The notes under the pieces were generated by a model. The model had not been told where the DNA came from, did no database searches, and was given only the letters and a program-made list of their open reading frames with translations. A stretch of DNA of 50,986 nucleotides from Lysobacterales bacterium (GTDB lineage: Bacteria; Pseudomonadota; Gammaproteobacteria; Xanthomonadales; Xanthomonadaceae): positions 1 to 50,986 of the forward strand of contig JAEKKW010000059.1 in assembly GCA_019510195.1 (NCBI GenBank), written 5' to 3'. Each line of letters starts with the position of its first letter. Within the stretch, counting starts at the first letter, position 1. This document shows positions 1 to 50,986 of this stretch, piece after piece. A program made the translations under genes and the position numbers.

Positions 1-1427
1 CCAACCCTGGCAATGGTGATTGTCGATCGCCGATGTTCGACGCCGACTGGCAGGCGCACGGCTACATGGACCAGGCGGTTTCGCTGATGGAAACCTGGGC
101 CAAGGCGCAGGACCTGCCCGGCATGAAAGTGGAAGTGGTACGACTGGAAGGCCGCACGCCGCTGATCTTCCTCGACATCCCCGCACAGGGAGAAGGCAGC
201 GGCGACGATTGCGTGCTGCTGTACGGACATCTCGACAAGCAGCCGGAAATGACCGGCTGGGACGACGACCTCGGTCCGTGGAAGCCGGTGCTGAAGGGTG
301 ATCGCCTGTATGGCCGCGGCGGTGCCGATGATGGCTACGCGATCTTCGGCTCGCTCACCGCGATCCTTGCACTGCGCGAACAACACGTGCCGCACGCGCG
401 TTGCGTGGTGATGATCGAAGCCTGCGAGGAATCCGGCAGCACCGACCTGCCCGCCTACGTCGATCACCTGGCGCCGCGCATCGGCAAGCCGTCGCTGGTG
501 GTTTGCCTCGATTCCGGCTGCGGCAACTACGAACAACTGTGGTGCACGACATCGCTGCGCGGCCTCGCTGGCGGCAACCTGCGCGTCGACGTGCTGCATG
601 AAGGCGTGCACTCCGGCGATGCGTCGGGCATCGTTCCGTCTAGCTTCCGCATCCTGCGCGAACTGCTCGATCGCGTCGACGACGAGAAGACCGGCACGAT
701 CCGGCTTGATGGCCTGTTCGTCGATGTTCCCGCCGAACGCAAGGCGCAGGCGGCGAAAGTCGCCGAGGTGCTGGGCGACGAGGTGTGGAACAAGTTCCCC
801 TTCATGGAGGGGATGACGCCGATGGCGGACGACAATACCGAGCGCGTGCTCAATCGCACCTGGCGTCCGGCTCTGTCGATCACCGGCATCGATGGCATGC
901 CGCCATTGTCGTCGGCCGGCAACGTGCTGCGTCCGTTCACCGCAGTGAAGCTGTCGCTGCGCCTGCCACCGACGCTGGATGGCACCGCCGCCGGCAACCT
1001 GTTGCGCGACACGCTGCTGGCGAATCCGCCCAGTGGCGCGAAGGTGAGTTTCGAGCTGGAGAAATCATCGGCGGGCTGGAACGCGCCGGCGTTGGCACCG
1101 TGGCTGGAACAGGCGATCGACGCGGCCAGCGAAGCGAGTTTCGGCAAGCCGGCGATGTACATGGGCGAAGGCGGCTCGATTCCGTTCATGGGCATGCTCG
1201 GCGAGAAGTTCCCGGGCGCGCAGTTCATGATCACCGGCGTGCTCGGTCCGCATTCGAATGCGCATGGCCCCAACGAGTTCCTGCACATTCCAATGGGCAA
1301 GGGCGTGACGGCATGCGTGGCGCAGGTGGTCGCAGCGCATCATGCGGCGAGCTTGCGCGGCGAGACGACCGGCAGTGCGGTTGCGCCGGACAGCGGGCAG
1401 CGGCACGGGGACCACGGGTGTTGTTGA
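1..1427 (+). CDS. M20 family metallopeptidase (dipeptidase-like), 5' end outside window
   Basis: Zinc-dependent M20 peptidase, probably a cytosolic di- or oligopeptide hydrolase. The frame is open to the left edge (first whole codon at 3), so the start lies upstream. The residues before the first ATG (33) still resemble the family, whose members usually read NKSPMFD here; this one reads CRSPMFD. Metal and catalytic motifs are in order: YGHLDKQ (His and catalytic Asp), GGADDG (bridging Asp), EACEESGS (catalytic and metal Glu), LDSGCG (Asp) and GPHSNAHG (last His). The lid/dimerisation domain lies between the last two. The C-terminus ends in an unusual polar tail with two cysteines. Substrate cannot be told from sequence. 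Repeat R1 follows directly. Confidence 0.88.
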   Translation, partial: NPGNGDCRSPMFDADWQAHGYMDQAVSLMETWAKAQDLPGMKVEVVRLEGRTPLIFLDIPAQGEGSGDDCVLLYGHLDKQPEMTGWDDDLGPWKPVLKGDRLYGRGGADDGYAIFGSLTAILALREQHVPHARCVVMIEACEESGSTDLPAYVDHLAPRIGKPSLVVCLDSGCGNYEQLWCTTSLRGLAGGNLRVDVLHEGVHSGDASGIVPSSFRILRELLDRVDDEKTGTIRLDGLFVDVPAERKAQAAKVAEVLGDEVWNKFPFMEGMTPMADDNTERVLNRTWRPALSITGIDGMPPLSSAGNVLRPFTAVKLSLRLPPTLDGTAAGNLLRDTLLANPPSGAKVSFELEKSSAGWNAPALAPWLEQAIDAASEASFGKPAMYMGEGGSIPFMGMLGEKFPGAQFMITGVLGPHSNAHGPNEFLHIPMGKGVTACVAQVVAAHHAASLRGETTGSAVAPDSGQRHGDHGCC

Positions 1428-1450
1428 ACTAGCACGCGCCCGGTTTGGCG

Positions 1451-1720
1451 CAACAGCATCGCACGCGCTGGCTTGGTGGGCGGCCAGCTCCGGTGCGCGG
1501 GCCGCCGTGAATACATCCATGTAGGCTCATGCGCCGCATCCATGCGGCGCAATGCCCGCGCACCGGACTGGCGCACCCACTGCCGCGCGCGTGTTGTTGC
1601 CTTCTGAGAAAGAGCGAAAAGCCCGCCACCGGCGGCGCCTATGCGGTTCGTCTGTAGCGCCGACCGTACGCAGCATGGATGCTGCGTACGAGCCTACATG
1701 GACGTATTCACGGCGTGTCG
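1451..1720. repeat. Intergenic repeat copy R1 with 26-bp terminal inverted repeats
   Basis: This explains most of the 349-base gap between the peptidase and cysA. Inverted repeats lie at 1503-1528 and 1690-1715 (25 of 26 bases complementary) and contain TGAATACATCCATGTAGG. Just inside them are two perfect hairpins: 1530-1551 (loop CC) and 1665-1690 (12-bp arms, loop GG). A conserved core includes GAAAAGCCCGCCACCGG. About 50 bases left of the first inverted repeat also match copy R2 (17859-18110), so the true element may be larger than the inverted repeats. It has no coding capacity worth calling. Nothing was seen in 1721-1776. Confidence 0.85.
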
Positions 1721-1776
1721 GCGGCTGCAGACAACCGCGATAGGCGCACAACCGGGCGATGTTTTTGCGAAGACGC

Positions 1777-2934
1777 CTACCCGCGCTCAGATGGGTATAT
1801 CCGCCAAGCGCGCGGCAACACACCAATGACCGCGCCGACCGCTGGAACATCGGTATCCGACCCGACGGCGAGATCGAGCTCCAGCAAGCGCGACTGTGCG
1901 TCCACCTGCGCCTCGATCGTGATGCGCCCCGAACGCAGATGCGTCGCCAGCACCTTCGCGGGAACACCAGTCGAGGCATCGACGATCTCGAGATCATGCG
2001 GTCGCACGTACAACCGCCCATGCCCGGCAGCGACATCCGTGGGTACCGTGAAGCCGTGGCCATCGATGCCGAAGCGCCCGTCAATGACCCGGCCGTCGAA
2101 CACGTTGGCGCGGCCAATGAAATCGAACACGTATTCCGACGCCGGCGCTTCGTAGATTTCGCGCGGCGTGCCGACCTGCTCGATCCGGCCTTCGCGCAAT
2201 ACCACCACGCGATCGGCGAGTTCCAGCGCTTCTTCCTGGTCATGGGTGACGAACAGCGTGGTCTGCCCGGTCTGCTCATGCAGCGTGCGCAGCCAGCGCC
2301 GGAGGTCGACGCGCACCTTGGCATCGAGCGCGCCGAACGGTTCGTCGAGCAGCAGCAGGCTGGGATCGATCGCCAACGCGCGCGCCAATGCCACGCGCTG
2401 GCGCTGGCCGCCCGACAACTGCTCGGGGAAGCGCCCGCCGAATTCGTTGAGCTGGATCAGCTTCAACAGCTCTTCCACGCGCTGGCGAATCGTCGCCTTG
2501 TCCGGTCGGCGCGAACGCGGACGGCTGCGCAGGCCGAAGGCGATATTCTCGGCCACCGTCATGTGGCGGAACAGTGCGTAATGCTGGAACACGAAGCCGA
2601 CGTTGCGCTGGCGCAGGCTGAGGCGCGTGGCATCGACATCGCCGAACAACACCTGGCCGGCATCGGCATCGAGCAGCCCGGCGATCACCCGCAACAGCGT
2701 GGTCTTGCCGGAGCCCGACGGCCCCAGCAAAGCGACCAGTTCGCCCGACGCGATGTCGAGGTCGACCGCATCGAGCGCGGCGGTCTTGCCATAACGTTTG
2801 CCGAGTTGGCGAATGTGGAGATCCATGCCCTGCCTTGCGGCGACCGCCCGGGGATGGGCAACCGTCGGCGGATGATGCCATTCGGGCGTGACATCGCGTG
2901 TCACGACCGGAGTGCGATGGATGGCGGCATTCAT
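1777..2934 (-). CDS. cysA: Sulfate/thiosulfate ABC transporter ATP-binding protein CysA
   Basis: ATPase subunit that powers sulfate import with CysT, CysW and the periplasmic Sbp. Motifs: Walker [13 protein letters not shown]-loop FQHYALF, signature LSGGQRQRV, Walker [10 protein letters not shown]-loop VTHDQ, then a C-terminal TOBE-like region. The start at 2934 overlaps the cysW stop (ATGA) and has GGAAG 8 bases upstream, giving 385 aa. However, CysA proteins normally begin where Met37 lies here (ATG at 2826, 349 aa). The 36 extra residues look non-homologous and contain a perfect stem-loop (2887-2905), so 2826 is a serious alternative. Last gene of the operon; no clear terminator before R1. 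Confidence 0.93.
2887..2905 (-). other. Perfect stem-loop at the cysW-cysA junction
   Basis: CGTGACA and TGTCACG (7-bp arms, 5-base spacer) flank TCGCG. If cysA starts at 2826, this sits in a 104-base spacer and could be an intercistronic stability or processing hairpin. If cysA starts at 2934, it is inside the coding sequence. Confidence 0.4.
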
Positions 2935-3803
2935 GCGTGATGCTTCCGGTGGGTCTGGGCGAGCGAATCGCCGTGGCTCGATTCCAGCCAGAACTTCGCC
3001 AGCAAGGTGACCAGCGCGAGCCCGCTGAGCAGAGATGCCGCAGCGAAGGCCGCCGTGGCGTTGAATTCGTTGTAGAGGATTTCGATGTGCAGCGGCAACG
3101 TGTTGGTCAGTCCGCGGATGTGGCCGGACACCACCGACACCGCGCCGAATTCGCCCATCGCGCGCGCACTGCACAGCAATACGCCATACAACAGTCCCCA
3201 CTTGATGTTGGGCAGGGTGACGCGCCGGAACATCGTCCACGCGCCGGCACCCAGCGAACGCGCCGCAAGTTCCTCGTCGCTGCCCTGCTGCTGCATCAGC
3301 GGGATGAGTTCGCGCACCACGAATGGAAAGGTGATGAACAGGGTCGCCAACACGATGCCCGGACGCGCGAACAGGATCTTGACGTCGAAGCGTTCAAGCA
3401 GCGGCGCGAACCAGCCGTGGGTGGTGCTGAACAGCAGGACCAGGCATAAACCGGCCACCACTGGCGACACCGCGAACGGCAGGTCGACCAGCGTCAGCAA
3501 CACGCGCTTGCCGGTGAATTCGAAACGCACCACCGCCCAGGCCATCAGGGTGCCGAACACGGCGTTGACCGGAATCACCACCGCCGCGGTGAACAGCGTC
3601 AGCTTGAGTGCGGCGACGGCATCGGGATCGCGCAGCGCCGACCACCACGCATGGAAGCCGTCACCGAAGGCGGCTGCAAGCACCATCAACAACGGCAGCA
3701 CCACCAGCCCGAGCAGGACCAACACGGCGAGCGCAATCAGCACGACGCGCAGCCACCATGGTTCGCGCAGGGCGTCATCCATGTCCATGCCTCGTGCGCG
3801 CAT
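2931..3803 (-). CDS. cysW: Sulfate ABC transporter permease CysW
   Basis: Inner-membrane permease of the sulfate/thiosulfate importer, paired with CysT. At 290 aa it has about six hydrophobic segments, beginning with [20 protein letters not shown]. The cytoplasmic coupling loop that docks on CysA is visible as [20 protein letters not shown]. The first ATG (3803) lies inside the end of cysT, so the two genes overlap by 29 bases; an ATG at 3788 (Met6) is also possible. CysW is told from CysT by its position between cysT and cysA and by its C-terminal [15 protein letters not shown] stretch, typical of CysW. Confidence 0.93.
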
Positions 3804-4644
3804 AGCGGGACAACGACGGCAACGCGTTGATCGCCAGCAGGCAGGCGAACGATGCCGCGAGCAGCAGGGCCGCGATCGCGATCGCGCCGTCGTAGTCGTA
3901 TTCCTCGAGGCGGATGGTGATCAGCAGCGGCGCGATTTCGGTCGAGTACGGCTTGTTGCCGGCGATGAAGATCACCGAGCCGTATTCGCCGAGGGCCCGG
4001 GCGAACGCCAGCGAGAAACCGGTGAGCAGCGCCGGCAGCAGTTCCGGCAGGATCACCCGCCGCAGCGTGGTGAAGCGCGACGCACCCAGCGACACCGCGG
4101 CTTCTTCCTGCTCGCGACCCAGCGTTTCCAGCACCGGCTGTACCGTGCGCACCGCAAATGGCAGGCCGATGAAGACCAGCGCAACGACGATCCCGATCCA
4201 GGTATAGGCGACCTTCAGGCCCATCGGCTCGACAAAGCGGCCGATCCAGCCATGGCTGGAATAGATCGCGGTGAGCGCGATGCCAGCGACCGCGGTGGGC
4301 AACGCGAATGGCAGGTCGACCAGCGCATCGAGCAGACGCCGACCCGGAAAGCGATAACGCACCAATACCCAGGCGACCAATGCACCGGCGACCAGCGCCA
4401 GCAATGACGCCGCCAGCGATGCGCCGAAACTGAGCTTCAACGCCGCCTGCACGCGCGGATCGTGGATCGCGCGCGACCAGCCTGTCGTGCCCAGCCCCAA
4501 CGCGTGCCAGGTCAGCGCCAGCAGCGGCAGCAGCACGACGATGCCGAGCCAGGCCATGCCGAGGCCGAGGCTCAATCCGAACCCCGGCAACGGGCGCCGC
4601 CGACGCGGCGCGACCAACGGAATGGACAGGGCTGGCGTGCTCAC
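3775..4644 (-). CDS. cysT: Sulfate ABC transporter permease CysT (CysU)
   Basis: First permease of the sulfate importer. It is 289 aa with a short basic N-terminus (APRRRRPLPG), then six hydrophobic segments starting at MAWLGIVVLLPLLALTW. The EAA-type coupling loop reads EEAAVSLGASRFTTLRRV. C-terminal GEYGSVIFIAGN and EEYDYDGAIAIA are typical CysT sequences. The start is GTG (4644), 12 bases after the sbp stop, with no obvious ribosome-binding site, so translation is probably coupled to sbp. It overlaps cysW by 29 bases. Confidence 0.93.
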   Translation of the reverse strand: MSTPALSIPLVAPRRRRPLPGFGLSLGLGMAWLGIVVLLPLLALTWHALGLGTTGWSRAIHDPRVQAALKLSFGASLAASLLALVAGALVAWVLVRYRFPGRRLLDALVDLPFALPTAVAGIALTAIYSSHGWIGRFVEPMGLKVAYTWIGIVVALVFIGLPFAVRTVQPVLETLGREQEEAAVSLGASRFTTLRRVILPELLPALLTGFSLAFARALGEYGSVIFIAGNKPYSTEIAPLLITIRLEEYDYDGAIAIAALLLAASFACLLAINALPSLSRYARTRHGHG

Positions 4645-4656
4645 GGGGTCGAATCG

Positions 4657-5667
4657 TCAGTGCGCGCGCTTGCGGTTGATCTGGTCGAAGAAACCGCCGT
4701 CGGCGAAGTGCTGCGCCTGCGCCTTCTTCCAGCCACCGAATGCGTTGTCGATGGTCACCTGCTTCACCTTGGGGAAGCGCGCCAGTTCCGCGGCGGGCAC
4801 CTTGTCGGGTTCGGCCGGTCGATAGAAATGCCTGGCGGCGATCTCTTGCCCCTGCGGCGAATACAGGAACCGCAGATAGGCCTCGGCCTGCTTGCGCGTA
4901 CCGTGCTTGTCGACGTTCTTGTCGACCCAGGCCACCGGCGGTTCGGCGCGGATGCTCAGCGACGGCACCACGATTTCGAACTTGCCGCGGGTGCCGGCAT
5001 CGTTCACCGCCATCAACGCTTCGTTTTCCCAGGCGATCAGCACGTCGCCGATGCCGCGCTCGACGAAGGTGGTGGTCGAGCCGCGCGCGCCGGTATCGAG
5101 TACCGGCACGTTGTCGTAGAGGCGCGTGAGATAGTCGAGCACCTTGCCGCCATCGCGATACTGATGCGATGCCCACGCCCATGCCGCGAGATAGTTCCAG
5201 CGCGCGCCACCGGAGGTCTTCGGATTCGGCGTGATCACGGCAACCCCGGGCTTGACGAGATCGTCCCAGTCATGGATCGTCTTCGGATTGCCCTTGCGCA
5301 CCAGGAAGACGATGGTCGAGGTATACGGCGCGCTGTTGTACGGCAGGCGCGACTGCCAGTTCACGGGCAGCAGCTTGCCCTTGTCGGCGATGGCATCGAT
5401 GTCGGCGGCAAGCGCCAGGGTGACGACATCGGCTTCAAGGCCATCGATCACCGCGCGCGCCTGCTTGCCGGAACCGCCATGTGAGGCGCGGATGTCGACG
5501 GTCTCGCCGGTCTGTTGCTTCCATTGCACGGCGAACGCCTGGTTGACGTCGGCGTAGAACTCGCGCGTCGGATCGTAGGAAACATTGAGCAGGCTGCTGG
5601 CCCTGGCATTGACCGCGGCCGTGATCAGGACAAGCCCTGCCAACACACTCAGGAAAATCTTGTTCAT
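4657..5667 (-). CDS. sbp: Periplasmic sulfate-binding protein Sbp
   Basis: Captures sulfate in the periplasm and delivers it to CysTWA. The start at ATG 5667 has AGGAT 7 bases upstream and leaves a standard signal peptide ([11 protein letters not shown]..., cleavage near NARA/SS), giving 336 aa. An upstream in-frame ATG at 5763 would bury the signal peptide and is rejected. Family marks: [77 protein letters not shown] and the end [10 protein letters not shown]. Close agreement with E. coli Sbp through these blocks favours Sbp over the related CysP. It sits 92 bases after cysNC, with a small GCCGG/CCGGC hairpin (5716-5732) in the gap. Confidence 0.94.
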
Positions 5668-5759
5668 CGCGGAATCCTTGACGGAATCTGGAGGGAAATC
5701 TGCAGCGTTCGAGTCGCCGGAATCGTGCCGGCTGCGCGTGAATTTGGCATGACGAATGT

Positions 5760-7634
5760 TCATATTTCGTAATTCCCCTCAAGGAGGCGCGCCACCACCC
5801 GTTCCGCAAGGGCTTGCGCCGATGCGCTGGTGGTGTCGAGCACGATGTCTGCGTTGTCCGGCGCCTCGTAGGGCGAATCGATGCCGGTGAAATTGGGGAG
5901 TTCGCCACGACGCGCCTTGGCGTACAGGCCCTTGACGTCGCGGCCTTCGGCGACCTCCAGCGGCGTGTCGACGAAGACTTCGATGAAGTCGCCGCGGCCG
6001 AACAGCTCGCGCGCCATCCCGCGTTCGGCGCGGAACGGAGAAATGAAGCTGACCAGCACGATCAATCCGGCATCGGTCATCAACTTCGCCACTTCGGCGA
6101 CGCGCCGCAGGTTCTCGACGCGATCGACGTCGGTGAAGCCGAGGTCGCGATTGAGTCCGTGGCGGACGTTGTCGCCATCGAGCACGAAGGCGTGCAAGCC
6201 GAGTGCGTGCAGGCGCTTGTCGACCAGGTTGGCGATCGCCGACTTGCCCGCACCCGACAGGCCGGTGAACCATACGCAACGCGGCACCTGGCCCTTGCTG
6301 CGCGCACGCGCGGCCTTGTCGACATCGATGTGCTGCCAGTGGATGTTGCCGGCGCGACGCAGGGCGAAGTCGAACGTCCCGGCAGCGGCGGTGGCGTTGT
6401 CGAGGCGATCGATCAGGATGAAGGTACCGAGCGCGCGATCGTCGTTGTAATTCTCGAACGCGATCGGCTGGTCGAGCGACAGGTTGCAGACGCCGACTTC
6501 GTTGAGATCGAGCTGGCGCGCCGCGAGCTGCGCCTGGGTATTGACGTCGATGCGATGCTTGATCTCGGTGACCGTGGCATTGACGGTGCGCGTTCCCGAC
6601 TTCAGCAGATAGGCGCGACCGGGCAGCAGCGGCGCTTCGTTCATCCACAGCACGTGCGCGGCGAACTGGTCGGCGACCTGCGGCGGTTGGCTGGCAGCGG
6701 CGAGCACGTCACCGCGACTGGCATCCACTTCGTCGGCGAGCGTGAGCGTGACCGCCTGCCCGGCCGTCGCGATTGCGAGATCGCCATCGGCGGTGACGAT
6801 GCGCGCGACATGCGAACGCTGGCCCGATGGCAGCACCACCACTTCGTCACCGGGACGCACGCGACCCGAGGTGATCGTGCCGGAGAATCCGCGGAAATCG
6901 TGGTGTGGACGGTTCACCCACTGCACCGGGAAGCGCAGGCCGGCATCGTCGCGGGCATCTTCGACCTCGACGTTCTCCAGCCATTCCAGCAAGGTGGGGC
7001 CGTGGTACCACGGTGTCGCTTCCGATCGTTGCAGCAGGTTGTCGCCCTTCAGCGCCGACAGCGGCACGGCCTGCACGTCGGCGATGCCGAGTTGCGTCGC
7101 CAATTCGCGGTAGTCGCGTTCGATCCGTTCGAACGCGTCGCGATCGTAACCGACGAGATCGAGCTTGTTGACCGCCAGCACCACGTGGCGGATGCCGAAC
7201 AACGCAAGGATGTAGCTGTGGCGACGCGTCTGCGGCAGCAGGCCCTTGCGCGCATCGACCAGCACCACCGCGGCATCGGCGGTCGAAGCGCCGGTCGCCA
7301 TGTTGCGGGTGTACTGCTCGTGGCCGGGGCAATCGGCGACGATGAATTTGCGCTTGTCCGTACCGAAGAAGCGGTAGGCGACATCGATGGTGATGCCCTG
7401 CTCGCGTTCTGCGGCCAGCCCGTCGAGCAGCAAGGCGTAATCGATGTCGTCGCCCTGGGTGCCATGGCGGCGGCTGTCCTGCGCGAGCGCATCGAGCTGG
7501 TCGGCGAACAGTCCCTTGCTGTCGTGGAGCAGGCGCCCGATCAGCGTGCTCTTGCCATCATCGACGCTGCCGCAGGTGATGAAGCGCAGCAGGGTGCTGG
7601 CCTCGTGATGGCGGAGATAATCGGCGACGCCCAT
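5760..7634 (-). CDS. cysNC: Bifunctional CysN/CysC: ATP sulfurylase GTPase subunit fused to APS kinase
   Basis: With CysD it makes adenosine 5'-phosphosulfate (APS) at the cost of GTP. The fused kinase then phosphorylates APS to PAPS, the substrate of CysH. At 624 aa the GTPase half (about 1-440) has GSVDDGKST (22-30), [11 protein letters not shown] and NKLDLV, followed by EF-Tu-like beta-barrel domains. The kinase half has its own P-loop GLSGAGKS near residue 456, then [10 protein letters not shown] and [10 protein letters not shown]. The start overlaps the cysD stop (TGATG). The fusion is a known arrangement in several proteobacteria. Both halves look intact. Confidence 0.95.
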
Positions 7635-8590
7635 CAGAAATAGCCCTCCTGCTTCTTCTTCTCCATCGAGGCCGACGGATCGTGGTCGATCATCCGGCCC
7701 TGGCGTTCCGATGTGGTCGCGACCAGCATTTCGCCGATGACCTTCTCCAGGGTGTCGGCATCGGATTCGATGGCGCCGGTCAGTGGGTAGCAGCCGAGGG
7801 TGCGGAAGCGCACGCGGCGAAGCGACGGCGTTTCGCCCGTGCGCAATGGAAGGCGCTCGTCATCGACCATGATCAACGCGCCGTCGCGCTCCACCACCGG
7901 GCGTTCGGCGGCGAGATAGAGCGAAGGCACCTCGATCCCTTCGCGATAGATGTAGAGCCAGATGTCGAGCTCGGTCCAGTTCGACAGCGGGAACACCCGC
8001 ACCGATTCACCGGCGGCGATCCGCGTGTTGTACAGCGACCACAATTCCGGCCGCTGCTGTTTGGGGTCCCAGCGATGCCGGGCGTTGCGAAACGAGAAGA
8101 TGCGCTCCTTGGCGCGCGATTTCTCCTCATCGCGGCGGGCACCACCGATCGCGGCATCGAAAGCGCCGGCATCCAGCGCCTGCTTCAACGCCTGCGTCTT
8201 CATCACGTCGGTGTGGACGGCGGCGCCATGGCTGATCGGGCCGATGCCGCGCGCGATTCCATCTGGATTGCTGTGCACGCGCAGTTCGATGCCGGTCTCG
8301 GCGGCGCGGCGATCGCGGAACGCGATCATCTCGCGGAATTTCCAGCCGGTATCGACGTGCAACAGCGGGATCGGCGGACGTCCCGGCGCGAAGGCCTTCA
8401 GCAACAGGTGCAACAACACCGAGCTGTCCTTGCCGATCGAGTACAGCAACACCGGATTGCGGAACTCGGCCGCGACCTCGCGCAGGATGTGGATGCTCTC
8501 GGCCTCGAGGCGATCGAGATGTCCAAGTGCCGCGACCGGCGGTGACACGGGGACGGAGGGCGAAATGGCGGCGAGGCGTTGCAACGACAC
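7634..8590 (-). CDS. cysD: Sulfate adenylyltransferase small subunit CysD
   Basis: Catalytic subunit of ATP sulfurylase (sulfate plus ATP to APS), working with CysN. Family blocks: [29 protein letters not shown] (PP-loop), [55 protein letters not shown], and the C-terminal [10 protein letters not shown]...KKKQEGYF. The GTG at 8590, with AGGA upstream, gives 318 aa, close to the roughly 302 aa of E. coli CysD. The longer frame from 8668 adds 26 residues with no family match. First gene of the cysD-cysNC-sbp-cysTWA operon, divergent from cysJ. Confidence 0.93.
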
Positions 8591-8684
8591 GGCGGTGATC
8601 CTGGTACGGGCATGGACATGACCGCACGACTGCGGACGCCACCGAGTATCGGCAGCGCACCAACGCACCGGAAATGCACGTACG

Positions 8685-8714
8685 GCATAACGACATGACC
8701 ATCGTTCCTTATGC
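8685..8714. promoter_or_regulatory. Inverted repeat in the cysD-cysJ divergent promoter region
   Basis: The 178-base gap between cysD and cysJ holds an imperfect inverted repeat. GCATAACGA starts at 8685, and TCGTTCCTTATGC ends at 8714. The TTATGC half also occurs in the cysB-cysG gap (14168-14173), so it may belong to a shared operator. A CysB site is the natural guess (inference). No convincing -35/-10 pair was seen. Confidence 0.4.
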
Positions 8715-8768
8715 GCAGGCGGCCGCCTTCCCTAGTCTTTGCGTTGTCGCAATCCCGACCACGCCATC

Positions 8769-10604
8769 ATGTCCGCCGTCCTGCCAGCGCAATTCCAGCC
8801 GATCACCGACGAACAGGCCGCCCTGCTCGGCCGGTTGACCGACGCGCTGGATCACAGTGGGCTGTGGTGGCTGTCGGGCTATGCCGCTGGTCTCGCGCGT
8901 GGCCGTACGGTGCCGACAACCGCATTGGCCGCAGTTGCCAGTGAAACGATCGCCACACCGCAGCTCACCATCGTCTACGGCAGCCAGACCGGCAATGCCA
9001 GGCGCCAGGCGGAAGCGTTGTCCACGCAGATCGAGGCCGCCGGCTTCGGCGTGCGCCTGCTGCGTGCCGACGCCTACCCGCTGCGCGAACTGAAGAACGA
9101 ACGTCATCTCGTCATCGTCATCAGCACCCAGGGCGACGGCGATCCGCCCGATGACGCCCGCGCCTTCGTCGAATTCATCGCCGGCAAGCGCGCGCCGAAG
9201 CTGCCCGATCTCCGTTATTCGGTGCTCGCCCTCGGCGATTCCAGCTATCCGAAGTTTTGCGCGATCGGCCGCCAGCTCGATGCCCGCCTCGCCGAACTTG
9301 GTGCGACGCGCTGGTTCGAACGCGGCGATGCCGATCTCGATATCGACACCGTCGCCACCCCGTGGATGGCGAATGCATTGGCCGCAGCGAAGGATGCGCT
9401 GAAGCCGCAGGTGCCGCTGGCCACCGTCACGCCGTTGCGTCCCCATGCGCAGGCGGCCGCCGGCATTTACACGCGCGACCACCCGTTCCCCGCCGAAGTG
9501 CTGGTGAACCAGCGCATCACCGGTCGCGGCGATCGCAGGGCGACATCGAACAAGGATGTCCGCCATGTCGAATTGTCACTGGAAGGTTCGGGCCTCAAGT
9601 ACGAACCGGGCGATGCGCTTGGCGTGTGGCCAACGAATCCGCCGCGACTGGTGGCTGCACTGCTGGCGACGCTGCAACTCGACGGCGATGCGCCTGTCAG
9701 CAGCCATGGCGGGCAGACGCTGCCGCTGCACGAGTGGCTGTCCACGAAGCGCGAGATCACCCGGCTGTCGCGCCCGTTCCTCACCCAGCATGCCCAACGC
9801 GCCGGCGCTGTCGCGCTTGACGCCATCCTCGCGACGGACGGCATGGCGGCACTGGCCGACCTTCTCGCCAATCGCCAGCTGATCGACCTGCTGCGCGAAT
9901 ATCCCGCCGCCTGGAAGGCAGACGAACTGGTCGCCGCGCTGCGCCCGTTGGCACCGCGACTGTATTCGATCGCATCGAGCGCGCGCGTCGTCGGCGAGGA
10001 AGCGCACCTCACCGTCACCCACATCGAATATGCGGTGGACGGCGATGCCGATCCGCGCTGGGGAACGACATCCGATTTCCTCGCCCGCAGCAACGAAGGC
10101 GGGACGGTTCCGGTCTTCATCGAACGCAACGAACGTTTCCGCCTGCCGAGCGAAGCCAGTCGAGACATCATCCTGATCGGCCCCGGCACCGGCGTCGCGC
10201 CGTTCCGCGCCTTCGTGCAGGAACGTGCCGAAAGCGGCGCCAGCGGCCGCAACTGGCTGTTCTTCGGCAATCCGCACGCGCACGGCGATTTCCTCTACCA
10301 GCTGGAATGGCAGGACGCGCTGAAGTCTGGCGCCCTGCATCGCCTCGACCTCGCCTTCTCGCGCGACCAGCCGCACAAGATCTACGTGCAGGATCGCCTG
10401 CGCGAACGCGGCGCCGAAGTCTTCGGGTGGTTGCAGTCCGGCGCGCACCTGTACGTCTGCGGCGATGCCACGCGCATGGCGAAGGACGTGCACTCCGCAT
10501 TGCTCGACATCATCGCCACGCATGGCGGCAAGTCGGCAGACGAAGCCAATGATTACCTCAACGACCTGCAGGCACAGGGTCGTTACGCCCGGGACGTCTA
10601 CTGA
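8769..10604 (+). CDS. cysJ: Sulfite reductase (NADPH) flavoprotein alpha subunit CysJ
   Basis: Passes electrons from NADPH through FAD and FMN to the CysI hemoprotein for the six-electron reduction of sulfite to sulfide. The start at ATG 8769 gives 611 aa (E. coli 599); an in-frame ATG at 8739 adds only ten unmatched residues. An FMN-binding flavodoxin domain comes first ([41 protein letters not shown]). The FAD domain follows (RLYSIASS), then the NADPH domain ([45 protein letters not shown]) with the usual ending GRYARDVY. No clear ribosome-binding site is visible. Its stop overlaps the cysI start (TGATG). Confidence 0.95.
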
Positions 10605-12310
10605 TGAGCAGCGAAAAAACCGTCGAAGAGATCAAGCGCGACAGCCATCGTCTGCGCGGCACGATCACGGAATCGTTGCTTGATCCGGTCACCGGCGCCT
10701 TCCCCCACGACGACGAACGCCTGGTCAAGTTCCATGGCAGCTACCTGCAGGACGATCGCGACCTGCGCGAGGAACGCCGCCGGCAAAAGCTCGAACCCGC
10801 CTACGGTTTCATGATCCGCACGCGCACGCCCGGCGGCGTGGTTTCGCCGGAACAGTGGCTGAAACTCGACCACGTCGCGACCACCTACGCCGAACGCGGC
10901 CTGCGCATCACCACCCGCCAGGCCTTCCAGTTCCACGGCGTGGTCAAGCGCGAGCTGAAGGCGACGATGCAGGCGATCAATGCCGCGATGATCGATACCG
11001 TCGCGGCCTGCGGCGACGTCAATCGCGGCATCATGGCCGCGGCCAATCCGCACGAATCGCGTGCGCATGCCAGCATCCACGCCCAGGCGGCGGCACTGTC
11101 GAAGCATCTGTCCCCGCGCAGCCGCGCCTACTACGAACTCTGGCTGGACGAGGAACGCGTCGCCGGAAGTGGCGAGGAAGACGAGCCGATCTACGGCGAC
11201 ACCTATCTCCCCCGCAAGTTCAAGATCGGTTTCGCGATCCCTCCGTACAACGACATCGACGTCTTCGCGCAGGATCTCGGCTTCATCGCCATCATCGAGG
11301 ATGGCGAAGTCGCGGCCTGGAACGTCACCGCCGGCGGTGGCATGGGCGCAACCCACGGCGATCCGCTGACCTATCCGCGCCTCGGCAGCCTGCTCGGCTC
11401 GATCGCCCCCGACCAGGTCATCGCGATTGCCGAAGCAGCCATCACCACCCAGCGCGACTGGGGCGACCGCGTGCTGCGCAAGCATGCGCGCCTGAAATAC
11501 ACCATCGATGATCGTGGCGTCGACGCGTTCAAGAAGGAAGTCGAAGCGCGTTCGGGCATCACGTTTGCCGCGCCGCGCGACTACCGCTTCATCCACAACG
11601 GCGATCGCTTCGGCTGGGTGCAGGGCGAGAATGGCCTGTGGCACCTCACCCTGCGCATCATCTCCGGGCGCATCCTCGACGGCGAACAGTCACATCTGAC
11701 CGGCCTGCGCGAAATCGCGGCGCATCTGCTCAACGTCAACTCGGCCGAACCAAGGCCGGAATTCCGGATGACGCCGAACCAGAACCTGGTGATCGCCAAC
11801 ATCCCGGACGGTGAGCGCACGCACATCGATGCACTGGTCGCCGAACATGGACTCGCCATCCACGAAACCGCATCACCCCTGCGGCAGAACGCGATCGCCT
11901 GCGTCGCGTTGCCGACCTGCGGGCTGGCGATGGCCGAAGCCGAACGCTATCTGCCCGATATCCTGGCGCGCTTCGAAGCGCTGCTCGCCACGCATGGCCT
12001 CTCCGACCAGCCGATCCATTTCCGCATCAGTGGTTGCCCGAATGGCTGCTCGCGGCCGTATCTCGGCGAAGTCGCGCTGGTCGGCAAGGCGCCCGGCCGC
12101 TACAACCTGATGCTTGGCGGCGATCATCGCGGCCAGCGCCTCAACGTGCTCCATCGCGAGAACATCGACGAAGCCGCGATCCTCGCCGAGCTTGACCAAC
12201 TGCTGGCGCGTTACGCCACCGAACGCGGGAACGACGAATATTTCGGCGATTTCCTCGTTCGCAGCGGTGTCGTCGTCGCCCGCGCCCTGAACCTGGAACT
12301 CGCCGCATGA
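10604..12310 (+). CDS. cysI: Sulfite reductase (NADPH) hemoprotein beta subunit CysI
   Basis: Reduces sulfite to sulfide at a coupled siroheme and 4Fe-4S centre. At 568 aa it matches the usual length of about 570. Two halves of the sulfite/nitrite reductase ferredoxin-like fold are visible: [16 protein letters not shown] near residue 100 and a second half with [13 protein letters not shown]. The cluster and siroheme ligands are CVALPTC (about Cys433 and Cys439) and SGCPNGC (about Cys478 and Cys482). The siroheme it needs can be made by CysG, encoded nearby at 14263. It overlaps cysJ by one base and cysH by four (ATGA), so the three genes are translationally coupled. Confidence 0.96.
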
Positions 12311-13053
12311 CCCCGCCCGATCCCGCCGACGCCGCGCAATCGCCACAGGCGCTGGCTTCCCTCAACCGCTGGCTCGAACAACGCAGTGCCGAAGAGCGCG
12401 TCGCCTGGGCGTTCGCCGAACTACCCGGCATCCGCGCCTTGTCATCGAGCTTCGGTGCGCAGGCGGCGGTGTCGCTGCACATGGTGACGCGCGAACAACC
12501 GGACACCCCGGTGGTGCTGATCGATACCGGCTATCTGTTCCCGGAAACCTATCGCTTCATCGACGAACTCGGCGAACGCCTGTCACTCAACCTCAAGGTC
12601 TATCGCCCGCAGATCGGCATCGCGTGGATGGAAGCGCGTTTCGGCAAATTGTGGGAACAGGGCGTCGACGGCCTCGAACGCTACAACCGCCTGCGCAAGG
12701 TCGAACCGATGCAGCGCGCACTCGGCGAACTCGGCGCGCAAACCTGGATCTCCGGCATCCGTCGCAGCCAATCGCGCAGTCGTGCCAGCACCGACATCCT
12801 GCAACGCCGCGATGGCCGCTGGAAACTGCATCCGCTCGCCGACTGGAGCGACCGCGACGTCTGGAATTACCTCCAGCGCCACGACTTGCCCTATCACCCG
12901 TTGTGGCACGATGGCTACGTCTCGATCGGTGACGTCCACACCACGCGCCGCCTCGAGGACGGCATGAGCGAGGAAGACACGCGCTTCTTCGGCCTCAAGC
13001 GCGAATGCGGACTGCACGAAGCCTGGAACGATGCGGACCAGGCTGCGGCTTGA
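12307..13053 (+). CDS. cysH: Phosphoadenosine phosphosulfate reductase CysH
   Basis: Reduces PAPS to sulfite with thioredoxin or glutaredoxin as electron donor. At 248 aa it carries the PP-loop-like [32 protein letters not shown], and the catalytic-cysteine motif ECGLHEAW near the C-terminus. The paired cysteine motifs that bind an iron-sulfur cluster in APS-using enzymes are absent. That fits PAPS use and agrees with the APS kinase domain in CysNC. The start overlaps the cysI stop. It converges on cysB with only 12 bases between stops and no visible terminator. Confidence 0.95.
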
Positions 13054-13065
13054 TCGCGCGGCGCA

Positions 13066-14058
13066 CTAGATCACGTAAGTCGCGATGGTCTCGCTGAGTT
13101 CGGTCCAGCTCGGCGGCGTCGGCCAACTCGCTTCGACATTGCCCTCCAGCACGCGGCGCACGTCACGACGATCGAGCTGCGGCGCCACCGCATGCAGCAG
13201 TTCGGTGGCGTAATCACGCAGTACGCGCTCGCGCGGCAACACCGCCCAGGCGATGCATTCGGGGATCGATGGCGGAGCCATCAACGCCACCAGATCGACG
13301 GCATCCTCCGGGGTCAGCGCCATCTCGGCCAGCAATCCGACCCCGAGCCCGGCGCGTACATAGGTCTTGATGAGATCGGCGTCGCGCGCGGTCATCGCCA
13401 ACTGCGGTTCCAGCCCTTCCGCCGCGAACGCACGCCGCAGCGAGGAATCGGGGCGGATCGACGATTCATAGCTCACCAGCGGATACGCAGCGAGCTGCGC
13501 CAGCGTCGGCGCACCGATCGATGCCAGCGCGTGATCGCGCGGCACCAGCACCTTGCGCTGCCAGCGGAACAACGGCACCGCGATGCCGCCATCGGGCTTG
13601 TGGCCGGCGGTGCTGATCAGGGCGAAATCGGCCTCGCCGCTGGCGAGCATGTTCAGCACCTCGCTGTCGGAGGTCGGCATCAGGTGCACGCTCACCTGCG
13701 GATACGCGCGCTTCAATCGCGCCACCGCCTGCGGCAGCACGAAACGCGCCTGCGTGTGCGTGGTCGCCAGCACCAGTCGGCCGTTCGCGTCGCTGCGCTG
13801 GTTGGCGGCGTAAGCGCGGATGTTGGCGGCTTCGGCCAGCAGGCGGCGCGCGTGCACCAGCACCTGCATGCCACCACTGGTGATGCCGTCGAGACTGCGA
13901 CCCTTGCGCGAGAACAGCAGGAAGCCGAGTTCGTCCTCGAGTTGCTTCAACTGTTTCGACATGCCCGGCTGCGTCGCATGCACGCGCTCGGCAGCCACGG
14001 TGATGTTGAGGCCGGAATCGGCGATGGCGACGAGGTAGCGCAGCTGGGTCAGGGTCAT
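13066..14058 (-). CDS. cysB: LysR-type regulator CysB of the cysteine regulon
   Basis: Transcriptional activator of sulfate assimilation genes. In enteric bacteria it responds to N-acetylserine and to sulfide or thiosulfate. At 330 aa it has an N-terminal winged helix-turn-helix (MTLTQLRYLVAIADS, ATQPGMSKQLKQLEDELG, LLFSRKGRS) and a periplasmic-binding-protein-like effector domain (LVLATTHTQARFVLP, FALISTAG, VGLLAEMAL). Context is decisive: it lies between cysH and cysG. LysR proteins often autoregulate, and a 28-bp palindrome lies 46 bases upstream of the start. The related Cbl has the same fold, but no second copy is in the window. Confidence 0.93.
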   Translation of the reverse strand: MTLTQLRYLVAIADSGLNITVAAERVHATQPGMSKQLKQLEDELGFLLFSRKGRSLDGITSGGMQVLVHARRLLAEAANIRAYAANQRSDANGRLVLATTHTQARFVLPQAVARLKRAYPQVSVHLMPTSDSEVLNMLASGEADFALISTAGHKPDGGIAVPLFRWQRKVLVPRDHALASIGAPTLAQLAAYPLVSYESSIRPDSSLRRAFAAEGLEPQLAMTARDADLIKTYVRAGLGVGLLAEMALTPEDAVDLVALMAPPSIPECIAWAVLPRERVLRDYATELLHAVAPQLDRRDVRRVLEGNVEASWPTPPSWTELSETIATYVI

Positions 14059-14103
14059 GGCAATGCTCGCAGAGATCGAATCGCCAGTCGCGCTGCCGAT
14101 TTA

Positions 14104-14131
14104 TTATCTCTTTATTCGAATAAAGAGATAA
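14104..14131. promoter_or_regulatory. 28-bp perfect AT-rich palindrome upstream of cysB
   Basis: A perfect 14+14 palindrome centred on TTCGAA, with inner core CTTTATTCGAATAAAG. It is very AT-rich in a GC-rich genome and lies in the divergent cysB-cysG gap. It is a likely operator or promoter element, possibly for CysB autoregulation (inference). Its even symmetry means it is not a simple T-N11-A box. Confidence 0.55.
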
Positions 14132-14152
14132 ATCTACAGCCCTGCTGGCGCC

Positions 14153-14187
14153 CTTGTCCAGACAAGCTTATGCCTTTCCAGAATAAG
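14153..14187. promoter_or_regulatory. Two adjacent inverted repeats, one a LysR-type T-N11-A box, upstream of cysG
   Basis: CTTGTC-CA-GACAAG (14153-14166) is followed at once by CTTAT-N11-ATAAG (14167-14187). The second has the exact T-N11-A form of LysR-family binding sites and lies 75 bases before the cysG start. CysB is the obvious candidate ligand (inference). Confidence 0.45.
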
Positions 14188-14262
14188 ACAAATCGCGGTC
14201 GTCATTTCCATCGCGTGCCGGACCATTCCAAGGTGTGATGGACCTTCCCGCCCCGCCAGACC

Positions 14263-15708
14263 ATGACCGCCCGGCTGTTTCCCCTGTTCGCCGACCTGCG
14301 CGACCGCACCGTCCTGGTGGTTGGTGGCGGCAGCGTGGCCCGGCGCAAGGTCGCGGCCCTGCTCGATACCGGTGCGCGCATCGTGATCGGCGCTCCGGCA
14401 CTCGACCCGGGGCTGGCGGCGTTGGCGGACGAGGGCCGGATCGAAACGATCCATGGAGATTTCGACGCTGCCTGGCTCGACGACATCTGGCTGGTGATCG
14501 CCGCCACTGATGATGGCGCCGTCAATCGCGCGATCGCCGCTACCGCCGAAACACGACGCATCTGGGCGAACGTCGTCGACGATGCCGAACTGTCGAGCAT
14601 CCATCTGCCCGCGCGCGTCGAACGCGGCCCGTTGCAGATCGCCATTTCCAGCGGCGGCGGCGCACCGATGCTGGCACGCCACCTGCGCGAACAACTGGAA
14701 ACGCAATTCGACGAATCGCTGGGCGTGCTGGCGGAACTGCTGCGGCGATCACGCGCATCGATTCGCGAGCGCCTGCCCGATCTTCCCGCGCGTCGCCGCT
14801 TCTTCGATCGCATTCTTGCCGGCCCGATTCCCGCGCTGCTGCGGCGTGGCGATGCCATCAGCGCCGAACGCGCGCTGCAAGCGAACATCGGTGCCGCATC
14901 CCCCGTGCGTGGCCGCGTCGCGCTGGTTGGCGCCGGCCCCGGCGATCCCGGCCTGCTGACGTTGCGTGCATTGCGCCTGCTCAACGAAGCCGACGTCATC
15001 CTCCACGATCGCCTCGTCAGCGCCGACGTGCTGGCACTCGCACGCCGCGATGCCGAATTGATCGAAGTCGGCAAGCAAGTCGGTGGCGATCACGATGCCA
15101 CCCAATCCGCCATCCATCGCCTGCTGGTGGACCACACCCTGGCCGGCAAGCGCGTCGTCCGCCTCAAGGGGGGTGATCCCTTCGTCTTCGGCCGCGGCGG
15201 CGAGGAACTGGAAGCACTCCGGTTGCACGGCATCGATTTCGAAGTGGTGCCCGGCATCACCGCTGCGATCGCCTGCGGTGCCTACGCCGGCATCCCGCTC
15301 ACCCATCGCGACCACGCACAATCGGTGCGTTTCGTCACCGCGCACACCAAAAGTGACGACGACGGCATCGACTGGCGCGCGTTGGCGCAGGATCGCCAGA
15401 CCCTTGCCTTCTACATGGGCGTGTCGGGACTCGAACGCATCCGTGATCGCCTGATCGCCCACGGCCGCAGCGCCAGCACCCCGGTTGCCCTGGTCGAGAA
15501 CGGCACCCGCGCCAGCCAACGGGTGATCACCGGCACCCTGGGCGAACTGCCGGAACTGGCGCGCGCGCACCGGGTTTCCGCACCGGCAATCCTGTTCGTG
15601 GGCGAAGTGGCGGCACTGGCGACACGCCTGCACTGGTTCGGCGCGACCCCGCTGCAGCGCGCCCCCGCACCTGCCGCGCGTGGCGAGCCGCTGGCGCGGG
15701 CCGCCTGA
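14263..15708 (+). CDS. cysG: Siroheme synthase CysG (methyltransferase, dehydrogenase, ferrochelatase)
   Basis: Makes siroheme, the cofactor of CysI, from uroporphyrinogen III. At 481 aa (E. coli 457) it keeps the two-module build. The N-terminal precorrin-2 dehydrogenase/ferrochelatase (about 1-200) shows [18 protein letters not shown] and [15 protein letters not shown]. The C-terminal SAM-dependent uroporphyrinogen methyltransferase (about 220-465) shows [35 protein letters not shown] and [20 protein letters not shown]. It is divergent from cysB, with two candidate LysR-type sites in the gap. The Pro/Ala-rich C-terminal tail is not conserved. Confidence 0.95.
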
Positions 15709-15717
15709 CCTGCCACG

Positions 15718-15733
15718 GACGGCCGGAGCCGTC
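15718..15733 (+). terminator. Short stem-loop after cysG, weak terminator candidate
   Basis: GACGGC-CGGA-GCCGTC is a perfect 6-bp stem with a 4-base loop, 10 bases after the cysG stop. No T-run follows, so termination here is doubtful. Confidence 0.3.
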
Positions 15734-15817
15734 ATGCCGCAAAGCAACACATTCCCGACGCGGACCTTGCTAGGATCGGCCGGCAACACTCCCACCACTC
15801 AAGAGGGATTCAGAGAT

Positions 15818-16069
15818 ATGGGCGGCATCCTGTACACCATCATCATCGGCGCGGTCATCGGCATCCTCGCGCGCTTCTTCAAGCCAGGCGCGGATCCGAT
15901 GGGCTGGATCCTGACGATCATCCTCGGCATCGTCGGCGCCTATGTCGGCAGCCTGCTCTATCAAGGCGGCGGCTTCATCGGATTCGCGATCTCCATCGTC
16001 TGCGCCATCATCCTGCTGTTCCTCTATGAATTCATTCGCGGCAAGATGGCCAGCAGCAACACCGTCTGA
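15818..16069 (+). CDS. GlsB/YeaQ/YmgE family small membrane protein
   Basis: 83-aa membrane protein of the transglycosylase-associated family, often stress-induced but of unproven function. The start at ATG 15818 has GAGGG about 10 bases upstream. Three hydrophobic segments fill the protein: GGILYTIIIGAVIGILARF, GWILTIILGIVGAYVGSLLY and FIGFAISIVCAIILLFLYEF. The motif FKPGADPMGWILTIILGIVGA is the family hallmark in shortened view: a polar PGADPMGW turn between helices 1 and 2. It is a single-gene unit: cysG ends 109 bases before it and a strong terminator follows. Confidence 0.85.
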   Translation: MGGILYTIIIGAVIGILARFFKPGADPMGWILTIILGIVGAYVGSLLYQGGGFIGFAISIVCAIILLFLYEFIRGKMASSNTV

Positions 16070-16097
16070 CTTTCATCGATCACGCTGCAGGACACCG

Positions 16098-16119
16098 ACG
16101 CCCCGGTTCGCCGGGGCGT
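16098..16119 (+). terminator. Strong stem-loop terminator after the GlsB-like gene
   Basis: ACGCCCCGG-TTCG-CCGGGGCGT is a perfect 9-bp GC-rich stem with a stable TTCG tetraloop, followed by TGTCGTTTG. It is the clearest intrinsic-terminator shape in the window, though its T-tract is short. Confidence 0.7.
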
Positions 16120-16146
16120 TGTCGTTTGCGCACGGTAAACTGGGGG

Positions 16147-17160
16147 ATGACCCACGAAACAACGTCTCCCCGCGACCTCGAGCGCATCGCATGGACTGCG
16201 CAGGTTCTCGGCGCCGATACCACCCAGCATCGCGCATCGTTCGATGCCGGCTTCCGCAGCTACTGGCGCACCGATTCCTCGCCCACGCGCATCGTGATGG
16301 ATTCGCCGCCGGGGCTGGAAGACGTGGCGCCGTGGCTGGAGATCCGCGACCTGCTTGAACGTGGCGGCGTACGCGTGCCGGAAGTGCTGGCCAGCGACAT
16401 CGAACACGGATTCCTGCTGCTGGAAGACCTCGGCGTCAATACCTATCTGCACGATCTCGACGCCGACAATGCCGGTGCATTGTTCGATGGCGCCTTCGTG
16501 CAACTCGCAAAACTGCAGGCCGTCACGCCGCCGGCCGGTTTCCCGCGCTACGACCACGAGCGCCTGGCGATGGAGCCCCGGTTGTTCGACGAGTGGTTCT
16601 GCGGTCGCCATCTCGGGATGACGCTGGATTGCGGCGAGATGGAAATGCTCGACGCGGCCTATCTGCATCTGGTCGATGCCGCACTGGCGCAGCCGCAGGT
16701 GCTGGTGCATCGCGACTTCATGCCGCGCAACCTGATGCGCACGGTGACGGGCGAATCGCCCGCGGTGATCGATTTCCAGGGGGCCGTCATCGGTCCGATT
16801 GCCTACGATCCCGCCTCGCTGTTCAAGGACGCCTTCGTCAGCTGGCCCGAGGGGCGCGTGCAGGCATGGCTGCAGGACTACCATCATCGGGCGATTGCGG
16901 GCGGATTGCCGCTGCCGCCGCTCGACCGCTTCCTCCATGACGTCGACCTGATGGGCGTGCATCGCCACCTCAAGGTGCTCGGCATCTTCGCGCGCCTGAA
17001 CTATCGCGACGGCAAGCCGAAATACCTCGAAGACGCGCCGCGCTTCATCGCCTATCTCGACGTCGTACTGCCGCGCCATCCGCAACTCGCCGCACTGCAC
17101 GATTTCATCCAGCGCCGGGTGAAACCGGCAATGGCCGAACGCGGGGACGCTGCACGATGA
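16147..17160 (+). CDS. amgK: Anomeric N-acetylmuramate/N-acetylglucosamine kinase AmgK
   Basis: Aminoglycoside-phosphotransferase-fold kinase. In the AmgK-MurU peptidoglycan recycling route it phosphorylates MurNAc or GlcNAc at C1. The assignment rests on the overlapping murU gene downstream. Motifs: LLLEDLGVNTYL (hinge), LVHRDFMPRNLM (catalytic loop with base Asp and Asn) and VIDFQGAVIGPIAYD (metal-binding Asp). The start at ATG 16147 gives 337 aa; a TTG at 16126 is in frame but lies just after the terminator. The stop overlaps murU by four bases (ATGA). A generic phosphotransferase is the alternative if the pairing is coincidental. Confidence 0.87.
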   Translation: MTHETTSPRDLERIAWTAQVLGADTTQHRASFDAGFRSYWRTDSSPTRIVMDSPPGLEDVAPWLEIRDLLERGGVRVPEVLASDIEHGFLLLEDLGVNTYLHDLDADNAGALFDGAFVQLAKLQAVTPPAGFPRYDHERLAMEPRLFDEWFCGRHLGMTLDCGEMEMLDAAYLHLVDAALAQPQVLVHRDFMPRNLMRTVTGESPAVIDFQGAVIGPIAYDPASLFKDAFVSWPEGRVQAWLQDYHHRAIAGGLPLPPLDRFLHDVDLMGVHRHLKVLGIFARLNYRDGKPKYLEDAPRFIAYLDVVLPRHPQLAALHDFIQRRVKPAMAERGDAAR

Positions 17161-17858
17161 AGGCGCTGATCTTTGCCGCGGGTTTCGGCGAACGCATGCG
17201 CCCGCTCACCGAACGCACGCCGAAACCGTTGCTGCAAGCCGGCGGGAAATCACTGATCGAATGGCACCTGGAGAAACTCGCGGCATTCGGCGTCGAAGAA
17301 GTAGTGATCAATACCTCATGGCTGGCGGAGCAGTTTCCCGAGCAACTCGGCGACGGCTCGCACTGGGGATTGCGCCTCCATTTCGTTTATGAAGGCCCGC
17401 AACCGCTGGAGACCGGCGGTGGCATGTGGAACGCGCGCACGTTGCTTGGCGATGCACCGTTCCTGGTGGTCAATGGCGACATCTGGACCGACTTCGATTT
17501 CGCGCTGTTGCCGCGCGAACCCGTTGGCGATGTCCATCTGGTGCTGGTCGACAATCCGCCGCAGCATCCGCAGGGCGATTTCGCGTTGGCTGCAGATGGC
17601 CGCGTGCGCATGGATGGCGACAACAGGCTCACCTACTCGGGCATCGGCGTCTATCGCCCGCAGTTCCTCGATGGCTGGCGCGAATGTATCGGCGATGCAC
17701 CGGGCGCGGATGAAACACCGCCGCGTTTCCGTCTGTTGCCCCTGATGAAAGCCGCGATCGCGCGCGATGCGATGACCGCGATGCATCACCGCGGTCGCTG
17801 GACCGATGTCGGCACGCCGCAGCGTCTGGCGGCCCTGGATGCGGAGTTGCAAACGTAA
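17157..17858 (+). CDS. murU: N-acetylmuramate alpha-1-phosphate uridylyltransferase MurU
   Basis: Nucleotidyltransferase that turns MurNAc-1-phosphate into UDP-MurNAc. This bypasses de novo MurA/MurB synthesis, a route associated with intrinsic fosfomycin tolerance in pseudomonads. At 233 aa its N-terminus has the nucleotide-binding motif LIFAAGFGERMRPLT followed by TPKPLLQAGGKSLIEWH. VVNGDIWTDFDF supplies a metal-binding Asp. GlmU-like acetyltransferase repeats are absent. It is translationally coupled to amgK. Repeat R2 begins immediately after the stop codon. Confidence 0.88.
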   Translation: MKALIFAAGFGERMRPLTERTPKPLLQAGGKSLIEWHLEKLAAFGVEEVVINTSWLAEQFPEQLGDGSHWGLRLHFVYEGPQPLETGGGMWNARTLLGDAPFLVVNGDIWTDFDFALLPREPVGDVHLVLVDNPPQHPQGDFALAADGRVRMDGDNRLTYSGIGVYRPQFLDGWRECIGDAPGADETPPRFRLLPLMKAAIARDAMTAMHHRGRWTDVGTPQRLAALDAELQT

Positions 17859-18110
17859 CAACATCGCATGCGCTGGCTTGGCGGGTGGCCAGCTCCGGTG
17901 CGCGGCACGCCGTGAATACGTCCATGTAGGCTCGTGCGGCGCAACGGCCGCTTACCGGACTGGCGCACCCGCTGCCGCGCGCGTGTTGTTGCTTTCTCGG
18001 AGAGCGAAAGCCCGCCACCGGCGGCGCCGTGCGGTTCGTCCGCAGTGGCCGACCATTCCGCCGCATGGATGCGGCGGAGAGCCTACATGGATGTATTCAC
18101 GGCGTGTCGG
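17859..18110. repeat. Intergenic repeat copy R2, same orientation as R1
   Basis: Fills most of the 320-base gap between murU and hda. Terminal inverted repeats lie at 17908-17933 and 18079-18104 (25 of 26 complementary). An inner hairpin at 18057-18078 has 10-bp arms and loop GG. The left inner hairpin of R1 has decayed here. The core GAAAGCCCGCCACCGGCGG and the 50-base left flank match R1. Nothing was seen in 18111-18178. Confidence 0.85.
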
Positions 18111-18178
18111 ACACTGCGGATAACCGCTGCAGGCGCTCAGCTGGGCGATAATGCGCCTTCGCGAGAAACCAGCGCGCC

Positions 18179-18886
18179 TTAACCGCCCAGCACTTCGCGC
18201 AGAAACGGCACTGTCAGCCGCCGCTGCGCCGCCAGCGACGCGCGATCGAGCCGATCGAGCACGTCCATCAAGCTGCCGAGATCGCGATCGCAACGCCGCA
18301 TCAACCATTCGGCGGAAGCATCATCCAGCGTCAATCCACGCTGCGCCGCACGTGCCCGCAACAACTCCAGACGCTGCGTTTCATCCAACACAGGCAACGG
18401 CAGGCGCGTTGCCTGCGCCAGCCGCGAACGCAGGTCGGGCAAGGCGAATTCCAGCTGCTCCAGCGGCGAGCGCGCGGCGTACAGCAATCGTCCGCCACCG
18501 TCGAGCACCCGATTGTGGAGATCGAACAACGCCACTTCGTCGTCGCGATTCCCGATGACCGCTTCGAGGCCGTCGAGCGCGAGCAGGCGATGCCGTTCGA
18601 ACATCGGCGCGACATCGGCGAGGCTGCCCGCGACCTGCGGCAGGGCGAGATAGGCCGATTCACCACCACTCGCGGCATATGCCGCGATTGCTCCTTTGCT
18701 CGCGGCATGTGCCGCAAGCAACAGGTGCGTCTTGCCGACACCCGCAGGCCCGCTCAGCAGCCAGGCACGATGTCCGCCGCCAATGCCATCCGCCAGCACC
18801 CGTGCCGCCGCACCGACGAACGTGTCGAAGCGAAGATCGGCGCGCGTGGCCAGCGCCAATGGCAATTGGATGCGATGCCGGCTCAC
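18179..18886 (-). CDS. hda: DnaA regulatory inactivator Hda
   Basis: Prevents re-initiation of replication: bound to the DNA-loaded sliding clamp, it stimulates hydrolysis of DnaA-bound ATP. At 235 aa it is an AAA+ module without the DnaA DNA-binding domain, as expected for Hda. The N-terminus carries a clamp-binding-type motif QLPLAL (residues 7-12). Walker A is GPAGVGKTHLLLAA. The Walker B region reads LLALDGLEAVIG, and the Arg-finger region is LRSRLAQATRLPL. The start lies one base after the perM stop on the same strand, so the two are co-transcribed. Annotation as a generic DnaA-related protein is possible, but the clamp motif supports Hda. Confidence 0.92.
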   Translation of the reverse strand: MSRHRIQLPLALATRADLRFDTFVGAAARVLADGIGGGHRAWLLSGPAGVGKTHLLLAAHAASKGAIAAYAASGGESAYLALPQVAGSLADVAPMFERHRLLALDGLEAVIGNRDDEVALFDLHNRVLDGGGRLLYAARSPLEQLEFALPDLRSRLAQATRLPLPVLDETQRLELLRARAAQRGLTLDDASAEWLMRRCDRDLGSLMDVLDRLDRASLAAQRRLTVPFLREVLGG

Positions 18887-18887
18887 T

Positions 18888-20057
18888 TCACTCGGGAATG
18901 TCGATGTCGCTCAGCGCTTCGCCGAGGCTGTCGGGCACGATGATGTGCGACTGCGCGGGTTCGTCGCCGCGATAGAGCTTGCTGGACAGATAGGTCTGGT
19001 GGACGTGGCGCATCAGCACGTTGGCGACCGCCGCCACCGGCAACGCCAGCAACATCCCGAGGAACCCGAACAGCGCCTCGCCCGCCATCACCGCGAAGAT
19101 CACCGACACTTCGCCCAGGCCGATACTCTTGCCGACCAGCTTCGGCGTGAGCACGTAACTTTCCAGCAACTGGCCGACGCCGTACACCGCGAGCACGCCG
19201 ATCAGGTAATGCCAGTCACCGTATTGCGCCAGCGCCGCGCCACTGCCCAGCGTCAGCAAGACCACCGGCCCGAGGTAGGGCACGAACGAACAGACGCCTG
19301 CAAGCAGGCCGATGAGGATGCCGAGTTCGAGGCCGACAACACGCAGGCCCACCGCGTAGATCACGGCCAGGATCAGCATCACCAGCAACTGGCCGCGCAG
19401 GAACGAGCGCAGCACTTCGCTTGATTCCCCGGCCAGGCGATGCACGAGGTCGGTGTGGTCACGCGGCACCAGCGTGGCGACGCGACGAACGACGTCATCC
19501 CAGTCGCGCAGGAAGAAGAAGGTGAGGATCGGGATCAGCACCAGGTTGACTGCCCAGCCGAGCACGCGGAATCCGGAACGCGAGACCACGCCGAGCACGG
19601 TGGTGGCATAACCGCCAGCCTGCTTCCAGTGCTCCTCCAGCCAGCCGGTGATCCGCCCGCTATCCAGCCATTCGCCGATGCGCACGTCGAAATGGTTTTC
19701 GATCCATGGAATCGTGGTCGTCAGGAACCAGTCGCGGTAGCGCGGGAAGGCCGCGATCAGCGTGGCGATCTGGCGTTCGATCAACGGCACCAGTACCAGG
19801 GCCGCGGTCACCACTACCAGCAACATCACCAGATAGACCACCACCACCGCGAGATTGCGCGACAACTTGCGTGCCTGCAGCCGGCGCACGAAGGGATCGC
19901 CCAGCCACGCCAGCAGCAGCGCGACCGCGAACGGCACCAGCACCGAGGCCAGGTGTCCCAGCAGCCACAGGACGGCAAGCGCGATCGCCGCGAACTGCAC
20001 GCGCTGGAAGAATGCAGCGATGCCGGCGAGCGACGCCCGCGGCGAACCCGTGTTCAT
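18888..20057 (-). CDS. PerM/AI-2E family membrane transporter
   Basis: Polytopic inner-membrane protein of the AI-2E exporter superfamily (PerM/YdiK/TqsA). Substrate unknown; autoinducer export is shown for only some members. At 389 aa there are about eight hydrophobic segments: two near the N-terminus (residues 22-55), one around 65-90, and a cluster from about 150. The conserved family stretch near the C-terminus reads [22 protein letters not shown]. The start overlaps the DUF2066 stop by four bases (ATGA) and the stop adjoins hda. A perM-hda pairing is common in related bacteria. Confidence 0.87.
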
Positions 20058-21205
20058 CGCACCCGATAGATGGTGGGCACCGGCACCGGCGTCTTGTCAG
20101 CATCGGTGGACGGCTTGTTGTCGCCGTTGGCGTTGGCATCGCCTGCCGGTGCGGGCGCGGCTTCAGGCACCACCACGCCGCCGTTGGCAGCGATGGTCGC
20201 CAGACCCGCACCACCACCCGCCACCGAGATGCGCAGGTGCATGCCGTCGGAAGTCGCATCCACCGGCACCACGCGCTTGATCTGCGGCTGGCTTTCCAGC
20301 CACGCCATTGCGCGCAGATAGTCTTCGCTGGAATTGATGCCGACCACCTGGATGGTGAAATCGGAAACCTCGTTGCCCGGCTGTTTCGGGATCGGCTTGC
20401 CGGGACGCGCGTATTTGCGAATCAGTGCATCGGCGGCGATGTCGGCGCCCCCGGCCATCGCGGCCCGGGCATCGGCATTGCTGGTGGAGGAACGCGCCAG
20501 CACCTTGCCCTTGTCGACGAAGATCCAGTCGCCACGCCAAGCCGCGCCGGCGCGATAGAGCTTGCCGACCAGCTGCATCGGCGGATCGTAGGCGGCCGAT
20601 GCGCGCGCTACCGCGGCGACGTCGCTGCGCCAGATCGAACCGGCCATCACCTGTTCCGAGGCATTGCCCGACGGCAAGCCGAGGCGATAGCCACGGGCCT
20701 TGGCGCGATCGAGCACCGGACGCGCGGCATTGGCCTGTGGCAGCCCGACCAGACGCGGTCCGCTGCCGTCGTCGATGGCCAGCCACAGCACCGGCTTCGG
20801 GCGCGGCTCCGGCCAGCTTGCCATGCCGGTCTTGCCGACCAGCTCGTTCACCTTGGCCGGATTGAAGCGCACCACCAGCATGGTCTTGAACGTCGGCGCG
20901 CCGGTGGTCGAGACACCTTCGTCCTGGCGGAAGTCGAATCCGGTGACATAGGCCTTGGCGTTGCGGATTTCATCGGCCACGCCGGGCCGGGCGATCGGGT
21001 TGCGTTCGCCGGAGAGACCGCTCAGCACCTTGAGCAGCGCGCGCGAGAAGCCGTTGTTGCGTTCCGCCTCGGACTGGTTGCGTACCGGCACTTCGGTCGC
21101 GTACTGGCCTTCCGCCACGGCACGGTCGCCTTCCACGCGCTGGGCCAGCACCGGCATCGCCAATGCCAGCAGGCACGCGCAGCAGAACAGTTTGAACGCT
21201 CGCAT
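20054..21205 (-). CDS. DUF2066 domain-containing exported protein
   Basis: Function unknown. The start at ATG 21205 has GGGAG 6 bases upstream and opens directly into a signal peptide ([21 protein letters not shown], cut in view near VLA/Q), giving 383 aa. An in-frame extension to 21310 would bury the signal and is rejected. DUF2066 features include the early block [17 protein letters not shown] and the middle [18 protein letters not shown] with [12 protein letters not shown]. The C-terminal 60 residues are Ala/Gly/Pro-rich and poorly conserved. It is the first gene of a three-gene unit with perM and hda, divergent from purM. Confidence 0.82.
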
Positions 21206-21321
21206 CAGGACTCCCGGCAGGCCATCACAGGCACGCACACCCCTGAATGGTGCCGCACGGGGCGTGATGCGTCCATCCCGACGTCCTTCAAAGCCATCCC
21301 GCGCATGCACCGCCGCGGGTT

Positions 21322-21334
21322 AAGTTTTAAACTT
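21322..21334. promoter_or_regulatory. AT-rich inverted repeat in the DUF2066-purM divergent gap
   Basis: AAGTTT-T-AAACTT, a perfect 6-bp inverted repeat 28 bases before the purM start, is the only AT-rich stretch in the gap (21206-21361). It could be a core promoter or an operator; no regulator is implied by sequence. Confidence 0.3.
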
Positions 21335-21361
21335 GCGGGCCGTTTTCCCGGAATTTCCGCC

Positions 21362-22399
21362 GTGCCCCAGACCCCGACGCCCCTGACCTATCGCGACGCC
21401 GGGGTCGACATCGACGCGGGCAACGAAGTGGTCGAAAGGATCAAGCCGCTGGTCCGCCGCACCATGCGCCCGGAAGTGCTGGGCGGCGTCGGCCTGTTCG
21501 GCGGATTGTTCGATCTGGCCGGCCGCTACAAGGAACCGGTGCTGGTCTCGGGCACCGATGGCGTCGGCACCAAGCTGATCCTCGCCAAGCAGCTGGATCG
21601 CCACGACAGCATCGGCCAGGATCTGGTCGCGATGTGCGTCAACGACGTGCTGGTCCAGGGCGCCGAGCCGCTGTTCTTCCTCGACTACTTCGCCACCGGC
21701 AAGCTCGACGTCGAGACCACCGTGAACGTGGTCGCCGGCATTGCGAAAGGCTGCGAGATCGCCGGCTGCGCGCTGATCGGTGGCGAGACCGCCGAGATGC
21801 CCGACATGTATCCGCCGGGCGAATACGACCTCGCCGGTTTCACCGTCGGTGCGGTGGAGAAATCGAAGCTGATCGATTCAAGCAAGGTGCGCACGGGCGA
21901 CGTGCTGATCGGCATCGCCTCCAGTGGTCCGCACTCGAACGGCTATTCGCTGGTGCGCAAGATCCTGCAGCGTGCCGGCAATCCGCTGGACCTCGATGTC
22001 GGCGGCGTCAAACTGGCCGATGCGCTGATGGAACCGACGCGCATCTACGTCAAGCCGGTGCTGGAACTGTTGGCGAAACACGACATCCACGCAATGGCCC
22101 ACGTCACCGGCGGCGCCCTGGTGGAGAAGATCATCCGCGTGGTGCCGAAGGAATTTGGCCTCGACATCGATGCCTCGGCGTGGCCGTTGCCCGCCGTGTT
22201 CGACTGGCTGCAACGCGAAGGCAACGTCCCGCGCGAGGAGATGTGGCGCACCTTCAACTGCGGCATCGGTTTCGTGCTGATGGCTGCGCCCGGCGATGTC
22301 GCCGCGATCGAAGCCAGCCTCGATGGCCAGGACCTGGCCCACTGGCGGATCGGTGAAGTGACGAAGGCGAGCGGCGGCGAACGCCTGCATATCCGCTGA
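21362..22399 (+). CDS. purM: Phosphoribosylformylglycinamidine cyclo-ligase (AIR synthetase) PurM
   Basis: Fifth step of purine synthesis: ATP-dependent ring closure of FGAM to AIR. The GTG start at 21362 gives 345 aa, the same length as E. coli PurM, and aligns its N-terminus ([14 protein letters not shown]). Other family blocks are [67 protein letters not shown] and [11 protein letters not shown]. The frame stays open far upstream, but that part is antisense to DUF2066. It is followed four bases later by purN, the usual pairing. Confidence 0.95.
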
Positions 22400-22403
22400 T
22401 CCC

Positions 22404-23063
22404 GTGAGCGCATCCGCTCCCCTGCCGCGCCTCGCGGTGCTGTGTTCGGGACGCGGCAGCAATCTCGGCGCGATCATCAAGGCCATTGACAGCGGGACGC
22501 TGGACGCGGAGGTCGTCGGGGTGTTCTCGGACAGGCCGAAATGCGCCGCCCTGCAACTGGTGCCCGCCACATTGCGCTGGAGCGCGAAACCGGGCGATTT
22601 CGCCAGTCGCGGCGATTTCGACCTGGCATTGGGCGATGCCGTTGCCAACGTGCGTCCGCACTGGGTCGTCTGCGCCGGCTACATGCGCATCCTCGACAGC
22701 GCCTTTGTCGAACGCTTCCGCGGAAGACTGCTGAACATCCATCCATCGCTGCTGCCACGCCATCGCGGACTCGATACCCACCAGCGCGCGCTGGAATCCG
22801 GCGACCGCGAGCACGGCGCCAGCGTCCATTTCGTCATCCCGGAACTCGACGCCGGCGCGGTGATCGCCCAGGTCGTCGTGCCGGTGCAACCGGGCGATAC
22901 GCCGCAGTCGCTGGCCGAACGCGTGCAGGCGCAGGAGCATCACCTGTATCCGGAAGTGCTGCGCTGGGCGGCATCGGGGCGATTGCATGAACATGACGCG
23001 ACCGCGATGCTCGACGGTCATACGCTGTTTACGCCGCGACAGCTAGAGTTCCCGGAATCATGA
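22404..23063 (+). CDS. purN: Phosphoribosylglycinamide formyltransferase PurN
   Basis: Transfers the formyl group of 10-formyltetrahydrofolate to GAR in purine synthesis. At 219 aa with a GTG start at 22404, it shows LAVLCSGRGSNLGAIIKAI (phosphate binding), WVVCAGYMRIL and LLNIHPSLLPRHRG. The catalytic His and Asp lie within EHGASVHFVIPELDAGAVIAQ in shortened view: SVHFV and ELDAG. Its position directly after purM supports the call. The two DUF3108 genes follow on the same strand. Confidence 0.94.
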   Translation: MSASAPLPRLAVLCSGRGSNLGAIIKAIDSGTLDAEVVGVFSDRPKCAALQLVPATLRWSAKPGDFASRGDFDLALGDAVANVRPHWVVCAGYMRILDSAFVERFRGRLLNIHPSLLPRHRGLDTHQRALESGDREHGASVHFVIPELDAGAVIAQVVVPVQPGDTPQSLAERVQAQEHHLYPEVLRWAASGRLHEHDATAMLDGHTLFTPRQLEFPES

Positions 23064-23079
23064 ATACGGGTCTCCTGCC

Positions 23080-23874
23080 GTGAAGCCGATTGTTGCCAGC
23101 GCCCTGGCCGGATTCGCTTGCCTGTTGTCGCCGCTGGCGATCGCCCAGACCGCGCCCGCCACGACCACTCCGCAGGTGGTCGCCGCGCCTGATGCGGCGT
23201 TGCCACCGCTGGCGCGCAAGGTGCTGGTGCCCTTCCGTGCAACTTATTCGGTGGCGCGCAACGGCAGTCCGGCCGGTGTCGCCTCGATGCAGGTGGTCGA
23301 TCTCGGCAACGGTCGCTGGCGGCTCGACCTCGGCATCCGCGGGACCCAGGGACTGGCCGGGCTTGCCGGATTGAATCTCCAGCAAAGCACCGTGTTCGAA
23401 CGCATCGGTGATGCCTTCCGCCCGATCAGTCAGGCGACGATCAAGCACCTGATGCTGAGCAACAAGCGCATCACCGGCACTTATGACTGGTCGCGCAACT
23501 CCGCGCAATGGACTGGCGACGTCAGTTCCAAGCGCCGCACGCCCGTGGCCTTGCAGCCCGGCGACATGAATGCGCTGCTGGTGAATCTCGCCGTGGTCCG
23601 CGATGCCGACGCCGGCAAGGCGCTGCAATATCGCGTGGTCGACAACGGTCGCGCGCGCCTGCAAACCTTCACCACTTCCGCCGCGAAGGAAGTCGTCACC
23701 GTCGGCGATCTCGCCTACGACGCCTGGCGCGTCAGCCGCACCAATGCCGGCAGCGACGGCATGGATGCCTGGGTGTCCGACAACGTGCCGACGCCGGTGC
23801 GCATCGTGCAGAACGACAGCGATACCGGCACACTCGAACTGCTGCTGACCGATTACAAGGGGCCCGCGAAATGA
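23080..23874 (+). CDS. DUF3108 domain-containing exported protein, copy 1
   Basis: Function unknown; members are periplasmic or outer-membrane-associated. At 264 aa (GTG start, 23080) it has a signal peptide (MKPIVASALAGFACLLSPLA, then IAQ/T). DUF3108 features are PFRATYSVARNGSPAG (opening strand), STVFERIGDAFRP, ITGTYDWSRNSAQWTG, PVALQPGDMNALLVNLAVVR and PTPVRIVQNDSDTG. It is homologous along its length to the next gene, which starts inside its stop codon (ATGA). The pair looks like an ancient tandem duplication. It follows purN by 16 bases and may share its transcript. Confidence 0.83.
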   Translation: MKPIVASALAGFACLLSPLAIAQTAPATTTPQVVAAPDAALPPLARKVLVPFRATYSVARNGSPAGVASMQVVDLGNGRWRLDLGIRGTQGLAGLAGLNLQQSTVFERIGDAFRPISQATIKHLMLSNKRITGTYDWSRNSAQWTGDVSSKRRTPVALQPGDMNALLVNLAVVRDADAGKALQYRVVDNGRARLQTFTTSAAKEVVTVGDLAYDAWRVSRTNAGSDGMDAWVSDNVPTPVRIVQNDSDTGTLELLLTDYKGPAK

Positions 23875-24527
23875 AACCGATCTTCAATTCACTGCTGGCC
23901 GTTGGCCTGTTCGCCGCCAGCCTGTCGGCGCACGCCGCGCTCAAGCCGTTCAACGCCAATTACCAGGCCACCTACATGGGCATGGACGCGGTCGGCAAGA
24001 TGACGCTGGTATCGCAGGGTGGCAGCCAGTGGAAATACAGCATGTCGATCGCCGCCAAGGTCGGATCGGCGAAACAGAGCACGACGTTCGAGGATGTCGG
24101 CGGCAGCTGGCGCCCCCTCAGCGGCCAGGACAGCACCAATGTGCTGTTCAGGTCGGACCTGCGCAACGCCAATTACGACTGGGGCAAGCGCGAAGCGACG
24201 TGGTCGGGCAAGGTCAAGCCCGATCGCCGCGGCCCGATCGCGCTGCAGTCCGGTGATGTCGACGCGATGCTGATGAACCTCGCGATCGTCCGCGATGTCG
24301 AGGCCGGCAAGCCGCTGCACTATCGCCTGGTCGACAACGGCAAGGCGAAGATGGTGAGCTTCACCATCGCCGGCAAGGAAACGCTGAGCATCGGCGGCAA
24401 GCAGGTGCAGGCGACCAAGGTCACGGGCGAAGACCTGGTGCTGTGGGTCGCGAACGGCTATCCGGTGCCGGTGCGCATCCACAAGAACCAGGACAACATC
24501 GACCTCAAGCTGCAGAGCGTCGAGTAA
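23871..24527 (+). CDS. DUF3108 domain-containing exported protein, copy 2
   Basis: Paralogue of the upstream gene. The start is ATG 23871, overlapping the previous stop, giving 218 aa. The signal peptide is MKPIFNSLLAVGLFAASLSA (HA/A cleavage). Blocks shared with copy 1: a PFNANYQATYMG opening, STTFEDVGGSWRP, NANYDWGKREATWSG, PIALQSGDVDAMLMNLAIVR, LHYRLVDNGKAKM and YPVPVRIHKNQDN. It lacks the linker that separates signal and domain in copy 1. A longer frame upstream (from 23508) is antisignal shadow within copy 1 and is rejected. R3 begins 14 bases after its stop. Confidence 0.84.
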   Translation: MKPIFNSLLAVGLFAASLSAHAALKPFNANYQATYMGMDAVGKMTLVSQGGSQWKYSMSIAAKVGSAKQSTTFEDVGGSWRPLSGQDSTNVLFRSDLRNANYDWGKREATWSGKVKPDRRGPIALQSGDVDAMLMNLAIVRDVEAGKPLHYRLVDNGKAKMVSFTIAGKETLSIGGKQVQATKVTGEDLVLWVANGYPVPVRIHKNQDNIDLKLQSVE

Positions 24528-24540
24528 GGGCGGGAAACGC

Positions 24541-24686
24541 ATGCGGCGGGATGGTCGGCCACTACGGATGAACCGCACGGCGCCGCCGGTGGTGGCTTTC
24601 TGGTGGCGTGAGAGAGAGCAATAGCCCGCGCGAGTTGTTGCTTTCAAGTCTCCGCAAAACCACAACACGCGCGCTCAGTGGGTGCT
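24541..24686. repeat. Partial, inverted and degenerate copy R3 of the intergenic repeat
   Basis: 24541-24600 matches the reverse complement of R2 positions 18007-18066 with few differences (shared GAACCGCACGGCGCCGCCGG). 24601-24686 is more diverged but still ends in the AACACGCGCG...GGGTGC part of the core. Both TGAATACATCCATGTAGG ends are missing, so this looks like a decayed internal fragment. It occupies the whole gap between the convergent DUF3108 copy 2 and murA. Confidence 0.75.
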
Positions 24687-26223
<1,537 letters not shown>

Positions 26224-26281
26224 CGGCACTACGGGTCCACGGCTACAATGACCGTCACAAGATTAAAGGAAACCCGGGGAA

Positions 26282-27274
26282 ATGTCCGGAACCGGACCCA
26301 CTGCACCAACGACATTCGCGATGAGCGGAAAACGCGTCTTCGCCGTCGAAACCGAAGCCCTGCGCGCGGTTGGCGCCCGCATCGACGGCGACTTCAGCCG
26401 CGCCTGCGAATTGCTGCTGGCCACCCGCGGCCGCGTGGTCTGCGTCGGCATGGGCAAGTCCGGCCACGTCGCCCGCAAGATCGCCGCAACCCTGGCCTCG
26501 ACCGGCACTCCGGCTTTCTTCGTCCATCCGGGCGAGGCCGGCCACGGCGACCTCGGCATGATCACCGACATCGATGCCGTGCTGGCCTTGTCCAACTCCG
26601 GCGAAACCGACGAACTGCTGACGCTGCTGCCGGTGCTGGCGCGCCAGGGCAACGTGCTGGTGGCGATGACCGGTCGTCCCGACTCCACCCTCGCCCGCGA
26701 GGCTGCCGTCCACCTCGACGTCAGCGTGCCCGCCGAAGCCTGCCCGCTCGATCTCGCGCCGACCAGCAGCACCACCGCCGCACTGGCGATGGGCGACGCG
26801 CTGGCGGTCGCCTTGCTGGAAGCGCGCGGCTTCACCGCCGAGGACTTCGCGCGTTCGCACCCCGCCGGCAGCCTCGGTCGCCGCCTGCTGCTGCATATCC
26901 GCGACGTCATGCACAGCGGCGACGCGATCCCGACCGTGCCCGCCAACGCCATCCTCGGCGAAGCGCTGGTGGAAATGAGCCGCAAGCGCCTCGGCATGAC
27001 CGCGGTGGTCGATGACGACCGGCACCTGCTCGGCCTGTTCACCGATGGCGATCTCCGCCGCACCCTCGACGACGCGGGAATCGACATCCGCGCCACCCCG
27101 ATTTCCGCGCTGATGACGAAGACGCCGCACACCGTCTCCGCCGATGCCCTCGCGGTCGAGGCGGCCCGCCTGATGGAAGCGCACAAGATCAACGCGCTGA
27201 TCGTGATCGACGGCGAACGCCGGGTCGTCGGCGCCCTCAATATTCATGACCTGTTGCGCGCCCGCGTGGTGTGA
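26282..27274 (+). CDS. kdsD: Arabinose-5-phosphate isomerase KdsD
   Basis: Converts ribulose 5-phosphate to arabinose 5-phosphate, the first step to Kdo of LPS. At 330 aa it has an N-terminal SIS sugar-isomerase domain (VVCVGMGKSGHVARKIAATL, FFVHPGEAGHGDLGM, LSNSGETDELL, APTSSTTAAL, SHPAGSLGRRL) and two C-terminal CBS domains (about 200-330; DVMHSGDAIPTV and ALMTKTPHTVSA). AAGGA and GGGGA precede the ATG. A TACAAT at 26244-26249 in the 58-base divergent gap could be its -10 box, without a clear -35. First gene of the long kds-lpt-rpoN-PTS run. Confidence 0.95.
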   Translation: MSGTGPTAPTTFAMSGKRVFAVETEALRAVGARIDGDFSRACELLLATRGRVVCVGMGKSGHVARKIAATLASTGTPAFFVHPGEAGHGDLGMITDIDAVLALSNSGETDELLTLLPVLARQGNVLVAMTGRPDSTLAREAAVHLDVSVPAEACPLDLAPTSSTTAALAMGDALAVALLEARGFTAEDFARSHPAGSLGRRLLLHIRDVMHSGDAIPTVPANAILGEALVEMSRKRLGMTAVVDDDRHLLGLFTDGDLRRTLDDAGIDIRATPISALMTKTPHTVSADALAVEAARLMEAHKINALIVIDGERRVVGALNIHDLLRARVV

Positions 27275-27284
27275 TCGGCCATTC

Positions 27285-27827
27285 ATGCATTCCACCCATT
27301 CCCCCGCCCTGCTCGCCCGCGCCGCCCGCATTCGCCTGATCGGCTTCGATGTCGACGGCACGCTGACCGATGGTCGCCTGCTGTTCGACGACCAGGGCCT
27401 CGAATTCAAGAGCTTCCATGCCCAGGACGGCATGGGCCTGGTCCTGCTGCGTGAATCCGGCATCGTCACCGCGTTCGTCACCGCACGACCGAGCCCGCTG
27501 GTGGAACTGCGCGGAAAATCGCTTGGCGTCCACCACATCCACACCCACGAACGCCGCAAGCTGGCGCGCATGCAGGCCATCGCCACCGAGATGGGCATCG
27601 GCATGGACGAGGTCGCCTTCATGGGCGACGACCTGCCCGATCTCGCCACCCTGCGCGCGGTCGGCCTGTCGATCGCGCCCGCCGATGCCCATCCGTGGGT
27701 TCTCGCCGAGGCCGGCTGGATCACGCCGCGCAAGGGCGGGCGCGGCGCCGCCCGCGATGCCTGCGACCTGCTGCTGGCCGCCCATGGCAAGCTCGACGCC
27801 ATCCTCGCCCTGGGAGAACACCCGTGA
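27285..27827 (+). CDS. kdsC: 3-deoxy-D-manno-octulosonate 8-phosphate phosphatase KdsC
   Basis: Removes phosphate from Kdo-8-phosphate to give Kdo. HAD superfamily without a cap domain; the active form is a tetramer. The start at ATG 27285 gives 180 aa; the frame is open to 27246, inside kdsD, but those residues do not match. Motif I is GFDVDGTLTDGRL with both catalytic Asp. Motif II is VTARPSP, and motifs III/IV read GDDLPDLATLRAVGLSIAP. The stop overlaps the GTG start of lptC (GTGA). Confidence 0.95.
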   Translation: MHSTHSPALLARAARIRLIGFDVDGTLTDGRLLFDDQGLEFKSFHAQDGMGLVLLRESGIVTAFVTARPSPLVELRGKSLGVHHIHTHERRKLARMQAIATEMGIGMDEVAFMGDDLPDLATLRAVGLSIAPADAHPWVLAEAGWITPRKGGRGAARDACDLLLAAHGKLDAILALGEHP

Positions 27828-28381
27828 GCTGGCGCGCATGGCTGACCGTGGTGCTGGGCGTGGCCGCCGTGCTGGCTGGCCTGGCGATCTGGAACGAGAG
27901 CAACCACCTCAAGACCCGTGGCCAGGCCGAGTACCGCCCCGATTACGTGCTGACCGACTTCACCATGGTCTCGCTCGACGAACGTGGCAAGGAAGCGCTG
28001 ACGGTGTCGGCGCCGCAGCTGCGCCGCAATCCCGATACCCAGGCGATGGACCTCGATACCCCGACCTTCCTGTTCCCCGACCGCAACAACCGGCGCTGGC
28101 GCGCGACCTCGAAAACGGCCTGGGTCAGCGCCAAGGGCGAGCAGGTGAAGCTGCGCGGCGACGCCGTGATCGACTCGCCGACCGGCAACGCCGACCAGGG
28201 TCGGATTTCCAGCCCGACGCTGGATGTCTTCACCGAGAAGGGCAAGGAACGCGCCACCACCCAGGATCCGGTCGTCATTACCAAGCCGGGCACTATAATC
28301 CGCGGTCGTGGCCTGGACGCGGATTTCAACCAGGATCGCGTCGTGCTCCACAACGAAGTCAGGATCCAGTATGCCCCCTAA
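27824..28381 (+). CDS. lptC: LPS export protein LptC
   Basis: Bitopic inner-membrane protein linking the LptB2FG extractor to the periplasmic LptA bridge. It is 185 aa with a GTG start overlapping kdsC. One N-terminal transmembrane helix (WLTVVLGVAAVLAGLAIW, about 5-22) is followed by a periplasmic OstA/LptC-like beta-jellyroll (YVLTDFTMVSLDERG, VVITKPGTIIRGRGLDADF). The last 11 bases overlap the start of lptA. Position between kdsC and lptA fixes the identity, as LptC sequences are weakly conserved. Confidence 0.92.
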   Translation: MSWRAWLTVVLGVAAVLAGLAIWNESNHLKTRGQAEYRPDYVLTDFTMVSLDERGKEALTVSAPQLRRNPDTQAMDLDTPTFLFPDRNNRRWRATSKTAWVSAKGEQVKLRGDAVIDSPTGNADQGRISSPTLDVFTEKGKERATTQDPVVITKPGTIIRGRGLDADFNQDRVVLHNEVRIQYAP

Positions 28382-28871
28382 GCCGCGCGCCACTTTGACC
28401 TCCTTGCTGCTGATCGCCCTCGCTGCGTCCGCCGTGGTGCAGGCGAAGACCTCCGATCGCAAGCAGCCGACCCAGATCGAGGCGGATCGCGCCGAGTACA
28501 ACACCAAGGCCAACGCGCCGAACGTCCTCGACGGCAATGTCTCGGTGATCCAGGGCACGATGACCGCCAAGGGTGCGCATGCCACCGTCTGGGCGACCAA
28601 CGGCAAGACCAGCCGCATCCTGATGACCGGTTCGCCGGTGGTGCTGACCGAAACCCTCGACGACGGTTCACCGATGAAGGCGACCGCTGCCCAGGTCGAC
28701 TACAACCTCGAGACCGAAGTCGCGGTGTTCACCGGCAATGTGGTGCTGACCCAGCCCAAGGGCACGATGAACAGCGAGAAGGTCACCTACAACATGAAGA
28801 CCGGCACGGTGAACAGTGGCGGCAATGGCCAGCGCGTCAAGATGATCCTGCAGCCGAAGTCGGGCGCCTGA
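28371..28871 (+). CDS. lptA: LPS transport periplasmic protein LptA
   Basis: Forms the periplasmic bridge that carries LPS to the outer membrane. The start at ATG 28371 gives a clear signal peptide ([17 protein letters not shown]) and 166 aa. The OstA jellyroll repeats read [38 protein letters not shown] and [19 protein letters not shown]. The in-frame extension to 28308 lies within lptC and is rejected. It overlaps lptC by 11 bases and lies one base before lptB, so the three lpt genes form a tight operon. Confidence 0.94.
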
Positions 28872-28872
28872 C

Positions 28873-29592
28873 GTGCTGGTCGCGGAAGGTCTGCGCAAGC
28901 GCTACAAGTCGCGCGAAGTCGTGCGCGACTTCGGGCTCACCCTCGATGCCGGCGAAGTGGTCGGGCTGCTCGGTCCCAACGGCGCCGGCAAGACCACCTG
29001 CTTCTACATGATCGTCGGCCTGGTGCCGGCCGACTCCGGCAACATCACGCTGGACGGCCAGGACATCACTCCGCTGCCGATGTATACCCGCGCCAAGCGC
29101 GGCGTCGGCTACCTGCCGCAGGAACCTTCGGTGTTCCGCAAATTGTCGGTCGCCGACAACATCCGCCTGGTGCTGGAACTGCGCACCGATCTCGACGCCA
29201 GCGGCCGCCGTCGCGAACTGGAATCGCTGATGGACGAACTGCAGGTCGCCCATGTCGCCGACCAGATGGGCGCGAGCCTGTCCGGCGGCGAGCGTCGTCG
29301 CGTCGAGATCGCCCGCGCACTCGCGGCGCGCCCGCGCCTGATGTTGCTGGACGAACCGTTCGCCGGCGTCGACCCGATTTCCGTCAACGAAATCCAGCGC
29401 ATCGTCCGCCACCTCAAGGATCGCGGCATCGGCGTGCTGATCACCGACCACAACGTCCGCGAGACCTTGGGCATCTGCGATCGCGCGTATATTCTGAATG
29501 AAGGCGCGGTACTGGCCCAGGGCGCTCCCGCGGCGCTGCTGGACAATGCCGACGTCCGACGCGTGTACCTCGGCGAGTCTTTCAGACTGTGA
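28873..29592 (+). CDS. lptB: LPS export ABC transporter ATP-binding protein LptB
   Basis: Cytoplasmic ATPase that drives LPS extraction with LptF and LptG, which are not in this window. It is 239 aa with a GTG start at 28873. Motifs: Walker [19 protein letters not shown]-loop [15 protein letters not shown], signature [16 protein letters not shown], Walker [17 protein letters not shown] and switch His in [11 protein letters not shown]. These are LptB-specific sequences, notably [11 protein letters not shown]. It is followed by rpoN after 40 bases, the order known from many proteobacteria. Confidence 0.96.
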
Positions 29593-29632
29593 TCTGATGG
29601 AAACCGCCTGATCCGATCCCCCCGGAGGCGGT

Positions 29633-31063
29633 TTGAAGCAGCAGGTCAATCTCTCGCAGTCGCAACAGCTGTCGCTCACGCCACAGCTGCGCCAGTCGCT
29701 GCACCTGCTGCAACTCTCGGCGCTGGAACTGGAGGCGGAAGTCGCCCAGGCGATCGAGAACAATCCCCTGCTCGACTGGCTGGAAGGCGACGAACTCGGC
29801 ACCAGCGAAGCCCGTGAATCCGCTGACGCCGACGTTCGCGACCCCGAGCCCGCGCGCGAAGACGGCGAGGCAGGCGATCTCGGCGACGTCGAATGGAAAC
29901 TCGATGAACGCGACGTCGTCGGCCAATGGACGCCAGGCGATGACGACGACGAGGATCCCCGGTTCAATCGCGCGGCGCAGGAATCACTGCACGAACATCT
30001 GCGCTGGCAACTCCACTTGAGTCCGCTCGACGCCCGCGCCCAGGCGATCGGCGTGGCGCTGATCGATGCCATCGACGACGACGGCTATCTGCGTGACTCG
30101 CTGGACGCGATCGCCGAAGCCTTGCGCCCCGACATCAACGCCGGCAACGACGAAATCACCGCGGTGCTGGCGCAGGTGCAGCGCTTCGACCCGCCCGGTG
30201 TTGGCGCCCGCGATCTCGGCGAATGCCTGTCACTGCAATTGCGGATGCTCACCGCCTCGCGCGAACGCGACCTCGCGCTGGACCTGTGCGGGCCGCAACT
30301 GGAGCGCCTGCCGAAACTCGGCATCGATGGCGCCGCCCGCCTGCTCGGCTGCAACAGCGGGGAGGCCACCGCGGCGATCGCATTGTTGCGCAGCCTCGAC
30401 CCCAAGCCCGGCGCGGTGATGGCGCTGCTGGAACAGGACACCTACGTGATCCCGGATGCGGTGATCTGGCGCGACCGCGGCGTGTGGAACGTCGCCTTGA
30501 CCGGCAACTCGGTGCCGCGCATCGGCATCCACGAAGGCTATGTGCGGATGATCCGCCGCGCCAGCCGCGACGACGCCAGTTACCTGCGCGGGCAGCTGCA
30601 GGAAGCGCGCTGGCTGCTCAAGGGCATCCGCGCCCGCGGCGAAACCCTGCTCAACGTGGTGCGCTGTCTGGCGCGCGAGCAATCGGGCTTCCTCGAATTC
30701 GGTGAACAGGCGCTGCGTCCGCTCACCCTGCGCGAGGTATCGGTGAAACTGGGGCTGCACGAATCAACGATTTCACGCGCCATCGCCCGCAAGCACGTGC
30801 GCACGCCGCGCGGCACCCTGTCGCTGCGTGCGTTCTTCGCCTCGGGCATCGATACCGGCGCCGGCGGCGAGGCATCGAGCGCCGCGATCCAGTCGATGCT
30901 GCGCCAGCTGATCGCCGCCGAAGACCCGCGCAAGCCGCTGTCGGACGCCGCCCTGGCCGACAAGCTGAAGCAGTCCGGAATCCCGGTCGCCCGCCGCACC
31001 ATCGCCAAATATCGTGACCTCCTGCGCATTCCGCCATCGAACGAACGCGTGCGGATGAATTGA
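29633..31063 (+). CDS. rpoN: RNA polymerase sigma-54 factor RpoN
   Basis: Sigma-54, which needs AAA+ enhancer-binding activators. At 476 aa, region I is Gln/Leu-rich (QSQQLSLTPQLRQSLHLLQL). An acidic region II follows (about 55-115, with a DDDDEDP run). The core-binding and central domain contains FDPPGVGARDLGECLSLQL. A helix-turn-helix reads LGLHESTISRAIARKHV, and the RpoN box ARRTIAKYR sits near the C-terminus. The start is TTG at 29633 with GGAGG only four bases upstream, a tight spacing that may limit translation. The hpf-ptsN-hprK genes follow, as in other proteobacteria. Confidence 0.96.
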   Translation: MKQQVNLSQSQQLSLTPQLRQSLHLLQLSALELEAEVAQAIENNPLLDWLEGDELGTSEARESADADVRDPEPAREDGEAGDLGDVEWKLDERDVVGQWTPGDDDDEDPRFNRAAQESLHEHLRWQLHLSPLDARAQAIGVALIDAIDDDGYLRDSLDAIAEALRPDINAGNDEITAVLAQVQRFDPPGVGARDLGECLSLQLRMLTASRERDLALDLCGPQLERLPKLGIDGAARLLGCNSGEATAAIALLRSLDPKPGAVMALLEQDTYVIPDAVIWRDRGVWNVALTGNSVPRIGIHEGYVRMIRRASRDDASYLRGQLQEARWLLKGIRARGETLLNVVRCLAREQSGFLEFGEQALRPLTLREVSVKLGLHESTISRAIARKHVRTPRGTLSLRAFFASGIDTGAGGEASSAAIQSMLRQLIAAEDPRKPLSDAALADKLKQSGIPVARRTIAKYRDLLRIPPSNERVRMN

Positions 31064-31135
31064 CGAAATCTTCACGCCACTCGCCACGGATTGCGCAATG
31101 CTGGAGCCGCCCATCCGGGCGACACAGGAGCCGCC

Positions 31136-31387
31136 ATGAATCTCGAAGTCGGCCGCCATTTCGAGCATCCGTTCGACTCGAAGATCCAGCTCTCCATCGA
31201 CAAGCCGAACCATTGCGCGGAAGGCACCATCATCGCCAATGGCCGCACCCTGCACGCCGAAGCCAGCGCACCGACGATGTATGCGGCGATCGACATGCTG
31301 GTGGACAAGCTGGACCGCTCGCTGCAGAAAGTGAAGGATCGCCTGGTCGATCACGGCCGCGGCGATTCGGTGCGACAGCAGGCATAA
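31136..31387 (+). CDS. hpf: Ribosome hibernation-promoting factor (HPF/YfiA family), N-terminally short
   Basis: HPF proteins bind the decoding centre of idle ribosomes and favour 100S dimers. The start at ATG 31136 is fixed by AGGAG five bases upstream, giving 83 aa rather than the usual 95-110. The matching part runs from RHFEHPFDSKIQLSIDKPNH through GRTLHAEASAPTMYAAIDML to VDKLDRSLQKVKDRL, i.e. the later strands and the last helix. The first strand and first helix (about 25 residues) are absent, and no frame in 31064-31135 encodes them. The gene may be functionally altered. It lies 72 bases after rpoN. Confidence 0.8.
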   Translation: MNLEVGRHFEHPFDSKIQLSIDKPNHCAEGTIIANGRTLHAEASAPTMYAAIDMLVDKLDRSLQKVKDRLVDHGRGDSVRQQA

Positions 31388-31389
31388 GG

Positions 31390-31439
31390 GGATATCGGGC
31401 ACGCACTCGTGCTGGCTGCGATATCCTTGCCGCCAGCAC
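31390..31439 (+). promoter_or_regulatory. Two mutually exclusive stem-loops between hpf and ptsN
   Basis: Stem A: GGATATC (31390-31396) pairs with GATATCC (31420-31426), with an inner GCACG-CACT-CGTGC hairpin (31399-31412). Stem B: GTGCTGGC (31409-31416) pairs with GCCAGCAC (31432-31439). The stems share 31409-31412 and cannot form together. Stem B ends 16 bases before the ptsN ATG, which has no visible ribosome-binding site. This may be an RNA switch, or chance overlap; no known class is recognised. Confidence 0.4.
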
Positions 31440-31455
31440 CTCCCCGGCCTGGTCC

Positions 31456-31884
31456 ATGCCGATTGCCTCGTTGCTCAGTCATGCGCGCGTCAGCACCAGC
31501 GAACGCGCGCTCGATCGCCCTGCCGCCCTGGCTGCCGTCGCCGACCTCATCGGTCAGCCCGGCGCGCTTGAAGCCTTGCTCCAGCGCGAGCAGATGGGCA
31601 GCACCGCGATCGGCCACGGCGTCGCGGTCCCGCATGGCCGCCTCGCCGACCTGAAGGAACCCGCGGGTGCTTTCCTGCGCCTGGCGACGCCGACCACCTT
31701 CGAAGACCAGGAAGTCGACCTCCTGTTCGCATTGCTGATGCCGACGGACAACCCGCAATTGCACCTGCATGCGCTGGCCGATGTCGCCGCCCTGTTTTCC
31801 GATGAAAACTTGCGCGAACGCCTGCGCAATGCGCGCGATGACGACGCGCTGTTCCACCTGCTGACCGAAGGCGCGGCGCCATGA
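31456..31884 (+). CDS. ptsN: PTS IIA-like nitrogen regulatory protein PtsN (EIIA-Ntr)
   Basis: Phosphoacceptor protein of the regulatory PTS. In enteric bacteria it links nitrogen and carbon status to potassium transport and other targets. The start at ATG 31456 gives 142 aa (E. coli 163). The phosphorylated His is His60 in [11 protein letters not shown], and the fructose/mannitol EIIA fold continues with [15 protein letters not shown]. No EIIB or EIIC domain is attached. The frame is open to 31060, but that part does not match. The stop overlaps hprK (ATGA). No ribosome-binding site is visible; see the stem-loops just upstream. Confidence 0.92.
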
Positions 31885-32828
31885 CGCTGTCGGTCACCGC
31901 CCGCGAAACCTTCGACGAACTGCAGTCGCGGCTCGACCTGCGCTGGCTGGCCGGTCGCAACGGCGATTCGCAGGTGCTGGAATCGGTGGAAACCAATGCG
32001 CGCCGCCCGTCGCTGGCCGGTTATCTCAACATCATCTATCCCAACAAGGTGCAGATCCTCGGCGCCGAGGAACTGGCGTGGCTGGATTCGCTGGATGCGC
32101 GCCCGCGCTGGGACGCGATCGGCCGCATGATCGACGCCCGTCCGCTGGCACTGGTGATCAGCAAGAACCAGGACTGCCCCGCCGACCTGTTGCAGGCTGC
32201 CGAGGAAAACGGCACGCCACTGTGGGTGTCGCCGCGTCGCGGCCATGAACTGTTCAACCATATCCAGTATTTCCTCGCGCGCCGGCTCGCGCCGCGCATC
32301 ACGCTGCATGGCGTGTTCATGGAGATCTATTCGATCGGCGTGTTGATCACCGGCGAATCCGGTTCGGGCAAGAGCGAACTCGCGCTGGAGCTGATCACGC
32401 GCGGCCATCGCATCGTCGCCGACGATGCACCGGAATTCACCCAGATCGCACCCGACGTGCTCGACGGCACCTGCCCGGAAGTGCTGCAGGACATGCTCGA
32501 AGTGCGCGGCATCGGCGTGCTCAACGTGCGCCAGACCTTCGGCGACACCGCGGTGAAGCGCAACAAATACCTGCGCCTGATCGTGCACCTCACCCGTCCG
32601 CACCTGGAACCGAAACCGGGCGGCATGGATCGCCTCACCGGCGATCTCGATACCCAGCGCATCCTCGATCTCGACGTTCCGCGCATCACCCTGCCGGTGA
32701 TGCCGGGCCGCAACCTGGCCGTGCTCACCGAAGCGGCGACGCGCCAGCACATCCTGCGCGCAAAGGGCGTCGATCCCGCCGCCGCCTTCATGGCCCGCCA
32801 TTCGCACTTCCTGGAACCTTCGTCATGA
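31881..32828 (+). CDS. hprK: HPr(Ser) kinase/phosphorylase HprK
   Basis: Phosphorylates and dephosphorylates HPr on Ser46, a control best known in Firmicutes but also present in many proteobacteria. At 315 aa the N-terminal domain (1-about 130) resembles a MurF-like fold. The C-terminal kinase has Walker [31 protein letters not shown], and the HprK signature [19 protein letters not shown]. The target is encoded in the same operon: HPr (34118-34387) keeps Ser46. It overlaps ptsN and rapZ by four bases each. Confidence 0.95.
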
Positions 32829-33691
32829 CCGCGCCCCGCCTCATCCTGGTCACCGGCATGTCGGGTTCCGGCAAATCGGTTGCGCTGCGCACGCTGGAAA
32901 ACCTCGGCTTCCATTGCGTCGACAACCTGCCCGCGGAAATGCTCCCGGAATGGGCGCGGCGGATGATCGCCGATGACGGTTTCCCGGTCGAACGCATGGC
33001 CGCGAGCATCGACATCCGCAGTCGCAGCGACCTGGCGCAGATGCCGGAATGGCTGGGTGAAGTCGGCGCGATCGGGCTCGATCCGCAACTGGTCTTCCTC
33101 GAGAGTTCCGACGAAGTGCTGGTGAAGCGCTATTCGGAATCACGCAGCAAGCATCCGCTCAGCCATCTGGGTCTGGCGCTGGCCGATTCGCTGCGGCTGG
33201 AACGCCAGGCACTGAAGCCATTGCGCGCATTGTCCGATGTCCTGATCGATACCAGCGCGCTCAACGTGCACCAGTTGCGGCGCACGTTGACGAAGGAACT
33301 CGAGGTCGCGCCAGACCACCAGTTGTCGCTGTTGTTCGAATCGTTCGCCTACAAGCGCGGCATTCCCGCCGATGCCGATTTCGTGCTCGACGCGCGCATG
33401 CTGCCCAACCCGCATTGGGAACCGGCGTTGCGGCCGTTGTCCGGCCGCGACCAGGCGGTGCGCGACTACTTCGAAGGGGAATCGGAAGTCACCACCTACG
33501 TGCGCAAGGTGACGGAATTCCTCGACACCTGGTTGCCGAAATTGCAGGGCGATACCCGCAGCTACGTCACCGTCGCCTTCGGTTGCACCGGTGGCCGCCA
33601 TCGTTCGGTCTACCTCGCCGAAGTGATCGCCGAACACGCGCGCGCCAAGGGCTGGGAAGAAGTGGCGACCTTCCATCGCGAACTCGAGTGA
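32825..33691 (+). CDS. rapZ: RNase adapter protein RapZ
   Basis: Nucleotide-binding protein. In E. coli it guides RNase E to the GlmZ small RNA and so controls glucosamine-6-phosphate synthase; elsewhere its role is less clear. At 288 aa, Walker A is [21 protein letters not shown], followed by [11 protein letters not shown]. Walker B-like [22 protein letters not shown] comes next in shortened view: [18 protein letters not shown]. The C-terminal domain has [17 protein letters not shown], the sugar-phosphate-sensing and RNA-binding part. Its place between hprK and PTS genes matches other proteobacteria. Confidence 0.95.
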
Positions 33692-33721
33692 AGTCGCCAT
33701 CCATCTGCTAACGTGACGCCC

Positions 33722-34114
33722 ATGAGCGTCGGACTCCTCCTCGTCACCCATGAAGGCATCGGCCGGCCGATGCTGGCCGCCGCCGAGCGCCTGTTGCGCC
33801 AGTTGCCGCTGAAGACCGGCGTCTACGAATTGCCATTCGATCTCGATCCGCAAACCGCATTGCCGCTGGCGAGCGCGGAACTGCGCAAGGTCGATGACGG
33901 CGAAGGCGTGCTGGTGCTGACCGATGTCTATGGCGCCAGCCCGAGCAACCTCGCCGCGCAACTGGTGCGGCTGGGCACGCGGGCGAAACGCGTGTCCGGC
34001 GTGAGCCTGCCAATGGTGCTGCGGGTGATGAATTATGCCGACCACGATCTCGCCGGCCTGCAGTCGGTCGCGTCCGTCGGCGGCCGCAACGGCGTTGTCC
34101 TGGACGAGGGCTGA
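33722..34114 (+). CDS. PTS EIIA component, mannose (fructose/sorbose) family
   Basis: Free-standing EIIA of the mannose-type PTS. The start at ATG 33722 gives 130 aa; a GTG at 33713 is in frame. The phospho-accepting histidine is His10 in LLVTHEGIGRPML. The Rossmann-like fold continues with GVLVLTDVYGASPSN, the usual DLFGGSP-type motif. No EIIB, EIIC or EIID genes are nearby, so it probably signals rather than transports, or serves a permease elsewhere (inference). ptsH starts four bases after its stop. Confidence 0.9.
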   Translation: MSVGLLLVTHEGIGRPMLAAAERLLRQLPLKTGVYELPFDLDPQTALPLASAELRKVDDGEGVLVLTDVYGASPSNLAAQLVRLGTRAKRVSGVSLPMVLRVMNYADHDLAGLQSVASVGGRNGVVLDEG

Positions 34115-34117
34115 GCG

Positions 34118-34387
34118 ATGATCGAGCGCGAGATCCCCGTCATCAACAAACTCGGCCTGCACGCACGCGCCAGCGCGAAACTGGTGCAGACCACCGCGCC
34201 GTTCAAGTCGCGCATCATGCTCTCGGCGCGCGGACGCGAGATCGACGCCAAGAGCATCATGGGCGTGATGATGCTCGCCGCCGGGGTCGGGAGCACCGTG
34301 GTCGTGCGCGTCGATGGCGAGGACGCCGATGCCGCGCTCGCCGCGGTCGTCGACCTGTTCGCGCGCCGCTTCGACGAGAGCGAATAA
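34118..34387 (+). CDS. ptsH: Phosphocarrier protein HPr
   Basis: Carries phosphate from enzyme I to EIIA proteins. At 89 aa the active histidine is His15 in NKLGLHARASAKLV. Ser46, the site for HprK, lies in DAKSIMGVMML. Both regulatory positions are therefore intact and match the presence of hprK upstream. It is embedded between the mannose-type EIIA and ptsI with four- and three-base gaps. Confidence 0.96.
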   Translation: MIEREIPVINKLGLHARASAKLVQTTAPFKSRIMLSARGREIDAKSIMGVMMLAAGVGSTVVVRVDGEDADAALAAVVDLFARRFDESE

Positions 34388-34390
34388 GCG

Positions 34391-36115
34391 ATGCGTCGCG
34401 TGTACCAGGCGCAACCGGCCGCACGCGGCAGTGCGCTTGGCCGCGCCCGCGTGGTGCATACGCATCCACTGCAAATCCGCGAGGAGCGCATCCGCGACCG
34501 CGACGTTCCCTCCGAACTGGCGCGCCTGCGCACCGCGATCGGCGTGGTCCGCGGCGAGATGGCGGCGCTGCGCGAAAAACTGCAGGACACCCTGACCAGG
34601 GAAGTCCGCGACCTGATCGACGTCCACACGCTGGTGCTCGATGATCCCGAACTGCTGCGCGGCCTGAAGTCGCTGGTGCAGGATGAACTGTGCAGTGCCG
34701 ACTACGCCCTGCGCCTGCAGCGCGACCGCGTCGCCGATGCCTTCGCGGCAATGGACGACGCCTACCTGCGCGGGCGCATGGAAGACATCGACCAGGTGAT
34801 CCTGCGCATCCACAGCGCATTGCACCAGCGCGACGCCGAAGTCGCCGGTGCCGCCGGCGACATCCTGGTCACACCGAGCGTGGCGCCGGCCGATCTCGCC
34901 CGCATGCCGTCGCAGGGCGTGCTCGGCATCGTCACCATTGCCGGCAGCGCCTATTCGCACAGCGCCATCCTCGCGCGCAGCCTGCACCTGCCGATGGTCA
35001 GTGGTTCCGCCGAAGCGCTGGCCGACATCAACGACGGCGACGTGCTGATCGTCGACGGCGATACCGGAACGATCATTGTCGAACCTTCCGCCAGCGACCT
35101 GCGCCAGCACCGGATCAAGGCGCGCGAGGAACAGCGCGAACGCAAGGCGCTGCAGAAATTGCGGCGCGAACGCACCCGCACCCGCGACGGCCAGGACATC
35201 GAGCTGTGGATCAACGCGGAAACGCGCGAGGACATCGCCACCGGCCACATGCTCGGCGCCAATGGCGTCGGCCTGTATCGCACCGAATTCCTGTTCCTGC
35301 AGCGCGATGAAGTGCCGAGCGAAGAGGAACAGTTCCTCGCCTATCGCGACGCCGTGCTCGGCATGGCAGGACGTCCCGTCACCATCCGCACGCTCGACAT
35401 CGGCGCCGACAAGGCCGATCGCACCGGCCTCGCGCTGAGCGGCGAACCCAATCCCGCGCTCGGCGTGCGCGGCATTCGCCTGTCGTTGCGTCGCCCCGAC
35501 CTGTTCGACGAACAATTGCGCGCCATCCTGCGCGCCTCTGCCTACGGGCCCGTGCGCATCCTGCTGCCGATGGTCTCGGGCCGCGAGGAAATCAAATCGA
35601 TCCGCCTGCGCCTCAAGCGCCTGCATGCGGAACTGTCGAAGACGCACACGGCGATCCGCGAACTGGTCCCACTCGGCGCGATGATCGAGGTGCCGTCCGC
35701 GGCGCTCTCGTTATCGCGCTGGATCGGCCTGGTCGATTTCGTCTCGATCGGCACCAATGACCTCGTGCAATACCTGCTCGCTGCCGATCGTGGCAATGAC
35801 GCACTGGACGATCTCTACACCCCGCTGCATCCCGCGGTGTTGCGGGTGCTCGCCGACATCATCCGCACCGCGCGCCTGCGCGGACGCCCGGTGGCGATGT
35901 GCGGGGAATTTGCCGCCGATCCGCTCTACGCACCGCTGCTGCTCACGCTCGGGCTCGAACAGTTCAGCATGCATCCATCCAGCCTGCTGGAAGTACGCAA
36001 GGCCGTCCGCGCGAGTACCTACGAGGCGCGCCGCGCGATGCTGCCGCACCTGCTGCGCCTGCAGGATCGCGCCGCCATCGAGCAGTGGATGCAGGACAAT
36101 CCGGTCGCGGGGTGA
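34391..36115 (+). CDS. ptsI: PTS enzyme I (phosphoenolpyruvate-protein phosphotransferase)
   Basis: Autophosphorylates with PEP and passes phosphate to HPr. At 574 aa it has no N-terminal GAF domain, so it is the carbohydrate-type EI rather than PtsP. The phosphorylated histidine is His190 in GSAYSHSAILARSLHLP; the usual Thr before SH is replaced by Tyr. The C-terminal PEP-binding barrel shows GANGVGLYRTEFLFLQRDE, ALGVRGIRLSL, FVSIGTNDLVQYLLAADRGN and the acid/base Cys in AMCGEFAADP. It forms a PTS cascade with HPr and two EIIAs but no permease in view. Confidence 0.95.
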   Translation: MRRVYQAQPAARGSALGRARVVHTHPLQIREERIRDRDVPSELARLRTAIGVVRGEMAALREKLQDTLTREVRDLIDVHTLVLDDPELLRGLKSLVQDELCSADYALRLQRDRVADAFAAMDDAYLRGRMEDIDQVILRIHSALHQRDAEVAGAAGDILVTPSVAPADLARMPSQGVLGIVTIAGSAYSHSAILARSLHLPMVSGSAEALADINDGDVLIVDGDTGTIIVEPSASDLRQHRIKAREEQRERKALQKLRRERTRTRDGQDIELWINAETREDIATGHMLGANGVGLYRTEFLFLQRDEVPSEEEQFLAYRDAVLGMAGRPVTIRTLDIGADKADRTGLALSGEPNPALGVRGIRLSLRRPDLFDEQLRAILRASAYGPVRILLPMVSGREEIKSIRLRLKRLHAELSKTHTAIRELVPLGAMIEVPSAALSLSRWIGLVDFVSIGTNDLVQYLLAADRGNDALDDLYTPLHPAVLRVLADIIRTARLRGRPVAMCGEFAADPLYAPLLLTLGLEQFSMHPSSLLEVRKAVRASTYEARRAMLPHLLRLQDRAAIEQWMQDNPVAG

Positions 36116-36199
36116 CGACGGCAACCTCCGCGGGCGATAATCGGGCCATGAACGCCTGATCCGTCGCGCCCTGGCGCGGCCGCACAACGGAATCCGCCC

Positions 36200-37564
36200 T
36201 TGGCCGAAATCCTCCGCCACGACAAGACCGCACGGCAGCTGCGCCTGCTCAGCGACGCGCTCGACAGCGGCCGCCTGGGTCCCGTGCGCCGGCTGGTCAA
36301 CACGCTGTCGCCTGCGGAAATCGGCAACCTCCTGGAATCCCTGCCGCCGGCCAAGCGCAGCGTGGTGTGGGGACTGGTCGATCCCGAGGATGACGGCGAG
36401 GTATTGGTCCACGTCGGCGAGGAAGTGCGCGAAGGCCTGATCGCCGACATGGATCCCGACGAACTGGTCGCGGCGGTCGAGGACCTCGACATCGACGATC
36501 TCGCCGACCTCGCCGGGGATCTGCCGGATACGGTCGTCGACGAAGTGCTGAAGTCGATGGACCGCGAGAACCGCGAGCGGCTAGAGCAGGTGCTGTCCTA
36601 CGAGGAGGACACCGCCGGCCGCCTGATGAATCCCGACGTGGTCACGGTGCGCACCGATACCACCGTCGACGTCGTGCTGCGCTACCTGCGCCTGCGCGGC
36701 GAACTGCCGGAACACACCGATCACCTCTACGTCGTCAGCAAGCGCCACCAGTATCTCGGGCGGATCGCGTTGCAGGCCCTGCTCACCCACGACTCCAACA
36801 CCTCGGTGAACGAGTTGATGGATGGCGAACAGCCGGCCATCGACGTCCACGAAACCTCGGACGAAGTCGCGCGCCAGTTCTCCAACCACGACTGGATCTC
36901 GGCGCCGGTTGTGGACGACAACAACATCCTGCTCGGCCGCATCACCATCGATGACGTCGTCGACATCATCCGCAACCAGGCCGAACACCAGGCCTTGTCG
37001 GCCGCCGGTCTCGACGAGGAAGAGGACCTGTTCTCGCCTGTAAGGCGCGCCTTCCGCCGCCGCATGCTGTGGCTGACGATCAATCTCGCCACCGCCTTCC
37101 TGGCGTCATCGGTGGTCGGCCAGTTCCAGGACACCATCGCCCACCTTGTGTCGCTGGCGGTATTGATGCCGATCGTCGCCGGCATGGGCGGCAACGCCGG
37201 CACCCAGGTCCTCGCGCTGATGGTGCGCGGCCTCGCACTCGGCCAGATCGGCGCCAGCAACGTGATGACGCTGGTGTGGAAGGAAGTGCGCATCGCCATC
37301 ATCAACGGCATCGGCATCGGCCTGCTGCTGGCACTGATCGTCCTGCTGTGGTTCCGCGATCCGATGCTGGCGCTGGTGATCGCGATGGCGTTGACCATCA
37401 ACTTCACCGCCGCGGCATTGGGCGGCGTCTTCGTGCCGGTGATGGTGAAGCGCATGGGCTTCGACCCCGCGCTGGCCGGCGGCGTCATCCTCACCACCAT
37501 CACCGACGTGATGGGTTTCCTCAGCTTCCTCGGACTGGCGACGCTACTGCTTTTGAACCGTTGA
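36200..37564 (+). CDS. mgtE: Magnesium transporter MgtE
   Basis: Dimeric inner-membrane Mg2+ channel, gated by intracellular magnesium through its cytosolic domains. At 454 aa it has an N-terminal superhelical domain (1-about 130, acidic DELVAAVEDLDIDDLADL), two CBS domains (about 135-255; EEDTAGRLMNPDVV, ISAPVVDDNNILLGRITIDD), a plug helix, and five transmembrane helices from about 285. The pore motif reads GMGGNAGTQVLALMVRGLAL. The start is TTG (36200) with GGA upstream. It follows ptsI by 84 bases containing no clear terminator. Confidence 0.94.
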   Translation: MAEILRHDKTARQLRLLSDALDSGRLGPVRRLVNTLSPAEIGNLLESLPPAKRSVVWGLVDPEDDGEVLVHVGEEVREGLIADMDPDELVAAVEDLDIDDLADLAGDLPDTVVDEVLKSMDRENRERLEQVLSYEEDTAGRLMNPDVVTVRTDTTVDVVLRYLRLRGELPEHTDHLYVVSKRHQYLGRIALQALLTHDSNTSVNELMDGEQPAIDVHETSDEVARQFSNHDWISAPVVDDNNILLGRITIDDVVDIIRNQAEHQALSAAGLDEEEDLFSPVRRAFRRRMLWLTINLATAFLASSVVGQFQDTIAHLVSLAVLMPIVAGMGGNAGTQVLALMVRGLALGQIGASNVMTLVWKEVRIAIINGIGIGLLLALIVLLWFRDPMLALVIAMALTINFTAAALGGVFVPVMVKRMGFDPALAGGVILTTITDVMGFLSFLGLATLLLLNR

Positions 37565-37602
37565 GCAGGTGCTCCCCCCGCAGGACGCGATCGCGGCGAG
37601 AA

Positions 37603-37638
37603 TGGCAGGAAACGCCACTTTCCTGACGACCCCTGCCA
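37603..37638. promoter_or_regulatory. Nested inverted repeats directly before the GlxA-like gene
   Basis: Outer arms TGGCAGG (37603-37609) and CCTGCCA (37632-37638) enclose an inner palindrome CAGGAAA-N6-TTTCCTG (37606-37625). The arrangement covers the ribosome-binding region of the downstream regulator gene and would suit an autoregulatory operator (inference). Confidence 0.35.
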
Positions 37639-38568
37639 ATGCCCAATCGCACCTCATCCAAACCCATGCGCCTGGGCTTCTTGTTGTACCCGGGCTGCAT
37701 GCCCGCCGGCTTGTTCGCCGCAGCCGACATGGTGCGAGCGTGCAATCTTCGCCACGGGCGGGAATGCGTGCAGGCATCCTGGGTCGGGCTTGACCTGAAG
37801 GCGGTGCAGCCGGAACACGGACCAGCACTTCAACCGCGGCATTCGCTATCGAACGCCAAGTTCGATGCCCTGCTGGTTCCCGGTGCATGGATTGCATCCG
37901 TCGAAGCGCTTGACCCGATGCTGCTGCAGCAGAAACGATTGATCGATGCACTCCGTGCACTTCCCGGCCACACGCAAATCTGGAGTTATTGCGCAGGTGT
38001 CGCCTGGCTCGCAGCATCCGGGCGACTCAATGGGCACGATGCAACTGCCACCTGGTGGCTACTGCCAGCATTGACCGAGCGCTTTCCGCGGGTCCGGTGG
38101 CAGGAAAACGACGGGCTCACGCTGGATGCCCGACTTGCCACCGCGTCTGGCCCGAACGGCTACTTGCCCCTCATGCTCGACCGCCTGGCAACGCGCTTCC
38201 CCGGCGAGATCCTGCAGGATGTCCAGGATGTCCTGATGCTTCCGCGACCCAGGGCGCGCCACACCGCATTCGATGTCATCGACATCATGAGCCTTCGTGA
38301 TCCCGGACTCCGCCGCTTGATTGCATTCACGCAGCGAACGCCAGCGCAGGGAGTCGGGCAAGTGAAGAAGAACACGGGCATCCCCGCCGGGGATTGGCTC
38401 CGAAGGATCAAGCTCAGCCAGGCGGCCGAAGCACTGCGCCGCACGCATGCACCGATCAAAACGATCAGTGACACGCTCGGATTTGCGGACGAGACCAGTC
38501 TGTATCGGGCTTTCAAGGGAACCACCGGGTTGACCCCGACGGCATACCGACAAGCCTATGCGGAATGA
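37639..38568 (+). CDS. GlxA-like transcriptional regulator (DJ-1/PfpI domain plus AraC HTH)
   Basis: Two-domain regulator. The N-terminal DJ-1/PfpI amidotransferase-like domain (about 10-185) has LGFLLYPGCMPAGLF, FDALLVPGAW and the nucleophile-elbow cysteine in SYCAGVAWLAASG. The C-terminal AraC-type HTH (about 215-309) has GDWLRRIKLSQAAEALR, ISDTLGFADETSLYRAFK and GLTPTAYRQ. The ATG at 37639 gives 309 aa; ATG 37666 is also possible, and neither has a clear ribosome-binding site. The ligand is unknown. It probably controls the two enzyme genes downstream. Base composition is lower in GC than the neighbouring operons. Confidence 0.87.
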   Translation: MPNRTSSKPMRLGFLLYPGCMPAGLFAAADMVRACNLRHGRECVQASWVGLDLKAVQPEHGPALQPRHSLSNAKFDALLVPGAWIASVEALDPMLLQQKRLIDALRALPGHTQIWSYCAGVAWLAASGRLNGHDATATWWLLPALTERFPRVRWQENDGLTLDARLATASGPNGYLPLMLDRLATRFPGEILQDVQDVLMLPRPRARHTAFDVIDIMSLRDPGLRRLIAFTQRTPAQGVGQVKKNTGIPAGDWLRRIKLSQAAEALRRTHAPIKTISDTLGFADETSLYRAFKGTTGLTPTAYRQAYAE

Positions 38569-38639
38569 CGCGCACCGGCCTGGCACGTTCTGCATTGATA
38601 TCGGCATTTTTCGCCATTCCCCGCCAATCACGACGCAAA

Positions 38640-38645
38640 CATAAT
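38640..38645 (+). promoter_or_regulatory. Possible -10 box before the alpha/beta hydrolase gene
   Basis: CATAAT in an AT-rich 105-base gap after the regulator gene, 28 bases before the hydrolase start. No convincing -35 was seen, as expected for an activator-dependent promoter, so this is weak. Confidence 0.25.
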
Positions 38646-38673
38646 CGTGTCCCGCACATCGCAAGGACATCGC

Positions 38674-39474
38674 ATGACGTTGCGCATAGGCCGGAGCTCG
38701 ATCCATCTCGTGGACGAAGGCACCGGTCGCCCGACCCTGTTCCTCCACGGCAACCCGGACTCTTCCGATGTCTGGGGCGGAATCATTTCGCGGCTGTCTT
38801 CGAACTATCGCTGCATCGCGCCGGATTTGCCGGGCTTCGGGCGGTCAACCGCGCCCATGGATTTCGACTATTCGCTTGCCGGCATGGCGACCTTCATCGA
38901 CAACCTGGTCACCACGCTCGGAATCGAGGAGCCGCTGAATCTCGTCGTGCATGACATTGGTGGCCCATTCGGCCTGGCGTGGGCAGTCAAGCATCCCGGA
39001 AAAGTGGGAAGCGTGGTGATCATGAACACCGTCTTCTCATCCGATTACCGCTGGCATCTCTTCGGCCGCCTCTGGCGCACCCCGGTCATCGGCGAGATCG
39101 TACAGGCGCTGACAAGCCGCAACGGCTTCACGCGTGAACTCCTGCGCGCATCACGCAAACTGACACGCGAACAGATCCATCGCACCTATGGCCTGATCAC
39201 GCCGTCAGTGAAGAAAATGATGTTGCGCTGGTATCGTGCGACCGACCCGCGCAATTTCGCTGGCTGGGAGGACGAACTACGCCGCCTGCTCGCACGCAAG
39301 CCGTCACTCGTGTTGTGGGGCGACCATGACCCGTATATCGCAGGCCGCTTCGCGACGCGATTTGGCCCATCGATGATTGAACATTTCCCGGATTGCGGGC
39401 ATTGGCTCCCCTCCGAAGCGCCCGAGGCCGTGGCTGCCCGCCTGCTCGATTTCTACCGGCAGGACCACACCTGA
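38674..39474 (+). CDS. Alpha/beta hydrolase, haloalkane dehalogenase-like
   Basis: Cytosolic alpha/beta hydrolase with an aspartate nucleophile. The start at ATG 38674 has AGGA six bases upstream and gives 266 aa. Motifs: oxyanion-hole HGNPDSSDVW (25-34), nucleophile Asp94 in VVHDIGGPFG, acid Asp219 in WGDHDPY and His243 in DCGHWLPSEAPE. Haloalkane dehalogenases usually have Trp after the nucleophile to hold the halide. Here it is Ile95, so dehalogenation is uncertain and epoxide hydrolase or another activity is possible. It overlaps the PhzF-like gene (TGATG) and follows the GlxA-like regulator. Confidence 0.82.
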   Translation: MTLRIGRSSIHLVDEGTGRPTLFLHGNPDSSDVWGGIISRLSSNYRCIAPDLPGFGRSTAPMDFDYSLAGMATFIDNLVTTLGIEEPLNLVVHDIGGPFGLAWAVKHPGKVGSVVIMNTVFSSDYRWHLFGRLWRTPVIGEIVQALTSRNGFTRELLRASRKLTREQIHRTYGLITPSVKKMMLRWYRATDPRNFAGWEDELRRLLARKPSLVLWGDHDPYIAGRFATRFGPSMIEHFPDCGHWLPSEAPEAVAARLLDFYRQDHT

Positions 39475-40328
39475 TGCACGCACGCGTCGAAATCGTGAAT
39501 GCCTTCATCGACGGCGATGCAGGCGGCAATCCTGCCGGCGTCGTCCTGGATGCCGATCGGCTCGATTCAGCCGAAAAACTTGCAATTGCTGCCCAGGCCG
39601 GATTATCGGAAACAGCTTTCGTCTCCACTTCCGAAGTGGCGACGTTCAAATTGGAGTTCTTCACGCCAACGCGCCAGATTGCCCACTGTGGGCACGCCAC
39701 CATTGCCGCGTTCGGTCGGATGCGTGAACTGGGCCGGATCGACGACGGCATCCTGTCCAAGGAAACCATCGATGGCACCCGCACAATCATCGTGCAGGGC
39801 GACAAGACGTTCATGCAGCAACGGGCGCCCGCATATACCACCATCGACGCGATTGAACGCAGGATCCTGGAGTCCCTTCGCATCGAACGCACCGACCTCA
39901 TGACCAGCTTGGCTCCGATGGTCGTCAACACCGGAAACGGATTCCTGATCCTGCCAATGCGCGACATGCGCGCGCTGGCCAGACTGCAGCCCGACATGGC
40001 CGCAGTCACGGCGATCAGCGACGAGCTTGATCTGATCGGGTTCTATCCGTTCTCACTGGAGGCACAACGCCCGGGGCGCAACGCAACGACCCGGATGTTC
40101 GCGCCGCGCTATGGCATTGAAGAGGAATCCGCGACCGGCATGGCCGCGGGTCCGCTTGCCTGCTATCTGCACGATGTCGCCGGTGTCGACATGGAACGCT
40201 TCCAGATCGAACAGGGGTGGTTCATGCGTCCCGCATCGCCCAGCGTGATCCAGGTCGATCTTGAAACCGGGAGCGGTGCCATCACAGGCTTGATGGCTGG
40301 AGGTCGCGCGCGCAGCCTGACGCATTAG
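39474..40328 (+). CDS. PhzF family isomerase/epimerase-like protein
   Basis: PhzF proteins have a diaminopimelate-epimerase-like two-lobed fold and act as acid/base isomerases. Substrates are mostly unknown outside phenazine synthesis. The start at ATG 39474 gives 284 aa. The catalytic Glu is Glu46 in LSETAFV; CGHATIA and the late ESATGMAAGPLACYL complete the signature (family: EDPATGSA). The Asp/Pro-to-Ser/Ala change in the last motif is a departure from the norm. No phenazine genes are present. It is translationally coupled to the upstream hydrolase, which suggests a shared small-molecule pathway. Confidence 0.86.
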   Translation: MHARVEIVNAFIDGDAGGNPAGVVLDADRLDSAEKLAIAAQAGLSETAFVSTSEVATFKLEFFTPTRQIAHCGHATIAAFGRMRELGRIDDGILSKETIDGTRTIIVQGDKTFMQQRAPAYTTIDAIERRILESLRIERTDLMTSLAPMVVNTGNGFLILPMRDMRALARLQPDMAAVTAISDELDLIGFYPFSLEAQRPGRNATTRMFAPRYGIEEESATGMAAGPLACYLHDVAGVDMERFQIEQGWFMRPASPSVIQVDLETGSGAITGLMAGGRARSLTH

Positions 40329-40342
40329 CCAGGGGGAGGGAA

Positions 40343-40418
40343 TGGTGGGTCGTGATGGATTCGAACCATCGACCAGCGGATTAAAAGTCCGATGCTCTAC
40401 CGACTGAGCTAACGACCC
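40343..40418 (-). tRNA. tRNA-Lys (UUU)
   Basis: A full 76-base cloverleaf with encoded CCA. The acceptor GGGTCGT pairs with ACGACCC and the discriminator is A. The D arm is GCTC...GAGC, the anticodon loop CTTTTAA (anticodon TTT), and the T arm GATGG-TTCGAAT-CCATC. The 27-43 position is a T-C mismatch, though the rest of the anticodon stem is paired. The 3' end lies 14 bases from the end of the PhzF-like gene. Confidence 0.96.
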
Positions 40419-40423
40419 GGTCA

Positions 40424-40455
40424 CGGCCCGGCATTGCACCGGGCCGCATATTGTA
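40424..40455 (-). promoter_or_regulatory. Possible tRNA-Lys promoter -10 box and leader hairpin
   Basis: On the minus strand a TACAAT (40450-40455) lies upstream of tRNA-Lys, followed by a perfect hairpin CGGCCCGG-N7-CCGGGCCG (40424-40446). A GC-rich discriminator after the -10 box would fit stringent control. The hairpin could instead end queC transcripts, but no T-run follows it. Confidence 0.35.
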
Positions 40456-40460
40456 GCGAA

Positions 40461-41147
40461 TCAGCGATATCGGGTGGGATCGGCCAGCCCGGCGTCGGCG
40501 AAACCGCGGGAACGCAGCAGGCAAGCGTCGCAATGCCCGCAGGCGCGACCCTCGGCGTCTGCCTGGTAACAGCTGACCGTCTGCGCGAAATCCACCCCCA
40601 GCCGCTCGCCTTCACTGGCGATGTCGGCCTTGCTCATGCGCATCAGCGGGGCGTGGACGCGGAAGCGCGTGCCCTCGACGCCGGCGCGGGTGGCGAGGTT
40701 GGCCAAGGTCTCGAACGCGGCGATGAATTCCGGCCGGCAATCGGGATAGCCGGAGTAATCGACGGCATTGACGCCGCAGAAGATGTCGCGTGCGCCCAGC
40801 ACTTCGGCCCAGCCCAGCGCCGCCGACAGCATCAAGGTATTGCGCGCCGGCACATAGGTCACGGGAATGTCGCCGCTGCCGATCTCGTGGCCATCGGCAT
40901 CGGTGGGCACGTCGATGTCGCTGGTCAGCGCCGAGCCGCCAATGGTGCGCAGGTCGATCTCGACCGTCTTGTGCTCGACGGCGCCGAGCATCGCCGCGAC
41001 GCGTTGCGCGGCTTCGAGTTCGGAGAGATGGCGTTGTCCGTAGCGCACGCTCATGGCATGCACGGCGAATCCCTGCTCGCGCGCGATCGCCAGCACCACC
41101 GCCGAATCCATGCCGCCGGAAACGAGGACCACTGCAGGTGTCGTCAT
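40461..41147 (-). CDS. queC: 7-cyano-7-deazaguanine synthase QueC
   Basis: Converts carboxy-deazaguanine to preQ0 in queuosine synthesis. At 228 aa it shows the PP-loop [50 protein letters not shown], and the zinc site C-terminal to [10 protein letters not shown] ([11 protein letters not shown]). It overlaps queE by four bases and closes the long tol-pal operon. It is followed by tRNA-Lys, which is not itself a queuosine-modified tRNA. Confidence 0.95.
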
Positions 41148-41833
41148 CGTCCCGGCTCCTCGCCCCAGAGCTGCTTGTGGAGTTGCGTCTGGAAACGCAC
41201 CGGCAGGCGTTCCGCGACGATCCAGTCGGCGAGTTCACGCGGCGCCACTTGCCCATGGCTGGGCGAGAACAGCACGTCGCAACGTTCGTGCAGCGCATGC
41301 GTCTTCACCATGTCGCGTGCCCACTCGAAATCCTCGCGCGAGCAGATCACGAACTTGACCTGGTCGTGCGGAGTCAGCAACGGGATATTCTCCATGCGGT
41401 TGCGCGCGACTTCGCCGGAACCCGGCGTCTTGATGTCGACCACGCGCGATACCCGCGTATCGACATCGCCGATGTCGATGGCCCCGGATGTTTCCAGCGA
41501 TACGGCCAAGCCGAGATCGCACAATTTCTTCAGCAACTGCACGCAGCGCTTCTGCGCCAGCGGTTCGCCACCGGTCACGCAGACGTGGCGCACACCGTGG
41601 CCGGTCACCGTCGCCACGATGTCGTCGATGTCCTTCCACTCGCCGCCGTGGAAGGCATAGGCGGTATCGCAATAGAGGCAGCGCAGCGGGCAACCGGTCA
41701 GGCGCATGAACACCGTCGGCCAGCCGGCATCGCGGGCTTCGCCTTGCAGGGACAGGAAGATTTCGGTGATCCGCAGCCGCTCGGACGTGGACTCCGGCGC
41801 GGCCTCGGTCGCTGGGGTTGCGACGGCATTCAT
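41144..41833 (-). CDS. queE: 7-carboxy-7-deazaguanine synthase QueE
   Basis: Radical SAM enzyme making the deazaguanine core of queuosine. At 229 aa, the cluster motif is CPLRCLYC (CxxxCxxC), preceded by [30 protein letters not shown] and the later [11 protein letters not shown] are also typical. The N-terminal 20 residues (Ala/Thr/Glu-rich) are not conserved, so a later start is possible. It pairs with queC downstream and follows cpoB by nine bases. The rest of the preQ0 pathway (queD, folE) is not in the window. Confidence 0.94.
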
Positions 41834-41842
41834 GCCGCCATT

Positions 41843-42544
41843 TTACCTTGCGGCGGGCTTTCTCTGCGGCTTTTGCCCACTCATGGCCTGCTGCGACATG
41901 CGCAGCTTCTTCGCCGCATCGGCAGCCTTGGGATGGGTCGGATAGGTATCGACCACCTGCTTGAACTGCGCCGCCGCCATCTCGTAATTGCCGGTGGCGT
42001 AATAGCTCTCGCCCAGCCAGTAGCGCGCGTTGGGAATCAGCGCGCTCTTCGGCCAGCGATCGATGAAGGCCTTGAAGCCGCGCGACGACTTGACGTAATC
42101 GCCGCCCTTCAAGGCCTTGAACGCCGCATCGTAATCGGCGCGGTCGTTGCCGTTCGATGCCTCCGGCGCCGATTCCGCAGGAATGACCGAAGGCGCGTTG
42201 GCCTGCGGCTGCACCGGTTGCGCGGCAGGCGCGCCCTGGCCATTTCCATCGGCGGGCTTGCCGCTGCCCTCGAGGCGATTCAGGCGGCCGTCGACATCGA
42301 GATACTGGTTGCGCGTCGCCTCCTTCTGCTGGTTGAGCTGCTGTTGCAGCTCTTCCACTTGTCCGCGCAGGCCGCGCACTTCTTCCTTGAGCGCATTGAT
42401 CTGGTTCAGCGTCTCGAGCTTTGCGCTGTCATCGGCGGCATGCGCTTCCAGCGCATCGACACGCTCGGCGAGGCTCGCCCGCTGCGCCATCGCAGGCAGA
42501 GCGGGCAGCATCAGCGCAATCAGCAGTGCGGGAAGAATGCGCAT
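41843..42544 (-). CDS. cpoB: Cell division coordinator CpoB (YbgF)
   Basis: Periplasmic TolA-binding protein. In E. coli it couples outer-membrane constriction to septal peptidoglycan synthesis. The start at ATG 42544 gives a signal peptide (MRILPALLIALMLPALPAMA/Q) and 233 aa. A coiled coil spans about 25-80 (LNQINALKEEVRGLRGQVEE, QQQLNQQKEATRNQ in part). A Pro/Ala/Gly linker and C-terminal TPR repeats follow (YDAAFKALKGGDY, PNARYWLGESYYATGNY, TYPTHPKAADAAKKL). It follows pal by eight bases, its usual place. Confidence 0.93.
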   Translation of the reverse strand: MRILPALLIALMLPALPAMAQRASLAERVDALEAHAADDSAKLETLNQINALKEEVRGLRGQVEELQQQLNQQKEATRNQYLDVDGRLNRLEGSGKPADGNGQGAPAAQPVQPQANAPSVIPAESAPEASNGNDRADYDAAFKALKGGDYVKSSRGFKAFIDRWPKSALIPNARYWLGESYYATGNYEMAAAQFKQVVDTYPTHPKAADAAKKLRMSQQAMSGQKPQRKPAAR

Positions 42545-42552
42545 CGTCGTGC

Positions 42553-43089
42553 TCAGGGCGTGGTGTAGTTGAGGTCCACGCGGCGATTCTTCTGCCAGCA
42601 CGATTCATCCGATTCGCGGCATTCCGGGCGTTCCTCGCCGTAGCTCACGACCTTGAGCTGACTGCCGCTGGCGCCCATCGCCTGCATCGCCGAGGACACG
42701 CTGCGCGCGCGACGCTCGCCCAGAGCGAGGTTGTATTCGCGGCTGCCGCGTTCGTCGGTATTGCCTTCCAGCGTGATGCGCGCGGACGGACGATCGCGCA
42801 GGTACTTGGCGTGGCAGCCGATCGACGCCTGGAACTCCGGCTTGGTGGCATCGGAGTCGTAGTCGAAGTACACCGAACGGTTCTTCAGGCAGGCGTCCTT
42901 GTCGAGGTCGGCCGGACCATAGGCGCCGGCGATCGGTGCGGTGGAAACGCCGGTGTCGTTCTTGTTGCCGGCATTGTTCTGGGCGCCGGAATCCACCACC
43001 GGCGGCGGCGGCGTGTCCTTGGTCTTGGTGGAACAAGCGACCATGCCAATGCAGGCGATCGCGATCACGGCGGAACGCAAGGTTTTCAT
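42553..43089 (-). CDS. pal: Peptidoglycan-associated lipoprotein Pal
   Basis: Outer-membrane lipoprotein that binds peptidoglycan and the Tol complex. The start at ATG 43089 has GGAG six bases upstream, giving 178 aa. The signal ends in a lipobox, GMVAC, with the lipid-modified Cys followed by Ser. A Pro-rich tether leads to the OmpA-like domain: SVYFDYDSDATKP, ITLEGNTDERGSREYNLALG (peptidoglycan contact) and ARSVSSAMQAMG. Upstream in-frame ATGs at 43155 and 43131 are rejected because they mask the lipoprotein signal. It follows tolB by 38 bases. Confidence 0.95.
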   Translation of the reverse strand: MKTLRSAVIAIACIGMVACSTKTKDTPPPPVVDSGAQNNAGNKNDTGVSTAPIAGAYGPADLDKDACLKNRSVYFDYDSDATKPEFQASIGCHAKYLRDRPSARITLEGNTDERGSREYNLALGERRARSVSSAMQAMGASGSQLKVVSYGEERPECRESDESCWQKNRRVDLNYTTP

Positions 43090-43127
43090 TTTCGACTCCT
43101 TCGGAAACTGCGGGTTCGGTGCGGAAA

Positions 43128-44372
43128 TCATGGGGTGCTGCGATACGGCGACCATGCCGGATCCTGGGCGTTGCCGCCGGTATCGATGCGTTCGCGCACG
43201 CGGCCGTCGGACGACACGACATGAATCACGCTGCGGCTGCCTTCATGGGCGTCGTACATGACCATGCTGCCATTCGGCGCCACGCTCGGCGATTCGTCCA
43301 GGGATCCCGGCGACACCGTGGTCCACTGGCCCGGGCCGCTGCGGGTATCGAACACCGCGATGCGGTAGTTGCCGCCGTTGCCCTGCGTCACCGCCATCAC
43401 CTTGCCGTCGAGCGAGAACGCGGCATCGGCGTTGTAGTCGCCCTGGAAGGTGACGCGACTGGCGCCGCCACCCGATGCGGAGGTCTTGTAGATCTGCGGG
43501 CGTCCACCGCGATCCGAAGTGAAGTAGATGCCCGACGGCGTCCACGTCGCACTGGTATCGATGCCGAGCTGGTGGGTGATGCGCGTCGGTGCGCCCCCAC
43601 TGGCCGGCAGCGTGTAGATCTCGGGATTGCCGTCGCGCGACAGCGTCACCGCAAGACGCGCGCCATCGGGCGAGAACGACGGGCTGGCGTTGAGCCCGGC
43701 AAACGACGCCACGGTGACATCGCCACCGGCAAGCGTGCGCACCTTCACCGTGGAATTGCCCTTGGCGAAGGCGACATAGGCGATGCGCCTGCCATCCGGG
43801 CTCCATGTCGGCGACATGATCGGCGCGCTGGCGGTTTCCAGCACGCGGGCGTTGTGGCCATCGGCATCGGCGACGACGAGGCTGTAGGTCGCCTTCTTGG
43901 TCCAGAACGCGCCACGCACGTTCAATACTTTTTGATAGATGTCGTCGGCGATCTGGTGGGCGATGTCGCGTGCCGCGCTGGCCGGACCGCTTTTGGCAAA
44001 CCCGAGCAGGCGCTGCTTGTGCACGACGTCGTAGAGCTCGTACTCGACGCGCATCGATGCGCCATTGCTGACGCGGCCGATCAGCACCAGCCCCTGCCCC
44101 GCGGCCTGCCACAGCGGCAGGTGCAGTTCGGCGGCGGTGCTCGGCTTCTCCGGCATCGCCGATTCCGCCATCGCCTTGAACTGACCGGAACGCTGGAGAT
44201 CGGCACGGATCACGGCGGCGATGTCGCTCTCGCCGGACGCACTGCCCGCGAACGGCACCACCGCGATCGGCTGTGCGGCGTCGCGTCCGCCGATCACGTC
44301 GACCTGCGGGCTGGATTGCGCGAAGGCCGCGCCGGACAAGAGAAAGACACAGATTGCGAAGATGGATCGCAT
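43128..44372 (-). CDS. tolB: Tol-Pal system protein TolB
   Basis: Periplasmic beta-propeller of the Tol-Pal envelope machine, binding Pal and TolA. At 414 aa it starts with a signal peptide (SIFAICVFLLSGAAFA/QS). The N-terminal alpha/beta domain (about 20-160) contains IAVVPFAGSASGESDIAAVI. WD40-like propeller repeats follow (SPTWSPDGRRIAYVAF, SPSFSPDGARLAVTLS, YFTSDRGGRPQIYK, DAAFSLDGKVMAV). The TolA-contacting N-terminal stretch after the signal (SSPQVDVIGG) is present. It lies 88 bases after tolA. Confidence 0.95.
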   Translation of the reverse strand: MRSIFAICVFLLSGAAFAQSSPQVDVIGGRDAAQPIAVVPFAGSASGESDIAAVIRADLQRSGQFKAMAESAMPEKPSTAAELHLPLWQAAGQGLVLIGRVSNGASMRVEYELYDVVHKQRLLGFAKSGPASAARDIAHQIADDIYQKVLNVRGAFWTKKATYSLVVADADGHNARVLETASAPIMSPTWSPDGRRIAYVAFAKGNSTVKVRTLAGGDVTVASFAGLNASPSFSPDGARLAVTLSRDGNPEIYTLPASGGAPTRITHQLGIDTSATWTPSGIYFTSDRGGRPQIYKTSASGGGASRVTFQGDYNADAAFSLDGKVMAVTQGNGGNYRIAVFDTRSGPGQWTTVSPGSLDESPSVAPNGSMVMYDAHEGSRSVIHVVSSDGRVRERIDTGGNAQDPAWSPYRSTP

Positions 44373-44460
44373 CAGGGAGTTCTTCGTTGGGATGCGTTCG
44401 TCTAGGGTAAACGCGGAGGCGTCAATTAGCTGAATGCCGGTTCACCGTGGGGCATGCCGG

Positions 44461-45323
44461 TCAGCGCGATGGCCTGAAATTCGCCGTGAAATCACGGGAA
44501 TACACGTCTTCATAGCCCTTGAACGGCAATGGGCTGGCATCGCGCACGGCTTTTTCGACGCTGCGCTTCGCTTCTTCGGAATACGGGCAGCCTGGCTGCA
44601 CGGAGGCCGCGATCACCTCGCCGCCGGGAATGATCCGGATATGGATCGGGCACGTCTGTCCGGGCGGAATGTCGTCGGGACGCACCCACTTCGCTTCGAT
44701 CGCCCGCCCCACCGCATCCAGCCATTTCTGCTGGCCGCTGTTGCGGCTCTTGCCGGCGCCGCTGCCCGCGCGCGCCGATGACGCGGACTGGTCCTGGCCT
44801 GCGCTCGGCGATTTCGCATCCGCCATCTGCTCTGCGCGCTGCTTGGCCAGGTTGGTCGCCTTCGCCAGGCGCGCCGCTTCTGCAGCCGCGCGCGCGGCGA
44901 GATCGGATTCGGCTTTCTTGTCTTGAGCGGGTTCGCGCCTGGCTGGTTCCGGTGCCGGCACTTTCTTGCTGGCATCCACCGGCATCGGCGGCTCGGGCCT
45001 GGGTGGCTCGGGTTTCGGTGGTGGCGTTTCCTTCGCCGGTTGCGGTGTCGCATCGACCGGCATCGGCGCGGGTGTTTCCTTCGGCACCACGATCGGTTGC
45101 GGCAATGGCTGCACCGCTTCCTTCGGTTCGCCGAGCAAGGCGCGCCGCGTCTTCGCCGAAAGGTCGTCCACGGATGCCACGTCCGCCTGCAACGCGCCAT
45201 CGCCACCGGCATCACCGCCCTGCTGGCTGACGCGATGCAGGCCGAAGAGCAGCAGCCCGATCAGGACCACGTGCAGCAGGATCGCGTATCCGGTCCCGCG
45301 CGCGGCATCGGCGCGCTGCTCCT

Positions 45324-45327
<4 letters not shown>
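44461..45327 (-). CDS. tolA: Cell envelope protein TolA
   Basis: Inner-membrane-anchored rod that transmits force from TolQR to Pal/TolB. At 288 aa there is one transmembrane helix near the N-terminus (YAILLHVVLIGLLLFGLH). A long Pro/Lys/Glu- and Ala-rich domain II spans about 60-195. A C-terminal globular domain has WLDAVGRAIEAKWVRP, CPIHIRIIPGGEVI and SVEKAVRDASPLP. The GTG start (45327) overlaps the tolR stop. Domain II is low-complexity and shorter than in E. coli (421 aa in total). Confidence 0.94.
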
Positions 45328-45767
<440 letters not shown>

Positions 45768-45768
45768 G

Positions 45769-46509
45769 TCAGCGCGGCGCGTCGGGCAGCGGCGACCAGC
45801 GTTGCAGGATCGACGAGAACTCTTCGGCGAATGCGTCGTAGCGCGAAGCCAGGCGATCGACGCGGGTGGCGAGGCGGTTGTAGGCCCACACCGCCGGGAT
45901 CGCCGCGAACAGACCCATCGCAGTGGCGATCAGCGCTTCGGAAATGCCCGGCGCGACGGTGGCAATCGTTGCCTGCTTGAGGCTGGCAAGGCCCTGGAAC
46001 GAAATCATGATGCCCCACACCGTGCCGAACAGGCCGATGTACGGGCTGATCGAACCGGTATTGGCGAGGAATTCGAGATTGTGCTCGAGGCCGTCGAGTT
46101 CGCGTGCGGTGGCGGCGCGCATCGCCCGTTGCGCGCCCTCCAGCTGCAGGCGGCTGTCGGCGCCGCGCATCTGGGTGACGCGGTGGTATTCGCGCATGCC
46201 GGCGTCGAAGATCGCTTCCATGCCATCGATGCCATCGTTCTTGCCGGCGCGGGCATGGAGGTCGCCGAGTTGCGCGCCCGACCAGAAGCGTTCCTCGAAG
46301 CTGGCTGCCTCGCGTTCGGCCGCAGCCAGCTGCGCGCGCTTGCGGAAGATGATCGCCCACGACATGACCGATACCACCAGCAGGATCGCCATCACCAACT
46401 GCACCGGCAGCGATGCATGGATCACCAGCTGCAACGGATTGATCGCATTCGTCGGGAGCGGGCCGGCCGGCAGCGCGGCGGGTACGTCAAGCAGCATCGT
46501 GGAAAACAT
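45769..46509 (-). CDS. tolQ: Tol-Pal system protein TolQ (ExbB family)
   Basis: Pentameric inner-membrane part of the Tol motor. ATG 46509 overlaps the ybgC stop (TGATG) and gives 246 aa; a TTG one codon earlier is possible. Three transmembrane segments: LVMAILLVVSVMSWAIIF (about 37-54), a second in GSISPYIGLFGTVWGIMISF, and a third in GISEALIATAMGLFAAIPAV. The conserved Thr/Gly residues facing the proton path are in the last two. The cytosolic loop between the first and second helices is as expected. Confidence 0.95.
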   Translation of the reverse strand: MFSTMLLDVPAALPAGPLPTNAINPLQLVIHASLPVQLVMAILLVVSVMSWAIIFRKRAQLAAAEREAASFEERFWSGAQLGDLHARAGKNDGIDGMEAIFDAGMREYHRVTQMRGADSRLQLEGAQRAMRAATARELDGLEHNLEFLANTGSISPYIGLFGTVWGIMISFQGLASLKQATIATVAPGISEALIATAMGLFAAIPAVWAYNRLATRVDRLASRYDAFAEEFSSILQRWSPLPDAPR

Positions 46510-46955
46510 CAATCACCTGTGCGTTCGAGCAACTTCAATTGTTCGTACAAGGCCGGCGGCAATGCACACGGCCGGAAAGTTCGTGCGAACAGCGCGGCGA
46601 TCTTCACCTCGCTGTCGACCAGCAGCGTTCCATCGCGACGGACCTCCTGTTTCAGCACCAGCGATGCCCGCCGGCATTCGCGCAATTCCACGCTCACCGA
46701 CAAGGCATCGTCGAGTCGCGCGGGAGCACGGAAATCGACCTGCATCGCCCGCACCACGAATACCAGACCGTCGCGCTCGCGCAACAGTTCCTGGCCGTGG
46801 CCGTTCGCGCGCATCCACTCGCTGCGTGCGCGCTCCATGAAGGCGAGGTACTGCGCGTGATACACGACGCCACCGGCATCGGTATCTTCCCAGTACACCC
46901 GCAGCGGCCACTGGAAGACAAGCCCCGCGGCACCGGCGGTTGGGCCTGCGTTCAA
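46509..46955 (-). CDS. ybgC: Tol-Pal-associated acyl-CoA thioesterase YbgC
   Basis: Hot-dog-fold thioesterase at the head of the tol-pal genes, thought to act in phospholipid metabolism. The motif EDTDAGGVVYHAQYLAFMERAR has its catalytic Asp in DTDAGG. The TTG at 46955 has GGGAG six bases upstream and overlaps the natural ruvB stop in the other frame (TTGA), giving 148 aa. The frame is open further upstream, but that part overlaps ruvB and is not conserved. The start choice matters because it marks where the intact ruvB should have ended. Confidence 0.9.
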   Translation of the reverse strand: MNAGPTAGAAGLVFQWPLRVYWEDTDAGGVVYHAQYLAFMERARSEWMRANGHGQELLRERDGLVFVVRAMQVDFRAPARLDDALSVSVELRECRRASLVLKQEVRRDGTLLVDSEVKIAALFARTFRPCALPPALYEQLKLLERTGD

Positions 46956-47056
46956 ACCAGGCTCCCGGAGTCCCCGGCATCGGAGCCACCGCGCGGCTTC
47001 AGCCCGAGATGGCGCCAGGCCTTGTGGGTTGCCATGCGTCCGCGCGCGGTGCGCAC
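46952..47056 (-). pseudogene. ruvB: Out-of-frame remnant of the ruvB C-terminus
   Basis: Read from 47056 down to a TGA at 46954-46952, this frame encodes [20 protein letters not shown] and a short Gly/Ser tail. That is the characteristic end of RuvB (E. coli: QRTPRGRMATTRAW). It is two bases out of phase with the upstream ruvB frame. Its stop overlaps the ybgC start as coupled genes do, so this was the original reading frame. Confidence 0.85.
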
Positions 47057-47865
47057 AGGTTGAGCAGGCGGCGATCGAGCTCGTCGAAACCCTCGGGGTC
47101 GACCTTGAGCATCTGCATCGCCGCGCGCGCGGTTTCATGATCGATGCGGCCATCCGCGCGAACCTGTGCGTAATCGCGCACGCGCCGCAGCAGGCGGTTG
47201 GCGATGCGCGGGGTTCCGCGCGAACGGCGGGCGATCTCGGCCGCGCCCTCGCCTTCGCAATGGATGCCGAGGATCTGCGCCGAACGCACGACGATCTGCG
47301 TCAATTCGGCGGCGCTGTAGAACTCGAGGCGCTGGACGATGCCGAAACGATCGCGCAACGGAGCGGTCAGCAATCCCGCGCGCGTGGTCGCGCCGACCAG
47401 GGTGAACGGCGGCAGGTCGAGCTTGATCGAGCGCGCGGCCGGGCCTTCGCCGATCATGATGTCGATCTGGAAATCCTCCATCGCCGGATACAGCACTTCC
47501 TCGACCACCGGCGAGAGGCGATGGATTTCGTCGATGAACAGCACATCGTGCGGCTGCAGGTTGGTGAGCAGCGCGGCGAGATCGCCGGCGCGTTCGATCA
47601 CCGGGCCACTGGTGGCCCGCAGGCCGACGCCAAGTTCGTTGGCGATGACATGCGACAGCGTGGTCTTGCCGAGTCCGGGCGGACCGAAGATCAGCACGTG
47701 GTCGAGCGCTTCGCCGCGACCGCGGGCGGCGTCGATGTAGATCTGCATCTGCTCGCGCACCTGTAGCTGGCCGAGATAGTCGGCCAATCGCCGCGGACGG
47801 ATGCTGGCTTCGCTGGCCTCGTCCTCGCGGGTAGCGTCGGCGGCGATGATGCGGTCTTCGGTCAT
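46999..47865 (-). CDS. ruvB: Holliday junction branch-migration ATPase RuvB, C-terminal domain disrupted
   Basis: RuvB is the hexameric motor that drives branch migration with RuvA. The AAA+ part is intact: [11 protein letters not shown], Walker [10 protein letters not shown] (61-69), Walker [12 protein letters not shown] (Asp112, Glu113), sensor 1 LVGATTRAG and Arg-containing [17 protein letters not shown]. Family match stops near residue 268 ([14 protein letters not shown]). The protein then ends with 19 unrelated residues, at 288 aa instead of about 335-345. About 40 codons of the winged-helix DNA-binding domain are missing, and the true C-terminus follows out of frame (46952-47056). No ruvA or ruvC is in view. 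Real mutation or assembly error cannot be told apart here. Confidence 0.88.
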
Positions 47866-47896
47866 GCCCCGATTATGAAGGAAAGCGTCGACACGC

Positions 47897-49810
47897 TCAT
47901 ATTTGCACCTGCGTGCCCAGCTCCACCAGGCGATTGCTCGGGATGTTGAAGAAATCGCTGGCCGGCGCGGCGTTGCGCATCATGAAGGCGAACAGCTTGT
48001 CGCGCCAGATCGGCATGCCCTGGCGACGGCTGGCGATGATGCGCTCGCGGCTGGCGAAATAGGTGGTTTCCATCGGGTCGAGGCAGATCTGGCTGCAGTC
48101 GGCCAGTTGCATCAGCGCGCGCGGCACGTCCGGCGTTTCCATGAAGCCGAAGCGGACGATCACCCGGGAGAACTCGTCGCCGATCGATTGCACCACCAGT
48201 CGCTGTTCGCGCGGCGCCATCGGCACCGTCAGCGTCACCACCGTGAGGAAGATGTTGCGCGCGTGCAGGACGCGGTTGTGCTTGAGATTGTGCAGGAAGG
48301 CATGCGGCACCATCGTCTTGTCGGCAGTCAGGAAGATCGCCGTGCCTTCGACCCGTACCGGCGGCGCCAGCATCAATCCGGGCAGGAAGGTGTCGAGCTG
48401 GATGCCGTCTTTCTGCATTTCCTCGCGCAGCAGATCGCGGCCGCGCCGCCAGGTGCGCATCATCGTGAAGATGACGAGGCCGAGCAGTAGCGGGAACCAC
48501 GCGCCGTCCATGAACTTGGCGAGGTTGGCGCCGAGGAAGGCCACGTCCACCAGCACGAAGATCGCCGCCGCCGGCCAGAACAGCATCGGCATCTTCCGCG
48601 TGTTGCTCAGGTAGACGATCATCAGGATGCTGGTCATCAGCATGGTGCCCGTCACCGAGACGCCATAGGCCGTCGCCAGTCGCGTCGCGCTGCCGAATCC
48701 GATCACCACCGCGATCACCAGCAGGAGCAGCGTCCAGTTGATCGCGGGCACGTAGATCTGGCCGATGGTGTCCTTGGAGGTGTGGCGGATCTGCATGCGC
48801 GGGATGTAGCCGAGCTGCATCGCCGAACGCGCCATCGAGAACGCACCGGTGATCACCGCCTGCGACGCGATGATCGCCGCCATGGTCGCCAGCGCCAGCA
48901 TCGGGATCAACAGCGGTTTCGGCACCGATTCGTAGAAGGGATTGCCGATCGATTCCGGGCGCACCAGCACGTGCGCGCCCTGCCCCATGTAATTGAGGAT
49001 CAGGCACGGTTGCACCACGAAATACCACGCCACGCGGATGGGCTTCACGCCAAAATGGCCCATGTCGGCGTAGAGCGCCTCGCCACCGGTGACGGCCAGC
49101 ACGACCGCGCCGAGGATGGTGAGCCCGGCGATGCCATGGTCGAGGAAGAACTTCAGGCCCCACCACGGATTGAGCGACTTCAACACTTCCGGCGCCATCC
49201 GGATGTTCCAGATGCCGAGCAGCGCGACCGCGATGAACCACAGCAGCATCACCGGGCCGAACACGCGGCCGACGCGCGCGGTGCCGTAGCGCTGGCCGAC
49301 GAACAGGACGACGAGGATGACCACCGAAATCGGCAACACGTAATGGCTGAACGCCGGCGTCGCGACATTCAGGCCCTCGACCGCCGCCAGCGTGGTCATC
49401 GCCGGGGTGATCACGCCGTCGCCGAAGAACAGCGACGCGCCGAAGATGCCGAGGATGCCGATGCGGTACATCAGTTTCGGCATCTTCTTGCCGAGCGCGC
49501 CCTGGGCCAGCGCCATCAGCGCCATGATGCCGCCCTCGCCTTCGTTGTCGGCGCGCATGATGATGGCGACGTACTTCACCGTCACCACGAACACGATCGT
49601 CCAGATGATCAGCGACAGCAGGCCGAGCACGGTGTCGTGGTTCACCGCCAGCTGGTAATGCGGAGTGAAGGCTTCCTGGATGGTGTACAGCGGGCTGGTG
49701 CCGATGTCGCCGAACACCACGCCGAGCGCGCCAACCGCCAATGCGGCAAGCGGGCCTGCGTGGCCGTGCGTCGACTGCGAACCGGAATGTTCGTCCGTGG
49801 ATGCGTTCAT
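47897..49810 (-). CDS. kup: Low-affinity potassium transporter Kup, copy 1
   Basis: K+/H+ symporter of the KUP/HAK/KT family in the inner membrane. At 637 aa it is full length. It opens with [20 protein letters not shown] (family signature), followed by about twelve transmembrane helices (1-about 440), with [18 protein letters not shown] and [14 protein letters not shown] cytosolic C-terminal domain has [20 protein letters not shown] and ends in [12 protein letters not shown]. It lies between ruvB (31 bases) and a second kup (14 bases). PtsN, encoded in this window, controls K+ uptake in other bacteria. Confidence 0.95.
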
Positions 49811-49824
49811 GGGCTCGTGTCAGG

Positions 49825-50986
49825 TCAGATCTGGACCGGCGCGCCGAGTTCGACCAGCCGGTTGCCGGGAATGTGGAAGAACGAGGTCGCCGACACCGCA
49901 TTGCGGTGCATCACCGCAAACAGCTTGTCGCGCCAGATCGGCATGCCCTGGTGGCGACTGGCGACGATGGTCTCGTGGCTGGAGAAATAGGTGGTGTCCA
50001 TCGGATCAAGGCACATCTGGCTGCAATCGGCCAGTTGCATCAGCGCGCGCGGCACGTCCGGCGTTTCCATGAAACCGAAGGCGATGGTGATGCGATAGAA
50101 ATCGTCGCCGATCGACTGCACCTTCAGCCGCTGGTCGCGATGCGCATGGGGCACCGTCAGCGTCTTCACGTTGAGGAAGACATTGCGTTCGTGCAGCACC
50201 TTGTTGTGCTTGAGGTTGTGCAGCAGCGCGTGCGGGACCAGGCCCGGGTCCGCCGTCAGGAAGATCGCCGTTCCCGGCACCCGCAGCGGCGGCGACAGCA
50301 TCAGTCCGGGCAGGAAGGAGTCGAGCTTGATGCCCTCTTTCTGCACTTCGGCGTGCAGCAATTCGCGGCCGCGGCGCCAGGTGCGCATCAGGGTGAAGAT
50401 GATCGCCGCCAGCAACAGCGGGAACCACGCGCCGTCGAAGAACTTCACCGCGTTCGCCACCAGGAAGGCGAGGTCGACCGTGAAGAACACCAGGCACAAC
50501 GGCAGTACCCAGCGCCGCTGCTTCGGCCACAGGCGGTTGGCCACCAGCGCCAGCAGCATGGTATCGATCAGCATCGTGCCGGAGACCGAAACGCCGTAGG
50601 CGGTGGCCAACGCGGTGGATGTGCGGAACGTCATCACCAGCGCGATCACCGCCACCATCAGGAACCAGTTGATGCCGGGCACGTAGATCTGGCCGATGGT
50701 CTCGCGCGAGGTATGGCGCACGAACATGCGCGGGATGTAGCCGAGCTGCATCGCCGAACGCGCCACCGAGAATGCGCCGGTGATGACCGCCTGCGAGGCG
50801 ATGACGGCCGCCATCGTCGCCAGCACCACCATCGGCACCTGCGCCCAGTCGGGCACCGCCTGGAAGAACGGGTTGTCCTTGGCGTTCGGGTCTTCCAGCA
50901 GCAACGCGCCCTGCCCGAGATAGTTCATCACCAGGCACGGCAGGACGACGAAATACCAGGCCGCGCGCATCGGCTTCGCGCCGAAA
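49825..50986 (-). CDS. Potassium transporter Kup, copy 2 (5' end outside window)
   Basis: Second KUP-family transporter, in tandem with copy 1. The frame is open to the right edge, so about the first 240-260 residues are missing. The visible part starts at [19 protein letters not shown] and covers the later transmembrane helices and the full cytosolic domain ([20 protein letters not shown], ending [12 protein letters not shown]). It is strongly similar to copy 1 along its length, with many conserved blocks ([23 protein letters not shown]), so a tandem duplication is likely. Confidence 0.93.

Follow-up and report, generated by a model that had tools for sequence, protein, structure and literature searches.

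RuvB is known as the Holliday junction branch migration ATPase. As the motor is described in the passages of PMC9477746 that deal with it, RuvB grips one strand of DNA through its C-terminal head domains (residues 255-330), with four conserved arginines, and the hairpin that binds RuvA sits on the large ATPase subdomain. The RuvB protein of a relative of the genome studied here matches 18 solved sequences, 9dx3 and 7pbl among them. E. coli ruv mutants live on with RecG and other pathways.

The window, that is, the whole stretch of 50,986 nucleotides that was analysed, carries a ruvB gene whose P-loop domain and AAA lid are complete, as in the known protein. It differs from known RuvB in that the head domain is not made, because 40 codons are deleted and the last 34 are out of frame. 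The neighbouring genes are collinear with those of the relatives. Like the loss-of-function ruvB alleles familiar from E. coli, the allele in the window would remove RuvAB branch migration, with RecG remaining; unlike the E. coli ruv mutants, it is known from one draft assembly alone.

The reading frame and domains of ruvB

The features of the locus, with the evidence for each, are as follows.

46509..46955, minus strand: ybgC-type thioesterase with its TTG start at the junction (open reading frame, Pfam 4HBT_2 and 4HBT)
46952..47056, minus strand: former 3' end of ruvB, still open in its own frame but shifted relative to the present one, corresponding to the relatives' codons 311-344 plus stop (translation against relatives, tblastn)
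46999..47865, minus strand: ruvB frame as found, 288 aa, of which 270 are native and 18 frameshifted (open reading frame listing, Pfam, protein identity to relatives)
47056..47057, minus strand: deletion joint, at which the relatives' codons 271-310 and one further base (121 nt) are absent (blastn, MAFFT, joint sequence)

When the gene is aligned by MAFFT with those of six relatives from the same genus (G005, G015, G002, G008, G007 and G014), one 121-nt gap appears in the window's row, bounded by 47056 and 47057. The remaining gaps in its row before the end of ruvB total 6 nt and lie near the 3' end, where the G007 gene is longer. The same two-piece match at ruvB was obtained by blastn in G005, G015, G002 and G007, and the second tblastn piece of the locus, with a full-length relative protein as the query, comprises residues 311-344. 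The 809 nt before the joint, the missing 121 and the 105 after it give the same length as the gene of G005, whose intact RuvB has 344 codons (344 aa). The 121 nt amount to 40 codons and one extra base, so the deletion shifts the frame of ruvB, and the readable product consists of the native residues followed by unrelated ones. Residues 1-276 are 91-96% identical to the proteins of G005, G002, G008, G015 and G007. The best named matches to the window's RuvB (84-89% among the matches listed) come from Luteimonas, Lysobacter, Stenotrophomonas, Pseudoxanthomonas, Xanthomonas and a few unclassified MAGs, so that the genome probably belongs to the family Lysobacteraceae (Xanthomonadaceae).

Beyond the joint, the old tail (VRTARGRM...SLV*; 105 nt, 34 codons) is open in the old frame. 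Its stop codon, at 46952-46954, overlaps the TTG start of ybgC (TTGA), and 43 nt now separate the new ruvB stop from that TTG. The first-pass annotation of this DNA had proposed an out-of-frame internal deletion in the winged-helix (head) domain, with about 40 codons missing and the genuine RuvB ending following in another frame up to the overlap with ybgC. The gap against the six relatives, the remnant of the head domain in another frame and the translation of the tail bear this out. That annotation allowed for either a real loss or an assembly or consensus error. A further part of that annotation, a normal AAA+ region followed by 19 unrelated residues, is right about the native core, but the unrelated residues, which follow 270 native ones, number 18.

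The P-loop domain RuvB_N (PF05496) is recognized in residues 22-180 with 272.6 bits over profile positions 1-159 of 159, and the AAA lid (PF17864, AAA_lid_4) in residues 183-256 with 113.5 bits over positions 1-74 of 74. The C-terminal winged-helix family RuvB_C (PF05491) falls below its cut-off of 24.7 bits, with 14.5 bits over positions 56-71 of 72. This remnant (47006-47053) is read in a different frame from the core and is the sole RuvB_C match in the 2.19-Mb assembly. Most of the C-terminal head domain corresponds to the deleted and frame-shifted parts of the gene. The head-domain arginines are absent from the readable product: in the numbering of the relative protein L003, Arg293 falls within the missing codons, and Arg312, Arg315 and Arg317 fall in the out-of-frame part. 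They are probably the Arg291, Arg310, Arg312 and Arg315 of PMC9477746, a correspondence that does not come from an alignment to that species.

Related genomes, other copies and neighbouring genes

The relatives were represented by 60 genomes, the window's own included, with 16 other genomes of the same genus. In 15 of these 16, a long ruvB match sits in an open frame of 349-407 codons; the sixteenth, G011, has ruvB residues 1-34 only, ending 6 bases from a contig end. The wider family survey covered 395 genomes from a larger group, again including the window's own. RuvB_C scored over the cut-off in 382 of them, the window's genome had the remnant below the cut-off, and 12 had none. A search of these 12 with the full-length protein found no match at E<=1e-12 in 10 (G011 is one of them) and a match running to a contig end in the other 2; 10 of the 12 are 71-85% complete. 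Relatives that naturally share a short RuvB like the window's, which would have counted against the first-pass reading, were seen neither in the 60-genome set nor in the 395-genome survey.

The surveys yielded several side observations. The two more complete genomes among the 12, G357 (96%) and G407 (94%), lack any ruvB match at E<=1e-12; either their assemblies are fragmented and have gaps there or the gene is truly lost. In G052, another member of the order with 2 contigs and a listed completeness of 100%, ruvB lies in two frames (L132 and L135, G052:C1:2414390-2415363) split near residue 165; it is a candidate frame break, either real or a sequencing error. In the one-contig genome G316, which is 57% complete, ruvB lies in several frame pieces (L133, L134 and L136, G316:C1:832604-833609), and that assembly may be rich in indels.

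The window's own genome is a 2.19-Mb draft of 149 contigs that is 90.39% complete, so that about 10% may be missing. Searches of this draft with the RuvB_C family, the full-length protein of a relative and 161 nt of a relative's DNA turned up neither a second ruvB, such as the intact one that the first-pass annotation had considered, nor the missing stretch at another place. The family and protein searches returned the ruvB locus and weak AAA matches. The next match of the protein query, on contig C34 (32% over 119 residues), was rejected as one of these and may be a RarA-type AAA ATPase. The DNA query gave 42 weak matches, none longer than 42 nt and the best being a stretch of 20 nt on C108 (E 0.002); of the 42, just the two 20-nt flanks are ruvB sequence. 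The partner genes ruvA and ruvC, also considered earlier, are both present on contig C133, and recG is present in the assembly.

The neighbouring genes go by the names ybgC, tol and kup. The ybgC frame is open according to the listing of reading frames. Two tandem kup-type potassium-transporter genes lie upstream of ruvB, at 47897-49810 and 49825-50986. The outer of these (49825-50986) is cut by the end of the window's contig, 3.9 kb from the joint at 47056/47057, and C133 ends in the same kup gene. The two contigs share an 18-nt overlap with one mismatch within kup and, judging from synteny with G007, are adjacent but unjoined.

A screen of the window plus C133 (76.6 kb) against G007 found no other broken gene near ruvB, with 11 of its 71 rows left undecided. 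Rows were flagged on whether their 3' ends agree with the relative's stop, and unflagged rows therefore say nothing about breaks near 5' ends. The greedy choice of reading frames admits antisense shadow frames, such as the row picked over ybgC, and some stretches, 37.6-40.4 kb for example, have no row. One of the 22 flagged rows is ruvB, and 16 of the other 21 were inspected. Ten of these have stops in the first part only, after which the frame stays open as far as the stop that both genomes share; the early stops were taken to lie upstream of the start codon. The other 6 are undecided: they are either short or interrupted by stops on the window's side, and were taken for shadow frames, although two of them show 79% and 83% identity. 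Five more flagged rows, at 64-75% identity, fall outside the inspection.

Age and origin of the deletion

The ruvB core (269 codons) gives dN/dS values of 0.029-0.120 between the window's genome, G000, and five relatives, and of 0.027-0.098 among those five. Values for four neighbouring genes are similar (for tolB, from four relatives instead of five), and only one of the 269 core amino acids is unique to G000. The highest of the 15 pairwise values, 0.120 for G000 and G007, exceeds the next, 0.098. This faint hint of relaxation is not relied on, given that high values against G007 are seen for neighbouring genes too. For the terminal branch of G000, three-point arithmetic with G005 and G008 gives an estimate of about 0.23 synonymous and 0.008 non-synonymous substitutions per site, from which it follows that normal selection acted on ruvB along almost the whole branch. 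Being so short, the old tail is of little help: it differs from those of four relatives of equal tail length by 3-7 non-synonymous and 4-6 synonymous codons, and these four differ among themselves by 3-7 and 2-8, respectively. With the core under normal purifying selection, the break is either very recent or not real, and an artefact would explain the absence of decay just as well.

The contig is free of N. The left flank in the window ends in ...AACCT, and the missing piece has ...TTCCTG at its right end in G005, G015, G002 and G007 and ...TTCCTC in G008. CCT is common to both ends but one base out of register, and a CCT-to-CCT event would remove 120 nt, not 121. No shared repeat of useful length exists at the joint, as judged from the relatives' version of the missing piece, which leaves an assembler without an overlap at which to collapse the sequence. 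A repeat-mediated deletion was considered and rejected, no direct repeat with the right spacing being found in G015 or G005. In G015, imperfect inverted repeats lie near both deletion ends (18 nt at 78%, 15 nt at 80%), and G005 has just the 8-nt core of the second; neither was given weight.

On balance we lean slightly towards a recent loss-of-function deletion of 121 bp in the sequenced cells, which would have inactivated the only ruvB found, rather than towards an error of assembly. A clean single gap against six relatives, no N, no repeat at the joint and no other broken gene found are features of the sequence that argue for a real event and against an artefact. De Bruijn assembly, moreover, needs reads that carry a joint. 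The recency read from the core dN/dS and the presence of ruvA, ruvC and recG also fit a real loss. A real ruvB null would be rare, because RuvB_C is nearly universal in the family, and this, the fragmentation and incompleteness of the draft and the lack of decay count against it. The competing explanation, that the true gene has about 344 codons and that 121 nt were lost through low coverage, a strain mixture or a chimeric read during assembly or amplification, is a serious one to which we assign somewhat less than an even chance. It is favoured by the number of contigs, by the stumble of the assembler in kup so close to the joint, by the core's lack of any clear sign of relaxed selection and by the open frames of the 15 other same-genus genomes. 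According to the passages of PMC11017572 that bear on the matter, pseudogenes made by assembly are common at low coverage and many bacterial pseudogenes are assembly errors; the paper counts frameshifts and internal stops, and these passages do not treat deletions of 100 bp.

Two readings in which the short protein is kept are far less probable. It is very unlikely that a natural Lysobacteraceae population has fixed a headless RuvB while keeping RuvA, RuvC and RecG, with the motor having a role of its own or poisoning the complex and branch migration proceeding through RecG or other enzymes. It is likewise very unlikely that a function keeps the truncated RuvB (motor core and 18 new residues) in place, or that recoding restores the tail. 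The conserved core and the uninterrupted frame up to the joint fit such retention, but recency accounts for the conservation, no slippery heptamer is visible by eye at the joint, and the family survey offers no parallel. Among the papers listed on RuvB truncation, C-terminal or dominant-negative RuvB, ruvB pseudogenes, or ruvB mutants with RecG, no report of a case like this one was found.

If the deletion is real and recent, as we favour, a single event would have taken out codons 271-310 and shifted the rest of ruvB out of frame. The product would keep the ATPase core, with ATP binding, and the hairpin that contacts RuvA, and could not grip DNA. RuvAB branch migration would be lost, perhaps with some interference, and the population would survive by means of RecG and further pathways. 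As the ruvB stop no longer overlaps the start of ybgC, coupled translation of that gene might be reduced too.

Significance of the apparent break

The explanation is an ordinary one either way, a mutation or an assembly mistake, and neither outcome raises a new question. If the deletion is an artefact, it is a caution for claims about gene content that rest on single draft assemblies. If it is real, the draft genome has one more broken repair gene, and the organism would be a natural case of RuvA and RuvC persisting without a working RuvB; a headless motor core, if it does assemble, would have no head with which to grip DNA.
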